NCBI RefSeq assembly: GCF_014217625.1
Contig: NZ_CP043641.1
Span: 3,410,001 to 3,474,000, forward strand
DNA: 64,000 bases
Direction: 5' to 3'
Source: Leifsonia shinshuensis
GTDB lineage: Bacteria; Actinomycetota; Actinomycetes; Actinomycetales; Microbacteriaceae
Each line of letters starts with the position of its first letter. The stretch's first letter is position 1. Below the pieces are notes generated by a model. It did not search any database, had not been told where the DNA came from, and worked only from the letters and a program-made list of their open reading frames with translations. The translations under genes were made by a program, and so were the position numbers. This document shows, piece by piece, positions 1 through 64,000 of the stretch.

Positions 1-6
1 AACTAC

Positions 7-12
7 TCCTTC
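7..12 (-). promoter_or_regulatory. Ribosome binding site of a gene lying off the left edge
   Basis: On the minus strand this reads AAGGAG, a near-perfect Shine-Dalgarno sequence, and the window ends 6 bases further on. A start codon would fall just outside the window, so a leftward gene divergent from the TfoX-like gene very probably begins there. The AT-richness of the first 60 bases fits a promoter region. The gene itself cannot be seen. Confidence 0.5.
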
Positions 13-32
13 GTAGAATCAATCGTCTAAAA

Positions 33-46
33 TGTAAACACTAACA
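33..46. promoter_or_regulatory. LacI-type operator-like site
   Basis: The 14-bp site TGTAAACACTAACA, read on the other strand, fits the LacI/CcpA-family operator pattern TGWNANCGNTNWCA at every defined position but one (the central C is T). It lies about 25 bp upstream of the ribosome binding site of the leftward off-window gene, so it probably controls that gene rather than the rightward TfoX-like gene. That the leftward gene is a sugar gene is inference only. Confidence 0.4.
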
Positions 47-188
47 CTGTGATGTTGACACACATGCCGGCCTGTTATCAACCCCGACAGCGATCACTCT
101 CCGACGCGGAAGGCGCGCTGCCCTGCCGAGTGGCAGGATGTGGACACGTACTGTTGTGCACATCCCGCTGCCGGACGGAAGGCCAGCC

Positions 189-566
189 ATGCAGATCCCA
201 CGACCGTCGCAGGAGACGATGGAGCTGTTCCGCTCGGTGGTCCCCGACGCCCCGGGTGTCGAGGTCAAGCCGATGTTCGCGAACTTGGGCGCGTTCGTGA
301 ACGGCAACATGTTCGCCGGACTGTTCGGCGAGAGCGTCGGGGTGCGGCTGCCCGACGACGCCGTGCGCGAGGAGCTGCAGGCGATCGACGGCACCGGTCC
401 GTACGGGCCGGCCGAGCGGCCGATGGGCGGCTACGTGTCGCTGCCGGCCGCCTGGCGCGACGACCCCGACCGCCTCCGCGAGTGGATCGGCGTCGCGCTG
501 GAGCAGGTCGGGCGGATGCCGCCGAAGGAGAAGAAGCCGCGCAAGCCGCGCGCGCCGAAGGCCTGA
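189..566 (+). CDS. TfoX/Sxy N-terminal domain protein
   Basis: A 125-residue cytoplasmic protein made of the TfoX N-terminal domain alone (roughly residues 5-110). It shows the usual METKPMF-like segment (VEVKPMFANLGAFVNGNMFAGLF) followed by a lysine/proline-rich basic tail. In proteobacteria TfoX/Sxy regulates competence, but stand-alone domains of this size in actinobacteria have no established role. The ATG at 189 is preceded by GGAAGG. A longer frame opens at 138, but its extra 17 residues do not look conserved in type. It ends 20 bases before the GrpB-like gene on the same strand. Confidence 0.75.
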   Translation: MQIPRPSQETMELFRSVVPDAPGVEVKPMFANLGAFVNGNMFAGLFGESVGVRLPDDAVREELQAIDGTGPYGPAERPMGGYVSLPAAWRDDPDRLREWIGVALEQVGRMPPKEKKPRKPRAPKA

Positions 567-586
567 CCGCGGACTACTCTCGCAGG

Positions 587-1177
587 ATGCCGACTCCCGA
601 GCAGATCACCCACCACTCCGACCCGAACCCGGACGAGGACCCGTGGGTCGATGGGCCGCCGCCTCCCGAGCCGGTCGTGATCGTGGAGTACGACCCGGGC
701 TGGCCGGAGCGCGCCGCCGCGTTGGCCGCGGACATCCGGGCGGCGCTCGGCGACCGGGTCCTCGGACTCGAGCACGTCGGCTCGACCTCCGTTCCGGGGC
801 TCGCGGCGAAGGACGTCATCGACCTCGATCTCACCCTCGCCGACTCGCGCGACGAGGCCGCCTACCTGCCCGCGCTGGAGTCGATCGGCTACCGGCTGAC
901 CATCCGCGAGCCGTCCTGGCACGAGCACCGCTGCCTCACCCGCATGTCCGGGCCGCGCGCGAACCTGCACGTGTGGAGCCCGGACAGCCCGGAGCTGGTG
1001 CGGCACCGGATCTTCCGTGACTGGCTGCGCACCCACCCGGACGACCGGGAGCGGTACGTGGACGCCAAGCGCGCCGCGATCCCGGGCGCCGACGCGGTGC
1101 AGGAGTACAACCTCCGCAAGCAGGCGGTCATCCGCGAGATCTACGACCGTGCGTTCCGGGAGGCCGGGCTGCTGTAG
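587..1177 (+). CDS. GrpB family protein (nucleotidyltransferase-like fold)
   Basis: A 196-residue protein of the GrpB/UPF0157 family. The diagnostic segment LEHVGSTSVPGLAAKDVIDLDL lies at about residues 61-82, the GS motif plus acidic residues of a nucleotidyltransferase-like fold. Family members occur alone or fused to CoaE, and their substrate is not firmly known. The first 25 residues are acidic and proline-rich and probably disordered. The ATG at 587 is preceded by TACTCT ending 6 nt upstream, which suggests a leaderless transcript. The gene converges on ilvD with a gap of only 15 bp. Confidence 0.8.
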   Translation: MPTPEQITHHSDPNPDEDPWVDGPPPPEPVVIVEYDPGWPERAAALAADIRAALGDRVLGLEHVGSTSVPGLAAKDVIDLDLTLADSRDEAAYLPALESIGYRLTIREPSWHEHRCLTRMSGPRANLHVWSPDSPELVRHRIFRDWLRTHPDDRERYVDAKRAAIPGADAVQEYNLRKQAVIREIYDRAFREAGLL

Positions 1178-1192
1178 CCGGCCGGGCGCCGC

Positions 1193-3058
1193 TCAGGCGG
1201 TCGGGACCGCCGCCCGCGTCAGCTGGTCGACATCCCGCGCCGCGCCCTGGTCGGCCGACAGCGTCATCGCCGCGTACGCCCGCAGCGCCGCCGACACCGG
1301 CCGCTCCCGATCCAGCGGCCGGAACCCGCGGCCGGACGCCAGCGCCTCCCGCCGCGCGTCGAGCTCCGCATCGGACACCTCCAGGCGGATGCTGCGCGCG
1401 GCGACGTCGATCGTGATCGTGTCGCCGTCCTCCACGAGCGCGATCACGCCGCCGGCCGCCGCCTCGGGCGAGACATGCCCGATCGACAGGCCGGACGTGC
1501 CGCCGGAGAACCGGCCGTCGGTGATCAGCGCGCACTTCGCGCCGAGGCCGCGGCCCTTCAGGAACGACGTCGGGTACAGCATCTCCTGCATCCCCGGGCC
1601 GCCGCGCGGCCCCTCGTAGCGGACCACGACGACGTCGCCGGCCTGCACGCGCTTGGTCAGGATGGCGTCCACGGCCTCCTCCTGCGACTCGACCACCACG
1701 GCCGGGCCGGAGAAAGTCAGGATGCTCGGGTCGACGCCCGCGGTCTTCACCACGGAGCCGTCCGGCGCCAGGTTGCCGCGGAGGATCGCGAGGCCGCCGT
1801 CCGCCGAGTGGGCGTGGGCGACATCCCGGATCACACCGGCCGCGCCGTCGGTGTCGAGTGTCTCCCACCGCGCCGACTGCGACGACGCCTGCGCCGACCG
1901 CACCCCGCCCGGGGCGGCGTGGAACAGCTCGATCGCCTCGTCCGTCGCCGACCCGCCGCGGATGTCCCACTCCGCCAGCCACGACTCCAGGGACGGCGCG
2001 TGGATGCTGTGCACCCCGCGGTCGAGGAGGCCGGCCCGGTCGAGCTCGCCGAGCAGCGCGGGGACGCCGCCCGCCCGGTGCACGTCCTCCACGAGCGCCG
2101 CGCCGTTCGGCGCCACCTTGCTGAGGCACGGGACGCGGCGGGAGAGCCGGTCGATGTCGTCCAGGTCGTAGTCGATGCCGCCCTCGCGCGCCGCCGCGAG
2201 CAGGTGCAGGATCGTGTTGGTCGAGCCGCCCATCGCGATGTCGAGCGCCATCGCGTTGCCGAAGGCCTCCCGGGTCGCAATCGAGCGCGGGAGCACCGAC
2301 GCGTCCTCGCCGTCGTAGTAGCGGTGCGCCAGCTCGACCGCGGTCGCGCCGGCCTTCTCGTAGAGCGCCCGGCGCGCGGTGTGGGTGGCGAGGGTCGAGC
2401 CGTTGCCCGGGAGGCCGAGGCCGAGCGCCTCGACCAGGAAGTTCATCGAGTTGGCGGTGAACATGCCGGAGCACGAGCCGCAGGTCGGGCAGGCGGCCTC
2501 CTCGACGCGCAGCAGGTCCTCGTCGGAGACCGCGTCGTTCGCGGAGTCGGCCATCGCCGAGATGAGGTCGAGCTTGCGGACCGTGCCGTCCACGAGCACC
2601 GTGCGGCCGCCCTCCATCGGGCCGCCGGAGACGAACACGGTCGGGATGTTCAGGCGCAGCGCGGCCAGCAGCATGCCCGGCGTGATCTTGTCGCAGTTGG
2701 AGACGCAGACCAGAGCGTCGGCGCAGTGCGCGTTCACCATGTATTCGACCGAGTCGGCGATCAGCTCGCGCGACGGCAGCGAGTACAGCATCCCGCCGTG
2801 GCCCATGGCGATGCCGTCGTCCACCGCGATCGTGTTGAACTCGCGCGGGATGCCGCCTGCGGCCTGAACCGCCTGCGAGACGATGCGGCCGACCGGCTGC
2901 AGGTGGGTGTGACCGGGGACGAACTCGGTGAAGCTGTTCGCGACGGCGACGATCGGCTTGCCGAAGTCCTCGCGGGCGACGCCGGCGGCGCGCAGCAGTG
3001 CGCGGGCGCCGGCCATGTTGCGGCCGTGGGTGACAGTGCGGGAGCGGAGAGCAGGCAT
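1193..3058 (-). CDS. ilvD: Dihydroxy-acid dehydratase
   Basis: This enzyme dehydrates 2,3-dihydroxy-isovalerate and 2,3-dihydroxy-3-methylvalerate to the 2-oxo acids in valine and isoleucine synthesis. The 621-residue length matches the long IlvD type of about 616 residues. Iron-sulfur cysteines are visible in [11 protein letters not shown] (Cys122) and in [11 protein letters not shown] (Cys190, 193, 196), and the C-terminal [21 protein letters not shown] block is intact. The start at 3058 gives the typical N-terminus [19 protein letters not shown]. It stands alone, without other ilv genes, and is divergent from an MmyB-like regulator. No sign of damage. Confidence 0.95.
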
Positions 3059-3103
3059 GCTCCCATCCTTCGGCCGAGGTCGCGCGCGTGGAAGACGGCG
3101 CTG

Positions 3104-3128
3104 CTACTAGTAGTGGGAGCACTAGTAT
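3104..3128. promoter_or_regulatory. Paired ACTAGT palindromes overlapping the regulator promoter
   Basis: A perfect 10-bp palindrome CTACTAGTAG (3104-3113) is followed by a second ACTAGT core (3121-3126), 15 bp centre to centre. The second core overlaps the probable -10 box TAGTAT (3123-3128) of the downstream MmyB-like gene. This fits an autoregulatory operator, and the same 77-bp region must also hold the ilvD promoter. Binding by the neighbouring regulator is inferred from position. Confidence 0.45.
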
Positions 3129-3135
3129 CGACCGC

Positions 3136-3930
3136 GTGACCGAACAGGACGACCGCCGCGGCGAGCTCGGCCGCTTCCTGCGCAGCCGGCGCGAGCAGGC
3201 GCCGCGCACGGAGTACGGCCTCCCGCCGGTCGGCCGCTCGCGCGACGTCGGGCTGCGCCGCGAGGAGGTCGCCTACCTCTCCGGCGTGAGCGTCACCTGG
3301 TACACCTGGCTGGAGCAGGGCCGGCAGATCAACCCGTCCCGTTCGGTGCTCGAGGCGGTCGCGCGCACGCTGCGGCTCTCGCCGCCCGAGCACGAGTACC
3401 TGCTCTCGCTCGCCGGGTTCGGCCTGCCGACGCTCGTGCCGACGCGGCCGGTGGAGGATGCGCCGGCGCACGTGCAGCGCCTCCTCGACGCGCTCGGCGC
3501 CAACCCGGCGTTCGCGCTCGCGCCCGACTGGGGGATCGCGGGCTGGAACGACGCGTACGCCGACCTCTACCCCAACGTCGCGCGGGTCGCGCGCGAGGAC
3601 CGCAACCTGCTCTGGCTGGTCTTCACCGACCCGGCGGTGCGGGAGCTGCTGCCGGACTGGGAGGAGACGAGCGCGCGATTCCTGGCCGAGTTCCGCGCCG
3701 AGACGGGGACGCGGGCGGGAGACCCGGCGGTGCGCGCGCTCGTGGAGCGGCTGCGGGAGGCCAGCCCGGCGTTCCGCGCGGCATGGGAGCGCTACGACAT
3801 CCGCGGATTCGCGTCGCGCGAGCGGCGGTTCCGGCATCCCCGGCAGGGCGAGGTCACGCTGGAGCACCACCAGCTCGCGCCCACGGACCATCCGGACCTG
3901 CGGGTGGTGGTGTACACGGCGCTGGGGTGA
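3136..3930 (+). CDS. XRE-type regulator with MmyB-like ligand domain
   Basis: A 264-residue one-component regulator. Residues 1-85 form the XRE helix-turn-helix found in this family (GLRREEVAYLSGVSVTWYTWLEQGR), and residues 95-264 match the MmyB-like ligand-binding domain, ending in a strand rich in His and Leu (LEHHQLAPTDHPDLRVVVYTALG). In many actinobacteria such regulators sit beside dehydrogenases or SDR genes; here the neighbour is ilvD. The start is taken as GTG 3136, because TAGTAT ends 7 nt upstream and the frame further upstream runs through the promoter. The natural ligand is unknown. Confidence 0.85.
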   Translation: MTEQDDRRGELGRFLRSRREQAPRTEYGLPPVGRSRDVGLRREEVAYLSGVSVTWYTWLEQGRQINPSRSVLEAVARTLRLSPPEHEYLLSLAGFGLPTLVPTRPVEDAPAHVQRLLDALGANPAFALAPDWGIAGWNDAYADLYPNVARVAREDRNLLWLVFTDPAVRELLPDWEETSARFLAEFRAETGTRAGDPAVRALVERLREASPAFRAAWERYDIRGFASRERRFRHPRQGEVTLEHHQLAPTDHPDLRVVVYTALG

Positions 3931-3943
3931 GCAGAATGGGCGG

Positions 3944-5260
3944 GTGTCGTCGAGCACACCGAGAACGCCTCCGACCGCGGGCACAGGGTTCAACCACCGC
4001 CTGATGCGGATGACCGGACGCGACCCCGGGGAGGCGCACCGCGCCGCCACGCCGCTGGAACTGCTCTTCGATCTGACCTTCGTGATCGCGTTCGGCCAGG
4101 CGGGGGAGGAGCTCGCCCACCTGCTCGCGGCCGGGGAGGTGGCCGCCGGGATCGGCGCGTTCGTGTTCGCCATGTTCGCGATCTGCTGGGCCTGGATCAA
4201 CTTCTCCTGGTTCGCGTCGGCCTACGACACCGACGACTGGTTCTACCGGGTGACGACGCTGGTCCAGATGGTCGGCGTCATCGTCCTCGCGCTCGGGCTG
4301 CCGACGCTGTTCGCCTCGGTGGAGCACGGCGGCAGCCTCCTGATCGGCGGGGTGGTCGCCGGGTACGTGGTGATGCGGATCGGGCTCGTCGCGCAGTGGC
4401 TGCGCGCCGCGGTGCAGGACCGGGCCAGGCGCCGGGTCGCGCTGGGCTACGCGGGCTTCGTGACGGCGGCTCAGGTCGGCTGGGTGCTCCTGGCGCTCGC
4501 CGCGCCCGACTTCCTGACGGCGTTCGTCGTGGCCGTGCTGCTGTACCTGGTGGAGCTCGGCGGCCCGGCGTTCTTGGAGACCCGGCTCGGCGGGACGCCG
4601 TGGAACGCCGGCCACATCGCCGAGCGGTACGGCCTCCTGACGATCATCGCCCTCGGCGAGGTGCTGTTCGGGACGGTGACGTCGGTGGCTGCGCTGGTGG
4701 CGGCGCACGGCTGGAGCGTGGAGGCGGCGCTGGTCGCCGTCGCGGGTGTCGGCCTCACCTTCGGGCTGTGGTGGACCTACTTCATCATCCCCTCGTCCGC
4801 GATCCTGCGCCGGCACCGGCGGCGCGCGGTGGTCTGGGGGTACAGCCACGTGCTGCTGTTCTCCGCCATCGCCGCCACGGGCGCCGGGCTGCACGTCGTC
4901 GCGTACTTCGTCGACGGGGAGGCGTCGATCGGGGTGACCGGTGCGATCGTCAGCGTGGCGGCGCCGGTGCTGCTGTTCTCGGTCGTGCTGTTCCTGCTCT
5001 ACACGTACCTGGTGCACGAGGGCGACCCGTTCCACGTCGGGCTGTTCGCCGGGACGGTGGTCGTGCTGGTCGCGGCCGTGTGGCTGGCCGCGGTGGGAGG
5101 GTCGCTCGGGCTCAGCCTGATGCTGGTGACGCTGTCGCCTGCCGTCGTCGTGGTCGGGTACGAGACCGTGGGGTACCGGCACCAGGCGGCGGCGCTGGCA
5201 CGGCAGATCGGGGAGGCCGGCGGTGGGCCGGTCAGGCCTCCACGAGAGCCGAGCGGATGA
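3944..5260 (+). CDS. Low temperature requirement protein A (LtrA) family membrane protein
   Basis: A 438-residue polytopic membrane protein of the LtrA family, with about ten or eleven predicted hydrophobic segments between residues 45 and 420. It carries the family-typical start of the first segment ([17 protein letters not shown]) and the later motif [17 protein letters not shown]. LtrA was named from a Listeria mutant that fails to grow in the cold; the molecular function is unknown. GTG 3944 is preceded by CAGAAT ending 6 nt upstream, consistent with a leaderless message. The last 29 bases overlap the 3' end of convergent purQ. Confidence 0.85.
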
Positions 5261-5930
5261 CGCTCGTGAAGAACGTCAGGCCGTCCACGCCCGACCGCAT
5301 CGCGGCAGCCGTGTCCGGCCCGAAGCCCGGCTCGACCGCGTGCTCGGGGTGCGGCATCAGGCCGACCACGTTGCCGAGCTCGTTGCGGACGCCCGCGATG
5401 TCGTCCAGCGAGCCGTTCGGGTTCACCTCGGTGTAGCGGAAGACGATCAGGCCTTCGCCCTCCAACCGCTTCAGCTCCTCGGCCGACGCGATGAAGCCGC
5501 CCTCGCCGTTCTTCAGCGGGATAACGATCTCCTGACCCTGCTCGAAGCCGCTGGTCCACGGGGTGTCCGCGTTCTCGACGATCAGGTGCTGGTCGCGGCG
5601 GATGAAGTTGCCGTGGTCGTTCCGGATGAGGCCGCCGGCGACGAGGTGCGCCTCGGCGAGCATCTGGAATCCGTTGCAGATGCCGAGCACCGGCATCCCC
5701 TTGCCCGCTGCGTCCACGACCTCGGTCATGATCGGCGAGAGGGAGGCGATGGCGCCGCAGCGCAGGTAGTCGCCGTAGCTGAAGCCACCGGGCAGCACCA
5801 GGGCGTCGACACCCTGGAGGTCGTGGTCGCCGTGCCAGAGCGCGACCGGCTCGGCGCCGGCGATGCGGACCGCGCGCAGCGCGTCCCGGTCGTCCAGCGA
5901 GCCGGGGAAGGTGATGACGCCGATGCGCAT
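5232..5930 (-). CDS. purQ: Phosphoribosylformylglycinamidine synthase, glutaminase subunit
   Basis: This is the class I glutamine amidotransferase subunit of FGAM synthase. It supplies ammonia for the fourth step of purine synthesis, in complex with PurL and PurS. The 232-residue protein has the nucleophile in GICNGFQML (Cys85) and the rest of the triad in MPHPEHAVE (His194, Glu196). It follows purS with a one-base TGATG overlap, so the two are translationally coupled. purL is not present downstream: the next gene is the convergent LtrA-like gene. Confidence 0.97.
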
Positions 5931-6187
5931 CAGGCGTCCTCGCCCGGGTAGTGGATGCCCACCACGTCCTCGATGACCGAGTTGGAGAGGATCTCGTTGG
6001 CGATCTCGGTGACCGCGGCGCGGATCTCGTCGTCGATCGGTCCGTCGACGGTCAGCTCGAACCGCTTGCCGACGCGGACTCCCGAGAACTCGCCCTTGCC
6101 GATGCGGGCGAGAGCGCCGGCGACGGCCTTGCCCTGGGGGTCGAGCAGTTCAGCCTTGGGCATGACTTCCACAACGATCGTCGACAA
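5930..6187 (-). CDS. purS: Phosphoribosylformylglycinamidine synthase, PurS subunit
   Basis: The small bridging subunit of the PurLQS complex, 85 residues with the start chosen here. The conserved core [19 protein letters not shown] follows directly. The start is taken as TTG at 6187, which gives the standard PurS beginning (M)[10 protein letters not shown] and has GGAG upstream. A longer frame from an ATG at 6223 would add 12 residues not typical of PurS. It is cotranscribed with purQ, and the ammonia and FGAR sites lie in the partner subunits. Confidence 0.9.
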
Positions 6188-6230
6188 AGGGTGATCTCCG
6201 CTCCACTCGCGCATCCGGGCCACAGCGATT

Positions 6231-7151
6231 CTACCGTGGGGCGGAGGCCCCTCGGTCCGCGTCGGCGGTCTGCGCCGCGAAGGCGAGCGCGCGGCCGGCG
6301 AGCTCGGCGTGCAGGCGCGCGAACAGGGCGGCGGAGGCTGCGCCCGGCCAGTCGGCGGGGAGGGCGGCGGCGGGGAGGCCGGGGTCGCGGTAGGGGATGA
6401 CGCGCCACTCGTCGAGGAGGCGGATCCATTCGGCGAAGGCGGCGCGGTCGTCTGCTGGGGGTGCTGCTGACTCGAAGCGGGAGAGGAACGAGTCGTGGAG
6501 GGCGCGGATGGTGGGGAGGTCGTACCAGCGGGCCAGGGCGGCGGGCGCAGGGCTGGTGGTCGTGCCGGTGAGCTGCCCGCCGGCCGGCTGCGCGCCGGTG
6601 AACAGGTCAGCGCCGAACTCGCGCGCGACCTCCGCGAGCTCGGCCTCCAGCGCGTCGGGCCCGATCCAGAGGCCGTCGGCGACCGTCCCGCAGCCGAGCG
6701 CGGCGAGCGTCCTGCGCAGCCGGTGCCGCTGCGAGCGCTGGTGCTCGGGGAACGAGAACGACACCAGGCACCAGGAGGCCGGCGTCGCGCGATCGCCGAA
6801 GATGCGCGCGTCCCCGCGCTCCAGCATCGGCAGCGCGGCCGGGTCGAGCGCGTAGCCGGCGACCCCGTCCCGCGGCTCCCGGACCAGGACGCCCCGCGCG
6901 CACAGCCGGGCCAGGCTGGAGCGGGCGGTGGCGGCCGGGATCCCGAGCGCGGCCATCAGCTCGACGGCGCCGGCCGCGCTCATCCAGCCGCCGAGCGGGC
7001 GCAGGGTGCTGCCGACGATCGTGCGGAGCATGGCGGTGGCGGAGCCGCTGCGGGCCTCGAGGTCCTCGCGCGCGGGGGCGTCCGCCGCCTCCCCGTCGCG
7101 CACCACACGCCCGCCGGCGTCCCGCGCCGCCTCCTCCACCTGCCCGCTCAT
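6231..7151 (-). CDS. PaaX-like transcriptional regulator of the kynurenine operon
   Basis: A 306-residue regulator of the PaaX type. Residues 40-110 form a winged helix (TLRPLGGWMSAAGAVELMAALGIPAATARSSLARL), followed by the PaaX central and C-terminal domains. PaaX represses phenylacetate catabolism through phenylacetyl-CoA. Here the gene is the last of a four-gene kyn operon: its ATG overlaps the kynU stop in ATGA, so an effector from tryptophan catabolism is a reasonable inference. No aromatic-CoA genes lie nearby. The longer upstream frame is only the kynU antisense-phase shadow. Confidence 0.85.
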   Translation of the reverse strand: MSGQVEEAARDAGGRVVRDGEAADAPAREDLEARSGSATAMLRTIVGSTLRPLGGWMSAAGAVELMAALGIPAATARSSLARLCARGVLVREPRDGVAGYALDPAALPMLERGDARIFGDRATPASWCLVSFSFPEHQRSQRHRLRRTLAALGCGTVADGLWIGPDALEAELAEVAREFGADLFTGAQPAGGQLTGTTTSPAPAALARWYDLPTIRALHDSFLSRFESAAPPADDRAAFAEWIRLLDEWRVIPYRDPGLPAAALPADWPGAASAALFARLHAELAGRALAFAAQTADADRGASAPR

Positions 7152-8488
7152 TCCGTGATCAGCTGCCCCAGCACATCCCGCACGGCCGCCATCCCCACCG
7201 CGACCTCCTCGAAGCTCGTGCTCAGCGGCGACAGTCCGATGCGGAGGCCGTCCGGGTCGCGGTAGTCGGGGATCACGTCGCGCTCCCACAGCCGCGCCGT
7301 GACCTCCCGCATCGCCGGGTGGTTCAGCGTGACGTGGCCGCCGCGCTGCGCAGGGTCGCGCGGGCTCGCCAGCGTCACCCCGAGCGGCGTCAGCCAGGTG
7401 TCGGCGAGCCGCACCGCGAACGTCGTGAGCGCGACGGACTTCGCACGCACCGCGTCGATCCCGCACTCCGCGATCATCGCGACCGTGTCCTGGAGGGCGA
7501 GCATCCCGACGATCGGGGGAGTCCCGGAGATGAAGCGGCGGACGCCGTCGGCGGGCTGGTACTCGGGCCCCATCAGGAAGACGTCGCGCACGCCCATCCA
7601 GCCCTGGATCGGCTGCACGAGCCGGCGCTGCAGACGCTCGTTCACGTAGCCGAACGCGGGCGAGCCTGGCCCGCCGTTCAGATACTTGTAGGTGCAGCCG
7701 ACGGCGAGGTCCACGTCCCACGCGTCGAGCTCGACCGGTACGGAGCCGGCGGAGTGGCAGAGGTCCCAGAGCACGAGCGCGCCCGCGTCATGGACGATCC
7801 GCGTGATGGTGCGGGCGTCGGCGAGGAAGCCGGAGCGGTAGGCGACGTGGCTCAGCACGACGAGCGCGGTGCGCGGCCCGACCGCCGCCGCGACCTGCTC
7901 GGGCGTCACGCCGGCCTCGGTGTCCGCCTCGATCCAGACCAGCGAGAGCCCGCGCTCCCGCGCGATCCCGTCGAGCACGTAGCGGTCGGTCGGGAAGTTG
8001 TCGGTGTCGAGCACGATCTCGCTGCGCTCGGGGAGGGAATCCACGGCGGCGCGGGCGAGCTTGTAGAGCAGCACGGTGGTGGAGTCGCCGATGAACGTCT
8101 GACCCGCCGCGGACCCGAGCGCCGTCGCGCCGAGGGCGTCGCCGATGCGGAACGGCAGCTCCATCCACTCCTCGTCCCAGCCGCGGATGAGCCGGCCGCC
8201 CCAGCCGTCCACGAGGAACCGGTGGATCCGCTCGACACTCGCGAGCGTGGGGCGCCCGAGCGAGTTGCCGTCGAAGTACGCGGCGACCGGGGAGGCGGTG
8301 CCGAGGTCGGGGGCGCCGTCGGCGGGGGCGACGCCGACGAAGCGCTCGCGGAAGTGCGCGAGCGGGTCGGCCGCGTCGAGGTCGCGCGCGGCGCCGAGCG
8401 CGTCGCCGGCGAGGGTGTCGGCGTCGGCCGCCGCGGCCTCGTCGTCGAGCGGGTCGTAGGCGAACAGGTCGTCGGGGATGTCGGTCAT
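7148..8488 (-). CDS. kynU: Kynureninase
   Basis: A PLP enzyme that splits kynurenine into anthranilate and alanine. The 446-residue protein has the fold type I signature with Lys268 in CTYKYLNGGPGSPAFGYV as the Schiff-base lysine, plus the FDGNSLGRP and WDLCHSAG blocks. The first 40 residues are an acidic, alanine-rich extension that most kynureninases (about 400-420 residues) lack. It overlaps the upstream amidohydrolase gene and the downstream regulator gene by ATGA, so it belongs to a tightly coupled kynA-amidohydrolase-kynU-regulator operon. Confidence 0.95.
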   Translation of the reverse strand: MTDIPDDLFAYDPLDDEAAAADADTLAGDALGAARDLDAADPLAHFRERFVGVAPADGAPDLGTASPVAAYFDGNSLGRPTLASVERIHRFLVDGWGGRLIRGWDEEWMELPFRIGDALGATALGSAAGQTFIGDSTTVLLYKLARAAVDSLPERSEIVLDTDNFPTDRYVLDGIARERGLSLVWIEADTEAGVTPEQVAAAVGPRTALVVLSHVAYRSGFLADARTITRIVHDAGALVLWDLCHSAGSVPVELDAWDVDLAVGCTYKYLNGGPGSPAFGYVNERLQRRLVQPIQGWMGVRDVFLMGPEYQPADGVRRFISGTPPIVGMLALQDTVAMIAECGIDAVRAKSVALTTFAVRLADTWLTPLGVTLASPRDPAQRGGHVTLNHPAMREVTARLWERDVIPDYRDPDGLRIGLSPLSTSFEEVAVGMAAVRDVLGQLITE

Positions 8489-9678
8489 GGGGTGTCCTGT
8501 CCTGGCGGTCGGGAGGCGGTGGAGGTGGTGGTGATGTTCGCGAGGTCGGGGACGCGCACGCCGCGGACGGTGGCGAGCCAGGCGGGGAGGTCGCGGTCGT
8601 CGGCGGGAGGTGGGGTGGGGATCCAGGCGACGCGGGGGCCGAGGCGGTTTTCGTCGGTCGCGGTCGCGGTCTCGCCCAACGGCTCTGCCGCGCGGCCTGC
8701 GATCGTGCGCACGAGCGCGGCACCCGTCAGCCCGGCCTCCTGCAGCGCCGCGAGCTCCCGTGCGTTCACGCCAACGGGGAGGTCGCCGTTACCGAGGTCG
8801 GTGCCGTAGAGCACGCGCCCGCCTGCGGCGACGAACCGGCGGAGGTTGTCGACGGCGGTGCGGTACTGCCCGGTCGGGACACCCCAGCCGTGGATGTCGA
8901 GCGTGCTGATCCACGTCATCCCGCGCTGGGCGGACTCTGCGATGAGCACGTCGTCCAGTCGCTCGGTGAACGGCGTGTGCGCGAGCTGGTCGACGCCGGC
9001 CTTCACCGCGCGGGCGGTCTGCCCCGGCCCCTGGACGTGCGCGACGACCGGCAGCCCGGCCGCGTGGGATTCCTCCACAATCGCGGCGAGAGTCGAGTTG
9101 TCCACGGTTTCGCCGGCGTCGCTGTTGAGGGCCACCTTGATGCGGGAGGCTCCCAGCATGACCTGTTTCCGCACCGCCTGCCTGGCCTCGCGCGGGCCGC
9201 CCACCTCGGCCGCAGCGCCCTCCGGCGCCCAGCCGGACGCCACCGGGTAGCCGCCCGGGGCGGTGATCAGCGCGCCCGCGATCGCGACCGCCGGCCGGCC
9301 AGGGAGGTCGGCCCGCCAGGAGGTCGCGACCTCCGGGATCCAGCCGAGGTCGACCGCGTGCGTGATGCCGCCGGCGAAGAGTGCGCCCGGGTCGGTGAGG
9401 CCGAGGTGCGTGTGGTGGTCGATGAGCGATGGGATGAGGGTGCCGCCGAGGAGCGGGCTGGTGGGGCGGAGCGGGCTGTTGGGCAGGCGCGGGCTGGCGG
9501 GGAGGAGCGGGCCGGTGGAGTCGGCCGGCGCGGGTGCGTCCGTGACGGGGTTCGGGACGGCGTCCGCGAGCGTGAGCTGATCACCGTCGACGGTGAAGAG
9601 CGTCGGCCCGTCGAAGCCGTCGCCGGTCCAGACCGCGTCCACCTGGATGGTCCGGTTCGGCGCGAGCGGGTCGCTCAC
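8485..9678 (-). CDS. Amidohydrolase superfamily protein, candidate formylkynurenine formamidase
   Basis: A 397-residue metal-dependent hydrolase with a full amidohydrolase site: DHHTHLG (His89, His91), Lys181, His214, His234 and Asp294 in [10 protein letters not shown]. Residues 45-78 form a proline-rich low-complexity loop. It starts with GTG overlapping the kynA stop (GTGA) and ends overlapping the kynU start (ATGA), exactly where kynB (N-formylkynurenine formamidase) would be expected. KynB proteins are a different cyclase-like family, so the position suggests, but does not prove, that this enzyme deformylates N-formylkynurenine. Another amide or lactone substrate is possible. Confidence 0.85.
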
Positions 9679-10535
9679 TCCGGCGCCCCGATCTCGGTCC
9701 GCACCGCGAACAGCTCGGGGAAGAACGTCAGGTCCAGCGCCTTCTGCAGGAAGCTGACGCCGGTCGAGCCTCCGGTGCCCGTCTTCATACCGATGGTGCG
9801 CTGCACGGTCTTGAGGTGGCGGAACCGCCAGAGCTGGAAGTTGTCCTCCAGGTCCACGAATTCCTCGCACGCCTCGTACTCGCTCCAGTGCTCCGCGGCG
9901 TGCTCGTAGATGTCGCGGAACACCGGCACGAGCTCCGGGGTGAACACGTGCGCCTGCGTCACATCGCGGTCGAGCAGCGACTGCGGCACGGCGTGCCCGG
10001 CGCGCGCCAGGTAGCGCAGGAACTCGTCGTAGACGCTCGGCGCCTCCAGCAGCTCGGTGAGCAGGGCGAGTGCTCCCGGGTCGTCGCGGAAGACCGACAG
10101 CATCCTCCGGTTCTTGTTGCCGAGCACGAACTCCACCGCGCGGTACTGGTACGACTGGAAGCCGGACGAGTTGCCGAGGAAGCCGCGGAACTGCGCGTAC
10201 TCGGTCGGCGTGAGGGTCGCGAGCACCGACCACTGCTCCGTGAGCGTCTTCTGGATGTGCTTGACCCGGGCGATGCGTTTGAGCGCCTGCGGCAACTCGT
10301 CGGCGCGCAGCAGATCGCGGGCGGACTCCAGCTCGTGCAGCACCAGCTTCAGCCAGAGCTCCGTGGTCTGGTGCTGGATGATGAACAGCAGCTCGTCGTG
10401 GTGCTCCGGCACGCTCACCGGCTTCTGCGCGCTGAGCAGGGTCCCGAGGTCGAGATACGACCCGTACGACATCCGCTCGCGGAAGTCCGTGACGATGTCC
10501 GGATCGAACTCGCGCGTGTTCTGGTTCGACGTCAT
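9675..10535 (-). CDS. kynA: Tryptophan 2,3-dioxygenase
   Basis: A heme enzyme that oxidises L-tryptophan to N-formylkynurenine, the first step of the pathway. Its 286 residues match bacterial TDO. Visible hallmarks are the distal His55 in [14 protein letters not shown], Arg117 in [18 protein letters not shown], the proximal heme ligand His240 in [15 protein letters not shown], and the substrate loop [11 protein letters not shown] near residue 253. It is the first gene of the operon and has a leaderless-type promoter directly in front of the ATG. Confidence 0.97.
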
Positions 10536-10541
10536 GTTGCG

Positions 10542-10570
10542 ATTCTGCGCCGATCGTCACGGAAGTGCAA
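10542..10570 (-). promoter_or_regulatory. Promoter of the kyn operon (leaderless type)
   Basis: On the minus strand TTGCAC (10565-10570) and CAGAAT (10542-10547) are separated by 17 bp, a good sigma-70-type spacing. The -10 box ends 6 nt before the kynA ATG at 10535, so transcription should begin at or next to the start codon, giving a leaderless mRNA. No separate palindromic operator was evident in this 170-bp divergent region. Confidence 0.55.
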
Positions 10571-10704
10571 CAGCCTGTCTTCACCGACTGAACCCAGCAC
10601 GCGGACGTTCGCTGCCGTTCACCGCCCGGTTACCTGGAGTTGCCGCCTCCGTCGTCGCCGGCTTCTACCTTCGACGCGGGACTTCCTGCGGACGGGAGAC
10701 GGGA

Positions 10705-11862
10705 ATGGGCAGGCACTACGACCTCGCGATCGTCGGCGGGGGCATCGTCGGACTGGGGCACGCTGTCGCCGCGTTGCGGCGCGGGCTGACCGTGGCCGTC
10801 GTGGACCGCGCCTCCAGCGTCGAGGGAGCATCGGTCCGCGGCTTCGGCCACCTGTGCATCACCGGCCAGGAGGGCGAAGCCCGCGCGTACGCCGAGCTCG
10901 GCCGCGAACTGTGGCTGACGCTGGCCGTGGAGGCCGGGTTCTGGCTCGGGGAGGTCGGCACCGTCGTCGTCGCGCAGGCACCAGACGAGCTGGCCGTGCT
11001 CGAGGAGTTCCGCGACACGCGCGGCGGCCACGACGTCCGGATGCTGACCCCGGCCGACGTCCGCGAGCGGGTCCCCGTCGCCGACGGCGTCGCGGTCGGT
11101 GGCGCGTTCTTCCCCGCCGACCTGCAGGTCGACCCGCGCGAGGCCGCTCCGGCGATCGCGCGCTGGCTCGACGCGCACGGCGTCGACTTCTTCTGGCAGA
11201 CCACGGTTACCGGCGTCGAGACCGGCCGCGTGCACACCTCGCGCGGACGGGTGTCGGCCGACGCAGTCGTCGTCGCCGTCGACCACGAGGTCGACCGGCT
11301 GTTCCCCGGCATCGCGGAGGCGCACGGTATCCAGCGCTGCGGGCTCGACATGCTGCTCGTGGAGGCCGACTTCGAGCGTCCGCTCACCGCGCCGGTGCTC
11401 ACCGCGCGGTCGCTGGTGGGGGCCGCCGGGTTCGCTCACACCCCCGGCGTCGACGCGCTCCGCGAGCGGCTCGCCACCGAGCGGCCCGACCTGGCCGCGT
11501 TCGACATCGACCAGGTCTTCGCGCAGCGCCCGGACGGCTCCGTCATCCTCGGCGCCGCCAGGCGGTGCGGCGACGACGTGCCGCCGTTCCAGTCGGAGAC
11601 CGCGTTCGAGCTGCTGCTGGAGGGCGCGCGGTCGCTGTTCGGCCTCGGCCGCGTGCGCATCCTCGAGCGCTGGCAGGGCGTGCACGCCTCCGCCGCCGAC
11701 GACTTCCTCGTGTCCTCTCCCGCGCCGTCCGTCCGCGTCGTGTCGGTGACCTCGGGGATCGGGATGACCTCCGGGCTCGGCCTCGCCGATCGCGTGGTGG
11801 ACGAGCTGTTCGCCACCGCGCCGGGAGTGCTGACCGCGGCGGGGGCCGCGCGCTCGCACTGA
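10705..11862 (+). CDS. FAD-dependent oxidoreductase of the phosphonate-associated family (TIGR03364-like)
   Basis: A 385-residue DAO-fold flavoprotein with the dinucleotide motif GGGIVGLGHA at residues 11-20. The sequence resembles the FAD oxidoreductases found in phosphonate-use clusters (TIGR03364 type). Neighbours support this: a phosphonatase-like HAD hydrolase and a TIGR03366-like alcohol dehydrogenase follow on the same strand. A role in oxidising the amino group of 2-aminoethylphosphonate or an N-methyl derivative is inferred from family context. ATG 10705 has GGGAGACGGGA as ribosome binding site. It is divergent from kynA. No phosphonate transporter is visible in the window. Confidence 0.8.
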   Translation: MGRHYDLAIVGGGIVGLGHAVAALRRGLTVAVVDRASSVEGASVRGFGHLCITGQEGEARAYAELGRELWLTLAVEAGFWLGEVGTVVVAQAPDELAVLEEFRDTRGGHDVRMLTPADVRERVPVADGVAVGGAFFPADLQVDPREAAPAIARWLDAHGVDFFWQTTVTGVETGRVHTSRGRVSADAVVVAVDHEVDRLFPGIAEAHGIQRCGLDMLLVEADFERPLTAPVLTARSLVGAAGFAHTPGVDALRERLATERPDLAAFDIDQVFAQRPDGSVILGAARRCGDDVPPFQSETAFELLLEGARSLFGLGRVRILERWQGVHASAADDFLVSSPAPSVRVVSVTSGIGMTSGLGLADRVVDELFATAPGVLTAAGAARSH

Positions 11863-11931
11863 CAACCGCACACCGTCCGCCGTCCCGCACTCCCGCCGAC
11901 CACCGAAGCTCCGCACAGAAAGGCACCGGCC

Positions 11932-12951
11932 ATGTCTCCTGAAGGCCTCATCACGAGCGAGTTCGACGACGCCGCGATCATCGACACCGAGGTCGACGCG
12001 GCCGCGGTAGTCGCGGTCGACGCCGACGATCCGGACGGGCTCGCGGACCTCGAATTGGTCGTGCTCGACCTCGCGGGCACGACGGTCGTGGACGACGGAC
12101 TGGTCGAGCAGGCGTTCGTGCGCGCCGTCGACGCGGCCGGCCTCGCCGTCACCGACGACGAGCAGCGCCGCGCGCGGGTGTTCGCCCGCGACACCATGGG
12201 CCAGCCGAAGATCGCGGTCTTCCGCGCGCTCACCGACGACGAGGACCAGGCGGAGCACGCCAACGCCGTCTTCGAGTCCGCGTACGCCGAGCTCGCCGCC
12301 GACCAGGGCATCCGCGCGGTGCCGGGCGCGGAGGACCTCACCCGCCGCCTCCAGTCGCTCGGCGTCGCGGTCGTGCTCACCACCGGCTTCTCGCGCGCGA
12401 CCCAGGACACCGTGCTGGACGCGCTCGGCTGGCGCGACCTCGCCGACCTCACGCTGAGCCCGTCGGAGGCCGGCCGCGGACGTCCCTACCCCGACCTGCC
12501 GCTCACGGCGCTGCTGCGCACGGGCGCGTCGAGCGTCGACGGGATGGTCGTCGTGGGCGACACCGCGAGCGACATCGCGTCCGGCCTCGCCGCCGGCGCG
12601 GGCCTGGTGGTCGGGGTGCTCACCGGAGCGCACGACGAGCGGACGCTCCTCGGCGCGGGGGCGGACGCGGTCATCCCCAGCGTCGCGGACCTGGCGGAGC
12701 TGCTGGGCCTGGACGAGCTGGAGCGCGCCGAAGAGCTGGACGACGAGTTCGACGACCTGGACGAGCTGGACTTCGACGACGACGACCTCGACGCGCGCGA
12801 GGCGGACGACGGCGACGCCGACGCGGATGACGACGGGGACGACATCGAGGCCGAGGACGCCGCCGCGGACGCCGAGGCCGGCCTCCACGCGCCCGCTCCG
12901 AAGGCCTCCGTCCGCGCAGCCGGCGCCCCGGAGGGGCAGACGCTCCGGTGA
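11932..12951 (+). CDS. Phosphonatase-like HAD hydrolase with acidic tail
   Basis: A 339-residue HAD-superfamily hydrolase of the phosphonatase-like type (TIGR03351-like). The nucleophile is Asp46 in VVLDLAGTTVVDD, motif II is LTTGF near residue 149, GRGRPYPD holds the motif III region near 182, and GDTASD at 209-214 is motif IV. The catalytic core of about 220 residues carries two odd additions: 38 acidic residues in front, and a strongly acidic tail at residues 261-316 made mainly of Asp and Glu. The gene lies between the FAD oxidoreductase and the dehydrogenase and overlaps the latter in GTGA. It may split a C-P or phosphate-ester bond in phosphonate breakdown; the substrate is unproven. 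Confidence 0.8.
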   Translation: MSPEGLITSEFDDAAIIDTEVDAAAVVAVDADDPDGLADLELVVLDLAGTTVVDDGLVEQAFVRAVDAAGLAVTDDEQRRARVFARDTMGQPKIAVFRALTDDEDQAEHANAVFESAYAELAADQGIRAVPGAEDLTRRLQSLGVAVVLTTGFSRATQDTVLDALGWRDLADLTLSPSEAGRGRPYPDLPLTALLRTGASSVDGMVVVGDTASDIASGLAAGAGLVVGVLTGAHDERTLLGAGADAVIPSVADLAELLGLDELERAEELDDEFDDLDELDFDDDDLDAREADDGDADADDDGDDIEAEDAAADAEAGLHAPAPKASVRAAGAPEGQTLR

Positions 12952-14114
12952 CGATCAAGGCGGTGACCCCACGCGTCGTCGAGCCGCCGGCGAGCCTGGG
13001 GATGGGGGTGAGCGTGTATCCGTCGGCGACCGCGATGGTGTGGCAGGGCGTCGGACACCCGCTCGAAGCCGTGGCCGTCCCCGGCGTGCGGCTGGCGCCG
13101 GGCGACGCGCTGGTGGAGGTGGAGCTGGCGACGGTCTGCGGCTCGGACGTCCACACCGCGCTGGGCCACCGCCCCGCGCCGACGCCGCTCGTGCTCGGCC
13201 ACGAGCAGGTCGGCCGCGTGGTCGCGCTCGGCCGCGGCGGCGCGAAGACGACCGACGGCCACCGGGTGTCGCTCGGCGAGCGCGTCGTGTGGTCCGTCGC
13301 GGTGCCGTGCGGCCGGTGCGCGCGCTGCCGCCGCGGCCTCCCGCAGCGCTGCGTCAGCCTCCAGAAATACGGCCACGAGCGGATGCGCCGCGGCTGGGAG
13401 CTGTCCGGCGGCTTCGCCACCCACACGCACCTCCTCGACGGCACGCCGATGGTCGCGGTGCCCGAGGACATCCCCGCGTCCGTGCTCGCGCCCGCCTCCT
13501 GCACGACCGCGACCGTCGCCGCCGCGCTGGAGGCCGCCGCCGCGATCGTCCCGCTGGACGGCGCGCTCGTCCTGATCACCGGCGCCGGGATGCTGGGCCT
13601 GACCGCGTCGGCGATGGCGTCGGAGGCCGGCGCGAAGGTCGTCGTCAGCGACCCGATCTCCGAGCGCAGGGAGGCCGCCCGGCTCTTCGGCGCCGCGGCC
13701 GTCGCCGACCCGCGCGCGGCCCCGGACTCCCGTGCCGGCCTGGCGGCGGCCCTGGCGAAGGCGGGAGGCCGCGCCTCGGCCCCCACGATCGCCCTCGAGT
13801 TCTCCGGCAACCCGTCCGCCGTGCGTTCGCTGCTGACCGTGGTGGACGTCGGCGGTGTGCTGGTGCTCGCCGGCTCGCTCTCGGAGGGGCCCGAGCTGGC
13901 CGTCGTGCCCGAGCAGCTCGTCCGGCGCCTCCTCACCATCCGCGGCGTCCACAACTACGCGCCGCGGCACCTGGAGCAGGCGGTGCAGTTCCTCGCGGAG
14001 GCGGGCGCGAAGTACCCGTTCGCCGAGCAGGTCGGGGCGGTGTTCCCGCTCGCGGAGGTGGATGCGGCGTTGGCGGCGACCGGGTTCCCGCGGGTGGCGG
14101 TCCGGCCGGCCTGA
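12948..14114 (+). CDS. Zinc-dependent alcohol dehydrogenase, phosphonate-associated (TIGR03366-like)
   Basis: A 388-residue medium-chain dehydrogenase. Catalytic zinc ligands are seen in CGSDVH (Cys64) and GHE (His85, Glu86), and the structural zinc cysteines are at 121, 124, 127 and 135 in CGRCARCRRGLPQRC. The Rossmann motif is GAGMLGLTA near residue 215. It resembles the dehydrogenases repeatedly found with phosphonatase-like HAD genes. It starts with GTG overlapping the HAD stop (GTGA), so the two are translationally coupled. The likely role is handling an aldehyde or alcohol released during phosphonate breakdown; this is inference from context. Confidence 0.82.
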   Translation: MTIKAVTPRVVEPPASLGMGVSVYPSATAMVWQGVGHPLEAVAVPGVRLAPGDALVEVELATVCGSDVHTALGHRPAPTPLVLGHEQVGRVVALGRGGAKTTDGHRVSLGERVVWSVAVPCGRCARCRRGLPQRCVSLQKYGHERMRRGWELSGGFATHTHLLDGTPMVAVPEDIPASVLAPASCTTATVAAALEAAAAIVPLDGALVLITGAGMLGLTASAMASEAGAKVVVSDPISERREAARLFGAAAVADPRAAPDSRAGLAAALAKAGGRASAPTIALEFSGNPSAVRSLLTVVDVGGVLVLAGSLSEGPELAVVPEQLVRRLLTIRGVHNYAPRHLEQAVQFLAEAGAKYPFAEQVGAVFPLAEVDAALAATGFPRVAVRPA

Positions 14115-14180
14115 CGTCGTCGCGCGGACTCCCTGAGCGTTCTCACATCTTCGGCTGCCTATCCTGGGAGCCGCCCGACC

Positions 14181-14867
14181 GTGAGGACCCCCGTGATCGA
14201 GACCCCTGTCGCCCCGACCGCCGCCCCCACCGCATCTCCGTCCGCGACGTCTCCCGCGCCCGGCGCACCGCGCCCGCGCGCCGCCAGCCGCGTGATCAGC
14301 GCGCTGATCTTCTCCAGCCGCTGGCTGCAGGCGCCGCTGTACCTCGGGCTCATCGTCGCGCAGGCGGTGTACGTCTACGTGTTCGTCGTGGAGCTGTGGC
14401 ATCTCACCGAGAAGGTGGTCTCCGACCCGAGCCACGTGGACGAGGCGTACGTGATGCTCGCCGTGCTCGGCCTGATCGACGTGGTGATGATCGCCAACCT
14501 CCTGATCATGGTGATCATCGGGGGTTACGAGACGTTCGTCTCGCGGGTGAACGTGCAGGGGCATCCCGACCAGCCGGAGTGGCTGTCGCACGTCAACGCC
14601 AACGTGCTCAAGGTGAAGCTGGCCATGGCGATCATCGGCATCTCGTCCATCCACCTGCTGAAGACCTTCATCGCCGTCGGCGACCTCGGCGCGGCGAACG
14701 GCGGGTCGATCGAGGGGGAGAAGTACACGTCGCTGGGCGTGTTCTGGCAGGTCGTCATCCACTGTGTCTTCATCGTGTCGGCGGTCGCGCTCGCCGCGAT
14801 CGACCGGATGTCGAAGTCGCGGGGGCCGGCGGGGCAAGCGGCGCAGTCGGCGCCGGCCGCGCACTGA
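14181..14867 (+). CDS. UPF0114 (YqhA) family membrane protein
   Basis: A 228-residue integral membrane protein of the YqhA/TIGR00645 family. After about 36 proline/alanine-rich cytoplasmic residues it shows the family-typical beginning FSSRWLQAPLYLGLIVAQ and four hydrophobic segments (about 48-70, 88-116, 150-167 and 190-208). The conserved HVNANVLKVKLAMAIIGISSIHLLKTF stretch is intact. Function is unknown. GTG 14181 is used as start; another GTG 12 bases downstream is possible. TATCCT at 14160-14165 may be the -10 box. Confidence 0.85.
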   Translation: MRTPVIETPVAPTAAPTASPSATSPAPGAPRPRAASRVISALIFSSRWLQAPLYLGLIVAQAVYVYVFVVELWHLTEKVVSDPSHVDEAYVMLAVLGLIDVVMIANLLIMVIIGGYETFVSRVNVQGHPDQPEWLSHVNANVLKVKLAMAIIGISSIHLLKTFIAVGDLGAANGGSIEGEKYTSLGVFWQVVIHCVFIVSAVALAAIDRMSKSRGPAGQAAQSAPAAH

Positions 14868-14900
14868 CCTCCGCCCACCCGCCCGTGGCATCGTAGACCC

Positions 14901-15512
14901 ATGCCCGCCGACCCCTTCGCCCGCTTCTTCGAGCTGCTGCGTGCTCTTCCCGAGCCGGTCGACGCCGAGGCGCTGTACGGCGACGATCCGGAGGGCCGGC
15001 GTCGTGAGCGGAATCTGCGGCGGTACTTCGCCATGCCGCACGCGTCCGTCCTGCTGCTCGGCGAGGCGCCGGGCTGGCGGGGGATGACGGTGACCGGTGT
15101 GCCGTTCGTGTCGGCGCGGGAGGCCGAGGCCGGCGTCGTGCCCGGGCTGGAGTTGCCCGCGCATGCGCAGGCGCCGTGGGAGGCCTCCAGCCGGGTGGTC
15201 TGGGCGACGCTGAAGGACTGGCGGGGGCCGGTGCCGCTGTCGTGGCCGGTCTACCCGCTCCATCCGTTCGTCGCCGGGACCCCGCACAGCAACCGCACCC
15301 CGCGGCCCGCCGAGGTGCGCGCGGGGGCGCCGGTCGCGCTGGAGCTGATCCGGGCGTTGGAGATCGAGACGGTCGTCGCCGTGGGGCGGAAGGCGCAGGG
15401 TGCGATCGCGACGGCGGGGCTGGAGGCTCCGGCGATCCGGCATCCCGCGCAGGGCGGTGCCGGGCTGTTCGCCCAGCAGCTCATCGACCTCAACAGGGCG
15501 CTGGAACTCTGA
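14901..15512 (+). CDS. Uracil-DNA glycosylase superfamily protein
   Basis: A 203-residue protein of the uracil-DNA glycosylase superfamily, which removes uracil or other damaged bases from DNA. Motif 1 appears as LLLGEAPGWRGMTVTGVPF (residues 51-69, GEAPG like the family 4/5 type) and motif 2 as IRHPAQGG (His181). It lacks the four-cysteine iron-sulfur pattern of families 4 and 5, so the exact family and substrate cannot be fixed here. It lies alone, converging on the MarR gene 42 bp away. Confidence 0.82.
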   Translation: MPADPFARFFELLRALPEPVDAEALYGDDPEGRRRERNLRRYFAMPHASVLLLGEAPGWRGMTVTGVPFVSAREAEAGVVPGLELPAHAQAPWEASSRVVWATLKDWRGPVPLSWPVYPLHPFVAGTPHSNRTPRPAEVRAGAPVALELIRALEIETVVAVGRKAQGAIATAGLEAPAIRHPAQGGAGLFAQQLIDLNRALEL

Positions 15513-15554
15513 GCGGGCTGCGCCTCGAAGTACTGCGCCTGGAAGAGCCGAGCC

Positions 15555-16079
15555 TCAGCGGCCTGCCCGCTTGGAATGCGCCACGTCGTCGATGGTGTCG
15601 ATCGTGTCCCGGAGGCGGTCCAGGAACGCGATGACCACGCGGGCCTCGTCGTCGTCCAGCGTCGCGGCGACGTCGACCAGCTCCTCGCGGACGTCGCCGA
15701 GGATCGCGCGGTGGATCTCGTCGGTCGGCACCGCGGGCACGATGATCAGCGCCCGGCGGTCGAACGGGCTGGGCTCGCGGCGGATGTGGCCGACCTTCTC
15801 GAGCCGGTCGAGCAGCACGGTGACGGACGAGCTCTGGATGCCGAGGTAGTCGCCGAGCTCCTTCGGGCCGACCGCGATGCCGCGCTCGCGCGCACGCAGC
15901 AGGTAGCGCAGCGCGGAGATGTCGTTGACCGTGAGGTTCATGCTCTTCTCGGAACGGCGCTGCATGGCCGATTCCGAGACCAGGTAGCTCCTGAGGCCCT
16001 CGAGCACCTCGAGCGCGCGTCGACGTTCCGCGTCCGTCTGCCCGGACGTGGCCGGCGTCGAACCCTTGTCCGTCGTCAT
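15555..16079 (-). CDS. MarR family transcriptional regulator
   Basis: A 174-residue winged-helix regulator. The DNA-binding region is at about residues 60-110 (VGPKELGDYLGIQSSSVTVLLDRLEKVGHIRREPSPFDRRA), followed by the usual C-terminal dimerisation helix. It lies 25 bp behind a DUF7882 gene in the same orientation and so is probably its cotranscribed regulator. Two CTAG-n5-CTAG sites upstream of that gene are the likely operators. The effector is unknown. Confidence 0.88.
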   Translation of the reverse strand: MTTDKGSTPATSGQTDAERRRALEVLEGLRSYLVSESAMQRRSEKSMNLTVNDISALRYLLRARERGIAVGPKELGDYLGIQSSSVTVLLDRLEKVGHIRREPSPFDRRALIIVPAVPTDEIHRAILGDVREELVDVAATLDDDEARVVIAFLDRLRDTIDTIDDVAHSKRAGR

Positions 16080-16104
16080 GGCTCGATGATAATCCAGCGG
16101 ACGC

Positions 16105-16422
16105 TCAGACCGCGGCGACCTCGCTCGGCTGCGGGGTGAAGTGGAGCCCGCTCGCGCGCGAGGCCAGATCGGCGAGGGAGTTCAGCCACTGGTCGTCGAG
16201 GCGTTCGGGGGACGAGGACTCGAACTCGTAGCGCAGTGGGATGGCGTTGTCGATCCAGAGCGCGTGACGCCCGACCGGCTCGGTCGGGTCGGTGTCGTCG
16301 CGGGACCAGGTCAGCAGGAACGGCTCGCGGCGGCGGAGTTTCATGGTGATGACGGCCTGCAGGTGCGCGAGCGCGCGGTCCTCGAATTCGAACGATTGTC
16401 CGTCGTAGATCAGAGCGCCCAT
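16105..16422 (-). CDS. DUF7882-type small protein (often mislabelled ATP-dependent DNA ligase)
   Basis: A 105-residue protein that begins MGALIYDGQSFEFEDRALAHLQ and continues with the motif MKLRRREPFLLTW, the pattern of a small family abundant in Microbacteriaceae. It has sometimes been annotated as an ATP-dependent DNA ligase, but no ligase motif (KxDG) is present. Function is unknown. It is first in a two-gene unit with a MarR regulator and probably repressed by it. Confidence 0.75.
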   Translation of the reverse strand: MGALIYDGQSFEFEDRALAHLQAVITMKLRRREPFLLTWSRDDTDPTEPVGRHALWIDNAIPLRYEFESSSPERLDDQWLNSLADLASRASGLHFTPQPSEVAAV

Positions 16423-16458
16423 CCTCGTTCCTTTCGCTCAGGCGGTGAACGTGGAACG

Positions 16459-16567
16459 ATCATAACCGATCGCTAGGTCAACTAGCTATCCATGTGAGGA
16501 AATATTTTTTCGATGCTGCTAGCGGTATGCGATCTCAGACGGCACCCCGGTAGCTAGTCCACCTAGT
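16459..16567. promoter_or_regulatory. Two CTAG-type inverted repeats and a -10 box upstream of the DUF7882-marR unit
   Basis: Site 1 is GCTAGGTCAACTAGC (16472-16486, perfect 5-bp arms); site 2 is GCTAGTCCACCTAGT (16553-16567), which matches site 1 closely when read on the other strand. A minus-strand -10 box TATGAT (16459-16464) lies 8 bp from site 1, so a bound protein would block the DUF7882-marR promoter. The AT-rich stretch between the sites (16501-16512) is otherwise featureless. That MarR binds here is inferred. Confidence 0.5.
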
Positions 16568-16633
16568 TACATCGGCCGATTGCCGTCCGGCGACTAAGCA
16601 GCGGATCGTGACAACAAAACGGCCATCCCGCGC

Positions 16634-16676
16634 TTGACTGCCGCAATCCTCCTGACGTACTATTCCACGTGGAATA
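16634..16676 (+). promoter_or_regulatory. Promoter and 16-bp palindromic operator of the padR-MFS unit
   Basis: TTGACT (16634-16639) and TACTAT (16658-16663) with an 18-bp spacer form a promoter, and the perfect palindrome TATTCCACGTGGAATA (16661-16676) overlaps its -10 box. This is the expected arrangement for repression by the PadR protein encoded 43 bp downstream, with the efflux gene in the same message. Confidence 0.65.
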
Positions 16677-16718
16677 ATCCTTTCCGATCAAACCCCGAAC
16701 AGAACCATCCGAGAGTCC

Positions 16719-17300
16719 ATGCCGCACACCCCGTCCCTCACCCCGCTCGCCGTCGCCGCGCTCGCGCTGCTCGCCGAGGGGCCGACGCACCCGTACGAGA
16801 TGTATCAGACGCTCGTGCTGCGCTCGGAGGACCGGCTCGTCAAGGTGCGGCCGGGCTCGCTGTACCACACGGTCGACCGCCTGGCCCGGCAGGGGCTCGT
16901 GCGCGCGACCGGCACCGAGCGCGAGGGCAACCGCCCGGAGCGCACCACCTACGAGATCACGGAGGAGGGCACCCTGGCGCTCGGCGAACGCGTCGCGGAC
17001 ATCATCGCGACACCGGTCAACGAGTTCCCCGAGTTCCCGCTCGGCCTCGGCGAGGCGCACAACCTCCCGCTCGGGACCGTGATCGAACTCCTCCGCAAAC
17101 GCGTCGGCCTCATGCGCGCCGACATCACCCTCCTCGACGACGGCATCGACCGGGTCCAGGCGAAGGGATTGCCCGAGAAGTACTGGCTCGACGTGCGGTA
17201 CCTGCGCACGACGGCGGAGGCCGAAGCCGCCGCCCTCGAAGCCCTCATCGACGACCTCGCCTCAGGAGCGATCTCCTGGGACGAGGAGAAGAAGCACTGA
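16719..17300 (+). CDS. PadR family transcriptional regulator
   Basis: A 193-residue PadR-type repressor. The winged helix is at residues 8-75 (LTPLAVAALALLAEGPTHPYEMYQTL, then VRPGSLYHTVDRLARQGLV) and a Vir-like C-terminal helical domain follows. It is the first gene of a unit with an MFS drug transporter that starts 13 bp downstream, behind a promoter with a perfect palindrome. Loss of binding on contact with a toxic compound would induce the pump; the inducer is unknown. Confidence 0.9.
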   Translation: MPHTPSLTPLAVAALALLAEGPTHPYEMYQTLVLRSEDRLVKVRPGSLYHTVDRLARQGLVRATGTEREGNRPERTTYEITEEGTLALGERVADIIATPVNEFPEFPLGLGEAHNLPLGTVIELLRKRVGLMRADITLLDDGIDRVQAKGLPEKYWLDVRYLRTTAEAEAAALEALIDDLASGAISWDEEKKH

Positions 17301-17313
17301 GAGAAAGAATCAC

Positions 17314-19029
17314 ATGGAACGCCAACTGAAGCCGTGGCCCGCCCTCTGGGCGCTCGTCATCGGGTTCTTCATGATCCTGATCGACACGACCATCGTGTCG
17401 GTCGCCAACCCGTCGATCATGAAGGGCCTCAACCTCGGTACGGACTACAACGCGGTCATCTGGGTCACCAGCGCCTACCTGCTCGCGTACGCCGTCCCGC
17501 TGCTGATCACCGGCCGCCTCGGCGACCGCTTCGGCCCCAAGAACATGTACCTGATCGGCCTGGTGATCTTCACGCTCGCCAGCGCCTGGTGCGGATTCTC
17601 CGGCGTCATGGCCGGCGGCGGCATCGGGATGCTGATCACCGCCCGCGTCGTGCAGGGCCTCGGCGCGTCGCTGATGACACCGCAGACCATGGCGGTCATC
17701 ACCCGCATCTTCCCGCCGGACCGCCGCGGCGCGGCCATGGGCCTCTGGGGCGCCGTCGCCGGCGTCGCCACGCTGATCGGCCCGCTGCTCGGCGGCGTGC
17801 TGGTCGACTGGCTCGGCTGGGAGTGGATCTTCTTCATCAACGTCCCGGTCGGCGTCGTGGCGTTCATCCTCGCGATGCGGCTCGTCCCGAAGCTCCCGAC
17901 GCACACGCACGCGTTCGACATCCTCGGCGTCGTGCTCTCGGCGGTGGGCATGTTCCTGCTGGTGTTCGGCATCCAGGAGGGCGGTACCTACAACTGGGGC
18001 GTCATCGGGGACGGGCCGTTCTCGGTCTGGGGCCTCATCATCGCCGGCATCGTCGTCCTGATCGCTTTCGTGGTCTGGCAGGCGCTCAACAAGAAGGAGC
18101 CGCTGCTGCCGCTCCCGCTGTTCCGCGACCGCAACTTCTCGCTGTCGAACGGCGCGATCACCACGGTGGGCTTCGCGGTGACCTGTATGGCGCTGCCGCT
18201 GGTGTTCTACTTCCAGACGGTCCGCGGCCTCACCCCGACCGAGTCGGCGCTGATGCTCGCTCCGACGGCCGTGTTCTCCGGCGTGCTCGCGCCGGTGATG
18301 GGCCGCCTCATCGACAAGATCAACCCGAAGTTCATCGCGACGCCGGGCCTGGTGCTGTTCTCGCTGTCGCTGTTCCTCTACTCGCGGATGCTGACCCCGG
18401 ACGTCAGCATCTGGTGGCTGCTCATCCCGAGCGCGCTGATGGGCATCGCGATGTCGGGCGTCTGGGGACCGATCTCGGCCGTCACCACCCGCAACCTCCC
18501 GATGAACCAGGCCGGAGCCGGCTCCGGCGTCTTCAACACGACCCGCCAGATCGGCGCGGTGCTCGGAAGCGCCTCCATCTCGGCGCTCATCACCGGCCGC
18601 CTCGCGGCCGACCTCCCGAAGGCCCCGAGCGGTGCGGCCCCGACCGCGACGGCCGGGACCGAGCTGCCGAGCTTCCTGCACGCCGGGTTCACCCAGGCGA
18701 TGTCGGAGGCGCTGCTGCTGCCCGCGGCGGTGGCGTTCCTCGGCGCGCTCATCGTGGTGTGGTGGGCGAAGCCGAAGCCGCCGGCGTGGGGGCCGGGGGC
18801 CGCTGGTGCTGGGGCTGGTGCTGGTGCGCCTGCCACGGCGGGCGCCGGTCAGCCTGCGGGTGAGCCCGTCGGCGTCGCGGAGTCCGCGGCGTCTGCGCAC
18901 GGCGCGCACGCGGCCTCCCGGCCGGTGGACGCGGTGCCGCACGGCGCGCACTCCGCCGAGCCGGCCGCCGACGCGCCCCGCGACGGCGACGAGCACCACG
19001 GCATCCACGCCGCCCCCGCGACCGAGTAG
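17314..19029 (+). CDS. DHA2-family MFS multidrug transporter
   Basis: A 571-residue 14-helix proton-driven exporter of the EmrB/QacA type. Helix 1 carries the DHA2 signature LIDTTIVSVANPSI, motif A is GRLGDRFGPK (about residues 67-76) and motif C is in GAVAGVATLIGPLLGGVLVD. After the last helix (near residue 485) comes a long soluble tail of about 80 residues rich in Ala, Pro, His and Gly, which is unusual. It is cotranscribed with the padR gene just upstream. Substrates cannot be named from sequence. Confidence 0.92.
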   Translation: MERQLKPWPALWALVIGFFMILIDTTIVSVANPSIMKGLNLGTDYNAVIWVTSAYLLAYAVPLLITGRLGDRFGPKNMYLIGLVIFTLASAWCGFSGVMAGGGIGMLITARVVQGLGASLMTPQTMAVITRIFPPDRRGAAMGLWGAVAGVATLIGPLLGGVLVDWLGWEWIFFINVPVGVVAFILAMRLVPKLPTHTHAFDILGVVLSAVGMFLLVFGIQEGGTYNWGVIGDGPFSVWGLIIAGIVVLIAFVVWQALNKKEPLLPLPLFRDRNFSLSNGAITTVGFAVTCMALPLVFYFQTVRGLTPTESALMLAPTAVFSGVLAPVMGRLIDKINPKFIATPGLVLFSLSLFLYSRMLTPDVSIWWLLIPSALMGIAMSGVWGPISAVTTRNLPMNQAGAGSGVFNTTRQIGAVLGSASISALITGRLAADLPKAPSGAAPTATAGTELPSFLHAGFTQAMSEALLLPAAVAFLGALIVVWWAKPKPPAWGPGAAGAGAGAGAPATAGAGQPAGEPVGVAESAASAHGAHAASRPVDAVPHGAHSAEPAADAPRDGDEHHGIHAAPATE

Positions 19030-19049
19030 CGCGGCCGCTCTCACGCGAA

Positions 19050-19094
19050 GAAGGGAGGACTCCCCGGCCCATCCGGCCGGGAAGTCCTCCCTTC
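19050..19094. terminator. Strong hairpin terminator between MFS and VOC genes
   Basis: Arms GAAGGGAGGACT (19050-19061) and AGTCCTCCCTTC (19083-19094) are perfectly complementary, with further pairing of CCCGG/CCGGG inside. No T-run follows, as is common in actinobacteria. It lies between convergent genes and can serve both strands. Confidence 0.7.
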
Positions 19095-19136
19095 ACTGCG
19101 TCTGTGCGGCGTGTCGCGCCGGATCTCCTCCGCTGC

Positions 19137-20033
19137 CTACGCCTCCGCGACCACCCGCACCGCGTTCGCCCACGGGTCGTCGAACGACACCGACCGCCCG
19201 TCGTCCCGCGTCGGCACCCCGTAGTGCCGCATCCGCTCTGTCAGCGCCCCCACGTCGTCCGCGCCGGGCAACCGGAGCTGCACCTCCCCGAGCCCGAGCG
19301 CGAGCCTCCGCACTCCCGCGCCGCGGCTGTTCCAGGTGTTCATCGCCATGTGGTGGTGGTAGCCGCCGGCCGAGACGAACAGTGCCGACGAGCCGAGGGA
19401 GGCCGTGGCCTCGAACCCGAGCCGGTCGACGTAGAACGCGCGTGCCGACGCCACGTCCCCGACCGAGAGGTGCACGTGGCCCACGACCGCGTCGCCGAAG
19501 CGCGGGTCGTCGGCTGCGGTGTCCAGCGATGGCAGCTCCGCCAGCGTCGCACCGCGCTCGGTGAGGTGCTCGCGCAGGAACCCGTTCGGGTCGAGGTAGA
19601 GCGTGTCCATCTCCACCTGGCCGTGCGTCCAGCTCCACTGGCTGCGGTCGCGGTCCCAATACAGCTCGACGCCGTTTCCCTCGGGGTCGGTGAAGTAGAA
19701 GGCCTGTGAGACCAGGTGGTCGGCGCTGCCGGTGAACGTGCCGGGCGCGCGCCGCGCGACCGAGTAGACCGCGGCGGCGAGGGCCTCCTGGCTGTCGAAC
19801 ACGATCGCCGTGTGGAACAGGCCGGCCTCGCCCGGGGAGGCGTGCTTCAACTCGGGCGCGTGCTCCAGGATCACCGACGGCGTCGCGCCGCGGCCCAGGA
19901 TGACGCGGCCGCCCTCAGCGGCCAGCACCGTGAGGGTGACGGCGTCGCGGTAGTAGGCGGTCATCGCGTCGAGGTCGGCGACCCGGAGGGTCACCGCACC
20001 CATCGCGGAGTCGGCAGGGAGCAGTTCGGGCAT
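19137..20033 (-). CDS. Two-domain VOC (glyoxalase/dioxygenase fold) protein
   Basis: A 298-residue protein with two vicinal-oxygen-chelate modules (about residues 8-118 and 155-290). Metal-ligand candidates are FHTAIVF, GNGVELYWD, VVGHVHLSVGD and a late Glu-containing strand, like CatE-type catechol 2,3-dioxygenases and related YwbC/CatE proteins of Firmicutes and actinobacteria. Its substrate is not evident. The start is uncertain: ATG 20033 gives the typical N-terminus MPELLPADSAMGAVTLRV, while an ATG at 20063 would add 10 residues. Confidence 0.8.
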   Translation of the reverse strand: MPELLPADSAMGAVTLRVADLDAMTAYYRDAVTLTVLAAEGGRVILGRGATPSVILEHAPELKHASPGEAGLFHTAIVFDSQEALAAAVYSVARRAPGTFTGSADHLVSQAFYFTDPEGNGVELYWDRDRSQWSWTHGQVEMDTLYLDPNGFLREHLTERGATLAELPSLDTAADDPRFGDAVVGHVHLSVGDVASARAFYVDRLGFEATASLGSSALFVSAGGYHHHMAMNTWNSRGAGVRRLALGLGEVQLRLPGADDVGALTERMRHYGVPTRDDGRSVSFDDPWANAVRVVAEA

Positions 20034-20066
20034 GCGTAGTGCAACGCGACGAGCGTCCCGCATATT

Positions 20067-20117
20067 TCAGGTCTCGATCGCTGCTCAGGTCTCGATCGCT
20101 GCTCAGGTCTCGATCGC
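20067..20117. repeat. Tandem repeat of an 18-bp unit at the end of the RraA-like gene
   Basis: The unit TCAGGTCTCGATCGCTGC occurs twice in full (20067-20084, 20085-20102) and a third time in part (20103-20117). The third copy is the coding end of the RraA-like gene including its stop codon, so the unit looks like a local duplication of the gene terminus. It has no obvious function. Confidence 0.8.
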
Positions 20118-20786
20118 GCCGCCGGTCTCGGCCAGGTAGCGGCGCAGGGTGAGTGACGGGTCGGCCGCCTGGAGCTCGCGATAGCGGGAGAAGTCGAGCT
20201 GCGCGCGCAGGGAGGTCCCGGCCCGCATCCGCTGGGACTGCGCGCCCTCCACCGTCTGAATGCGCCGCGCCTCGGCGAACAGGTCGTCGCGGCGGTCCGT
20301 GCCCACCACGAGCACGCCGTCGTCGTCCGCGACGATCCAGTCGCCGGGCGCGACCGCGACGCCGTCGAGCATGGCGGTGCGCATCGCGCTCCCCGCGGGC
20401 GGGACCCGGCGCGGCCCGAACGGGTTCGCGCCCAGGCTGAACAAAGGGAGGCCGATCTCGCGGAGCTGGGCGGTGTCGCGGTGCAGCCCCCAGATCACGG
20501 CGCCGGCGAGCCCGGCCTCGCGCGCCTCCAGCAGCATCAGGTCGCCGACGCAGGCCTCGTCACGCCGGCCGCCGTTGTCGACGACGAGCACCGCGCCGGG
20601 CGGGGCGTCGTCGATGGTCTCGAGCAGGACATCCACACTGCCGAGGTGTGTGACAGGAGCGGCGGGACCGTGGAAAGGGCGGCCGGGGAGGAGGGGCAGG
20701 AGATCGACCGGCGCCGTGCCGACAGGGATGCCGAGGCGGACGGCGGCGTCGGCGACGGCGGCGGTGGGGAGGGCGTTCGTGTCCAT
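20103..20786 (-). CDS. RraA family protein (aldolase/decarboxylase-like)
   Basis: A 227-residue member of the RraA/HMG-aldolase family. The family-typical pieces are VLVVDNGGRRDEACVGDLM (residues about 66-84) and AGAVIWGLHRDTAQLREIGLPLFSLG with the catalytic-type Arg-Asp pair. Relatives include 4-hydroxy-4-methyl-2-oxoglutarate aldolase, oxaloacetate decarboxylase and the RNase E inhibitor RraA, and the sequence alone does not choose between them. The older label dimethylmenaquinone methyltransferase is not supported. It lies alone, divergent from the P-type ATPase. Confidence 0.82.
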   Translation of the reverse strand: MDTNALPTAAVADAAVRLGIPVGTAPVDLLPLLPGRPFHGPAAPVTHLGSVDVLLETIDDAPPGAVLVVDNGGRRDEACVGDLMLLEAREAGLAGAVIWGLHRDTAQLREIGLPLFSLGANPFGPRRVPPAGSAMRTAMLDGVAVAPGDWIVADDDGVLVVGTDRRDDLFAEARRIQTVEGAQSQRMRAGTSLRAQLDFSRYRELQAADPSLTLRRYLAETGGAIET

Positions 20787-20928
20787 GTCGTGACGCTACT
20801 TGCGCGCGCATGCTCGTGGGGGAATGCGTTGTCCTCCACAGTCCCGCCGCACCCTCGACTTCTCCACGGATCACGCTGGGGTCTTCTCCGACGCGGCCCG
20901 CTGCCCAAGGATGGTTCCGGGAGGTGTG

Positions 20929-22824
20929 ATGAGACGGATCGCTCGGCTGGCCCGCCGGTACTGGGTCGTGACGCTGACGCTCGGCATCGGCGTCGTCGGC
21001 ATCGTCCTGGCGCTCGCGGGCGCGGGCTGGCTCGTGCAGTGGCTGTTCAGCGTGTACGCGCTGGCCGTCGCCGCGTGGCAGGCGGTGGGGATGGTGCGCG
21101 CGATGGCGCACGGCCGGTTCGGGCTCGACATCCTCGCCATCACGGCGATCGTCGCAACCGTGCTGGTCGGCGAGTTCGTGGCCGCGCTCATCGTCGTGCT
21201 CATGCTGACCGGCGGCGACGCGCTGGAGGACTACGCCAACCGCCGGGCGAAACGCGAGCTCGACGCCCTGCTCACGCGCGCGCCGCAGTTCGCGCATCTG
21301 GTGGTGGACGGCGGCTATCAGGAGGTGCCGGTCGATCAGGTGAAGGTGGGCGACGCGCTGCTCGTCCGGCCGTCCGAGATCGTCCCGGTCGACGGAGTCC
21401 TGCTCTCCGGGCGTGGAGCCTTCGACCAGGCGTCGATCACGGGCGAGAGCATCCCGGTCGAGAAGTCGGCGGGCGACGAGGTCCTGAGCGGGTCGGTGAA
21501 CGGTCAGGAGGCGGTCGAGCTCCGGGCCACCTCGACGGCCGCGTCGTCGCAGTACCAGCAGATCGTCGCGCTCGTCGCTCAGGCGGCGGAGAGCAAGGCG
21601 CCGGTCGTCCGGCTGGCGGACCGGTACGCCGTGCCATTCACGGTCTTCTCGCTGGCGCTCGGCGCGGTGGCGTGGTGGCTGAGCGGCGACCCGGTGCGCT
21701 TCGCGGAGGTGCTCGTCCTGGCGACGCCGTGCCCGCTTCTCATCGCGGCGCCGGTCGCGTTCATCGGCGGGATGAGCCGCGGCGCGCGCAACAGCATCAT
21801 CGTCAAGTCGGGCGGGGTCCTCGAACAGCTCGCACGGGCGCGCACGGCGGTCTTCGACAAGACCGGCACGCTCACCTACGGCGCCCCTGCGCTCAGCGAG
21901 GTGCGCCCGCAGCCGGCGTTCGGAGCGGACGAGCTCCTCGCCGCCGTTGCGAGCGCCGAGCAGTACTCGTCCCACGTGCTCGCGGCGTCGTTCATCCAGG
22001 CGGCGCGGGAGCGCGGGCTGGAACTGCGCGAGGCGGCGTCCGCGCAGGAGGCCGCGACGAACGGGGTGGTGGCGGACATCGGCGGCCGGGAGGTCGTGGT
22101 CGGCAAGTTCGCGTTCATCGCTTCGCACGCGCCGGACGCGGAGCGCACCCCGATCGCTCCCGGCGAGCTGGCCGTCTACGTCGCGATCGGCGGCCGGTTC
22201 GCCGGCGCGCTGCTCGCGAGCGACCGCCTGCGGTCGAACGCGGCCGCCACCCTCCGCGAGCTCGCGACGCTCGGGGTGACGAACACGATGATGCTCACCG
22301 GCGACGCACGCGAGACCGCGGAGCACATCGCCGCGGAGCTCGGCATCACGCGGGTGCGCGCCGAGTGCCTGCCCGCCGACAAGGTCGCCGAGGTCGCGGG
22401 CGTCGCCGAGCGTCCCGTGATCATGGTCGGCGACGGCGTGAACGACGCCCCCGTGCTGGCCGCGGCGGATGTCGGGATCGCGATGGGCGCCAAGGGCGCG
22501 ACGGCCGCGAGCGAGTCCGCGGACGCGGTGATCCTCGTGGACGACATCCACGGCGTCGCCCGGGCGGTCCGGATCGGCAAGGACACCGTCCGAATCGCGC
22601 TCCAGAGCATCTGGCTCGGGATCGCGGTGTCGGTCGTCCTGATGCTCATCGCGGCGTTCGGCTTCATCCCGGCGACGGCCGGCGCGCTCATCCAGGAGCT
22701 GGTCGATCTGGCGACCATCCTCGCCGCGCTGCGGGCGATCGGGGGCCGGCTGGATGCGCGGGCGGCCGCGGAGCTACGGGCGGGACCGCGCGTGGCGGTG
22801 AGCGGCGGGACCGGGGCGCGGTAG
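20929..22824 (+). CDS. P1B-type heavy-metal ATPase with TPC motif
   Basis: A 631-residue metal-transporting P-type ATPase. The phosphorylated Asp310 is in FDKTGTLTYG, TGES is in SITGESIPVEKSAGDE, the hinge is GDGVNDAPVLAAADVGIAMG, and the membrane metal motif reads TPCPLL (residues 266-269 TPCP) in place of CPC or SPC. No N-terminal HMA domain or Cys/His cluster is present. The usual HP pair of P1B pumps reads SSHVLA, so the proline is replaced. The metal is not predictable from these features. ATG 20929 has GGGAGG upstream; GTG 20926 is also possible. No metal-sensor gene is adjacent. Confidence 0.9.
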   Translation: MRRIARLARRYWVVTLTLGIGVVGIVLALAGAGWLVQWLFSVYALAVAAWQAVGMVRAMAHGRFGLDILAITAIVATVLVGEFVAALIVVLMLTGGDALEDYANRRAKRELDALLTRAPQFAHLVVDGGYQEVPVDQVKVGDALLVRPSEIVPVDGVLLSGRGAFDQASITGESIPVEKSAGDEVLSGSVNGQEAVELRATSTAASSQYQQIVALVAQAAESKAPVVRLADRYAVPFTVFSLALGAVAWWLSGDPVRFAEVLVLATPCPLLIAAPVAFIGGMSRGARNSIIVKSGGVLEQLARARTAVFDKTGTLTYGAPALSEVRPQPAFGADELLAAVASAEQYSSHVLAASFIQAARERGLELREAASAQEAATNGVVADIGGREVVVGKFAFIASHAPDAERTPIAPGELAVYVAIGGRFAGALLASDRLRSNAAATLRELATLGVTNTMMLTGDARETAEHIAAELGITRVRAECLPADKVAEVAGVAERPVIMVGDGVNDAPVLAAADVGIAMGAKGATAASESADAVILVDDIHGVARAVRIGKDTVRIALQSIWLGIAVSVVLMLIAAFGFIPATAGALIQELVDLATILAALRAIGGRLDARAAAELRAGPRVAVSGGTGAR

Positions 22825-22872
22825 GGCCGCGTGAGCCCACGAGGGCGGGAGCGGGCCGCGGTAGCGGAAGCT

Positions 22873-23775
22873 CTACCGTCCGGTCAGCCGCTCCAGCAGC
22901 TCGCGGTAGCGCGCGGCCGTTCGCTCCACCACCTCGGCCGGGAGCTCGGGCGGAGTGCCCTGCTTGTCCCAGTTGGCGGCCAGCCAGTCGCGGACGATCT
23001 GCTTGTCGAAGCTGGCCATCCGCGCCGCAGGAGTCGTGGCCGTCGCGAACACGCGGGCGTCCCAGTAGCGGCTGGAGTCGCTGGTGAGCACCTCGTCCGC
23101 GAGCGTGATCTCGCCCGTTGCGCGGTCGGCGCCGAACTCGAACTTGGTGTCCGCGATGATGACGCCGTGCTCCTCCGCGATCGCCGCTCCGCGGGCGTAC
23201 ACCTCCAGCGACAGCCGGCGGAGCTCCTCCGCGACCTCCGGGCCGACCAGCTCGACGGTGCGCTCGAAGCTGATGTTCTCGTCGTGCTCGCCGAGCGGCG
23301 CCTTCCACGCAGGGGTGTAGATCGGCTCCGGCAGCCGGTCGCCGTCGGCGAGCCCGGCCGGGAGCGGGACGCCGCAGACGCTCTGCGTCCGCTGGTACTC
23401 GGCCCAGCCGCTGCCGGTCAGGTAGCCGCGCACGACGCACTCGATCGGGAACATGTCCAGCGGCTTCACCAGCATCGCGTGTCCCGCGACCTCGGCCGGG
23501 ATGCGCTCCACGATGCGGTCACCGTCGAGCGTGTGGTCAGGGACGAGGTGGTTCGGGACGCTGCCGAGACGGTCGAACCACCACAGGCTGAGCGTGGTGA
23601 GCAGCTCGCCCTTGCCCGGGATGCCGGGCTCGAGCACGTGGTCGAACGCGCTCACCCGGTCGGAGGCCACGACGAGGACGGCGGCCGTGTCGTCCAGGCC
23701 ATCCGCCCCCTCGGGCACGTAGAGGTCGCGGACCTTCCCGGAGTAGACGTGCTTCCAGCCTGCCAGTTCGCTCAC
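22873..23775 (-). CDS. purC: Phosphoribosylaminoimidazole-succinocarboxamide synthase
   Basis: SAICAR synthetase, which joins aspartate to CAIR with ATP in purine synthesis. The 300-residue protein shows the standard GWKHVYSGKVRDLYVP start, VASDRVSAFDHVL, RGYLTGSGWAEY and IADTKFEFG motifs. GTG 23775 is chosen because it gives the normal N-terminus and TACGAT ends exactly 6 nt upstream, the leaderless pattern; a longer frame adds 25 atypical residues. It stands alone among non-purine genes. Confidence 0.96.
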   Translation of the reverse strand: MSELAGWKHVYSGKVRDLYVPEGADGLDDTAAVLVVASDRVSAFDHVLEPGIPGKGELLTTLSLWWFDRLGSVPNHLVPDHTLDGDRIVERIPAEVAGHAMLVKPLDMFPIECVVRGYLTGSGWAEYQRTQSVCGVPLPAGLADGDRLPEPIYTPAWKAPLGEHDENISFERTVELVGPEVAEELRRLSLEVYARGAAIAEEHGVIIADTKFEFGADRATGEITLADEVLTSDSSRYWDARVFATATTPAARMASFDKQIVRDWLAANWDKQGTPPELPAEVVERTAARYRELLERLTGR

Positions 23776-23830
23776 CCGTCCATCGTAGGGCTCGGGACGC
23801 GGGCCGCCGACCGGCGTGAGCGCCCTCGCC

Positions 23831-24595
23831 TCAGATCGTGCGCCCGCCATCCACCGCGAGCACGTCGCCGGTGACGTACGACGCGGCGGGCGAGGCGAGC
23901 CAGGCCACGGCGGCGGCGACCTCCTCCGGCGAACCCATCCGGCCGGTAGGCACGTAGCCGCCGATCCGCTCGCGCGTCGCGTCGTCCAGCCGCAGGTTGC
24001 CGCCCGACATGATCGGGCCGGGCGCGACGGCGTTCACGCGGATGCCCGCGCGGGCCTCGTCCAGGGCCGTGGTCAGGGTCAGGCCGATCACCGCGTGCTT
24101 CGCGGCCGCGTACGCCGACATCCCGGGAGCGCCGCGCGTCCCGGCGGTCGAGGTGATGTTGACGATGGCGCGCGGGCCGGAGGAGGCCCGCAGCGCCCGC
24201 ACCTCGGCGCGCATCGCGACCGCCACCGAGCGGAAGTTCACCGCGACGATCTCGTCGAAGACGTCGGCAGACATGTCCGCGAGCGGGGTGGGCATGTGGC
24301 CGCGGCCGACGTTGTTGACCGCGACCGCGAGCCCGCCGCCGAGCTCGGCCGCCGAGGCGACCGCGGACGCGAGTGCTGCGTCGTCGGTCGCGTCGAGGGG
24401 GAGGACCAGCGGGCACGCGATCCCCGACGCGACGAGCTCAGCCTGGAGCGCGCGAAGTGCGTCGGCGTCGCGCGCGGCCGGCACGACCAGGAGGCCGTCC
24501 GCGCCGAGCGCGCGGCAGATCGCGTTGCCGATGGCCCCGTTCGCGCCGAGGACGAACGCGACGCGGGTCGCGGCATCCATCCCATCCCCGATCAC
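23831..24595 (-). CDS. SDR family oxidoreductase
   Basis: A 254-residue classical short-chain dehydrogenase. The cofactor motif appears as VLGANGAIGNA, NNVGRGH is the NNAG equivalent, the catalytic Ser lies in NITSTAGTRG and the YxxxK pair in SAYAAAKHA, and the C-terminus is the typical YVTGDVLAVDGG. The substrate is unknown. GTG 24595 overlaps the stop of the upstream membrane protein gene in GTGA, so the two are coupled; a start at the internal ATG 24580 (MDAATRV) is also possible. A longer frame is not supported. Confidence 0.9.
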   Translation of the reverse strand: MIGDGMDAATRVAFVLGANGAIGNAICRALGADGLLVVPAARDADALRALQAELVASGIACPLVLPLDATDDAALASAVASAAELGGGLAVAVNNVGRGHMPTPLADMSADVFDEIVAVNFRSVAVAMRAEVRALRASSGPRAIVNITSTAGTRGAPGMSAYAAAKHAVIGLTLTTALDEARAGIRVNAVAPGPIMSGGNLRLDDATRERIGGYVPTGRMGSPEEVAAAVAWLASPAASYVTGDVLAVDGGRTI

Positions 24596-25317
24596 GACCG
24601 CACCTCCGCACGCACACCCGCGCGGTCCCGCACATCCCGGCGGTCCTGCGGCAGCAGGAAGCCCGCCGCAATCAGCCACGCCATCCCCGCGAAGCGCCCG
24701 ATCGGGAGCAGGAACTGCAACGGCTCTACGGCGAGCGACAGGAAGGAGAGCTCAGACAGCGCCGCCACCACCAGCCCAGCCCAGGCCAGCCAGCGCGGGA
24801 ACAGGCCGAGGATCACGCCGGGCACGGCCATCCCGGCGATCAGCAGGCCGAGGCCGACGACGTAGCCGACGCCTCCTGCGAGGAAGGCCAGGAAGGAGAA
24901 GGCGAGTGCGAGGCGCGGGTCCGACGTCAGCTCCGGCCGGCTCAGCAGGTAGCTGCCGAACGCAGACACCATCAGCAGGATCGACGCGGTGAGACCGCCC
25001 GCGAAGCCGATCGCCGGGCCGGGGACGCGCACGCCCAGGCGCTGGAGGCGCGCGAACGCGGTGGCTGCGTAGATGCCGAGCGGCACGGCGGAGCCGAACT
25101 GCAGCATGGCCCCGACGCGGATGCCGGCCCAGTCCGCATGGGCGTGCGCGGCGACCGCGTCCGCGCCGGCGAACGGCGAGAGGAACACCCCCGCGCCGGA
25201 CAACGCGAAGCCGACGATCAGCGCGAGCAGGAACAGCCCCGCGTGGACGACCGCGAGGATGCCCATCGGCGGGCCGTCCGGGCGGCGACGACGGGGAGTC
25301 GACTGGATATCGTTCAT
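24592..25317 (-). CDS. Predicted six-helix membrane protein of unknown function
   Basis: A 241-residue protein with about six hydrophobic segments (roughly 20-44, 68-86, 103-126, 135-165, 170-200 and 205-222). It is similar in outline to the DUF4386-like integral membrane proteins, but I do not recognise a firm family. It is first in a two-gene unit with the SDR gene and divergent from a MarR regulator, with a 17-bp palindrome between them. This suggests a membrane protein plus reductase induced by a small molecule. Confidence 0.75.
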   Translation of the reverse strand: MNDIQSTPRRRRPDGPPMGILAVVHAGLFLLALIVGFALSGAGVFLSPFAGADAVAAHAHADWAGIRVGAMLQFGSAVPLGIYAATAFARLQRLGVRVPGPAIGFAGGLTASILLMVSAFGSYLLSRPELTSDPRLALAFSFLAFLAGGVGYVVGLGLLIAGMAVPGVILGLFPRWLAWAGLVVAALSELSFLSLAVEPLQFLLPIGRFAGMAWLIAAGFLLPQDRRDVRDRAGVRAEVRS

Positions 25318-25326
25318 AATTGAAAT

Positions 25327-25343
25327 GATTACATTGTGTAATC
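25327..25343. promoter_or_regulatory. MarR operator (GATTACA-TTG-TGTAATC)
   Basis: A perfect inverted repeat with 7-bp arms and a 3-bp centre lies 9 bp from the start codon of the leftward membrane protein gene and 28 bp from the MarR start. The region is strikingly AT-rich compared with its surroundings. It is placed to control both divergent promoters; binding by the adjacent MarR is inferred. Confidence 0.65.
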
Positions 25344-25371
25344 GTTACGCGCAAGCGCTATTCTGGATTCC

Positions 25372-25851
25372 GTGACGTCCACCCCCCAACGCGCCCGCCG
25401 CGGAGCCCCGCCGCGCACCGCGTTCCTGCTCGCCCAGATCGGAGCGGATGCCGCCGACCGCTTCGCCGAGCGCGTTGCCGCGCTGGGGCTGACACCGCGA
25501 GAGGCCGGGGCGATCCGCGTGCTCGGCCGACGCCAGGGGCTCAGCCAGCGCGAGCTCGCCGAGCAGCTGGGGACGGTCCCGAGCCGGCTGGTCGCGCTGG
25601 TCGACGAGCTGGAGGCGAAGGGCTTCGTCGTCCGCGAGCGCAGCGAGGGCGACCGGCGCAACAACGTGCTCACCCTCGCGCCGGACGGCGAGCGGATGCT
25701 GGCGCGGCTGCGGGAGGTCGCCGAGGCGCACCAGGGGGACGTGCTGTCCCCGCTCGATGACGAGGAGCAGGTAGCGCTGGCGGCGCTCCTTGCCAAGCTG
25801 GCCGCAGCCTCCACCGTCCCGCCCGACGGCCACCCCGGCTTCCGCCGCTGA
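25372..25851 (+). CDS. MarR family transcriptional regulator
   Basis: A 159-residue MarR-type regulator with the recognition region LSQRELAEQLGTVPSRLVALVDELEAKGFVVRERSEGDRRNN (about residues 57-98). It probably represses itself and the divergent membrane protein-SDR unit through the palindrome at 25327. A long hairpin follows directly after the stop codon. The effector is unknown. Confidence 0.9.
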   Translation: MTSTPQRARRGAPPRTAFLLAQIGADAADRFAERVAALGLTPREAGAIRVLGRRQGLSQRELAEQLGTVPSRLVALVDELEAKGFVVRERSEGDRRNNVLTLAPDGERMLARLREVAEAHQGDVLSPLDDEEQVALAALLAKLAAASTVPPDGHPGFRR

Positions 25852-25854
25852 CGC

Positions 25855-25911
25855 CGAGGGGCACGTAAACGCCCCTAAAAGAGTCTTTTGAGGGCGTTTA
25901 CGTGCCCCTCG
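25855..25911. terminator. Long hairpin, member of a dispersed GGGGCAC-GTAAACGCCC palindrome family
   Basis: Arms of 20 bp (25855-25874 and 25892-25911) are perfectly complementary; each holds CGAGGGGCACGTAAACGCCC or its complement. The loop is CTAAAAGAGTCTTTTGA, itself partly self-complementary. It lies between convergent genes (MarR and SHOCT) and can end transcription from both sides. A close relative lies at 60685-60741. Confidence 0.7.
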
Positions 25912-25938
25912 ACGGAGGCTGATGCTCCGGGGCGCGGG

Positions 25939-26286
25939 TCAGGCGAGCAGCTTGGCTTTCGCGGCGCTGAACTCCTCGTCCGACAGGATGCCCTGCGAGT
26001 GCAGGGTGGCGAGCTGCTGGATCTTCGCCATCATGTCGTCGGCCGGAGCCGCGGCCGGAGCAGCCGGAGCCGCCGCGGCCTGCTGCGCCGCCGCGTCCTG
26101 TGCGGCCTGCTGCATCTGCGCCTGTTGCTGCTGCTGCTCGTACGCCTGCTGCTCGTACTTGTCTTCCGCCCGCTGCGCCTGCCGCCGCTGCACGTTGCCG
26201 GACACGGCGGTCGCCGTTCCGGCAACGACGGCCGTGCGGGCTGCCATCCCGATCAGTCCCGGGCGTCCCATTCGTCCTAAAGGCAT
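25939..26286 (-). CDS. SHOCT domain protein
   Basis: A 115-residue protein. A short alanine/glycine-rich hydrophobic N-terminus (residues 8-30) is followed by a glutamine-rich stretch (45-70), an Ala/Pro linker, and a C-terminal SHOCT domain (IQQLATLHSQGILSDEEFSAAKAKLL, residues 88-113). SHOCT modules are thought to mediate oligomerisation. It lies 12 bp behind the DUF6325 gene and is almost certainly cotranscribed; such pairs recur in actinobacteria. Function is unknown. Confidence 0.82.
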   Translation of the reverse strand: MPLGRMGRPGLIGMAARTAVVAGTATAVSGNVQRRQAQRAEDKYEQQAYEQQQQQAQMQQAAQDAAAQQAAAAPAAPAAAPADDMMAKIQQLATLHSQGILSDEEFSAAKAKLLA

Positions 26287-26298
26287 GTTCTCCGCTCC

Positions 26299-26766
26299 TC
26301 AGCTCTCGACCGTCTCGACGTCGGTGTCGGACTCCACGTAGTCCTCGAACTCCCCGGCCACGACCGCGTTGACGACCGGCGCGGGGATGCGCTCGCTGTG
26401 GACCACCAGACCGCCCGCCTGGAAGAACTTGCTGGCGAGCTCCTTCGCCCAGAGGTGCTCGATGACCATGATCGCGCCGGTCGTGCCCGGCTCGATCAGC
26501 TCGGCGATGGAGTCCACATCCTCCGCTCCTGCGAGGCCTCCGGCGTCCAGGCTGATGTCCGCCATGCCGATCTCGTCGCCGATCTCCTCCAGCTCCACGA
26601 TCTCCACACCGCCGTCGGCGTGGCGCATCACGAACACGAGGTCGAGGAGGCGGACCGTGCCGCTCTCCACCAGGTCGAGGATGGCCTGGACCACCCCGGG
26701 CGACGGCCTGTCGTTGTCGAACTGGGCGACGATGAACTCCGCCGGACCGTACTCGAATTCAGCCAT
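26299..26766 (-). CDS. DUF6325 family protein
   Basis: A 155-residue acidic cytoplasmic protein starting MAEFEYGPAEFIVAQFDND. The pattern GVVQAILDLVESGTVRLLDLVFVMRHADG resembles the DUF6325/DUF1269 proteins, which are found next to SHOCT genes. Function is unknown. The start is set at ATG 26766; a frame from 26802 would add 12 basic residues unlike the family. It is divergent from the alditol-oxidase-like gene. Confidence 0.8.
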   Translation of the reverse strand: MAEFEYGPAEFIVAQFDNDRPSPGVVQAILDLVESGTVRLLDLVFVMRHADGGVEIVELEEIGDEIGMADISLDAGGLAGAEDVDSIAELIEPGTTGAIMVIEHLWAKELASKFFQAGGLVVHSERIPAPVVNAVVAGEFEDYVESDTDVETVES

Positions 26767-26935
26767 CTCAAGCCTCCGTCCGCGGGCCGGTCCCGCTTTC
26801 ACGGCACAAGATACACAGGCGTACCCGGCCCGGCAATGACCGATTTCCGGCTCCAGGAGGCGGCGGAATGCGCACGGTCACATCCCTAGACTGGAACCCA
26901 TCGGACACAGCCGTCGGCGCGAGGAGAGGACCCTG

Positions 26936-28180
26936 GTGGGCGAGAAGAACTGGGCAGGAAACCATGAGTACCGGGCGCAGCGGATCGCCCGCCCGGCCAA
27001 CGTGGAGGAGCTCCGCGACGTGGTGACGGGCGCCGCCTCGGTGCGGGCCCTCGGCAGCAGGCACTCGTTCAACGACCTCGCGGACACCGACGGCGTGCTG
27101 GTCAGCACGGCCGGCCTCCCGGCGGACATCCGCATCGACCCGGACGCCCGCACGGTGACCGTGGGCGGCGGCGTCCGCTACGGCGACCTGGCCCGCGAGC
27201 TGCAGGCGGCGGGCTGGGCGCTGCACAACCTGGCGTCGCTGCCGCACATCTCGGTCGCCGGAGCGATCGCGACCGCGACGCACGGCTCGGGAGACCGCAA
27301 CGGCAACCTGTCGACCGCGGTCGCCGCGCTGCGCATCCTCACCGGGTCGGGCGAGCTGGTGGACTTCGCGCGCGGCGACGCCGGGTTCGAGGGCGCGGCC
27401 GTCTCGCTCGGCGCGCTGGGAGTGGTGACGGAGGTCGTCCTCGACATCCGGCCGACGTTCGACGCGCGGCAGCGGCTGTTCGGCGGCGTCCCGTGGGAGG
27501 CCGTGACCGGGCGCCTGAACGAGGTCACGTCCGCGGCGTACAGCGTCTCCCTCTTCACGACCTGGGACGAGGACACCGTCTCGCTGGCCTGGCTGAAGGA
27601 GCTGGACGGCGCTGCGACGGCGATCTCCGACGACTTCTTCGGCGCTCCCGCGCTCACCGAAGCGCGGCACATGATCGCGGCGATGGACGTCCGCAACACG
27701 ACCGAGCAGCTCGGCGTGGTGGGCCCGTGGAGCGAGCGCCTCGCGCACTTCCGGTTCGAGTTCACGCCGTCCAACGGTGAGGAGATCCAGTCCGAGTACC
27801 TGGTGCCCCGGGCGCGGGCGGTGGAGGCCATTCAGGCGGTGCGCGAACTGGGCCCGGTGATCGCGCCGCTGCTGCAGATCAGCGAGATCCGTACGGTCGC
27901 CGCGGACGACCTGTGGCTCTCGAGCGCGTACGGGACGGACGTGGTCGGCCTGCACTTCACTTGGTTCCGCGACCAGGCCGGTGTGGAGGCGGTGCTCCCG
28001 GCGCTGGAGGCGGCGCTGCTGCCGCTCGGCGCGCGCCCGCACTGGGGCAAGCTGTACGTCGACGCGGACGGGGTCGTGCCTGCGCTCTACCCGAAGCTGG
28101 ACGAGTTCCGGGCGCTCGCGTCGGCGCTCGACCCGGAGGGACGGTTCCGCAACCCGTTCCTGGACCGCTTGCTGAAGTAG
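26936..28180 (+). CDS. Alditol oxidase-like FAD protein (D-arabinono-1,4-lactone oxidase family)
   Basis: A 414-residue flavoprotein of the VAO/AldO type, which oxidises primary hydroxyls of sugar alcohols such as xylitol or sorbitol and produces hydrogen peroxide. His43 in RALGSRHSFND matches the residue that carries FAD covalently. ISVAGAIATATHGSGD is the second FAD-binding block, and the C-terminal ALO domain with HWGKLY is present. GTG 26936 follows GAGGAGAGGACCCTG. It converges on purD with 4 bp between. The preferred substrate is inferred from the family. Confidence 0.88.
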   Translation: MGEKNWAGNHEYRAQRIARPANVEELRDVVTGAASVRALGSRHSFNDLADTDGVLVSTAGLPADIRIDPDARTVTVGGGVRYGDLARELQAAGWALHNLASLPHISVAGAIATATHGSGDRNGNLSTAVAALRILTGSGELVDFARGDAGFEGAAVSLGALGVVTEVVLDIRPTFDARQRLFGGVPWEAVTGRLNEVTSAAYSVSLFTTWDEDTVSLAWLKELDGAATAISDDFFGAPALTEARHMIAAMDVRNTTEQLGVVGPWSERLAHFRFEFTPSNGEEIQSEYLVPRARAVEAIQAVRELGPVIAPLLQISEIRTVAADDLWLSSAYGTDVVGLHFTWFRDQAGVEAVLPALEAALLPLGARPHWGKLYVDADGVVPALYPKLDEFRALASALDPEGRFRNPFLDRLLK

Positions 28181-28184
28181 CGCG

Positions 28185-29447
28185 TCAGCGGCGCGCCACC
28201 CGCGCCGCGATGTCCGTCCGGTACTGCGCCCCCTCCAGCTCGATGCGCGCGACGGCGTCGTACGCCCGCTCGCGCGCCTCGTCGAAGGTCGTCCCGCGCG
28301 CGACGACCGAGAGGACGCGGCCGCCGGTCGCCAGCAGCGCGCCGGTGTCGGCGTCCCGTGCGGTCGCGGCGTGCGCGATCGTGACCTCCGGGACCTGCGC
28401 CGCCTCGTCCAGCCCGGTGATCGGCCGGCCGGTCTGCGGCGCCTCCGGGTAGCCCTCGCTCGCGAGCACCACGGTCACGGCGGTGTCGAACGCGAACTCG
28501 GGGCGCGGCATCCCGGACAGCTCGCCCGTGGCTGCGCCGTAGAGCAGCGTCGACAGCGGGGTGAGCAGCCGCGGCAGCACGACCTGCGTCTCGGGGTCGC
28601 CGAAGCGCGCGTTGAACTCGATCACGCGGATGCCCTTCGACGTCACGATCAGGCCGCAGTACAGGAGGCCGATGAACGGCGTCTGCTCGGAGGCCAGCTG
28701 CCGCACGGTCGGCAGGGCGATGGTGTCGATGACCTCGTCCACGAAGTTCTCCGGAAGCCAGGGGAGCGGCGAGTAGGCGCCCATCCCGCCGGTGTTCGGG
28801 CCGGCGTCGCCGTCGAGGAGGCGCTTGTAGTCCTGCGCCGGGCTGAGCGGGAGGACGGTGTGGCCGTCGCTGACCAGGAACAGTGAGACCTCCTCGCCGT
28901 CCAGGAACTCCTCGATCAGGACGCCGCCCTGCGCGAGGTAGTGGCGGGCGTGCTCGACGGCCGCGGCGCGGTCGGAGGTCACGATGACGCCCTTGCCCGC
29001 CGCGAGGCCGTCGGCCTTCACGACGTACGGGGCGCCGAACTCGTCCAGCGCGCGCTCGGCCTCCGCGAGGGTGCTCGCGCGGGCGGCGCGGCCGGTCGGG
29101 ACGCCGGCCTCCTCCATGATCCGCTTCGCGAACGTCTTGGACCCCTCCAGCTGGGCGGCGGCGCGGCCCGGGCCGAACACCGGGATGCCGCGGGTGCGCA
29201 GCGGGTCCGCGACGCCGGCGACCAGGGGAGCCTCCGGACCGATCACGACGAGCTCGACGCCGTTCTCGATCGCGTACTCGGCGACGGCGGCGCCGTCCAG
29301 GGGGTCGAGGCCGGTCTCGACGGGGACGTCGGCCGCGATCCCGGCGTTGCCCGGGGCCGCGACGATCGCGTGCCCGGCCTCCTCGGCCAGGAGCGCGGTG
29401 ATGATGGCGTGCTCGCGGGCACCGGAACCGAGGACCAGAATCTTCAC
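28185..29447 (-). CDS. purD: Phosphoribosylamine-glycine ligase
   Basis: GAR synthetase, an ATP-grasp ligase for step two of purine synthesis. The 420-residue protein begins (M)KILVLGSGAREHAI and holds PVFGPGRAAAQLEGSK, IEEFLDGEEVSLF and EFNARFGDPETQ. GTG 29447 is chosen because TAGCAT ends 7 nt upstream, the leaderless pattern seen at other genes in this window; an ATG at 29456 is the alternative. It is divergent from the SCP-like gene and the purF region. Confidence 0.95.
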   Translation of the reverse strand: MKILVLGSGAREHAIITALLAEEAGHAIVAAPGNAGIAADVPVETGLDPLDGAAVAEYAIENGVELVVIGPEAPLVAGVADPLRTRGIPVFGPGRAAAQLEGSKTFAKRIMEEAGVPTGRAARASTLAEAERALDEFGAPYVVKADGLAAGKGVIVTSDRAAAVEHARHYLAQGGVLIEEFLDGEEVSLFLVSDGHTVLPLSPAQDYKRLLDGDAGPNTGGMGAYSPLPWLPENFVDEVIDTIALPTVRQLASEQTPFIGLLYCGLIVTSKGIRVIEFNARFGDPETQVVLPRLLTPLSTLLYGAATGELSGMPRPEFAFDTAVTVVLASEGYPEAPQTGRPITGLDEAAQVPEVTIAHAATARDADTGALLATGGRVLSVVARGTTFDEARERAYDAVARIELEGAQYRTDIAARVARR

Positions 29448-29505
29448 GCGACCCATGCTAGAGGGCGCGGGCGCGGCCGTCCGACCCGGGTGCGAGGATG
29501 GGGGC

Positions 29506-29862
29506 ATGGCCAGAGCGAAGATCACCGACGACGTCGGCGGCGCGGCCGTCCGCGGCGCGCTGGCGGAGGGTGCCGACCGCAACACGACGGCCACCGCCGT
29601 GCGTTACCTCCTCCAGCGCCTGGCCGAGCGCGCGCCCGGCAACACCGTGGAGGTGCGGGTGCCCCCGTTCGGTGCTGTGCAGTGCATCCCGGGCCCGCGG
29701 CACACGCGCGGGACGCCGCCGAATGTGATCGAAACGGACGCCGCGACCTGGCTGGCGCTGGCCTCCGGGACCCTCTCCTGGGATGCCGGGATCGCCTCCG
29801 GCTCCGTGCACGCCTCCGGCCAGCGCGCGACCCTGGACGGCCTCCTCCCGCTCCGGTTCTGA
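29506..29862 (+). CDS. Sterol carrier family protein (bacterial SCP-like)
   Basis: A 118-residue protein of the small actinobacterial SCP2-like family (ARAKITDDVGGAAVRGAL at the start, VEVRVPPFGAVQCIPGPRHTRGTPPNVIETD in the middle). It is commonly encoded between purD and purF in actinobacteria. A lipid- or acyl-binding role is assumed from the fold; no function is established. It probably heads the rightward run to purF and purM. Confidence 0.8.
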   Translation: MARAKITDDVGGAAVRGALAEGADRNTTATAVRYLLQRLAERAPGNTVEVRVPPFGAVQCIPGPRHTRGTPPNVIETDAATWLALASGTLSWDAGIASGSVHASGQRATLDGLLPLRF

Positions 29863-29912
29863 CGGCGCCCGCCGTGGGCATCCGCTCAGGTGCGGTGAGG
29901 GAGAATGGAGGC

Positions 29913-30401
29913 ATGAGCCTGAACCCGGAGGAGTCCGCCGTGCCCGAAGAGGCGCACGCCGCCGACACCGCCGAACCCGGGCAGCCGGACGCCGAGGCGG
30001 CCCCGCAGCCCGACCCCGAGGTCGACGCCACCGTCACCGAGGCCGAGGTGCGCGTCCACCGCTCGCCGCGGTACTTCCGCTTCATGCTCACCGGAGCCGT
30101 CGTCTTCGGCGTCATCGCCCTCATCCTCACCTACGCCTTCCCGGCGAACCCGACCTACGACCGCGGCCAGGTCTTCGGCTTCCTGCTGGCGATCTGCGCG
30201 ACCATCGGCGTCGCCGTCGGCGCGCTGGTCGCCCTCCTGATCGACCGCGCGGTCACCCGCCGGGCCCGCACCGTGCAGGCGGATAGAATCGACGTGCGCC
30301 TTCCCGACCCTGCCGCCGAGCTCGACACCGAGCGCGGTGCGGAGCCGGGTCCCGATTCGGACGCGCGGGGCAACGGCTCCCGCCCGTCCGTCGACAGCTG
30401 A
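29913..30401 (+). CDS. Two-helix membrane protein upstream of purF
   Basis: A 162-residue protein. An acidic, proline-rich N-terminus (residues 1-47) leads to two transmembrane helices (about 55-77 and 89-113) and a polar C-terminal tail. Comparable small proteins lie before purF in many actinobacteria; their function is unknown. ATG 29913 is preceded by GAGAAT ending 6 nt upstream, but GGAGG is also present. It is followed by purF after 33 bp. Confidence 0.75.
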   Translation: MSLNPEESAVPEEAHAADTAEPGQPDAEAAPQPDPEVDATVTEAEVRVHRSPRYFRFMLTGAVVFGVIALILTYAFPANPTYDRGQVFGFLLAICATIGVAVGALVALLIDRAVTRRARTVQADRIDVRLPDPAAELDTERGAEPGPDSDARGNGSRPSVDS

Positions 30402-30434
30402 ACATCCCGGAATTCCTCGAGAAAGGGGCCCGCT

Positions 30435-32033
30435 GTGGCCGGAGGCGACGGTCGTCTGAGTCATGATCTTCTGCCCGGTGAGAAGGGGCCGCAGGACGCC
30501 TGCGGCGTCTTCGGAGTGTGGGCGCCCGGCGAGGAGGTCGCCAAGCTCAGCTACTTCGGCCTCTACGCCCTGCAGCACCGCGGGCAGGAGTCCGCGGGAA
30601 TCGCGACGAGCGACGGCGACAAGATCCTCATCTACAAGGACATGGGGCTCGTCTCCCAGGTCTTCAACGAGAACGCGCTGAACTCGCTGCCCGGCCACAT
30701 CGCCGTCGGCCACACGCGCTACTCCACCACCGGCGCCTCCAGCTGGCAGAACGCGCAGCCGACGCTCGGCCGCACCTCCAGCGGAACCGTCGCGCTGGGC
30801 CACAACGGCAACCTGACCAACACCGCCGAGCTGATGCAGCTCGTCCACGAGCGCTACCCGCAGCTCGACGGCGAGCTGTCCCGCGGCAACACGACCGACA
30901 CCGCCGTCGTCACCGCGCTGCTCACCGGCGACCTCGACCACACGCTGGAGGCCACGGCGCTGGAGGTGCTGCCTAAGCTGCGCGGCGCCTTCTGCCTGGT
31001 CTTCATGGACGAGCACACCCTCTACGCGGCGCGCGACCCGCAGGGCGTGCGCCCGCTGGTGCTCGGCCGCCTGGAGCGCGGCTGGGTCGTCGCGTCCGAG
31101 ACCGCCGCACTCGACATCGTCGGCGCGAGCTTCGTGCGCGAGGTGGAGCCCGGCGAGCTGATCGCGATCGACGAGAACGGCCTCCGCACCCAGCGCTTCG
31201 CCACCGAGAAGCGCGCGGGCTGCGTCTTCGAGTACGTCTACCTCGCCCGGCCGGACACCACGATCGCCGGCCGCGGCGTCTACGAGGCCCGCGTCGAGAT
31301 GGGCCGCCAGCTCGCCCGCGAGCACGAGGTGGAGGCCGACCTGGTCATCCCGACGCCCGAGTCCGGCACCCCGGCGGCGATCGGCTACGCGCAGGCGTCC
31401 GGCATCCCGTTCGGGCAGGGCCTGGTCAAGAACTCCTACGTCGGCCGCACCTTCATCCAGCCGTCGCAGACCATCCGCCAGCGCGGCATCAAGCTCAAGC
31501 TGAACCCGCTCAAGGAGGTCATCAAGGGCAAGCGCCTCGTGGTGGTCGACGACTCGATCGTGCGCGGCAACACGCAGCGCGCGCTCGTCTCGATGCTGCG
31601 GGAGGCCGGAGCGGCCGAGGTGCACGTCCGAATCTCCAGCCCGCCCATCACCTGGCCGTGCTTCTACGGGATCGACTTCGCCTCCCGCGCGGAGCTGATC
31701 GCGACCGGCCTGGGCGTGGACGAGGTCCGCCAGTCGATCGGCGCCGACTCCCTCGGCTACCTGTCGGAGGACGGCATGATCGCCGCGACCGACCAGCCGC
31801 GCGAGCGCCTGTGCACCGCGTGCTTCACCGGCGTCTACCCGATCGAGCTGCCCGACGCCCACCACCTCGGCAAGAACCTCCTGGAGCGCCCGGGCGACGA
31901 CGCTGCGGAGCGTGCGGCGACGGTCGAGGCGACCGACACCGGCGCGGACGCGTCGAGCGACGGCTGCGAGCCGGGGCCGGACTCGGAGTACGAGCGGCTG
32001 CTGTCGTTCGGGGACCCGGGGCGGCAGGAGTAG
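30435..32033 (+). CDS. purF: Amidophosphoribosyltransferase
   Basis: The committed step of purine synthesis: glutamine and PRPP give phosphoribosylamine. The 532-residue protein is made as a precursor; the N-terminal nucleophile is Cys23 in GPQDACGVFGVW, freed by removal of a 22-residue propeptide. The PRPP loop VVVDDSIVRGNT lies near residue 369, and C-terminal iron-sulfur-type cysteines are seen in LCTACFTGVYP. The last 45 residues are acidic and not conserved in type. GTG 30435 has GAAAGGGG upstream. Confidence 0.97.
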   Translation: MAGGDGRLSHDLLPGEKGPQDACGVFGVWAPGEEVAKLSYFGLYALQHRGQESAGIATSDGDKILIYKDMGLVSQVFNENALNSLPGHIAVGHTRYSTTGASSWQNAQPTLGRTSSGTVALGHNGNLTNTAELMQLVHERYPQLDGELSRGNTTDTAVVTALLTGDLDHTLEATALEVLPKLRGAFCLVFMDEHTLYAARDPQGVRPLVLGRLERGWVVASETAALDIVGASFVREVEPGELIAIDENGLRTQRFATEKRAGCVFEYVYLARPDTTIAGRGVYEARVEMGRQLAREHEVEADLVIPTPESGTPAAIGYAQASGIPFGQGLVKNSYVGRTFIQPSQTIRQRGIKLKLNPLKEVIKGKRLVVVDDSIVRGNTQRALVSMLREAGAAEVHVRISSPPITWPCFYGIDFASRAELIATGLGVDEVRQSIGADSLGYLSEDGMIAATDQPRERLCTACFTGVYPIELPDAHHLGKNLLERPGDDAAERAATVEATDTGADASSDGCEPGPDSEYERLLSFGDPGRQE

Positions 32034-32085
32034 GGGCTGCCGAGCGCGGTCGGCGGCGAGTAGGGCGCCCGGATACCATGGAGCA

Positions 32086-33207
32086 GTGACCGAGCCCACC
32101 GCATCCTCGTCCTCCTCCTATGCCGCCGCAGGCGTCGACACCGCCGCCGGCGACCGCGCCGTCGAGCTGATGAAGGCCGCTGTGGCGCGCACGCAGGGCC
32201 CGCAGGTACTGGGCGGGGTCGGCGGGTTCGCGGGCATGTTCGACGTGTCCGCGCTGAAGGTGTTCCGGCGGCCACTGCTCGCGACCTCGACCGACGGCGT
32301 CGGCACCAAGGTCGCGATCGCGCAGGCGCTCGACAAGCACGACACCATCGGCCAGGACCTGGTCGGGATGGTCGTCGACGACATCGTCGTGGTGGGAGCG
32401 CGCCCGCTGTTCATGACCGACTACATCGCGTGCGGCAAGGTCGTCCCCGAGCGGATCGCGGCGATCGTCGCCGGGATCGCCCGCGCCTGCGAGGAGACCG
32501 GCACGGCGCTGGTCGGCGGCGAGACCGCCGAACACCCCGGCCTCCTCGGCCCGGACGACTACGACGTCGCCGGCGCGGCGGTCGGCGCGGTGGAGGCCGA
32601 CGAACTGCTGGGCGCCGAGCGCGTCCGCGACGGCGACGTGGTGCTCGCGCTGGCGTCGTCCGGCATCCACTCGAACGGCTTCTCGCTGGTGCGGCACATC
32701 CTCGCGCAGCGCGGCATCGCCTTCACCGACCGGCTGGACGAGTTCGGCGGCACGGTCGGCGAGGCGCTGCTGGAGCCGACCCGGCTCTACACGTCGCCGC
32801 TGCTGCGGGTGCTCGAGAACCCGTCGTTCGCGGGCGCTGTGCACTCGCTCAGCCACGTGACCGGCGGCGGAATCGCCGCGAACCTGGCGCGGGTCCTCCC
32901 GGTCGGATCGTGGGTGGAGGTCGACCGCTCGACCTGGTCGCCGAGCCCGGTGTTCCGCGTGCTGAGCGACCTGGCCGGCAGCAGCCTGGAGTCGTCGGAG
33001 GGCACCTGGAACCTCGGCATCGGGATGTTCGCCGTCGTCGCGCCGGAAGCCGCGGACGCGATCGCTGCGGCGATCACGGCGGACGGCATTCCGGCCTGGC
33101 GGGCCGGTGTGGTGTCGACGGCGGGGCGCGATCTGGGCGGGTTCGAGCAGGGCGCCAAGGGCGTCGACGGCGGCGCGGTGCGGCTCGTGGGGGCGTACGC
33201 GAGCTGA
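32086..33207 (+). CDS. purM: Phosphoribosylformylglycinamidine cyclo-ligase
   Basis: AIR synthetase, which closes the imidazole ring in an ATP-dependent step. The 373-residue protein shows TSTDGVGTKVAIA, VGGETAEHPG, SSGIHSNGFSLVR and HVTGGGIAANLARVLP. It starts at GTG 32086, with TACCAT (32074-32079) ending 6 nt upstream, so it may have its own leaderless message besides readthrough from purF 52 bp away. Confidence 0.97.
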   Translation: MTEPTASSSSSYAAAGVDTAAGDRAVELMKAAVARTQGPQVLGGVGGFAGMFDVSALKVFRRPLLATSTDGVGTKVAIAQALDKHDTIGQDLVGMVVDDIVVVGARPLFMTDYIACGKVVPERIAAIVAGIARACEETGTALVGGETAEHPGLLGPDDYDVAGAAVGAVEADELLGAERVRDGDVVLALASSGIHSNGFSLVRHILAQRGIAFTDRLDEFGGTVGEALLEPTRLYTSPLLRVLENPSFAGAVHSLSHVTGGGIAANLARVLPVGSWVEVDRSTWSPSPVFRVLSDLAGSSLESSEGTWNLGIGMFAVVAPEAADAIAAAITADGIPAWRAGVVSTAGRDLGGFEQGAKGVDGGAVRLVGAYAS

Positions 33208-33259
33208 CGGGCGCCCGCCGCGCTTCGCCATCGGAGGACTTCCGCGCCCCCGGCGGGCC

Positions 33260-33314
33260 GATCTCCTCCGCTGACTGCGATTCGGCGTTGTCGGGCACGC
33301 GATCTCCTCCGTTG
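33260..33314. repeat. Two copies of a GATCTCCTCCGYTG motif in the purM-Calx gap
   Basis: GATCTCCTCCGCTG (33260-33273) and GATCTCCTCCGTTG (33301-33314) lie 41 bp apart; an identical copy of the first is at 19122-19135, next to another gene end. The 176-bp gap otherwise holds only the -10-like TAGGGT of the next gene. The motif may be part of a dispersed intergenic element; its function is unknown. Confidence 0.45.
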
Positions 33315-33383
33315 GCGACCCCGCCCGACGTGCCCCCTTCGTGGAGGCGCGGAGCAGCGCGGGCTCCCGCTAGGGTGGCCAAT

Positions 33384-34661
33384 GTGACCCCCAACGCCAG
33401 CCTCCGCTTGGCGTGCGCGCTGGGGGCGGCGCTCGTCGCGGTGGCGCTCGCGGGGGCGCCCGCGTTCGCGGCGGCGACACCGAGCCCGACGCCGACCCCG
33501 AGTCCGACGGCCACGGCCGGCCCGGACGACCTCACCCCGTTCGTCGACTGCGTCCAGGACGCCCCGCTCGGCGCCGTGACCTCGCGCACCGTGGTTCTCG
33601 GCTACCGCTCGACGGCCTCCGCGCCGGTGTCCCTGACTCCCGGTTCGGGCAGCGACGACCTGTCGCCGGGCGCCGCCGACCGCGGGCAGCCGTCGGCCTT
33701 CCTCCCGGGCGAGCACCACGGCGCGTGGCTGCTGACGGTGGATGCCGCTGCCGAGCCGTCGCTGACCTGGACGCTGGGCGGCCGATCGGCCACGGTCGAC
33801 GCGTCCGCCCCCGCCTGCACCGACGCCACCGCGGTCGCCCTCAGTGCGCCGGCGACCGCGACCTCCACGGGCACGATCGCCGTGTCCGCGACCGTCAGCC
33901 GGTTCCTGCTCGGGGCGCCGGACGCCGGCACGGTCGCGTTCGCCATCGACGGCGCGTCAGCAACGACGGTCGCCGTCGCCGCGGGCGGCGTCGCCCGAGC
34001 CGACCTGGCCGCCCCGGCCGCGGGCGCCCACACCGTCACCGCGACCTTCGCTCCCGCCGCCGGCTCCACCCTCCGGGCCGCCACGGCAACCGCGCCGCTG
34101 ACGGTCGCCGCGGCGTCCGGTCCGCTCGCCGTCGTGGCGGACAGCGTCGTCTCCGGCAGCACCTCCGTCACGGTCACCGTCACGCGCTCGGCCGCCGCCG
34201 GCCGGGTCACCGCGGACTTCGCGACCGTCGACGGAACGGCGCATGCCGGAACCGACTACGCCGCGGCCTCCGGAACCCTCGCGCTCGCCGACGGCCAGGC
34301 GACCGCGACCACGACGGTGAGCCTGCCCGCCCGCGCCCCCGGCTCGCCGGCCTCCGTGTTCTTCGTAGTCCTGAAGCACGCGACGGCGGAGGTCGGCGGC
34401 GCGGTCGCGATGGTGTCGTTGCCCGCAGTCCCGGCCGCGACCCCGGCGTCGGTCGCGGCGGGGACCACCGGCGGAGGAGGCGCGGCGGGCGCGGCCTCCG
34501 CGCTCCCGCAGGGCGACCCGACCGCGCACACGCCGGTCGCCGGCGCCCCCGCCGGCCAGGACCTCCTTCTCCTCCTGGGCGCCGCCCTGATCACGGTCGG
34601 GGGCATCGCGGGTGTGATCGGGCTGTTCCGGTCGGTGCGCACCCGCGACGCGCTGTTCTGA
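33384..34661 (+). CDS. Secreted or surface protein with Ig-like and Calx-beta domains
   Basis: A 425-residue exported protein. The signal peptide covers residues 1-29 (ALGAALVAVALAGAPAFAAA), followed by a TPSPTPTPSPT linker, a domain of unknown type (45-145), an Ig-like repeat (150-245), a Calx-beta domain (VTADFATVDGTAHAGTDYAAASGTLALADGQ, near 270-345) and a glycine/alanine linker. A C-terminal membrane helix (about 395-415) ends in RSVRTRDALF. It has no LPxTG motif, so anchoring is by the helix. GTG 33384 follows TAGGGT by 7 nt. It may act in adhesion; this is inference from the domains. Confidence 0.82.
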   Translation: MTPNASLRLACALGAALVAVALAGAPAFAAATPSPTPTPSPTATAGPDDLTPFVDCVQDAPLGAVTSRTVVLGYRSTASAPVSLTPGSGSDDLSPGAADRGQPSAFLPGEHHGAWLLTVDAAAEPSLTWTLGGRSATVDASAPACTDATAVALSAPATATSTGTIAVSATVSRFLLGAPDAGTVAFAIDGASATTVAVAAGGVARADLAAPAAGAHTVTATFAPAAGSTLRAATATAPLTVAAASGPLAVVADSVVSGSTSVTVTVTRSAAAGRVTADFATVDGTAHAGTDYAAASGTLALADGQATATTTVSLPARAPGSPASVFFVVLKHATAEVGGAVAMVSLPAVPAATPASVAAGTTGGGGAAGAASALPQGDPTAHTPVAGAPAGQDLLLLLGAALITVGGIAGVIGLFRSVRTRDALF

Positions 34662-34772
34662 TCGGGCGTGGGCGACGCCAGGATGACGGGCGATCGGCCC
34701 ATGACAAACGTCACCCCGAATCCCTGACGCCTCCCCTGCGCGGTGCCGCCCCGCACCCGGCACTCTGAGACG

Positions 34773-35741
34773 GTGAACACCTCACCAGCCATCCGCCTCA
34801 GCGGCCTCCGCAAGACATTCGGGTCGCTCACCGCCGTCGACGGCGTCGACCTGACCGTGAACGCCGGGGAGGTCATCGCCCTCCTCGGCCCCAACGGCGC
34901 AGGCAAGTCCACCACCATCGACCTCGCGCTCGGGCTCGCGCGCCCGACCGCCGGCACCGCCGAGCTGTTCGGCGAGGACCCGCGGCGCGCGATCCGGGAG
35001 GGGAGGGTCGGCGCGATGCTGCAGGGCGGCGCGCTGCTGCCCACCCTGACCGTCGCCGAGTCCGTCGCGCTCGTCGCGTCCGCGCACAAGCATCCCCTCA
35101 GCGTCGCGGAGGCCCTGGAGCGGGCCCGCTGCACCGAGATCGCCAAGCAGCGCGTGTCCAAGCTGTCCGGCGGCCAGATGCAGCGCGCGCGGTTCGCCGT
35201 CGCCGTCGTGTCGAACCCCGACCTGCTGTTCCTGGACGAGCCGACCGCCGCCATGGATGTGGAGGCCCGGCGCACCTTCTGGCTCTCCATGCGGGAGTTC
35301 ACCGACCAGGGCCGCACCGTCGTCTTCGCCACGCACTACCTCGACGAGGCCGACGCCTACGCCGACCGGATCGTCATGCTCGCCCGCGGCCGCGTCGTCG
35401 CCGACGGCACCCCCGCCGAGGTGAAGGCCGTGGTGTCGGGACGCCGGATCGCCGCCACCGCCGGCTTCGCGTGGACGGCGGCCGTCGCCGCCGAGCTCGC
35501 CGGCCTCCCGGGCGTCCGCAGCGTCGACCAGCGCAACGGCCGGCTGTCGATCGTCAGCGACGACTCCGACGCCACCCTCCGCGCCCTCCTCGCGGCGCAC
35601 GACGACCTCCACGACATCGAGGTCACCGCGCACACGATGGACGACGCGTTCCTCGCCCTGACCGAGTCGCGGGACGCGTCGCGCGACGAAGCCACGGCAC
35701 AGCCCCAGCACCACTCCGACCCCGAAGGAGCCCTCCGATGA
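34773..35741 (+). CDS. ABC transporter ATP-binding protein (ABC-2 type exporter)
   Basis: A 322-residue ATPase with Walker A GPNGAGKST, signature LSGGQMQRARFAV and Walker B LLFLDEPTAAMD, plus a C-terminal extension of about 100 residues typical of drug- and lipid-type exporters. It overlaps the permease gene in ATGA, and a histidine kinase and response regulator follow. This order (ATPase, permease, DesK-like kinase, LuxR-type regulator) is common in Gram-positive stress-response exporters. The substrate is unknown. Confidence 0.93.
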   Translation: MNTSPAIRLSGLRKTFGSLTAVDGVDLTVNAGEVIALLGPNGAGKSTTIDLALGLARPTAGTAELFGEDPRRAIREGRVGAMLQGGALLPTLTVAESVALVASAHKHPLSVAEALERARCTEIAKQRVSKLSGGQMQRARFAVAVVSNPDLLFLDEPTAAMDVEARRTFWLSMREFTDQGRTVVFATHYLDEADAYADRIVMLARGRVVADGTPAEVKAVVSGRRIAATAGFAWTAAVAAELAGLPGVRSVDQRNGRLSIVSDDSDATLRALLAAHDDLHDIEVTAHTMDDAFLALTESRDASRDEATAQPQHHSDPEGALR

Positions 35742-36481
35742 GCATCGCCTACCTGGGGCGCGAGTCCCTCCGCCAGCTCAAGAACATGCGCGCCATGATC
35801 TTCACGCTCGCCGTCCCGCTCGTCATGCTGCTGGCCTTCGGCGGCACGTTCGGAGGCCGCGGCCAGGTCGACGCCGTCACGCACCTGCCGTGGATCGTCG
35901 TCACGACCATCCAGGTGTCCGCGTACGGCGGCATGATGGCCGCGCTGTCGCAGGCGTTCAACATCGTGACGGAGCGCTCGCTCGGCTGGAACCGCCAGCT
36001 CCGGGTCACGCCGCTCACCGGCACCGGCTACCTGGTGTCCAAGCTCGTCGCGGCCCTGGCGCTCGCCCTGCTCAGCATCGTCGTCATCGTCACGGTGTCG
36101 ATCGTGCTGTACCACCCCGACCTCCCCGCGATGAGCTGGATGCTCGCCTGCCTGGCGATCTGGGCCGGCGTCGTTCCGTTCGCCCTCCTCGGCATCCTGA
36201 TCGGGCAGTTCGCCAAGCCGGAGTTCGCGCAGCCGCTGTTCATGGCCGTGTTCATGGGGATGGCGGTGCTGGGCGGGCTGTGGATCCCGCTGCAGATCTT
36301 CCCCGCCTGGGTCGCGAACGTCGCACAGGCCGTCCCGTCGTACTGGCTCAACCGGGTCGGGCAGCTCGGCGCGCTGCAGAGCGGCGACGCCCTGACGCCC
36401 GCGCTCGTGCTGACCGCCTGGACGCTCGCGCTCGGCGCCCTGATCGTGTGGCGCTACCGGCGCGACGCGGCGCGCGGCTGA
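35738..36481 (+). CDS. ABC-2 type transporter permease
   Basis: A 247-residue permease with six hydrophobic segments and the ABC-2 pattern (ITERS-like NIVTERSLGWNRQLRVTPLT in the first cytoplasmic loop, and GGLWIPLQIFPAWVANVAQAVPSYWLNR near the end). It works with the ATPase encoded just upstream, whose stop overlaps its ATG. It ends 38 bp before the sensor kinase gene. Confidence 0.92.
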   Translation: MSIAYLGRESLRQLKNMRAMIFTLAVPLVMLLAFGGTFGGRGQVDAVTHLPWIVVTTIQVSAYGGMMAALSQAFNIVTERSLGWNRQLRVTPLTGTGYLVSKLVAALALALLSIVVIVTVSIVLYHPDLPAMSWMLACLAIWAGVVPFALLGILIGQFAKPEFAQPLFMAVFMGMAVLGGLWIPLQIFPAWVANVAQAVPSYWLNRVGQLGALQSGDALTPALVLTAWTLALGALIVWRYRRDAARG

Positions 36482-36519
36482 GCCGCGGGCGGCGGGCCAC
36501 GGCTGGCTAGGGTAGGGAC

Positions 36520-37665
36520 GTGTTCAGCAGCGACGTCGAGGAGTACCGGCCCACGGGAGTGTGGGCACGGCTGACGCACCGCTCCGCCTTCCGCTGGTAC
36601 CCCGGCGCGGCGATCGGCCTGCTGTACCAGATCTCCGTGCTCGTCGGCCTGTGGACCTCCCCCGGCCTGCTGACCACGAAGATCGTCTCGACCGCGCTGC
36701 TGACGCTCGTCTACGCGGGCTTCCTCGCCCTCCCGCCCATCCTGTGGTGGGAGGGCGAGCGTACGCGGCTGATCGGCGTCCTCGCGTACTTCGCGCTGAC
36801 GCTGACGCTCATCCCGTTCATCGGCATCGACACCCTCTGGACATGGGTCTACGTCGCGTGCGTGGCCGGGATGTCGATCGCGCGCACCTGGGTGTCGAAC
36901 ACGATCATCGGCTCGCTCGGGGCGGTGCAGATCGTCGTGTTCCTCCTCACGGACACGTTCGCGGACGCGTGGTTCATCGCCCTGATCACGGTCTCCATCG
37001 GCATCATGATGAGCGCGTTCGCCCGCCAGATCGACACTCTCCGCCGGTTGCGGAACGCGCAGGGCGAGATCGCGCGCCTGGCCGTGGTGGACGAGCGGGC
37101 CCGGTTCTCGCGCGACATGCACGACGTCCTCGGCCACTCGCTGACCGTGGTCACCGTGAAGTCGGAGCTGGCGCGCCGCCTCATCCCGGTCGACCCGCGG
37201 CGGGCGGAGGAGGAGCTGGCCGACATCGAGCGCCTCACCCGCTCGGCGCTCGCCGACCTCCGTGCCGCCGTCGCCGGCTACCGGGAGATGAGCCTGTCCA
37301 CCGAGCTCGCCGCCGCCCAGGCGGGACTCGCGGCCGCCGACATCCAGGCCCACCTCCCGCGCAACGGCGAGGACGTCGCCCCCGAGCTGCGCGAGCTGTT
37401 CGGCTGGGTGCTGCGGGAGGGCGTGACCAACGTGATCCGGCACTCCGGCTCCCGCAACTGCTGGGTGACGGTGGAGCCGGACGCTCTGCGGATCGAGGAC
37501 GACGGCCGCGGGCCTGCGCCGTTCGCGGCCGAGCGGCGCGAGCTCGTGCGCGGCTCGGGGATCGCCGGGCTGACCGACCGGGCGCGGGAGTTCGGGGCGG
37601 CGGTGACGGTGGAGGCCGGCCCGCGCGGGGGGACGCTGCTGACGGTGAAGCGGGTGGCCGCATGA
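36520..37665 (+). CDS. NarL-type sensor histidine kinase (DesK-like)
   Basis: A 381-residue membrane kinase. Five or six hydrophobic segments lie between residues 28 and 165, with no extracellular sensor domain, so it probably senses membrane state or the transporter. The phosphorylated His201 is in FSRDMHDVLGHSLTVV (HisKA_3). The ATPase domain has NVIRHS (N box) and EDDGRG plus GSGIAGLTDRA. GTG 36520 is preceded by TAGGGT ending 6 nt upstream, so it may have its own promoter. It pairs with the response regulator 37 bp downstream. Confidence 0.92.
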   Translation: MFSSDVEEYRPTGVWARLTHRSAFRWYPGAAIGLLYQISVLVGLWTSPGLLTTKIVSTALLTLVYAGFLALPPILWWEGERTRLIGVLAYFALTLTLIPFIGIDTLWTWVYVACVAGMSIARTWVSNTIIGSLGAVQIVVFLLTDTFADAWFIALITVSIGIMMSAFARQIDTLRRLRNAQGEIARLAVVDERARFSRDMHDVLGHSLTVVTVKSELARRLIPVDPRRAEEELADIERLTRSALADLRAAVAGYREMSLSTELAAAQAGLAAADIQAHLPRNGEDVAPELRELFGWVLREGVTNVIRHSGSRNCWVTVEPDALRIEDDGRGPAPFAAERRELVRGSGIAGLTDRAREFGAAVTVEAGPRGGTLLTVKRVAA

Positions 37666-37702
37666 TGCGCCGTCCGGTCGCCACCGCCGGGAAGGTGGCC
37701 GC

Positions 37703-38311
37703 ATGACCATCCGCCTGCTCCTCGCCGACGACCAGGCCCTCGTCCGCGGCGCGCTCGCCGCCCTGCTCGACCTCGAGTCCGACCTGGAGGTCGTCGCCCA
37801 GGTCGGCCGGGGCGACGAAGTCCTCGACGCGGCGCGCGCGACCTCCGCCGATGTCGCGCTGCTCGACGTGGAGATGCCCGGGCTGGACGGCATCCAGGTC
37901 GCCGCGGAGCTCGCGCGGGAGCTCCCGTCGTGCCGGTCGCTGATCGTGACGACGTTCGGACGTCCCGGCTACCTGCGCCGGGCGATGGAGGCCGGCGCGG
38001 CCGGCTTCATCGTGAAGGACACGCCCTCCGGCCAGCTCGCCGACGCCGTCCGCCGCGTCGCCTCCGGGCTGCGCGTGGTCGACCCCGCGCTCGCCGCCGA
38101 GTCGCTCGCGTCGGGTGCGTCACCGCTGACCGTCCGGGAGGCCGAGGTGCTGGCCGTCGCGGGCCAGGGCGGGACGATCACCGACATCGCGCGCCGCCTC
38201 CACCTCAGCGACGGGACGGTGCGCAACCACCTGTCCAGCGCGATCGGCAAGACGGGCGCGCGGAACCGCTCCGAGGCGGTCGCGATCGCGACGCGGCAGG
38301 GGTGGTTGTAG
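37703..38311 (+). CDS. NarL/LuxR-type response regulator (DesR-like)
   Basis: A 202-residue regulator with a receiver domain (residues 1-120, phosphoacceptor Asp55 in VALLDVEMPG, Lys near 105 in FIVKDTPSG) and a LuxR-type helix-turn-helix (about 138-195, GTITDIARRLHLSDGTVRNHLSSAIGKTGARNRSEAV). It is expected to control the ABC exporter upstream. The start context GTGGCCGCATGA occurs twice, 41 bp apart: at the kinase stop and at this gene's start. Confidence 0.92.
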   Translation: MTIRLLLADDQALVRGALAALLDLESDLEVVAQVGRGDEVLDAARATSADVALLDVEMPGLDGIQVAAELARELPSCRSLIVTTFGRPGYLRRAMEAGAAGFIVKDTPSGQLADAVRRVASGLRVVDPALAAESLASGASPLTVREAEVLAVAGQGGTITDIARRLHLSDGTVRNHLSSAIGKTGARNRSEAVAIATRQGWL

Positions 38312-38321
38312 GCGCCCTCGC

Positions 38322-38693
38322 CTAGAGGCCTGGGCGGGTTCCGGCGGGCGCCGTCTGTGCGACGTCGGTCCAGACCTCGGTCATCCGTCCGATCAGCCCG
38401 TCCCGCACGCGGATGAATGTCGCGCACTCGAAGTGGTCCAGGCCGTCGTTCCCTCGCCCCGTCACATGGGAGCGGCAGGCGGCGTGATCCGCGTCGCCGA
38501 CGATCTCCTCGACGCGAAGGTGGTCGAATCCCGGGTACTCCGCGTTCAGCCGGATCCAGGACGCGCGGTCGAAGGTCTCCCCGGTGTGGACGTATCGGCA
38601 GGAGAAGTCCTCGTGGAGGAATCCGGCCAGGTCGCTCCAGCGATGGTCGTCGATCGCGGACATCAGCCCGCTCAGAAGCTCCACGGCAGTCAC
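38322..38693 (-). CDS. NTF2/SnoaL-like small protein
   Basis: A 123-residue protein with the cone-shaped NTF2-like fold pattern: an N-terminal helix pair (VELLSGLMSAIDDHRWSDLAGFLHEDFSCRYVHTGETFDRASWIRLNAEYPG), then alternating strands ending RVRDGLIGRMTEVWTD. Family members are enzymes, binding proteins or immunity-type proteins, and the role here is unknown. It starts with GTG 38693 and converges on the response regulator with a 10-bp gap. Confidence 0.75.
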   Translation of the reverse strand: MTAVELLSGLMSAIDDHRWSDLAGFLHEDFSCRYVHTGETFDRASWIRLNAEYPGFDHLRVEEIVGDADHAACRSHVTGRGNDGLDHFECATFIRVRDGLIGRMTEVWTDVAQTAPAGTRPGL

Positions 38694-38845
38694 GTGCCCA
38701 GGCTACTGGCCGTCGGCCGCACGGAATCGACGCGTCGCACGCCCTCAGGCAACAGGAAAGACCGGCGCGCGCGGACGTCGCCGGAATCGTCAGCGTGGGT
38801 TAACGCAGCCCGCTCGGGTGATCGCGGAGATGACGCGGGCGTCGC

Positions 38846-39091
38846 TCAGGCGCGCTTCGGCGTCTCGGACTCGCTGTCCTCGTACTCGTCCTCGTCGGCG
38901 TCGTCGTACCCTTGGGTGTCGTCGTCGCCATCCGGGTCGTAGTCGGCCCACGCGTCGTACTGGTGCTCGTCGTCGTGGTGGGAATGTCCGGTGAGCTCAC
39001 GCTCGAGCGCGTCGTAGTTGACGTTCGGACTGAACGACTTCAACTGACGAGCGATCTTGGTGTGCTTTGCCTTTTGACGGCCGCGCCCCAT
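38846..39091 (-). CDS. DUF3073 family protein
   Basis: An 81-residue protein starting MGRGRQKAKHTKIARQLKSFSPNVNYDALEREL, the DUF3073 signature found widely in actinobacteria and often near purM. The C-terminal half is acidic (about 20 Asp/Glu) with a His cluster (GHSHHDDEHQYD). Function is unknown. ATG 39091 has GGGGG upstream. The 152 bp after its stop codon show no recognisable feature. Confidence 0.88.
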   Translation of the reverse strand: MGRGRQKAKHTKIARQLKSFSPNVNYDALERELTGHSHHDDEHQYDAWADYDPDGDDDTQGYDDADEDEYEDSESETPKRA

Positions 39092-39229
39092 GCGTGACCC
39101 CCTTTTGGTCATGCCCGGGGAATGGCACCCGGGGATCCAACAGAAACAGTGAAAACTAGCATCGAGTTTAGCATGGTGACCCCCATGGACCCCGAGTTCC
39201 CGTACAGCGTCGAATGATGGAATGAGCGC

Positions 39230-40303
39230 GTGATCAGTGGCATGACCGACACCCAGGTGGTGATCGTCGGCGCCGGGCAGGCCGGGCTGGCGGTCGCCTA
39301 CTACCTGCGCCGGTTCGAACTGGTCCCCGGACAGGATTTCGTGATCCTGGACCGCGGCCCGAGCACCGGCGGCGCCTGGCAGCACCGGTGGGACGCCCTG
39401 CGTCTCGGCAGCGCCCACCACGTGAACGACCTCCCGGGAATGGCGGAGCTGGGTCTCAGCTTCGAGACCGCCGACCGCGCCCTCCCGGCCAAGGACATCG
39501 TCGCCGGCTACTACCGCCGCTACGAGGAGCACTACGGCCTCGAGGTGCAGCGTCCTGTGACGGTCTCGCGGGTGTTCGACCGCGGGGCGGACCTGGTCGT
39601 CGCGCATGACCGCGGCGAGACCCGCGCCCGGGTCGTCGTGAACGCGTCGGGCACCTGGGGCGCGCCGTTCATCCCGTGGTACCCGGGGATGAACGACTTC
39701 GCAGGGCGCCACGTGCACACGTCGTCGTACGTGTCGGCGGAGGAGCTGGCGGGCAAGTCGGTCGTGGTGGTCGGCGGCGGCACGAGCGCGATCGGCTTCC
39801 TGCTGGAGCTGGAGGGCGTGGCCGCGAGCCTGACCTGGGCGACGCGTCGCCCCGTGGACTTCCGCAACGAGTCCGAGCTGACGATCGAGGGCGGCGTGGC
39901 CGCGGTCTCCGCCCAGGACGCGGCGGCTCGCGCGGGGCAGGCCCTCCCGAGCATCGTGAGCGGGACGGGCGTGCCCCGCACGCGCCGCGTCGCGGCCGGG
40001 ATCGACCGCGGGCTGCTGGTGGAGCGCGAGATGTTCTCCCGGATCGAGCCCGATGGTGTGGTCTGGTCGGACGGCACGAAGACGAACGCGGACGCGATCA
40101 TCTGGGCGACCGGCTTCCGCCCGGAGCTGCGCCACCTGGCGCCGTTGAAGCTGCGCGAGAAGGCGGGCGGGCTCACGGTGGCCTCCGGCGCGTCGTGGCA
40201 GGACTCCCGGATCTTCCTCGCGGGATACGGACCGCAGGCGAGCACGATCGGCGCGAACCGGGCCGGGCGCGTGATCGCGCGGCAGATCATGGCGCAGATC
40301 TAG
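39230..40303 (+). CDS. Flavin-containing monooxygenase-like protein (CzcO-type)
   Basis: A 357-residue FAD/NAD(P)H-dependent oxidoreductase. The FAD motif is VVIVGAGQAGLAVAYYLRR (near residues 9-27), the NADPH motif is VVVVGGGTSAIGFL, and the C-terminal ATG block is AIIWATGFRPEL. It belongs to the putative flavoproteins involved in K+ transport (CzcO) and small monooxygenases; the substrate is unknown. GTG 39230 or ATG 39242 could be the start. The gene ends where the palindrome array begins. Confidence 0.85.
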   Translation: MISGMTDTQVVIVGAGQAGLAVAYYLRRFELVPGQDFVILDRGPSTGGAWQHRWDALRLGSAHHVNDLPGMAELGLSFETADRALPAKDIVAGYYRRYEEHYGLEVQRPVTVSRVFDRGADLVVAHDRGETRARVVVNASGTWGAPFIPWYPGMNDFAGRHVHTSSYVSAEELAGKSVVVVGGGTSAIGFLLELEGVAASLTWATRRPVDFRNESELTIEGGVAAVSAQDAAARAGQALPSIVSGTGVPRTRRVAAGIDRGLLVEREMFSRIEPDGVVWSDGTKTNADAIIWATGFRPELRHLAPLKLREKAGGLTVASGASWQDSRIFLAGYGPQASTIGANRAGRVIARQIMAQI

Positions 40304-40315
40304 GCGTGCCACGCC

Positions 40316-40760
40316 GCCGACATTCGTGCCGAATGTCGGCTTTGCGCGTTCGGTAGCCGCGATTCGTACCGAATGTGGGGTCCGTTCGGGCGTGCGGGGG
40401 GGCGCCGACATTCGTGCCGAATGTCGACTCTGCGCGGCGGAGAGGCGCGATTCATGCCGAATGTGCGTGCGTTCGTGGAGTGCGACGGCGGGCATTCGTG
40501 CCGAATGTCGACTCTGCGCGGCGGAGAGGCGCGATTCGTGCCGAATGTGCGTGCGTTCGTGGAGTGCGACGGCGGGCATTCGTGCCGAATGTCCGCTTTG
40601 CGCGTGCGGGAGCCGCGATTCGTGCTGAATGTGCGTGCGTTCGTGGAGTGCGACGGCGGGCATTCGTGCCGAATGTCCGCTTTGCGCGTTCGGTAGCCGC
40701 GATTCGTGCCGAATGTCGACGTCCACGCGCGGGGGTGCGGGGTCGGCATTCGGCACGAAC
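40316..40760. repeat. Array of eleven ATTCG-TGC-CGAAT palindromes with alternating 27- and 31-bp spacers
   Basis: The 13-bp palindrome ATTCGTGCCGAAT or a one- or two-base variant starts at 40322, 40362, 40410, 40450, 40494, 40534, 40578, 40618, 40662 and 40702, and in reversed orientation (ATTCGGCACGAAC) at 40748. Start-to-start distances alternate 40/48/40/44/40/44/40/44/40/46, giving an 84-bp higher-order repeat of two palindromes. Short spacers share GTC-CTNTGCGCG...GCGCG-type sequence; three long spacers are identical for 31 bp. The first copy extends to a 25-bp palindrome with 11-bp arms. It fills the 465-bp gap between convergent genes. Open frames across it are repeat artefacts, since 84 is a multiple of 3. 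Confidence 0.92.
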
Positions 40761-40768
40761 GGCGCGGG

Positions 40769-43621
40769 TCAGACCTCCAGGTCGCGGGGTGCGCCCGCGA
40801 AGCGGAGGCCGCTCACGCGGATGCTGCCGGCGCCGGGGGTGGGGCGCACGTCGAGTGAGCCGGCCTGGGCGTCGGCGCGGAGGCCGAGGCGGGCCGAGAG
40901 GACGGCGACCGCGGCGGCCGCCGACCACGCCTGCGGGCGGCAAGCGGCCGGGTAGGGGATCGGCGCGCTGGTCTGCTCTGCCGAGTCGCCGGAGTGCAGC
41001 TCGGGCATCCGGTAGCTGAAGCCGTCCGCGGCGGCGAGCAGGCCGTCGGCGAGGAGGTCGGCCTCCGCGGTGTGGCCGTCGCGCGACAGCCCCATGATCG
41101 CGATCGCGGTGTCGTGCGCCCAGACCGAGCCGCCGTGGTAGCTGAGCGGCCAGTAGCCTCCGGAGTCGGTCGACATGGTGCGGAGGCCGTAGCCGGAGGA
41201 CAGCTCGGGCGACGCCAGGCGGCGCGCGATCAGCGCCGACTGCTCGGGTGTGAGGATGCCGGTGCCGAGCAGGTGGCCGATGTTGCTGGTGACGGTGTCG
41301 ACCTTGCGCTTGGCGGCGTCGAGCGCGACGGCGGGGTAGGCGCCCGCCGGGTCGTCGATCCAGAACGCGGCGTCGAAGCGGGTCTTGAGCTCCGCGGCCC
41401 AGTCGCGCCACTCGTCGCCGCCCTCCAGACCGAACGCGTCGAGCAGCTCGGCGCCGCCGACCGCCGCCTCGTAGGCGTAGCCCTGGACCTCGCAGAGCGC
41501 GATCGGGCCGTCCGCGAGCGTGCCGTCCTTCCACTGGATGGAGTCTCCCGAGTCCTTCCAGCCCTGGTTCGCGAGGCCGTGGCCGGTGGTGTCGACGTAC
41601 TCCAGGAAGCCGTCGCCGTCGCTGTCGCCGTGATCCCGCATCCAGGCGAGCGCCGCCTGCATGGCGGGGAGCAGCTCGCGCACCTCGTCGTCGGCCATGC
41701 CCCACTTCCACGCATCGTGCAGGAGCCCGATCCAGAGCGCGGTCGCGTCGACGGTGCCGTAGTAGAGCGGCGGCAGGACGACGCCCTCGCCCGGGATGGT
41801 GAGGGCTGCCGGACGCAGCTCGTGCATGATCTTGCCGGGCTGCTCGGCCGTCTCGGAGACGGTCTCCGTGCCCTGGAAGTGCGCCAGCACGCGGAGGGTC
41901 GAGGCGGCGATGTCGGTGCCGAGCGGAAGCAGCAGGCGCGCGGCCCAGAGCGAGTCGCGGCCGAACAGCGTGAAGAACCACGGGGCTCCGGCGGCGAGGA
42001 AGGTGTCGTCCGGCCGCGCGGTGGTCGACATGCGCAGCGACTGGAGGTCGGCGAGCGCGCGGTCGAGCCAGGAGGCCAGCCGGGAGTCGCCGGTGGACGC
42101 GCGGAACGCGGCCCACTCGGCCGACGGGGCGGCGCCCGCGACGACCGCGGTGGGGTCGTCGACGTCGATGGCCCAGTCGAGGGTGACGTGGCCGTGGGCG
42201 GGCACGTCGATCTCCCAGCGGAGGGCGGCGTCCTGGCCGTCGACCGAGACGCGCGCGTCGGGGGCGGCCAGAGTCGCGGTCACAGGTCCGGAGCGGAAGA
42301 CGATGCGGCCATTGGCCGACTCGCTCGACACCGGATGTTCGGCGCCCGTCAGTCCCGCCTTGATCGTCTGCATCGGCGTGAAGTCGGCGCGCACCGCGAC
42401 CTCGACCGTCGTCGTGATCGGGGTGCGGAGGGCGTTGCGCACGACGATCCGCTCCCGCAGGCTCCCCGCCACGACCGTGCGCGTGCGGTCCAGCCGGACG
42501 CGGGGGTCGGCCGTGGCATCGTCGATCCGCCGGGCGAGCGCGGTGAAGACGGCGCTCGCCGCGTCGGGGCCGGCCGTGGCGATGTGCTCGGGCACGTCGC
42601 CGCCGACGGTCAGGAGGATGCGGTCGAGCACCCGGAGGTCCGAGTGGTAGAACCCGTGGATCCCGCCGCCGTCGACGGCGCCGTCCGCGGCGGACCAGGC
42701 TTGGCTGGGCGCGGTGAGCACCACGACGCTGTCGTGCAGCAGGGGTTGGAGCGGCTGGGTCATCGTGGCGTTCGCGCCTCCTCGATCGTGGATGGGGTGG
42801 GGGTCGGGGTGGTTGTGGGGGACGGGGTCGTAGTGGGGGATGGGGTCGTGATGGGGGATGGGATGGAGGAGGTGGCGGGGGGACGGCAGCACCCGCGGCT
42901 CGATGCGCGTCTCGCTGATCACCGCCCGTCCATCGACCTCGGTGCGCAGGATGCGCCACACGGCCGCGTCCTCCCGCTCCGAGACGATCTCCACCAGCGT
43001 CGTGCCTCGGTAGACCAGCCCGGTGCCTTCCTCGAGCGCATACCCCTCGGGCAGCTCACCCGACGCGACCGCCGCCTGATGCGCAGGCCGGCGTCGCGGG
43101 TCCGAGTCGTAGTGGACCGCGAGCGATCCCGGTACCAGCCCGAGACCGTCGGGGAGTGCGGAGATGTCCGGCCCGCGCGAGGCGGTCGTGCCGCCTTCGT
43201 GCCAGCACAGGCCGCCGGCCGACCCGCCTGCGAGGACGACGCCGCGCTGCCACGCCTCCCGCAGGATCTCGTCCAGCCCGTGCGCGCGCCAGACGGCGAG
43301 GAGATTGAGCAGGCTCCCGCCACTGACCCACACCACGTCCTGGGCGAGGATGTGCTCGCGGAGGTCGGGGATGTTCGGGTGCGGGAAGAAGCGCACGTGC
43401 GACGCGTCGACCCCGGCCGCACGTGCAGCCTCCAGCTCGCCGCCTTCGACGTGCCGCTGGTCGCCGCCCGCCGTGTTGATGTGCGTCACGCGCGGCGCGC
43501 GGCCGGTGACCCGGGCGAGCTCGATCGCATGGTGGAGGAGCGGACCGTAGAGGGAGTCCGTCCACTCTCCGGCGACCAGGCCGCCGCAGGTGGCCAGGAT
43601 GGTCGGTGCGATGGCCGTCAC
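40769..43621 (-). CDS. Peptidase E-like domain joined in frame to a glycogen-debranching-type glycosidase
   Basis: One uninterrupted 950-codon frame. Residues 1-243 form a peptidase S51/PepE-like protein: nucleophile Ser134 in LAGGSAGGLCWHEGG, likely His170 in LAVHYDSD. Residues 244-286 are a His/Pro-rich linker (HPIPHHDPIPHYDPVPHN). From Met287 (ATG 42763) follows a 664-residue glycosidase: an amylo-alpha-1,6-glucosidase N-terminal domain (GFYHSDLRVLDR) and an (alpha/alpha)6 barrel with FTLFGRDSLWAARLLLPLG, DGDGFLEYV, NQGWKDSGDSI and LCEVQGYAYEA. GTG 43621 overlaps the permease stop (GTGA). A GAGGAGG sequence (42777-42783) 13 nt before ATG 42763 would allow separate translation of the glycosidase. 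It may be a true fusion or two genes whose stop codon was lost. The role is probably trimming of imported oligosaccharides. Confidence 0.82.
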   Translation of the reverse strand: MTAIAPTILATCGGLVAGEWTDSLYGPLLHHAIELARVTGRAPRVTHINTAGGDQRHVEGGELEAARAAGVDASHVRFFPHPNIPDLREHILAQDVVWVSGGSLLNLLAVWRAHGLDEILREAWQRGVVLAGGSAGGLCWHEGGTTASRGPDISALPDGLGLVPGSLAVHYDSDPRRRPAHQAAVASGELPEGYALEEGTGLVYRGTTLVEIVSEREDAAVWRILRTEVDGRAVISETRIEPRVLPSPRHLLHPIPHHDPIPHYDPVPHNHPDPHPIHDRGGANATMTQPLQPLLHDSVVVLTAPSQAWSAADGAVDGGGIHGFYHSDLRVLDRILLTVGGDVPEHIATAGPDAASAVFTALARRIDDATADPRVRLDRTRTVVAGSLRERIVVRNALRTPITTTVEVAVRADFTPMQTIKAGLTGAEHPVSSESANGRIVFRSGPVTATLAAPDARVSVDGQDAALRWEIDVPAHGHVTLDWAIDVDDPTAVVAGAAPSAEWAAFRASTGDSRLASWLDRALADLQSLRMSTTARPDDTFLAAGAPWFFTLFGRDSLWAARLLLPLGTDIAASTLRVLAHFQGTETVSETAEQPGKIMHELRPAALTIPGEGVVLPPLYYGTVDATALWIGLLHDAWKWGMADDEVRELLPAMQAALAWMRDHGDSDGDGFLEYVDTTGHGLANQGWKDSGDSIQWKDGTLADGPIALCEVQGYAYEAAVGGAELLDAFGLEGGDEWRDWAAELKTRFDAAFWIDDPAGAYPAVALDAAKRKVDTVTSNIGHLLGTGILTPEQSALIARRLASPELSSGYGLRTMSTDSGGYWPLSYHGGSVWAHDTAIAIMGLSRDGHTAEADLLADGLLAAADGFSYRMPELHSGDSAEQTSAPIPYPAACRPQAWSAAAAVAVLSARLGLRADAQAGSLDVRPTPGAGSIRVSGLRFAGAPRDLEV
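42812..42865. repeat. Three 18-bp G-rich tandem repeats in the PepE-glycosidase junction
   Basis: Units GTTGTGGGGGACGGGGTC, GTAGTGGGGGATGGGGTC and GTGATGGGGGATGGGATG follow one another (plus-strand reading) and encode the HDP-IPH-type linker on the minus strand. Flanking DNA (42790-42811 and 42866-42883) continues the same G-rich pattern. Runs of four or five G on the template strand could form a G-quadruplex. The repeat may have arisen by slippage and may explain loss of a stop codon. Confidence 0.75.
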
Positions 43622-44532
43622 TCCTTCACCGCCCCGTCGCTGGAGTTCATGATGCGGCGCTGGAAAATGAAGAACAGTACGGCGACCGGGATGGTCATGA
43701 TGGCCGCGGCGGCGAGCTTGATCGGGTACTGGCTGCCCTGGCTGAGCTGCCCGCTGGCGAGCCCCGCGACGCCCTTCGTCAGCGTGGTGAGCGCCGGGTC
43801 CTGCGTCGAGATGATGAAGTGAGCGAGCTCGTTCCACGAGCCCTGGAACGACAGGATGATGATCGTGATGAGCGCCGGCCGCGCCATGGGCAGCACGATC
43901 GACCAGAACACCCGGAAAGTGCCGGCGCCGTCGATGCGCGCCTGCTCCTCGACGCTGGCCGGGATGGACTCGAAGAAGCCCTTCATGATGAAGACGCCCG
44001 CCGCGTCGGTCAACAGCGGCAGGATCATGCCGGTGTACGAGTCGTACATGCCGAGTTGGTTGATGACGAGGAACTTCGGGATCAGCAGCACGACCATCGG
44101 CACGGACATGACCGCCACGAGCGCGGCGAACACGAACCCGCGGCCGCGGAAGTGCAGCCGGGCGAGGGCGTAGCCGGCGAGCGAGTCGAAGAACACCCGG
44201 CCGATGGTCACGAACACGGTGACGATGGCCGAGTTCATGAACCAGATCGGGAAGTCCGAGTTGAGGAACAGCTTCGTGTACGCCGCCGTCGTCCACACCT
44301 GGGGGATGAGCGACACCGGATTGGCCGTCGCGTCCGCGTCGGTCTTGAACGAGGTCGCGAGCTGGATGAGGAACGGCATGATGTACACGACCGCGAGCAC
44401 GACGAGGATCGCGTAGCTGACGGACGTGGCGGCGACGCTCCCGGTGCTGCGGCGGCGAGGCCGGGCGGGACGCGGGGCGACGCTGCCCGGTGAGGTCGCG
44501 GCGGAGGGTGCAGCGGTGGAGGTGGCGGTCAT
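43618..44532 (-). CDS. Carbohydrate ABC transporter permease (MalG-type)
   Basis: A 304-residue permease with six transmembrane helices. The EAA loop is seen as EQARIDGAGTFRVFWSIVLPMARPA, and the C-terminus ends FIFQRRIMNSSDGAVKE as in MalG/LacG proteins. It overlaps the MalF-type gene (ATGA) and the downstream PepE-like frame (GTGA). The N-terminal 30 residues are Ala/Pro/Arg-rich. No ATPase gene is in the operon, so a shared MsiK-type ATPase encoded elsewhere is likely. Confidence 0.95.
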   Translation of the reverse strand: MTATSTAAPSAATSPGSVAPRPARPRRRSTGSVAATSVSYAILVVLAVVYIMPFLIQLATSFKTDADATANPVSLIPQVWTTAAYTKLFLNSDFPIWFMNSAIVTVFVTIGRVFFDSLAGYALARLHFRGRGFVFAALVAVMSVPMVVLLIPKFLVINQLGMYDSYTGMILPLLTDAAGVFIMKGFFESIPASVEEQARIDGAGTFRVFWSIVLPMARPALITIIILSFQGSWNELAHFIISTQDPALTTLTKGVAGLASGQLSQGSQYPIKLAAAAIMTIPVAVLFFIFQRRIMNSSDGAVKE

Positions 44533-45662
44533 CCCAGGCCTCCCTTCGTGGCGGAGCCGGACGAATTGCTCGGCGCGGTGGACGCGATCAGCAGAGCGTC
44601 GTAGGGCCGCATGCGCCGCTTGGACACCGTGCGCTCGCGCAGCACCCAGCGCTGGAAGATCGTGAACAGCACGATGATGATGAACAGGATGAACGCGATC
44701 GCGGCGCCCTGGCCCCACTCCTGGTTGTTGAACGAGGTCTGGTACGACAGATAGGCCGGAGTCAGCGTCGTCTTTCCCGGCGCGCCCCTGGTGCCGGTGT
44801 AGATCTGGTCGAAGACCTGCCAGCAGCCGATCAGGCCGAGGGTCAGCACGGTGAAGAGCGTCGGCCGCAGCTGCGGGAGCGTGATCCGCCAGAACCGCTG
44901 CCAGCCGTTCGCGCCGTCCATCATGGCGGCCTCGGTGATGTCGCCGCCCAGGTTCTGCAGGGCCGCGATGAAGAGCAGCATGAAGGTGCCGCTCGTGGTG
45001 AACACGGCCATGATGATGTAGGCCGTCATGGCCACGGACGGCCCGCCCAGCCAGTCCCACCAGGAGACGCCGAGCAGGGTGTTCTGAGTGAGGGCGGCGG
45101 GGCCGGTGCTGACGCCGAACAGGCCGAGGAGGTTGTGGATGATCCCGCTCGGGTCGTTGAACCAGTTCGGTCCGTTCACGCCGAACCAGGAGAGCACCTT
45201 GTTGACGGCGCCGGAGGTGCTGAACAGGAAGAGCCACAGCACGGTGATGGCGACCGAGCTGGTCACCGACGGGAAGTAGAAGGCGGTGCGGAAGAAGCCT
45301 CGCCCGCGGAGGACGGCCCGGTTGACGAGCACCGCGAGGAAGAGCGCGACCGCCGTCTGGATGGGGACGACCAGCACGACGTACCAGGCGTTGTTCTTCA
45401 GCGCCATGCCGAAGTCCTGCTCGGCGAGCCCGCCTCCGGCCAGGAGCGTCGAGTAGTTCTTGAGCCCGACGAAGTTCACGTCGGACGCGAAGGGGCTGCC
45501 GCGCCCTCCCCAGTCGGAGAAGCTGACCCACAGCGCCATGAGCACCGGGATGACGAGGAACACGCCGAGCAGCAGGATGACCGGGGCGGTGAACAACCAC
45601 CCCGAGGCGGCCTCGCCGCGCCGGATTCCGGAACGGCGAGACCGACTCGTGGCTTGCGACAT
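44529..45662 (-). CDS. Carbohydrate ABC transporter permease (MalF-type)
   Basis: A 377-residue sugar ABC permease with six or seven helices. The first helix follows ASGWLFTAPVILLLGVFLVIPV, and the EAA loop is EAAMMDGANGWQRFWRITLPQLRP. The C-terminal 45 residues form a polar tail (SKRRMRPYDALLIAS...). It pairs with the MalG-type subunit and starts 14 bp after the binding-protein stop codon. Confidence 0.95.
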   Translation of the reverse strand: MSQATSRSRRSGIRRGEAASGWLFTAPVILLLGVFLVIPVLMALWVSFSDWGGRGSPFASDVNFVGLKNYSTLLAGGGLAEQDFGMALKNNAWYVVLVVPIQTAVALFLAVLVNRAVLRGRGFFRTAFYFPSVTSSVAITVLWLFLFSTSGAVNKVLSWFGVNGPNWFNDPSGIIHNLLGLFGVSTGPAALTQNTLLGVSWWDWLGGPSVAMTAYIIMAVFTTSGTFMLLFIAALQNLGGDITEAAMMDGANGWQRFWRITLPQLRPTLFTVLTLGLIGCWQVFDQIYTGTRGAPGKTTLTPAYLSYQTSFNNQEWGQGAAIAFILFIIIVLFTIFQRWVLRERTVSKRRMRPYDALLIASTAPSNSSGSATKGGLG

Positions 45663-45676
45663 GGTGGATACGATCC

Positions 45677-46924
45677 TTACTTCAGCGCTTCGAGGTTCTT
45701 CTGCGTGGCGTCGAGGATCGTCTTCGGGTCGCTCGTGGCCAGCGTCTCCAGCTTGCTGTTGAGGTCGGTCACGACATCGGCCGCGCCCTTGGCGGTCGGC
45801 ACGCCCTTGGCGTAGTCGGCGGCGTTGAGGAACGGGACCAGGTCGGGGTTGGCCGACTTCCACTCGCTCGCGGCGGACTTGATCGACGGCATCGGACCGA
45901 AGGCCTGCGAGAAGGCGAGCTGGTCGCCCTTGCTGGTCAGCTTCTCGACGAGCTTGAGCGCGGCGGCCTGGTTGGGGCTGTCGGCGGCGATGCCCCAGCA
46001 GTTGGTGAACTGGAGGGTGCCCTGACCGGCGGGGCCGGCCGGGAGCTCGGCGACCTGGTACTTGATGTTCGGGTAGTCGGACTTCATGGCGCCGGTGATC
46101 CAGTTGCCCTCGATGGTCATCGCGGCCAGGCCCTTGCCGAAGGCCTCGCCGCCCCAGCCCGCGCCGAGGTCCTTGGCGTACTTGAGATCGCCCGCGTTCA
46201 GCATCTGCTTGACGAAGTCGAGCGCCTTGACGTTGGCGTCGCTGTTCGCGGTCGCCTTGGTGCTGTCGTCGTTCATCAGGTTGCCGCCCGCCTGGACCAT
46301 GAAGGAGCCGATGCGAGCGTACTCACCGGAGATGCCGAGGCCGACGTGGCCGCCGCCGGTGAGCTTCTTCGAGACCGCCTGCAGCTGGTCCCAGGTCTTG
46401 GGGATGTCGCTGGCGGTGAGGCCGGCGGCGCTCCACATGTCCTTGTTGATGACGAGCTGGAGGGTCGAGAAGTCCTTCGGCGCGCAGTAGAACTTGCCGT
46501 TGTAGGTGAAGGACTTGACCAGGCTCGGGTAGAAGTCGCTCTTGTTGGAGAGCTGGTCGCCGTACGCGAGAAGCGAGCCATTGGAGGCGTAGCCGGCGAG
46601 CGCGTCGGTCGAGAGGTAGAACACATCCGCCGGCTTCTTCGCCGCGAAGCCCTGCGAGAGCTGCTGGTTGAGGTCGCTGGCGGCGACGACGCTGGCCTTG
46701 GTGCCCGAGCTCTTGCTCCAGTCGGACACGGCGGACTTGACCGCGGCGGTCTCGGCGTCGCCGGACGAGCCGATCATGACCGTCAGCGCCTTGCTGGACG
46801 AGGTCAGCTTGCCGGTGTCGCTGCTGCCGCTGCCGCCGAAGCCTGAGCCGCAGGCGGTGAGGGCCAGTGCGGCCGCGGCGGCGACGGCGCCGCCCGCGAG
46901 CCAGCGGGATGTGATTCTGCGCAT
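45677..46924 (-). CDS. Sugar ABC transporter substrate-binding lipoprotein
   Basis: A 415-residue extracytoplasmic solute receptor. The signal sequence ends in the lipobox ALTAC with Cys25 as the lipidated residue, followed by a Gly/Ser-rich spacer and a family 1 solute-binding domain. PADVFYLSTDALAGYASNGSL and AAMTIEGNWITGAMKSDYP are typical of oligosaccharide receptors. ATG 46924 has AAGGAGAG upstream. It is the first main gene of the transport operon, behind a small leader ORF and two LacI-type operators. The bound sugar is not predictable; the debranching-type enzyme downstream suggests alpha-glucans. Confidence 0.94.
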   Translation of the reverse strand: MRRITSRWLAGGAVAAAAALALTACGSGFGGSGSSDTGKLTSSSKALTVMIGSSGDAETAAVKSAVSDWSKSSGTKASVVAASDLNQQLSQGFAAKKPADVFYLSTDALAGYASNGSLLAYGDQLSNKSDFYPSLVKSFTYNGKFYCAPKDFSTLQLVINKDMWSAAGLTASDIPKTWDQLQAVSKKLTGGGHVGLGISGEYARIGSFMVQAGGNLMNDDSTKATANSDANVKALDFVKQMLNAGDLKYAKDLGAGWGGEAFGKGLAAMTIEGNWITGAMKSDYPNIKYQVAELPAGPAGQGTLQFTNCWGIAADSPNQAAALKLVEKLTSKGDQLAFSQAFGPMPSIKSAASEWKSANPDLVPFLNAADYAKGVPTAKGAADVVTDLNSKLETLATSDPKTILDATQKNLEALK

Positions 46925-46965
46925 GTGTTTCTCTCCTTGGTGTGAGTGTGCCCGAACGGACGGGC

Positions 46966-47070
46966 TCACGCGGTGGGGGTGCGGAAGTCGTGGATCGTTC
47001 GCGGTGGACGCGGACCTGTGGAGGACATCGCGGCGAACGCGCCGGGGATGGCCCGCTGCTCTGCGCGCAT
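46966..47070 (-). CDS. Small 34-residue ORF in the leader of the sugar operon
   Basis: ATG 47070 is preceded by AGGAGG at ideal spacing and opens a 34-codon frame (starting MRAEQRAIPGAFAAM, ending FRTPTA) that stops 41 bases before the binding-protein gene. A small stem (GCCCG/CGGGC, 46950-46965) lies directly behind the stop codon. It sits between the operators and the first transporter gene, so it is transcribed with the operon. It could be a leader peptide or a small protein; no homology is recognised. The strong ribosome binding site is the main evidence. Confidence 0.45.
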   Translation of the reverse strand: MRAEQRAIPGAFAAMSSTGPRPPRTIHDFRTPTA

Positions 47071-47107
47071 CCGACCTCCTGTGGTCTCGTTTCCGGTAAG
47101 ACGTCCC

Positions 47108-47156
47108 TTTGATCGATCAAATTCGGTGATGCTACAGTGCATTTTGAACGATCAAA
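47108..47156. promoter_or_regulatory. Two LacI-type operators between the sugar operon and its regulator
   Basis: TTTGATCGATCAAA (47108-47121) is a perfect 14-bp palindrome; TTTGAACGATCAAA (47143-47156) differs at one base. Their centres are 35 bp apart, in the AT-rich part of the 363-bp divergent region. They have the CG-centred form of LacI-family operators and are the obvious target of the LacI protein encoded next door. Confidence 0.75.
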
Positions 47157-47287
47157 CGGGGACGCTGTCACCATACTCACGGCCTTCTGGACGTGTCAAG
47201 CGGGGCAGCGGGCCAGCGCGAACGCGCAGCGGTAAGGTCTGAGACAGCGTCTCCGGCCCGCCCGGAGCGCGTCGGGGAAGGAACAGC

Positions 47288-48325
47288 ATGGGCGCACAGC
47301 CGACGGTCAGCGACGTCGCCGACGCCGCCGGCGTCTCGCGGCAGACTGTCTCCAACGTGCTGAACACCCCGGCGATCGTCCGTCCGGAGACCCGCGAGCG
47401 CGTCGAGGAGGCCATCCGCTCGCTCGGCTACCGGCCGCATGCCTCCGCGCGCCGCCTCCGCACGCAGAAGAGCTCCACGATCGGCATCCGCCTCGACCCG
47501 ATGACGCGCGACGGCATCTCCGGCAGCGTGCTCGACCGCTTCCTGCACGCGCTCACCGAGCAGGCCGACCGCAAGGGCCTGCGCGTCCTGCTGTTCACGG
47601 CGGACGGTCCGGAGGACGAGATCGAGCAGTTCCGCCGGCTGTCCGATGGTGCGGACGTGGACGCGTTCGTGCTGACCTCCACCTTCCACGGCGACCCCCG
47701 CACGGAGTGGCTGATCGAGCACGGCCAGTCCTTCGTCACGTTCGGCCGGCCGTGGGGCATCGACGACATGACCGACCCGCTGCACCTGTGGGTCGACGTG
47801 GACGGGCGCTCGGGGCTGCGCGAGGCGACCGACCACTTCCTCGCGCAGGGCCTCCGCCGGATCGGCTACCTGGGCTGGCCGGCCGGCTCCGGCACCGGCG
47901 ACGACCGCCGGGCGGGCTGGCTCGAGGCGATGCGGGAGGCGCACGCCGTCGACGAAGCCACCCTCGCGACCCTGGAAGAGGCGGCGGAGGACGGCGTGAC
48001 GTACGGCGCCGAGGGCATGCGGCGGCTGGCGGCCCGCGTCGAGCTGGAGGCCGTGGTCTGCGCCTCCGACTCGCTCGCTCTGGGCGCGCTGACGGCGACG
48101 GGAGGCCGCATCCCGGTGATCGGCTACGACGACACCCCGGTCTCGGCGTCGCTCGGGTTCTCGAGCGTGCGCCAGCCGCTGGACGAGGTCGCCGCAGGCG
48201 TGCTCGAACTACTGACCGGCGCGCACGGCGGCCGCGTGCGGTCGGCGGTGGACGACCCGCGGCACCGGCTGGTGACGCCGCAGCTCGTGGTCCGGGAGGG
48301 CGGCAGCCTGATCGGCGCGCGCTGA
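47288..48325 (+). CDS. LacI family transcriptional regulator of the sugar operon
   Basis: A 345-residue repressor. The N-terminal helix-turn-helix and hinge occupy residues 6-60 (TVSDVADAAGVSRQTVSNVLNTPAIVRPETRERVEEAIRSLGYRPHASARRLR), followed by a periplasmic-binding-like sugar domain (62-340). It is divergent from the ABC operon, with two matching operators in between. RBS GGGGAAGGAA precedes ATG 47288. The inducer is presumably the transported sugar. Confidence 0.93.
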   Translation: MGAQPTVSDVADAAGVSRQTVSNVLNTPAIVRPETRERVEEAIRSLGYRPHASARRLRTQKSSTIGIRLDPMTRDGISGSVLDRFLHALTEQADRKGLRVLLFTADGPEDEIEQFRRLSDGADVDAFVLTSTFHGDPRTEWLIEHGQSFVTFGRPWGIDDMTDPLHLWVDVDGRSGLREATDHFLAQGLRRIGYLGWPAGSGTGDDRRAGWLEAMREAHAVDEATLATLEEAAEDGVTYGAEGMRRLAARVELEAVVCASDSLALGALTATGGRIPVIGYDDTPVSASLGFSSVRQPLDEVAAGVLELLTGAHGGRVRSAVDDPRHRLVTPQLVVREGGSLIGAR

Positions 48326-48388
48326 TCGGCATCCGCTGAGCGCATCCCGCGAAACGCGCCCGAAACCCGCGGCGGCGACAATGGACGC

Positions 48389-48991
48389 ATGACTCCACAA
48401 GAGCCGAACGTCTCCGCGCCACAAGCGCAGAACCCGGACACACCCCCGCGCATCCCCGTCACCGTCTCGATCACCCGCCGCGTCGACCCCAGCCGCCTCC
48501 CCGAGGTGACGCACTGGGTCCAGGCGGGCGTCAACCTCGCCAACACGTACGAGGGCTTCCTCGGCTCGGGCTGGGTTCGCGCGAACGCCCACTCGCACGA
48601 GTGGCACATGCTGTACCGCTTCGCCGACGCCGCGTCGCTGGAGGCGTGGGAGGCCTCCGACGAGCGCGCCGAGTGGCTCTACGAGGGCCGCGAACTGGTC
48701 GAGGTGTCGCGCGTGGAGCGCCGCACCGGCATCGAGGGCTGGTTCGACGAGCCGCAGCCCGGCGTCCCCGCCGCGCCGCCGCGCTGGAAGCAGGCGGTCA
48801 CCATCTGGCTCGGCTTCTTCCCGCTGTCGCTCGCCTTCACGTACATCACCTTCTATCTGGTGCCCGGCTGGCACCAGCTCTGGCCGCTCGCGACCGTGCT
48901 CATCACGACTCTGCTGCTGACGCCGACGATGACCTATTTCCTACTGCCGTTCGTCACGCGCCTCCTGCACCCCTGGCTCGTCCGGCGCTGA
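48389..48991 (+). CDS. Antibiotic biosynthesis monooxygenase-like protein with two membrane helices
   Basis: A 200-residue protein. An ABM (dimeric alpha/beta barrel) domain spans about residues 22-115 (PVTVSITRRVDPSRLPEVTHWVQAGVNLANTYEGFLGSGWVR...WHMLYRFADAASLEAWEASDERAEWL), followed by two transmembrane helices (about 137-157 and 165-190). This matches the COG3224-type membrane ABM proteins; function is unknown. ATG 48389 is preceded by GACAAT ending 6 nt upstream, so it is probably leaderless. Confidence 0.8.
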   Translation: MTPQEPNVSAPQAQNPDTPPRIPVTVSITRRVDPSRLPEVTHWVQAGVNLANTYEGFLGSGWVRANAHSHEWHMLYRFADAASLEAWEASDERAEWLYEGRELVEVSRVERRTGIEGWFDEPQPGVPAAPPRWKQAVTIWLGFFPLSLAFTYITFYLVPGWHQLWPLATVLITTLLLTPTMTYFLLPFVTRLLHPWLVRR

Positions 48992-49060
48992 TCCGTCGCG
49001 ACTCGGGGATGTCCCTGAGCCGACCCTGAGATTCGCTCGAAACGCTTGCGTCACGCCAAC

Positions 49061-49103
49061 TCGCGATATATCGTGAATACGTCAACATCGCGATATATCG
49101 CGA
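49061..49103. promoter_or_regulatory. Two TCGCGATATATCGCGA palindromes upstream of the DUF4097-padR unit
   Basis: Site 1, TCGCGATATATCGTGA (49061-49076), has one mismatch; site 2, TCGCGATATATCGCGA (49088-49103), is a perfect 16-bp palindrome. Centres are 27 bp apart. They lie 72 bp before the DUF4097 gene, whose partner is a PadR regulator, and are the probable autoregulatory operators. The 183-bp gap shows nothing else clear. Confidence 0.7.
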
Positions 49104-49174
49104 GTCACCGAGGGCTCCGCCGGAGCCCGAACGCACGAATCACGTACGCAACACGACGCAAGGAGCGCGAGAGC

Positions 49175-50002
49175 ATGGCACAGGAGAAGTGGCTCATCCA
49201 GCCCGGCGAGAGCCGCACGATCGACGTGGAGCTGGTCCGCTCCCTCAAGGTCGGGCTGCTGGGCGGCCAGATCGACATCATCGGCCACGACGAGCCGGGA
49301 GCCCGGGTGGAGGTCCACTCGGTGTCCGGCCGCGACCTCAAGGTCACGATCGACGGCGACCGCCTCGAGATCGATCACCCGCAGCTGCGCTGGGACAACT
49401 TCATCGACGTCTTCAAGTCGATGCGGTCGAGCGCCCGCGCCGACGTCAGCGTGCTGGTGCCGCGGGACGTCGCCCTCAAGTTCGGCGTGGTCTCCGCCGG
49501 CGCCCTCATCTCGGGCCTGAAGACCGACGCGCGGCTCAGCACCGTCTCCGGGGATGTCGTCATCGACGGCCTCGAGGGCGCGCTCGAGCTCAACTCGGTG
49601 AGCGGCGAGCTCTCCGCCCGCGGCCACACCGGCCGCATCACCGCGCACACGGTGTCGGGGGACATCACGGCCACCGGGACCATCCCGCGCTTCAGCGCCG
49701 ACGGCGTCTCGGGCGACATCATGGTGGACATCTCCGGCACCCCGGACGAGGTCCAGATCAACACGGTCTCGGGCGACACGACCATCCGCATCCCGGAGGC
49801 CCTGGGAGCCCGCTACCGCGCCAACACCGTCTCGGGCCGCGTCCAGCTGGACAATGTCATGGTCGTCGGCTCCGCCGGAAAGGGGTACACCGCGACCACT
49901 GGCAGCCTCGACGGCTACTGGGTCGACATCACCGTCAACTCGGTCTCCGGCGCGGTCTCGGTCCTGCGCAGCTCCGCGGCCCAGGAGGAGGCGTCGGCGT
50001 GA
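49175..50002 (+). CDS. DUF4097 beta-strand repeat protein
   Basis: A 275-residue protein with a DUF4097/putative adhesin fold, a right-handed beta helix. It has seven VSG repeats about 17-25 residues apart (TVSGDVV, SVSGELS, TVSGDIT, GVSGDIM, TVSGDTT, TVSGRVQ, SVSGAVS). There is no signal peptide or membrane helix, so it is probably cytoplasmic. Such genes are regularly paired with PadR regulators; the function is unknown. AAGGAG precedes ATG 49175. It overlaps the padR gene in GTGA. Confidence 0.88.
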   Translation: MAQEKWLIQPGESRTIDVELVRSLKVGLLGGQIDIIGHDEPGARVEVHSVSGRDLKVTIDGDRLEIDHPQLRWDNFIDVFKSMRSSARADVSVLVPRDVALKFGVVSAGALISGLKTDARLSTVSGDVVIDGLEGALELNSVSGELSARGHTGRITAHTVSGDITATGTIPRFSADGVSGDIMVDISGTPDEVQINTVSGDTTIRIPEALGARYRANTVSGRVQLDNVMVVGSAGKGYTATTGSLDGYWVDITVNSVSGAVSVLRSSAAQEEASA

Positions 50003-50628
50003 CTCCCGTCTTCGCCCACGGCAGTCTCCGCCTCTACCTGCTGAGTCTCCTCGCGGAGGAGCCGCGCCACGGCTACGAGCTCATTCAGGCGCTGAGCGAC
50101 CGCTTCGGCGGCACGTACGTCCCGAGTGCCGGCACCATCTACCCCCGGCTGGCGAAGCTGGAGGAGGAGGGGCTGGTCACCAAGACGACAGACGGCCGCA
50201 AGACCGTCTATTCGATCACGGACGCCGGCCGCGCCGAGCTCGCCGCCCGCGAGCCCGAGCTGGACGCGATCGAGGAGGAGGTCACCGACTCCGTCCGCCG
50301 GCTCGCCGACGAGGTCCGCGCCGGCGTGAACGACGCCATGCGCACGCTACGCGCCGAGCTGGCGTCGGCGGCGCGGGAGGCCAAGCGCGACGCGACCAGG
50401 GTCGACCCGCGGCAGGAGGCACGCGAGGCCGGCCGCGACGCCCGGGCGGCCGCCAACGCCGCCGCGCGGGAGGCCGAGGTGGCGATCAACGAGTTCCGCC
50501 AGCAGCTCCGCACGGACCTACGGTCCCAGGCGGCTCGCGGCGCCCTGCCGGAGAACGTCGTGCCCCTCCTCAAGGAGGAGTTGCTGCGCGTGCGGCGGTC
50601 GATCGTCGAGGCGATCGGCCGCGACTGA
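49999..50628 (+). CDS. PadR family transcriptional regulator with extended C-terminus
   Basis: A 209-residue regulator. The winged helix is at residues 6-85 (GSLRLYLLSLLAEEPRHGYELIQALSDRFGGTYVPSAGTIYPRLAKLEEEGLVTKTTDGRKTVYSIT), followed by about 120 residues of charged, probably coiled-coil helix rich in Ala, Arg and Glu. It is coupled to the DUF4097 gene by GTGA and is the likely binder of the two palindromes upstream. Confidence 0.88.
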   Translation: MTPVFAHGSLRLYLLSLLAEEPRHGYELIQALSDRFGGTYVPSAGTIYPRLAKLEEEGLVTKTTDGRKTVYSITDAGRAELAAREPELDAIEEEVTDSVRRLADEVRAGVNDAMRTLRAELASAAREAKRDATRVDPRQEAREAGRDARAAANAAAREAEVAINEFRQQLRTDLRSQAARGALPENVVPLLKEELLRVRRSIVEAIGRD

Positions 50629-50808
50629 ACCGCCCGGTGAGAGCGGGTTTCCGAAAGATCCCCAGAAAGTCTCAGCCCATGCTCATCTCACTCCCAGTGA
50701 GGCCGATGACGGGCCGGCTCCCGCGAGAATCCGCGGCAACGGACGCATCGCGGGGTGCCGACCCAGCGTCGGCGGAATCACCTTCGGGGGATGCTGCGAC
50801 GCGCCGAT

Positions 50809-50836
50809 TTGACAGCGTTTTGGCAGCGAGTATTCT
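50809..50836 (+). promoter_or_regulatory. Consensus promoter of the KimA-like gene (leaderless type)
   Basis: TTGACA (50809-50814) and TATTCT (50831-50836) with a 16-bp spacer form the best sigma-70 promoter in the window. The -10 box ends 8 nt before GTG 50845, so the message should start at or just before the codon. The 216-bp gap upstream contains several short GC-rich stems, but no riboswitch that I can identify. Confidence 0.65.
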
Positions 50837-50844
50837 CGTCCCTC

Positions 50845-53025
50845 GTGACAAATGAGGGGAGATCCCCGAAGCGGTGGCTGATCGGCGACCCGCTTCCGAG
50901 CGAGAAGCTCGAAGGACAGCTACTCCCGAAGCACCTCGCGCTCCCGATCTTCGCGTCCGACGCACTCTCCAGCGTCGCCTACGCTCCGCAGGAACTCCTG
51001 ATGATCCTGCTGCTAGGCGGGCTGTCGTTCCTGACGTTCGCTCCGTGGGTCGCGACGGCCGTCGTCGTCCTGATGGTCACGGTGGTGCTGAGCTACCGGC
51101 AACTGGTCAAGGCGTACCCCTCGGGAGGCGGCGACTACGAGGTCGCGCACAAGAACCTCGGCGAGAAGGCCGGCCTGATCGTCGCCTCTGCCCTCCTGGT
51201 CGACTACGTGCTGACCGTCGCCGTGTCGGTCGCGTCCGGCGTGGACAACGTCATCTCCGCGCTGCCGTTCCTGGCACCGTGGCGGGTGGAGCTCGCCGTG
51301 GTCTGCGTCATCATCCTCGCCGCGGTCAACCTCCGCGGCGTCCGGGAGTCGAGCAAGGCGTTCGCGCTCCCCACCTACATCTTCATCGGCAGCATCTTCG
51401 TGATGGTCGTCACGGCGCTAGTCCGTACCGCGCTCGGCCACGCGCCGGTCGCCGAGTCGGCCGGGTACACCGTGCACGCGAGCAGCCTCGCGCAGGCCGG
51501 GATGGTGCTGCTGCTCCTGCGCGCGTTCTCCAGCGGCTGCTCGGCGCTGACCGGCGTGGAGGCCGTCGCCAACGGCGTCCCCGCGTTCCGCACGCCCAAG
51601 ATCCGCAACGCCCGCACCACGCTCGGGATGATGGGCGGCATCGCGATCGTCCTGTTCGCCGGCCTCACCGCCACGGCGCTGATCAGCGGCGTGCACTACG
51701 CCGAGAACCCGTGCGACCTCCAGGGCTGGGCGCAGTGCGCGACCTCCCCGCAGCGCTCGCTCATCGCGCAGATCGCGGCCGCGACCTTCGGCAACAACAC
51801 CTTCTTCTTCTTCATCGTGCAGGCCGCGACCGCGGTCGTGCTGCTGCTGGCCGCGAACACCGCGTTCAACGGCTTCCCGCTGCTCGGCTCGGTGCTCGCC
51901 CGCGACTCCTACGCCCCGAAGGCGCTGAACACCCGCGGCGACCGCCTCGTCTACTCGAACGGCATGATCCTGCTGGCGCTCGCCGCGACGGTCCTGCTGC
52001 TCGTCTACCAGGCGAACCTGACCCAGCTCATCCAGCTCTACATCATCGGCGTGTTCGTCTCGTTCACGCTCGGCCAGTCCGGGATGGTGAAGCACTGGGT
52101 AACGCTGCTGCGCGGCAGCGGGAAGGACGGCAACCCGCTGCTCAGCTCGCGCGAGCGCAGCAGCATCGTCCGGTCGCTCTGCATCAACGCGTTCGGTGCG
52201 ACGCTGACCTTCGTCGTCCTCATCGTCGTCACCATCACGAAGTTCACTCACGGCGCGTACCTCGTGTTCATCTTCATGCCGATCCTCTGGTTCCTGATGC
52301 TCGGCGTGAACCGGTACTACCGGGACGTCGAGAAGGAGATCGAGGTCGACCCGGTCACGACCTTCGGCAGCGTCGGCGACCACGCGGTCGTCCTCATCGG
52401 CAAGATGCAGAAGCCGGCCCTGAAGGCCCTGGACTACGCGATCGCCGCCCGGCACGACTCGATCGAGGCCGTGCACGTCTCCATCGAGGAGGAGGCGACC
52501 CAGAAGCTGCAGCGGCAGTGGATCGAGCAGAACATCCACGTCCCGCTGACGATCATCGAGTCCCCGTACCGCGAGTTCGGCGTGCCGCTGATCAAATACC
52601 TCAAGCACCGCCGCGAGGAGCACGGCTCCGAGGTCGTGACCGTCTACCTGCCGCAGTACATCGTCGGCCACTGGTGGGAGTCGCTGCTGCACAACCACCG
52701 CGCCCGCCGGCTGAGCAAGCAGCTCATGCTGTGCCACGGCGTCACCGTGGCGCTCGTGCCGTGGCTGCTGGACTCGTCGTCGCTGATCTACGGCCGCCGC
52801 TCGCGGCCGCTGCCCGGGCAGGACCGCCGCGGTGAGCCGACGCGACCGATCGCGCGGCGGCCGCTGGCGCCGGCGTCCGCGGCGCGTGCGCGCATCCACA
52901 TCCACTCGACGCCGATCACGCTGAGCGAGCAAGGCGCGCAGGGCGAGTTCGCGGCTCCGGGAGAGCTGGCGGTGCCGCCGCTGGGTGCGGATGAGCAGAA
53001 GGAGCCGGCGAAGGCCAAGCGGTAG
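50845..53025 (+). CDS. KimA-like APC superfamily potassium permease
   Basis: A 726-residue transporter of the KUP/KimA-like APC group. The N-terminus KRWLIGDPLPSEKLEGQLLPKHLALPIFASDALSSVAYAPQE is the family hallmark; about twelve helices occupy residues 40-500, and a soluble domain (about 520-650, GDHAVVLIGKMQKPALKALDYA) follows. KimA proteins import K+ with protons and in Bacillus respond to c-di-AMP. The last 60 residues are a low-complexity tail. The start is GTG 50845 because of the promoter position; a longer frame from 50755 would run through the promoter. Confidence 0.88.
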   Translation: MTNEGRSPKRWLIGDPLPSEKLEGQLLPKHLALPIFASDALSSVAYAPQELLMILLLGGLSFLTFAPWVATAVVVLMVTVVLSYRQLVKAYPSGGGDYEVAHKNLGEKAGLIVASALLVDYVLTVAVSVASGVDNVISALPFLAPWRVELAVVCVIILAAVNLRGVRESSKAFALPTYIFIGSIFVMVVTALVRTALGHAPVAESAGYTVHASSLAQAGMVLLLLRAFSSGCSALTGVEAVANGVPAFRTPKIRNARTTLGMMGGIAIVLFAGLTATALISGVHYAENPCDLQGWAQCATSPQRSLIAQIAAATFGNNTFFFFIVQAATAVVLLLAANTAFNGFPLLGSVLARDSYAPKALNTRGDRLVYSNGMILLALAATVLLLVYQANLTQLIQLYIIGVFVSFTLGQSGMVKHWVTLLRGSGKDGNPLLSSRERSSIVRSLCINAFGATLTFVVLIVVTITKFTHGAYLVFIFMPILWFLMLGVNRYYRDVEKEIEVDPVTTFGSVGDHAVVLIGKMQKPALKALDYAIAARHDSIEAVHVSIEEEATQKLQRQWIEQNIHVPLTIIESPYREFGVPLIKYLKHRREEHGSEVVTVYLPQYIVGHWWESLLHNHRARRLSKQLMLCHGVTVALVPWLLDSSSLIYGRRSRPLPGQDRRGEPTRPIARRPLAPASAARARIHIHSTPITLSEQGAQGEFAAPGELAVPPLGADEQKEPAKAKR

Positions 53026-53031
53026 CGCGTC

Positions 53032-53754
53032 CTAGAGCCGGAGCGCCGGCCCGTGGCCGGGGAGCACCCAGCGCGCGTCGCACAGGCTGAGACGCTGCGC
53101 GCTCGCCGCCGCTCCGTCGGTGTCGTGATGGAAGAACGCCGGGAGCTGCTGGAGCTCGCCCGTCTCGGGGAGCAGCGCGTGCCCGGTCACTAGGGCATCG
53201 CCCGTGATCAGGACCTCCGCGTCCGGCACGAAGAAGCACGCGTGCCCCGTCGTGTGGCCCGGCGTCGACAGCACCTCCAGGCGGTGTCCGGTCGAGAGCT
53301 CCAGCGTGTCCGCGGTGATCGCCTGAGCCGACGGGACGCCGACCTCCCCGAGGCCCCCTGCGCGGATGGCCGCGACGGCCCAGGGGACGGTGCCCCGGCG
53401 CAGCGCGACCGGAAGCAGGTCTTTCACGGTCACCTGCTCGGTGACCTCGCGGCGGACGTTCGGCAGCTCGGCGGCGGCTGCCAGCACCTCCACGCCGTGC
53501 CGCTCGCTGTAGTCTCGCGCGGCTCCCACGTGGTCGGAGTGCCCGTGCGTGACGATGATGCGGCTGAGCGCTGCGACATCCAGCCCGGTCCTGCGGATCG
53601 ACTCCTCGACCAGCGGTCGGTCAGCCGGGTAGCCGCAGTCGACCAGTTCCACGCGTCCGCGGCCGTGGAACACGGTCCAATTGGAGGCCGGGCCTTCGAC
53701 GAAGAGGATGCCGGGGGCGACGGTGGTCAGGGATCGGATCGCGCGCACACGCAC
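53032..53754 (-). CDS. MBL-fold metallo-hydrolase
   Basis: A 240-residue metallo-beta-lactamase-fold hydrolase. Zinc ligands are visible in IVTHGHSDHVGA (HxHxDH), STPGHTTGHACF, TGDALVTG and LPGHGPA. The substrate is unknown; relatives include glyoxalase II-like and quorum-quenching enzymes. The frame opens with TTG 53793 inside the MerR operator, so GTG 53754 (or 53748) is the more likely start. Divergent from the MerR gene and probably sharing its control; convergent with the KimA-like gene. Confidence 0.85.
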   Translation of the reverse strand: MRVRAIRSLTTVAPGILFVEGPASNWTVFHGRGRVELVDCGYPADRPLVEESIRRTGLDVAALSRIIVTHGHSDHVGAARDYSERHGVEVLAAAAELPNVRREVTEQVTVKDLLPVALRRGTVPWAVAAIRAGGLGEVGVPSAQAITADTLELSTGHRLEVLSTPGHTTGHACFFVPDAEVLITGDALVTGHALLPETGELQQLPAFFHHDTDGAAASAQRLSLCDARWVLPGHGPALRL

Positions 53755-53772
53755 GACAGTATCGCGCCCCGC

Positions 53773-53803
53773 TTGACCTTGACGTAACGTCAACTTCTAC
53801 CGT
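53773..53803 (+). promoter_or_regulatory. MerR-type promoter with 19-bp spacer and palindromic operator
   Basis: TTGACC (53773-53778) and TACCGT (53798-53803) are 19 bp apart, the stretched spacing typical of MerR-activated promoters. The spacer holds the palindrome TTGACGT-A-ACGTCAA (53779-53793). It lies 31 bp before the TipAS-type MerR gene and fits autoactivation on ligand binding. Confidence 0.7.
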
Positions 53804-53834
53804 GGTATCAGCACCCCACGAGAGGAGACGGATC

Positions 53835-54605
53835 ATGGTGGAGGCGACCGTGGACTGGAGCATCCAGGACATCGCGCGCATCGCCGGCACGACGAGCAGG
53901 ACGCTGCGTCACTACGACGAGCTCGGCCTGCTCCCGCCGAGCCGGGTCGCCGCGAACGGCTACCGCCACTACGACCGCGACTCCCTCGTGCGGCTGCAGC
54001 GCATCCTGCTGCTGCGGGATCTCGGGCTCGGCCTCCCGGCCATCGCCCGCGTGCTCGACGACAGGCAGGATGCGGTCCCCGCCCTGCGCGACCACCTGAC
54101 GTGGCTGCGCGGCGAGCGGGAACGGCTGGCGCGGCAGATCGCGTCGGTCGAGTCGACGATCCACGCTGTGGAGGAAGGAGGAGAGATCGTGGCTGAGGAG
54201 ATGTTCGACGGCTTCGACCACACCCAGTACAAGGAGGAGGTCGAGGAGCGCTGGGGGAAGGACGCCTACGCGTCGTCCGACCGCTGGTGGCGCGGGATGA
54301 CCGACCAGGAGCGCGCCGCCTGGCAGCAGCGGCAGAAGGCGCTCGCCGCCGACTGGACGGCCGCCGCCGCACGCGGGGTCGACCCGGCGTCGGAGGAAGC
54401 CCAGGCCCTCGCCCGCCGGCACGCCGACTGGCTGGCCGACATCCCGGGCACGCCCGGTTACGGCACGGGCGCGCCGAAGGCGGCGTACCTCACCGGGCTC
54501 GGCGACATGTACGTCGCCGACCCGCGCTTCGCCGCCAACTACGGCGGTGAGGAGGGCGCGACCTTCGTGCGCGACGCCCTCCGCATCTACGCCGGCGCCC
54601 TCTAG
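53835..54605 (+). CDS. MerR family regulator with TipAS domain
   Basis: A 256-residue MerR-type regulator. The N-terminal helix-turn-helix is at about 9-80 (YSIQDIARIAGTTSRTLRHYDELGLLPPSR-like), followed by a coiled coil (80-115) and a C-terminal TipAS domain (about 130-250, HTQYKEEVEERWGKDAYASSDRWWRGM...). TipA-type proteins bind thiopeptide and other antibiotics and activate their own promoter. GAGGAG precedes ATG 53835. The adjacent divergent MBL hydrolase may belong to its regulon. Confidence 0.9.
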   Translation: MVEATVDWSIQDIARIAGTTSRTLRHYDELGLLPPSRVAANGYRHYDRDSLVRLQRILLLRDLGLGLPAIARVLDDRQDAVPALRDHLTWLRGERERLARQIASVESTIHAVEEGGEIVAEEMFDGFDHTQYKEEVEERWGKDAYASSDRWWRGMTDQERAAWQQRQKALAADWTAAAARGVDPASEEAQALARRHADWLADIPGTPGYGTGAPKAAYLTGLGDMYVADPRFAANYGGEEGATFVRDALRIYAGAL

Positions 54606-54616
54606 AGCCCCACTCC

Positions 54617-54678
54617 ATCCGTTCCGGACTCATGCGCGCGACGCGCTGGGCGCGAGCGTGCATACGTCCGGAATGGAT
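54617..54678. terminator. Long hairpin between convergent MerR and YczE-like genes
   Basis: The outer arms ATCCGTTCCGGAC (54617-54629) and GTCCGGAATGGAT (54666-54678) pair with one mismatch, and the interior (GCGCG, CGCG and GCAT pieces) pairs further. It lies just behind both stop codons and should act as a bidirectional terminator. Confidence 0.6.
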
Positions 54679-54687
54679 CGCTTGGGG

Positions 54688-55584
54688 TCAGGCGCGTCGG
54701 GTGCGGCCGGTGAGGCGGTCGTCGAGCCAGTGCGCCTCGACGAGCCGGGACGGGCGCCGCGCCGTGGCCGGCTCGGCGGGGGCGCGGTCCGGCTGGGGGC
54801 CGCGCACCAGCGGCGACGCGGCGCGGTCCACGCCGCGCGACCGGGTGGCCGCGTCGGATTCGAGCAGGATGCCGTCTCGCACGTCGAAACGGACGGCATC
54901 CTGCTCTTCCGCACTCTCCGCGCGGAGGCCGGGGCCCTGCTCCGCCGTGCCTTCGAGGTCGCCCTCCAGCTCGGCGTCCGCGGGCGCGGGCTCCGGCAGC
55001 CGGATGGCGAAGAACGGGAGGGTGAGGCTGCACAGCGGGCCGACCAGCAGCGCGAACGCGAGCGTTCCGATGCCGACGTTGCCGCCGAGGAACCAGCCGA
55101 TGATGAGCACCGTGACCTCGATCGCCGTGCGGACGGCCCAGATCGGCCGGCCGGTGCGGGCGTGGAGGCCGGTCATCAGACCGTCGCGCGGGCCCGGGCC
55201 GAGCTTCGGCCCGATGTAGAGGCCGGTGGCGATGGCGAGCAGCAGGAGGCCGGCGGCGAACACCAGCACCTGCGCCCACAGCACGGTCTGCTGCGGGATG
55301 ATCCACAGACCGAGCTGCGCGCTCGGCCCGACCAGGAGGACGTTGAGCACGGTCCCGAGGCCCGGTCGCTGGCGGAGCGGGATCCAGAAGGCCAGCACGA
55401 CGAGGCCGACCAGGTTGGTCACCAGCCCGAACGGGATGCCGGTCTTGTACGACACGCCCTGGGCCAGCACGTCCCACGGCGAGACGCCGATCCCCGCCCG
55501 CACCATCAGGGCGATGGCGATGCCGTACAGAAACAGTCCGACGAGGAGCTGGGCCAGGCGGCGGGTGAGGAGGAATCGGGACAT
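54688..55584 (-). CDS. yczE: YczE-like membrane protein
   Basis: A 298-residue protein. The first 200 residues form five or six helices with the YczE/YitT-type pattern (QLLVGLFLYGIAIALMVRAGIGVSPWDVLAQGVS at the start, GLYIGPKLGPGPRDGLMTGL in the middle). The last 100 residues are a charged soluble tail that the family usually lacks. YczE influences lipopeptide production in Bacillus through an unknown mechanism. It is divergent from its usual partner, the MocR-type regulator YczR. Confidence 0.82.
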   Translation of the reverse strand: MSRFLLTRRLAQLLVGLFLYGIAIALMVRAGIGVSPWDVLAQGVSYKTGIPFGLVTNLVGLVVLAFWIPLRQRPGLGTVLNVLLVGPSAQLGLWIIPQQTVLWAQVLVFAAGLLLLAIATGLYIGPKLGPGPRDGLMTGLHARTGRPIWAVRTAIEVTVLIIGWFLGGNVGIGTLAFALLVGPLCSLTLPFFAIRLPEPAPADAELEGDLEGTAEQGPGLRAESAEEQDAVRFDVRDGILLESDAATRSRGVDRAASPLVRGPQPDRAPAEPATARRPSRLVEAHWLDDRLTGRTRRA

Positions 55585-55593
55585 GCTGATAAT

Positions 55594-55630
55594 CCAATCG
55601 CTCGATTGGCCTTACATCAAGATGCCAATC
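55594..55630. promoter_or_regulatory. YczR-type operator with three CCAATC half-sites
   Basis: CCAATC (55594-55599), its inverse GATTGG (55604-55609) and again CCAATC (55625-55630) lie in the 63-bp gap between the divergent yczE and yczR genes. A pair in inverted and direct order fits the mixed half-site operators of MocR regulators. Binding is inferred from the arrangement. Confidence 0.6.
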
Positions 55631-55647
55631 CGGATAAAGTGGCCCGC

Positions 55648-57147
55648 ATGCCCGACGCTCAACTGACCGCCCGCTCCCTGGAGTCGCTGCTCGGCGACTG
55701 GCGCGGAGCGGCCTCCCCCGGCTACCAGTCCCTCGCCGACCGGGTGCGCCTGCTCGTCCTCGACGGTCGCATCCCGATCGGCACGCGCCTCCCGGCCGAG
55801 CGCGACCTGGCCGGCCGGCTCCAGCTGAGCCGCACCACGGTCAGCGCGGCCTACCGGCAGTTGCGGGAGAGCGGATTCCTGGACAGCGTGCGCGGCTCGG
55901 GCAGCGTCGCGCGCCTCCCCGGACCCGCTCTCGCCCTCCCGATGACGGGCGGCGAGGGGATGCTCGACTTCACCAAGGCCGCCCTGCCGGCCGCGGCCTC
56001 CCTCCCGGCCGCCGCGCGCGCCGCCGCGGAGGAGCTGCCGCACTTCCTGCCGGACTCGGGCTACGACCCGGTCGGCCTCCCGCACCTCCGCCAGGCCATC
56101 GCCGACCGCTATATCGAGCGCGGGCTCCCGACCACGGCCGACCAGATCCTGGTCACGGTCGGCGCGCAGCAGGCCATCGCGCTCATCGCGCGCACGTTCC
56201 TGTCGCGCGGCGACCGCGCGCTCGTCGAGATGCCCACCTACCCGCACGCGACGGAGGCCCTGCGGCTGGCCGGCGCCCGGCTGCTCCCGATCACGGTCAC
56301 GCCGCCAGAGGACGCGCCCCACGCGCTCGGGCCGGACGGCCGGGAGCCCGCCGAGGAGGACGGCTGGGACGCCGACGCCGCCGAGCAGGCGATCCGGCGG
56401 GCGAGCCCGGCGCTGGCGTACCTGATCCCGGACTTCCACAACCCGACCGGCGCGTCCATGTCGCCCGCCACGCGCGAGCGCATCCTCGCCGCCGCGGCCG
56501 CGCACGGGACCGTCGTGGTCGGCGACGAGACGACGGCCGACCTCGACATCGACCGCGTCGGCGAGTACCTGCCGCTGCCGTCCTACGCGCGCCGCAAGGC
56601 CGGGGACGCGCCGGTGCTGCTGATCGGCTCGGCCAGCAAGAGCCTCTGGGGCGGCCTCCGGATCGGCTGGATCCGCGCCGAGCGCCCGCTCATCCAGCGG
56701 CTGACCGCGGCCAAGCCGTCCACCGACCTGGGCACGCCCATGATCGAGCAGCTGGTCGTCGCGCGGATGCTGCCGCAGACGCGCGAGATCCTCGAGGAGC
56801 GCCGCGTGCAGCTCGCCGCAGGCAGGGAGACGGTCAGGCGGCTCGCGGCGGAGGTCTTCCCGGAGTGGCGCATCCCGCGCCTGCACGGCGGGCTCGCGGC
56901 CTGGATCGGGATCGGCGCGCCGGTCAGCTCGGCGCTCGCGCTCGCCGCGCGCAACCACGGCCTCCTCATCGCGGCCGGACCGCGGTTCGGTCTGGACGGC
57001 GCGTTCGAGCGGTTCCTGCGCGTGCCGATCACCTACAGCGAGGACGAGACGCGACGCGCCTTCACCGCGCTGGAGCGCGCCTGGGCGGTCGCCTCGGCCG
57101 AGCCGGCGCCGTACTTCGACGCGGCGGCGCTGCCCAACGTGGTCTGA
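55648..57147 (+). CDS. yczR: MocR family PLP-dependent regulator (YczR-like)
   Basis: A 499-residue GntR/MocR-type regulator: winged helix at residues 25-95 (LADRVRLLVLDGRIPIGTRLPAERDLAGRLQLSRTTVSAAYRQLRESGF) joined to an aminotransferase fold type I domain (about 110-490). Lys331 in LIGSASKSLWGGLRIGW is the PLP lysine. Divergent from a YczE-like gene with three shared half-sites, the known YczR/YczE arrangement. The ligand is unknown. Confidence 0.9.
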   Translation: MPDAQLTARSLESLLGDWRGAASPGYQSLADRVRLLVLDGRIPIGTRLPAERDLAGRLQLSRTTVSAAYRQLRESGFLDSVRGSGSVARLPGPALALPMTGGEGMLDFTKAALPAAASLPAAARAAAEELPHFLPDSGYDPVGLPHLRQAIADRYIERGLPTTADQILVTVGAQQAIALIARTFLSRGDRALVEMPTYPHATEALRLAGARLLPITVTPPEDAPHALGPDGREPAEEDGWDADAAEQAIRRASPALAYLIPDFHNPTGASMSPATRERILAAAAAHGTVVVGDETTADLDIDRVGEYLPLPSYARRKAGDAPVLLIGSASKSLWGGLRIGWIRAERPLIQRLTAAKPSTDLGTPMIEQLVVARMLPQTREILEERRVQLAAGRETVRRLAAEVFPEWRIPRLHGGLAAWIGIGAPVSSALALAARNHGLLIAAGPRFGLDGAFERFLRVPITYSEDETRRAFTALERAWAVASAEPAPYFDAAALPNVV

Positions 57148-57205
57148 GAGTCCTCCACCGGTACGGCCCGGCCGGGGCGAGAACAGGTACCTGGGGATGA
57201 GGAAG

Positions 57206-57220
57206 TTGCACAGCCTGCAA
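57206..57220. promoter_or_regulatory. TTGCA-n5-TGCAA inverted repeat upstream of the RND gene
   Basis: A perfect 5-bp inverted repeat next to a -10-like GATACT (57224-57229), about 65 bp before the RND transporter start. It may be an operator or a chance palindrome. No regulator gene is adjacent besides YczR, whose half-sites are different. Confidence 0.25.
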
Positions 57221-57284
57221 TGAGATACTTTGGCAGCGCCGCCGTCGTCGCGTGCCAGCAATCACATTCGCCAAGGGGACCTCC

Positions 57285-60200
57285 GTGCACTATCTCGCCG
57301 TTCTCAGCATGAAGAACCGCGCCCTGATCGCGCTGATCACGATCGTCGCCGCCATCTTCGGCGGGGTCGCGCTCACCAGCCTCAAGCAGGAGCTCGCGCC
57401 GTCGATCACGTTCCCGCAGCTCGTCGTGCTGTCGAGCTATCCCGGCGCATCGCCCGAGGTCGTCAACCACGACGTGAGCACGCCGGTGGAGGCCGCCATC
57501 CAGGGCGTGCCCGACCTCGACTCCACGTCCGCGGTCAGCAGCACCAACCAGTCGATCATCACGGCGAAGTTCACGTACGGCACCGACCTGGCGACGGCCG
57601 AGCAGAAGATCGACCAGGCGATCAACCGGATCAAGTCGACGCTGCCGTCCGGTGTCGACCCGCAGGTGCTCTCCGGCTCCATCGACGACCTCCCCGTCAT
57701 CCAGCTGGCGGTGAGCAGCGACACCGATCAGCGCACCCTCGGCGACGACATCACCAAGCTCGCCCTCCCGGACATCAAGGCGGTCAGCGGCGTCAACGAC
57801 GCCCAGCTCGTCGGCGAGGTCGGCCAGCGCATCACCATCACCCCGGACACCGCCAAGCTCGCGGCCGCCGGCGTCAGCTCGTCGGCGATCAAGAACGCGC
57901 TGCAGCAGAACGGCGTGCTGCTGCCCGGCGGGTCGATCACCGAGAACGGCAAGACGCTCACCATCCAGTCGGGGGCGCAGCTGAAGTCGGTGGCGGACAT
58001 CTCGGCGCTGCCGCTGATCACGTCGTCCACGGGGGCTGCCGGAGCGTCTGGTGCGTCTGGCGCCACGGGTGCGACCGGAGCGACCGGGGCCACGGGAGCC
58101 ACCGGTGGCGCTGCGGGAGGTGCGGCCTCCAGCCAGTCCGCCGCAGCAGCCGCGGCTGCAGCTGCAGCCGCCGCGAACACCACCCCGCCCACGATCGGCG
58201 ACGTCGCCACGGTCGCGCAGACCGACGACCCGGTGACCTCCCTCTCGCGCGTCAACGGCAAGCCCGCGCTGACCATCGCGGTGACGAAGCTGCCGTCCGC
58301 CAACACCGTCGCCGTCTCGCACGCGGTGTCCGCCCTCATCCCGAGCCTGGAGACCAAGCTCGGCCACAGCGCCAAGATCACCGTCGTCTTCGACCAGGCG
58401 CCGTTCATCACCCAGTCGATCAACTCGCTCGCCGAGGAGGGCCTGCTCGGCCTCGCGATGGCGGTCATCGTGATCCTCGTGTTCCTGCTGTCGGTGCGCT
58501 CCACGCTCGTGACCGTGGTCTCCATCCCGACCAGCGTGCTCATCACGTTCATCGTGATGTGGGCGAGCGGCTACACGCTCAACATCATCACGCTTGGCGC
58601 GCTGACCATCGCGATCGGCCGCGTCGTGGACGACTCGATCGTCGTCATCGAGAACATCAAACGGCAACTCGTGCCCGGCGTAGACCGGGCGGTTACGATC
58701 ATCCGCGCGGTGCGGGAGGTCGGCGGTGCGATCACGGCGTCCACGATCACGACCGTCGCGGTGTTCCTGCCGCTCGCCTTCGTCGGCGACGTCACGGGCG
58801 AGCTGTTCCGGCCGTTCGCGCTGACCGTCACGATCGCGCTGCTCTCGTCGCTGCTGGTCGCGCTGACCATCGTGCCCGTGCTCGCGTACTGGTTCCTGCG
58901 CGCGCCGAAGGCCCGCAAGCACGAGGGCGGCGAGGTGGACGACGAGGCCGCGCACCTGTCCGTCGCGGAGGCCACGGCCTCCGGCCACGACGAGCTGGAG
59001 CACCCGTCGCGGCTGCAGAGGGGCTACCTCCCGATCATCCGCTGGACGCTGAAGCACTCGGTGCTGACCGTCGTCGCCGCGGTGGTCGTGCTGATCCTGA
59101 CCTTCTTCTCGTTCCCGCTGCTCAAGACCAACTTCCTCGGCTCCAGCGGCCAGAACTCGCTGACCGTGTCGCAGACCCTCGAGCCGGGCGCCAGCCTCCA
59201 GGCGAAGGATGACGCCGCACGCAAGGTGGAGGACAAGCTCCTGCACACGGACGGCGTGAAGACCGTGCAGGTGTCGATCGGCTCCAGCGGCTCGTCGCTG
59301 CGCGACGCCTTCACCGGCGGCGGCGGCGCGACGACCTTCTCGGTCACCACCGACGAGAACGCCGACCAGGACAAGCTGCAGACCACCGTCCAGAACGAGA
59401 TGGCGTCGATCACCGGCGCCGGAGACATCACCGTGTCCGCGTCGAGCGGGTTCGGCGGGTCGAGCGACATCGAGGTGGACATCAGCGCGAGCTCGAACGC
59501 CGACCTCCAGAAGGCCACGGACTCGGTCGTCGCCGAGCTGAAGAAGAAGTCGTCGCTCAAGCAGGTCACCGACAATCTGAGCGCGTCGCTGCCGTACGTC
59601 TCGGTGAGCGTCGACCGCACGAAGGCGGCGGAGGCCGGCCTCAGCGAGGTCGCGGTCGGCACGCTCGTCTCGCAGGCGATGCAGCCGACCCAGATCGGCT
59701 CGGTCGCGATCGAGAACTCGACGCTCAACATCTACCTGCAGAGCGACAACCCGCCGACCACGGTCGCCGGCCTCTCGGACCTCCCGATCCCGACCGCGAA
59801 GGGCATCGTGCCGCTCAGCTCGGTGGCGACCGTCGCCGAGGCCAAGGGGCCGTCGACCGTGACCACCGAGCGCGGGCTGCGGACCTCCACGGTCACGGCG
59901 ACGCCGGCCACCGACAACCTGACGACCGCCAACGCGGACGTCACCAAGGCGCTCAAGGACGCCGACCTCCCGGCCGGCGCCACGGCGAAGATCGGCGGCG
60001 TCTCGTCCAGCCAGTCGAGCGCGTTCGGCCAGCTCGGCCTCGCGCTGCTGGCGGCGATCCTGATCGTCTACATCGTCATGGTGGCGACGTTCCGCTCGCT
60101 GCGGCAGCCGCTGCTGCTCCTGGTCTCGGTGCCGTTCGCGGCGACCGGCGCCATCCTGCTGCAGCTCGCCTCGGGCATCCCGCTCGGCGTCGCTTCGCTC

Positions 60201-60674
60201 ATCGGCGTGCTGATGCTCATCGGCATCGTGGTGACGAACGCGATCGTGCTCATCGACCTGGTCAACCAGTACCGCGCCAGAGGACTGACCGTGAGCGACG
60301 CGGTCGTGCACGGCGCCTCCCGCCGTCTGCGCCCGATCCTGATGACGGCGCTCGCGACGATCGCAGCGCTGACGCCGATGGCGATCGGCCTGACCGGGCA
60401 CGGCGGTTTCATCTCGCAGCCGCTCGCCATCGTCGTGATCGGCGGCCTGATCTCGTCCACGGTGCTGACGCTCGTCGTGCTGCCGACGCTCTACAACCTC
60501 GTGGAGGGTGCGCGCGAGCGCCGGATCGCGCGCCGGGAGGCGAAGGGCGGCGGGGCCGCCGGCGCCGGTGGGCCCGGTGCGACCGGCCCGGGCGCCCCGG
60601 ACGGGTCCGCTCCGGACGGCGAGTCCCCGGAGCCCCCGGTCTTCACGACCCCCGCCGGCGGCCGGCAGCTCTGA
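57285..60674 (+). CDS. RND family efflux transporter (HAE1/AcrB-like)
   Basis: A 1129-residue RND transporter. Twelve helices in two halves are separated by two large external porter regions, with typical segments FPQLVVLSSYPGASPEVV, GRVVDDSIVVIENIKRQL (helix 4 with paired Asp), TTVAVFLPLAFVGDVTGELFRPFALT and GIVVTNAIVLIDLVNQYRARG. Residues about 250-297, in the first porter region, are a low-complexity insert: nine collagen-like Gly-Ala-X triplets followed by a run of alanines. As a Gram-positive RND it lacks outer-membrane and adaptor genes, as in Bacillus SwrC. GTG 57285 has AAGGGGAC upstream. Substrates unknown. Confidence 0.93.
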   Translation: MHYLAVLSMKNRALIALITIVAAIFGGVALTSLKQELAPSITFPQLVVLSSYPGASPEVVNHDVSTPVEAAIQGVPDLDSTSAVSSTNQSIITAKFTYGTDLATAEQKIDQAINRIKSTLPSGVDPQVLSGSIDDLPVIQLAVSSDTDQRTLGDDITKLALPDIKAVSGVNDAQLVGEVGQRITITPDTAKLAAAGVSSSAIKNALQQNGVLLPGGSITENGKTLTIQSGAQLKSVADISALPLITSSTGAAGASGASGATGATGATGATGATGGAAGGAASSQSAAAAAAAAAAAANTTPPTIGDVATVAQTDDPVTSLSRVNGKPALTIAVTKLPSANTVAVSHAVSALIPSLETKLGHSAKITVVFDQAPFITQSINSLAEEGLLGLAMAVIVILVFLLSVRSTLVTVVSIPTSVLITFIVMWASGYTLNIITLGALTIAIGRVVDDSIVVIENIKRQLVPGVDRAVTIIRAVREVGGAITASTITTVAVFLPLAFVGDVTGELFRPFALTVTIALLSSLLVALTIVPVLAYWFLRAPKARKHEGGEVDDEAAHLSVAEATASGHDELEHPSRLQRGYLPIIRWTLKHSVLTVVAAVVVLILTFFSFPLLKTNFLGSSGQNSLTVSQTLEPGASLQAKDDAARKVEDKLLHTDGVKTVQVSIGSSGSSLRDAFTGGGGATTFSVTTDENADQDKLQTTVQNEMASITGAGDITVSASSGFGGSSDIEVDISASSNADLQKATDSVVAELKKKSSLKQVTDNLSASLPYVSVSVDRTKAAEAGLSEVAVGTLVSQAMQPTQIGSVAIENSTLNIYLQSDNPPTTVAGLSDLPIPTAKGIVPLSSVATVAEAKGPSTVTTERGLRTSTVTATPATDNLTTANADVTKALKDADLPAGATAKIGGVSSSQSSAFGQLGLALLAAILIVYIVMVATFRSLRQPLLLLVSVPFAATGAILLQLASGIPLGVASLIGVLMLIGIVVTNAIVLIDLVNQYRARGLTVSDAVVHGASRRLRPILMTALATIAALTPMAIGLTGHGGFISQPLAIVVIGGLISSTVLTLVVLPTLYNLVEGARERRIARREAKGGGAAGAGGPGATGPGAPDGSAPDGESPEPPVFTTPAGGRQL

Positions 60675-60684
60675 CCCCAGCCCT

Positions 60685-60741
60685 CGAAGGGCACCCAAAC
60701 GCCCCTAAAACCGGGTTTTAGGGGCGTTTGCGTGCCCCTCG
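60685..60741. terminator. Long hairpin, second member of the GGGGCAC-AAACGCCCC family
   Basis: Arms 60685-60711 and 60715-60741 pair over 27 bp with two mismatches around a 3-base loop. Shared with the hairpin at 25855-25911 are the pieces GGGGCACG, AAACGCCC and CTAAAA. It follows the RND stop codon by 10 bp and precedes the arginase-family gene on the same strand. Confidence 0.7.
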
Positions 60742-60842
60742 GCGGAGGGCGGGGGAGTGAGGGTGAGCGGGTGTCCGGGATTTCAGACGTGGGTTGCGGT
60801 CGTCGGGGCGCCGGCCGGGCCGGGCGTTGCTAGCGTCGCGGT

Positions 60843-61742
60843 ATGAGCCTCTCCGTCGATCCCCTCTGGCCCCGTGCCGGTTCCTGGCCGTCGCTCGCCG
60901 AGCTGCCGGACGGGCAGCGGGCCGACCTGACGCTGATCGGCCTCCCCACCTGGCGGACCTCGCTGTCCCCGACCGGCGCGCACGCGACGCCGGCGGCCGT
61001 CCGCGACGCGCTGCGCCGGTACTCGCTGCACGTCCCCGGCCTGGAGGTCGAGGCCCTGCGGTTCGCCGACGCCGGCGACGTCGAGGAGCCCGACGGTCCG
61101 GAAGGCGAGCGCCGGTCGGTCGCCGCGGTGCGCGAGGCCGTCTCCCGGTCGCGCCTGACCGTCGCGGTCGGCGGCGACAACTCCCTGACCGTGCCGAGCG
61201 CGCTCGGGGCGTGGGACGGCGACGCATCGAACGCCGGTCTCGTCACGCTCGACGCCCACCACGACCTGCGCGACGGCGTCTCCAACGGCTCCCCGGTGCG
61301 CCGCCTGGTGGAGGCCGGCCTCGACGGTCGCCGCATCGTCCAGATCGGCATCGCGGACTTCGCCAACTCGGCCGCGTACTCCCGGCGCGCGCAGGAGTGG
61401 GGCATCACGGTCATCCCGCGTGAGGACTTGCACCGCCGCCCGATCGACGACGTGATGGCGGAGGCCCTGGACATCGCGGGCGCCGGCGGCGGCCCGATCC
61501 ACGTCGACCTGGATGTGGACGTGTGCGACCGCTCCGTGGCGCCCGGCTGCCCCGCCTCCGTGCCGGGCGGACTCGCGGCGTGGGAACTGCGCCGCTTCGC
61601 CCGCCTCGCCGGCGCGGACCCCCGCGTGCGGTCGATCGACATCGCCGAGGTCGACGCGACCGCCGACACCGAGGACCAGCGCACGGTGCGGCTGGCGGCG
61701 CTGCTCGTTCTGGAGGCGGCGGCGGGGCTCGCGTCGCGCTGA
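60843..61742 (+). CDS. hutG: Arginase-family ureohydrolase, probable formimidoylglutamase
   Basis: A 299-residue ureohydrolase. Metal-binding blocks are VTLDAHHDLRDG (Asp137, His139, Asp141) and HVDLDVDVCDR (Asp222, Asp224). The first ligand motif reads VGGDNSLT, so the usual His of GGDHS is Asn113. Convergent with hutI and hutU, it most likely performs the last step of histidine breakdown, formimidoylglutamate to glutamate; agmatinase-type activity is less likely. ATG 60843 is preceded by TAGCGT ending 6 nt upstream, a leaderless pattern. Confidence 0.85.
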   Translation: MSLSVDPLWPRAGSWPSLAELPDGQRADLTLIGLPTWRTSLSPTGAHATPAAVRDALRRYSLHVPGLEVEALRFADAGDVEEPDGPEGERRSVAAVREAVSRSRLTVAVGGDNSLTVPSALGAWDGDASNAGLVTLDAHHDLRDGVSNGSPVRRLVEAGLDGRRIVQIGIADFANSAAYSRRAQEWGITVIPREDLHRRPIDDVMAEALDIAGAGGGPIHVDLDVDVCDRSVAPGCPASVPGGLAAWELRRFARLAGADPRVRSIDIAEVDATADTEDQRTVRLAALLVLEAAAGLASR

Positions 61743-61765
61743 CGCGTTACTCGGCGGCGCCGAGC

Positions 61766-62926
61766 TCAGGCCACGTGCGTGCGCGCCACCAGAGGGACCC
61801 CCGGCCGGTACGCCAGGTGCACGTACGACGGCGCGTCCAGCACGACGTAGTCCGCTCGCGCGCCCGGCCGGAGGTGTCCGACGTCCTCCCGGCGCAGCGA
61901 CTCCGCGCCGCCGAGGGTCGCCGCCCGCAGCGCCTCCGCGACCGTCATCCCCATGTCGCGCACCGCGACCGCGATGCAGAACGGCATCGACGACGTGAAC
62001 GACGAGCCCGGGTTGCAGTCGCTCGCCAGGGCGACGCGCACGCCGGCGTCGATGAGGCGCCGGGCGTCCGGGTAGGGGTGCCTGGTCGAGAACTCCACAC
62101 CGGGCAGGAGGGTCGCGACGGTCCGCGACCCCGCGAGCAGCGACACGTCGCGGTCGGTGAGGTAGGTGCCGTGGTCGACGCTCGCCGCGTCCAGCTCCAC
62201 CGCGAGCGCGACGCCGTCGCCCGGGCCGAGCTGGCTCGCATGCACCCGCACGCCGAGCCCGCGGGCCGCGCCGGCCTCCAGGATGCGCCGCGACTGCGGC
62301 ACGGTGAACGCCCCGGTCTCGCAGAACACGTCGATCCAGCGCGCGTACGGCGCGCAGGCGTCGAGCATCGGGCCGGTGACCAGGTCGACGTACGCCTCGG
62401 GGTCGGACGCGTACTCGGCCGGCACCACGTGCGCGCCGAGGAAGGTCGTCTCGTCGGTGACCTCGCGGGCGAGCCGGAGGATGCGGGCCTCGTCCTCCAC
62501 CGTCAGGCCGTAGCCGCTCTTGATCTCGAACGTCGTCGTGCCCTGGGCTCGGAGCTCGCGCACGAAACCGGCCATCCGGGAGCGCAGCTCGTCGTCGGAG
62601 GCCGCCCGCGTCGCCGCCACCGTGCTGCGTATGCCGCCGGCGGAATACGCCCGGCCGGCCATCCGCGCCTCGAACTCGGCCGAGCGGTCGCCGCCGAAGA
62701 CGAGGTGCGTGTGGCTGTCGACGAAGCCCGGGATGACGGCAGCGCCGCCCGCGTCCAGAACCTCGTCGGCGTCCTCGCGCGGCGCCGCCGACGCGGGACC
62801 GGTCCACTCGACCCGGCCGTCCACCTCCAGGAGGGCCGCGTCGGGGAGGATGCCGAGCGGTCCGGGATGGGCGGGGTCCAGGGTGACGAGCTCGCCGATC
62901 CCGGTCAGCAGCGTCGCGCGGGTCAT
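61766..62926 (-). CDS. hutI: Imidazolonepropionase
   Basis: A zinc amidohydrolase that opens imidazolone-5-propionate to N-formimidoylglutamate. The 386-residue protein has [44 protein letters not shown] and [12 protein letters not shown], all standard HutI motifs. Its ATG overlaps the hutU stop by one base (TGATG). It converges on hutG with a 23-bp gap. Confidence 0.96.
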
Positions 62927-64000
62927 CAGGCGACCGGTCCCGACGAGACGGTCGCAGTCTCCTGCATGGGGATGCGGAGTCCGCGCTCGCGGGCGATGTC
63001 GGTGGCGTGCTCGTATCCCGCGTCCACGTGCCGCATGACGCCGGTGCCGGGGTCGTTGGTGAGCACGCGTTCGATCTTCTCCGCCGCGAGGGGGGTGCCG
63101 TCGGCGACCACGACCTGGCCGGCGTGGATGCTGCGGCCGATGCCGACGCCGCCGCCGTGGTGGAGGGAGACCCAGGTCGCGCCGGAGGCGGTGTTCAGCA
63201 GCGCGTTCAGCAGTGGCCAGTCGGCGATCGCGTCGGAGCCGTCTTTCATGGACTCGGTCTCCCGGTAGGGGGAGGCGACGGAGCCGGAGTCGAGGTGGTC
63301 GCGGCCGATCACGATCGGCGCGGACAGTTCGCCGGAGGCGACCATCTGGTTGAACTTCAGGCCGGCCAGGTGCCGCTCCTTGTAGCCGAGCCAGCAGATC
63401 CGCGCGGGCAGGCCCTCGAAGTGCACCTTCTGACCGGCCTGGGTGATCCAGCGGCGCAGCTTGTGGTCGTCGGGGAACAGTTCCAGGATGGCGCGGTCGG
63501 TGGCGGCGATGTCCGCCGGGTCGCCGGAGAGCGCCGCCCACCGGAACGGGCCGCGGCCCTCCTCGAACTGCGGGCGGATGTAGGCGGGCACGAAGCCGGG
63601 GAAGGCGAACGCGCGCCCGTAGCCGCCGAGTTGTGCTTCGGTGCGGATCGAGTTGCCGTAGTCGAAGACCTCGGCGCCGGCGTCGAGGAAGCCGACCATG
63701 GCCTCCACCTGCTTGGCCATCGAGAGCCGCGCGGCGATGGTGAACGCCTCCGGGTCGGCGGCGGCGGCCTCGTGCCATTCCTCGACCGTGACATCCTCGG
63801 GGAGGTAGCTGAGCGGGTCGTGCGCGCTGGTCTGGTCGGTGACGATGTCGATCGGCACCCGGCGGGCCAGCAGCTCGGGGAAGACGGTGGCGGCGTTGCC
63901 GACCAGACCCACCGAGAGGGCCCGCCGCTCGCTCTTGGCGGCGAGGACCCGGGTGATTGCGTCGTCGATGTCGTCGGTGAGCTCGTCCAGGTAGCCGTGG
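62926..64000 (-). CDS. hutU: Urocanate hydratase, C-terminal part (runs off the right edge)
   Basis: The NAD-dependent second enzyme of histidine degradation (urocanate to imidazolonepropionate). About 358 C-terminal residues are present, in frame to the window end ([15 protein letters not shown]...). Visible blocks include [59 protein letters not shown] and [20 protein letters not shown], all typical of HutU (about 550 residues). The N-terminus and promoter lie outside. It is the upstream neighbour of hutI in one operon. Confidence 0.96.

What the first reader, a model, noticed from the sequence alone, without database searches (positions are those of the whole stretch)
40316..40760. Array of eleven palindromes with an 84-bp period and alternating spacers
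Seen directly: ATTCG-TGC-CGAAT or a close variant recurs eleven times with start distances 40/48/40/44/40/44/40/44/40/46. Three 31-bp spacers are identical and the 27-bp spacers fall into two or three related types. The last copy is in reversed orientation, and the first has 11-bp arms. The layout (pairs of palindromes, alternate spacers, gap between convergent genes) resembles a mosaic REP/BIME element or a protein-binding array, not a CRISPR. It could bind a nucleoid or segregation protein, act as a bidirectional transcription stop, or be a substrate of a RAYT-like transposase. No such protein gene is in the window.
Basis: partly seen in the sequence, partly recalled or inferred. Interest (0 to 1): 0.75.

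Follow-up and report, generated by a model that had tools for sequence, protein, structure and literature searches.

The report
Gene-end hairpin repeats with nuclease partners
The eleven palindromes are a local run of a hairpin repeat found at gene ends across this bacterium's chromosome, and the same repeat brackets the gene of an unusual DNA-cutting enzyme, which suggests a new way for repeats to spread in bacteria.

Summary
The array is five 53-bp units (two ATTCG-NNN-CGAAT palindromes exactly 40 bp apart) plus one lone palindrome. The genome holds 236 such palindromes. The repeat is nearly confined to one genus, Leifsonia, with 0-459 copies per genome, and sits just after stop codons, mostly between convergent genes. 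No Y1/RAYT transposase was found in the 28 genomes of the genus searched. Instead, units bracket a gene elsewhere on the chromosome, encoding an AbiEi-like part fused to a Vsr/EDxHD-type nuclease, whose last codons lie inside the hairpin. Its paralogues are mostly bracketed by hairpin families of their own: 78 of 91 nuclease genes against 2 of 503 controls, one of the two itself a nuclease. The 22 genomes with the gene plus an ATTCG- or ATTTG-type hairpin hold 22 or more copies; the other six hold 0-4. It works like REPIN/RAYT but fails two of its defining features. That the nuclease spreads the hairpins is inferred, not shown; so is any termination role. The papers searched describe no such pairing.

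The parts
40304..40768 (.). convergent intergenic gap holding the array
   Evidence: gene stops at 40303 (+) and 40769 (-)
40322..40374 (+). F1 unit 1 (two palindromes 40 bp apart; second has loop TAC)
40410..40462 (+). F1 unit 2 (second palindrome ATTCATGCCGAAT)
40494..40546 (+). F1 unit 3
40578..40630 (+). F1 unit 4 (second palindrome ATTCGTGCTGAAT)
40662..40714 (+). F1 unit 5
40748..40760 (-). lone F1 palindrome in the opposite orientation
40321..40716 (+). 84-bp tandem duplication of (unit + 31-bp linker)
   Evidence: TRF
25855..25911 (.). 57-bp hairpin of a second family (F2a, CGAGGGGCACGTAAACGCCCC), 3 nt after a stop codon in a convergent gap; the nuclease gene bracketed by this family is at G000:C1:3512788-3513720, outside the window
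60685..60741 (.). 57-bp hairpin of family F2a, 10 nt after a stop codon

Best explanation
The array is a tandemly expanded copy of a non-autonomous, REPIN-like hairpin element (F1: a 53-bp doublet of 13-bp palindromes). It belongs to a system in which an immobile, vertically inherited nuclease gene (AbiEi-like DNA-binding part + Vsr/EDxHD PD-(D/E)XK nuclease) is bracketed by the same hairpin. Proposed working: the AbiEi-like part recognises the inverted repeats, the nuclease part cuts or nicks the hairpin or its target, and repair copies the hairpin into gene ends, so copies spread and are homogenised within each genome; at the gene ends they are tolerated or useful as 3'-end structures. SHOWN: the units, spacing and gene-end placement; genome-wide spread and turnover at orthologous gaps; bracketing of the nuclease gene and most of its paralogues; tracking of copy number with the gene; purifying selection on the gene; likeness of units within a genome; predicted fold. 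INFERRED: that the nuclease binds and cuts the hairpin, that this drives copying, and any benefit at gene ends.
Against: No insertion event with clean ends or target duplication was caught. Five genomes hold 27-95 ATTCG palindromes although their gene's own hairpins are ATTTG-type (G003, G013, G019, G025) or a decayed form of it (G001). ATTTG units occur without an ATTTG nuclease seen in G016 (16), G009 (11) and G026 (8). The gene in G011, which has 40 copies, is split over two frames. 13 of 91 nuclease genes show no bracket at the threshold; 17 of 58 long hairpins match no nuclease hairpin of their genome. The hairpin beside the nuclease is not consistently closest to its own genome's units (ranks 1, 1, 2, 2, 3, 3, 4, 4, 8 of 16). 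PD-(D/E)XK nucleases hydrolyse DNA and have no strand-transfer chemistry that I know of (recalled). The presence/absence data share phylogeny.
Confidence: 0.62

Rival explanations
1. The hairpins are kept at gene ends by selection, as transcription terminators or 3'-end RNA protectors, and spread by ordinary recombination. The nuclease gene is one more gene in a gap full of such hairpins and plays no part in their spread.
For: Strong 3'-end placement: of 32 clusters 21 lie in convergent gaps, 8 in tandem, 1 in divergent, 2 unclassified, usually about 10 nt after a stop. Orthologous gaps often hold a hairpin of another family.
Against: Control genes are almost never bracketed (2 of 503). Copy number follows presence of the gene with its hairpin. 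Families with long shared arms in dozens to hundreds of copies need a copying process. No U-tract terminator in the array.
Confidence: 0.17
2. The palindromes are a dsDNA binding array for a nucleoid or segregation protein. The 40-bp (and in some species 20-bp) spacing puts sites on one face of the helix.
For: 40-bp spacing holds even where the spacer pairs no better than shuffled (CL147 0.40 against 0.43). G009-type units carry a third palindrome at 20 bp. In G000 the spacer keeps A/T triplets rather than strong covariation (0.58 against 0.535, 33 of 2000 shuffles).
Against: Other families on the same plan (F2a, F2b, F3) lack the inner 13-bp palindromes yet bracket paralogous nucleases. Near-complete absence in six congeners. 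Placement follows stop codons.
Confidence: 0.08
3. The nuclease plus hairpins is a conflict or defence module: hairpins mark self DNA or titrate and regulate the nuclease, and the spread of hairpins is a by-product.
For: AbiEi-like and Vsr-like parts occur in phage-defence and restriction proteins (PMC3710099 passages; PMC7319586 abstract).
Against: No adjacent AbiEii-like toxin gene was seen at the F1 locus, where the neighbours (named by eye) are an epimerase and an acyl-CoA ligase. The F1 gene stays at one site across the genus.
Confidence: 0.08
4. Canonical REP/REPIN mobilised by a RAYT (Y1 transposase).
For: Doublet of palindromes, fixed spacing, tandem clusters, extragenic placement, as described for REPINs (PMC3116915 passages).
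Against: PF01797 gives 0 matches in G000 and the 27 congeners, while the control rings in 5 of 14 genomes. No GTAG tag in the flank profile.
Confidence: 0.02
5. Local tandem duplication without wider meaning.
For: The 84-bp period is a tandem duplication, and the ortholog in G027 has a single unit.
Against: 236 palindromes genome-wide, control 0.
Confidence: 0.02

Closest known systems
REPIN/REP doublets with RAYT (TnpA-REP) transposases
   Same: Extragenic palindrome doublets at fixed spacing, tandem clusters, a single-copy enzyme gene beside its cognate repeats, several families each with its own enzyme (PMC3116915, PMC3733652, PMC8266576: passages).
   Different: Enzyme fold and chemistry unrelated (AbiEi + Vsr/EDxHD, not HUH-Y1); no GTAG tag; the gene's last codons lie inside the hairpin; Microbacteriaceae; strong bias to convergent gene ends.
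CGTC-tagged REPs
   Same: Palindromic repeats said to lack a dedicated transposase (PMC3733652, abstract passage), so RAYT-less palindromic repeats as such are known.
   Different: No CGTC tag in the flank profile here; no nuclease partner is mentioned in the passages seen.
Vsr / EDxHD homing endonucleases (Vsr, I-Bth0305I)
   Different: Fused to an AbiEi-like part; not intron-borne at the loci seen; bracketed by dispersed hairpins.
AbiEi antitoxins (type IV toxin-antitoxin)
   Different: No partner toxin gene seen at the F1 locus; nuclease domain at the C-terminus.
MITEs
   Same: Short, inverted-repeat, non-autonomous, high copy.
   Different: No target duplication seen; about 53-60 bp in all; no parent element with a DDE transposase identified (not searched).
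Neisseria uptake-sequence pairs that double as terminators (recalled)
   Same: Repeat-derived hairpins at gene ends.
   Different: Fixed 40-bp spacing, families tied to a nuclease gene.

Membership tests
REPIN/RAYT | palindromes as inverted doublets at a fixed distance | tested here: met
   40-bp start distance; 102 exact units in G000; 146 neighbour pairs at 40 in loci selected for it; 40 is the commonest distance in the unselected list
REPIN/RAYT | RAYT (Y1_Tnp, PF01797) encoded in the genome | tested here: not met
   0 of 28 genomes of the genus; control rings in 5 of 14
REPIN/RAYT | GTAG (or CGTC) tag at one end of the palindrome | tested here: not met
   flank profile of 54 isolated units shows GAC..GTC, no such tag
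REPIN/RAYT | immobile enzyme gene flanked by cognate repeats | tested here: met
   met with another enzyme:
REPIN/RAYT | enzyme cleaves single-stranded repeat | not testable with these tools
   needs biochemistry
MITE | target-site duplication | tested here: inconclusive
   no clean filled/empty pair
MITE | parent element with a DDE transposase and the same ends | not tested
   only PF01797 and the nuclease family were searched for
CRISPR | unique spacers between direct repeats | tested here: not met
   31-bp linkers identical three times
Intrinsic terminator | GC hairpin followed by a T-run | tested here: not met
   0 found in 40200-40900
Vsr/EDxHD nuclease (enzyme) | fold and E-D-H-D residues | tested here: met
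   the motif name is recalled; PF18741 E 7e-8 but below its curated cut-off
AbiE toxin-antitoxin | AbiEii nucleotidyltransferase toxin beside the AbiEi-like gene | tested here: inconclusive
   at the F1 locus the neighbours read by eye are an epimerase and an acyl-CoA ligase; no family search for the toxin was run
matS/Noc/parS-like chromosome-domain site | distribution biased along the replication axis | tested here: inconclusive
   unit list cut at 2.91 Mb; origin not located

The most novel reading that the evidence does not exclude
A family of AbiEi-Vsr fusion nucleases, widespread in Microbacteriaceae, is a second, independently evolved class of repeat-associated enzyme: each paralogue spreads its own 53-60-bp hairpin family to gene ends by hydrolytic cutting and repair (a hairpin 'homing' system), switching specificity together with its hairpins (ATTCG to ATTTG at one orthologous locus).
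Probability: 0.5. Interest if true: 0.93.

Novelty: categorically new. Interest (0 to 1): 0.86.

Why it matters
Many short palindromes in bacterial genomes are explained by RAYT transposases; how such repeats arise in lineages without RAYTs is open. Here the repeats come with a candidate enzyme of unrelated fold, in many paralogous pairs, which makes the question testable: binding and cutting assays, specificity comparisons between families, and evolution with and without the gene. It would also give a job to a large set of proteins now named only 'DUF559' or 'very-short-patch-repair endonuclease', and it shows that hairpins at bacterial gene ends can be replaced wholesale between related species.

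Tried and rejected
RAYT: rejected. Rfam: no match. U-tract terminator: none. Strong covariation in the F1 spacer: my first impression, not borne out (0.58 against 0.535, which stopped with an error after four groups: CL147 0.40 against 0.43, CAMFLC 0.67 against 0.71, 71-9 0.67 against 0.55, G000 0.60 against 0.55); other families not tested. A GNAT gene between two units in G021 (L037) looked like a candidate enzyme but seems an ordinary neighbour (read by eye). The first 400-kb comparison of G000 and G027 failed because the regions were not orthologous. Target duplications: none clear. Ori/ter bias: not settled. Literature: the ten searches (open-access library only) gave no paper linking DUF559, MTES_1575 or Vsr-like genes to dispersed palindromes; the ones aimed at this were 55, 61, 87 and 88; subscription papers and preprints were not searched. 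The pdb_via list also shows other PD-(D/E)XK, mitoribosomal and nucleotidyltransferase chains, not taken as close relatives.

Rows dropped or limits: one search used 64 of the G000 units (one search counts 103 and lists only the first; tandem near-copies left out) and kept 43 after removing near-identical spacers. One search kept 91 of 110 nuclease loci (19 weak or incomplete); its gene ends come from the profile match, those of the controls from my gene caller. One search used 70 of the 91 (those with a detected hairpin). One search kept one unit per cluster (162) and left out the L. shinshuensis named loci. One search left 9 of 80 arrays unclassified. The F1 clusters include those beside the F1 nuclease. 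Similarity of protein and hairpin (69 of 90 pairs at 65% or more identity share a hairpin, 0 of 1832 below 45%) is largely shared descent of gene and flank and is not counted as proof. Weak matches in G004, G007 and G022 were not all looked at. My confidence in the best explanation was lowered from 0.64 to 0.62 on re-reading, because the five genomes with ATTCG copies but ATTTG-type genes weigh against it.

Full report
WHAT IS IN THE WINDOW. They resolve into five 53-bp units, each two ATTCG-NNN-CGAAT palindromes (or one-mismatch variants) exactly 40 bp apart, repeated with an 84-bp period (88 between the first two), plus a lone reversed palindrome. The window also holds two 57-bp hairpins of another family, F2a (25855-25911, 60685-60741), 3 and 10 nt after stop codons. 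No Rfam family and no U-tract terminator match in 40200-40900.

GENOME AND GENUS. The palindrome occurs 236 times in this genome (reversed control 0), and 0 to 459 times in the 27 congeners searched; nine other genera of the family show 0-5 matches. The 53-bp unit is found in 9 of 398 family genomes, all 9 in the window's genus, of which 10 were drawn. That the window's genus is Leifsonia follows from equal contig lengths, for example G021:C1 and NZ_JACHVP010000001.1, both 2058765 bases.

WHERE THE UNITS SIT. In 2 Mb of sequence from three genomes (five 400-kb stretches, three of them centred on the window's gap), 32 F1 clusters fall 21 in convergent, 8 in tandem and 1 in divergent gaps and 2 unclassified, while gaps number 327, 1123 and 328 (own gene caller). 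Typical distance to a stop codon is about 10 nt. Among 80 arrays in named loci, selected for having the unit, the split is 39, 26, 6 and 9 unclassified.

TURNOVER. At the same gap as in the window, 23 congeners could be compared: F1 is present in two (G023, an eight-palindrome array; G027, one unit), while others carry hairpins of other families, plain hairpins or almost no gap. Across convergent gaps of G000, G023 and G027 (about 88% identity) families replace one another. De novo search found many hairpin families; 80 of 82 strong hairpins in the 2 Mb lie outside genes (lists). The window array therefore looks like one F1 unit expanded by tandem duplication.

THE NUCLEASE. Two F1 clusters about 1 kb apart flank the same gene in several species. 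Its last codons read through the palindrome (..RFVPNV..). Two other families, F2a and F10, flank paralogues in the same way. Pfam shows REase_MTES_1575 below its cut-off in all three proteins and DUF559 above its cut-off in one of three; NCBIfam shows nothing for two. A profile search finds matches in 27 of 28 genomes of the genus; the one without, G018, has no F1. Of 110 loci, 91 hold a strong and complete gene: 78 have the same sequence at both ends (score 16 or more) against 2 of 503 control genes, one of the two being the F2 nuclease. Some genes without a detected hairpin still have one on inspection, for example L346 and L414. In loci from other genera of the family 15 of 28 have it. The family occurs in 80 of 120 family genomes and 135 of 246 class genomes at the thresholds used.

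COUPLING. The F1 gene lies at one orthologous site, between genes that I read by eye as an epimerase and an acyl-CoA ligase, in all 22 F1- or ATTTG-type loci examined (in L318 only the epimerase side was held), so the gene stays while its hairpins spread. These 22 genomes all hold 22 or more F1 palindromes. The six others hold 0-4: no gene was seen at this site in four, G006 has a copy split over two frames between decayed F1-like pairs, G012 a copy without such hairpins. In G003, G013, G019 and G025 the gene's hairpins are ATTTG...CAAAT (G001 a decayed form); these five still hold 27-95 ATTCG palindromes. I expected ATTTG units to abound where the gene has them: three of the four are the top three of 28 (36, 36, 31), the fourth has 1, and three genomes without such a gene seen have 16, 11 and 8, the rest 0-3. 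F2a arms occur in six genomes plus a single match in G023, F2b arms in five, and in none of the others. In the samples 41 of 58 long hairpins match a hairpin beside one of that genome's own nucleases (16 of 19, 8 of 13, 17 of 26). Spacers are more alike within than between genomes (0.607 against 0.478; 0 of 2000 permutations), which fits copying within lineages; but the hairpin beside the nuclease is first among 16 genomes for its own units in only two of nine cases.

MECHANISM. Most likely the protein recognises the inverted repeats of its hairpin and cuts it or its target, and repair copies the hairpin into gene ends. Only the association is shown. The 40-bp spacing, kept even where the spacer pairs poorly, could reflect two bound dimers on one helical face or a hairpin of fixed length; the data do not decide.

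COMPARISON AND NOVELTY. It works like REPIN/RAYT but is not a member: no Y1 enzyme and no GTAG tag. Palindromic repeats without a dedicated transposase are known (CGTC REPs, PMC3733652 passage); the pairing with an enzyme of another fold is what I did not find described. MTES_1575-type nuclease domains are described in large restriction-like fusions (PMC3710099 passages). I rate the pairing categorically new because the enzyme is unrelated to HUH transposases and could not work by the same chemistry; if the nuclease proves irrelevant to spread, this falls to a new variant of a known kind.

Noticed in passing
window 40772-43621 (-): The glycogen-debranching-like ORF also carries a Peptidase_S51 domain upstream in the same reading frame, an unusual fusion or two joined genes.
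   Followed up: no
window 19050-19094: 45-bp hairpin GAAGGGAGGACTCCCC.. resembling a further dispersed family (AACGGAGGA..) seen in G000, G023 and G027; no cognate nuclease seen for it.
   Followed up: partly
G000 units: Spacers keep A/T triplets at positions 19-21 and 31-33, giving roughly 10-bp phased A/T triplets through the unit in a GC-rich genome.
   Followed up: partly
G009 units, G014 and G005 nuclease loci L331 and L334: Some species have a third palindrome in the middle of the unit, so palindromes are 20 bp apart; CL147 (G015) has regular 40-bp lattices.
   Followed up: no
isolated units in named loci: Sequence before a unit is C-rich and after it G-rich for about 15 or more bases on both strands.
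   Followed up: no
L115 (Bacteroidia MAG contig), L061 (Microbacterium sp. 18062): F1 unit outside Leifsonia; L115 may be a mis-binned contig, L061 a transfer.
   Followed up: no
G000:C1 about 1.96-2.5 Mb: Only one exact unit in this stretch in the list; may reflect a bias along the replication axis.
   Followed up: no
L403-L411: A more distant paralogue (56-82 bits) occurs in many congeners, with a repeat at both ends in some of these loci only.
   Followed up: partly
G000b offset 31170 and its G027 ortholog: In G027 the neighbouring gene's stop codon appears to lie inside an F1 unit, as in the nuclease genes: arrival at the stop may extend the protein.
   Followed up: no
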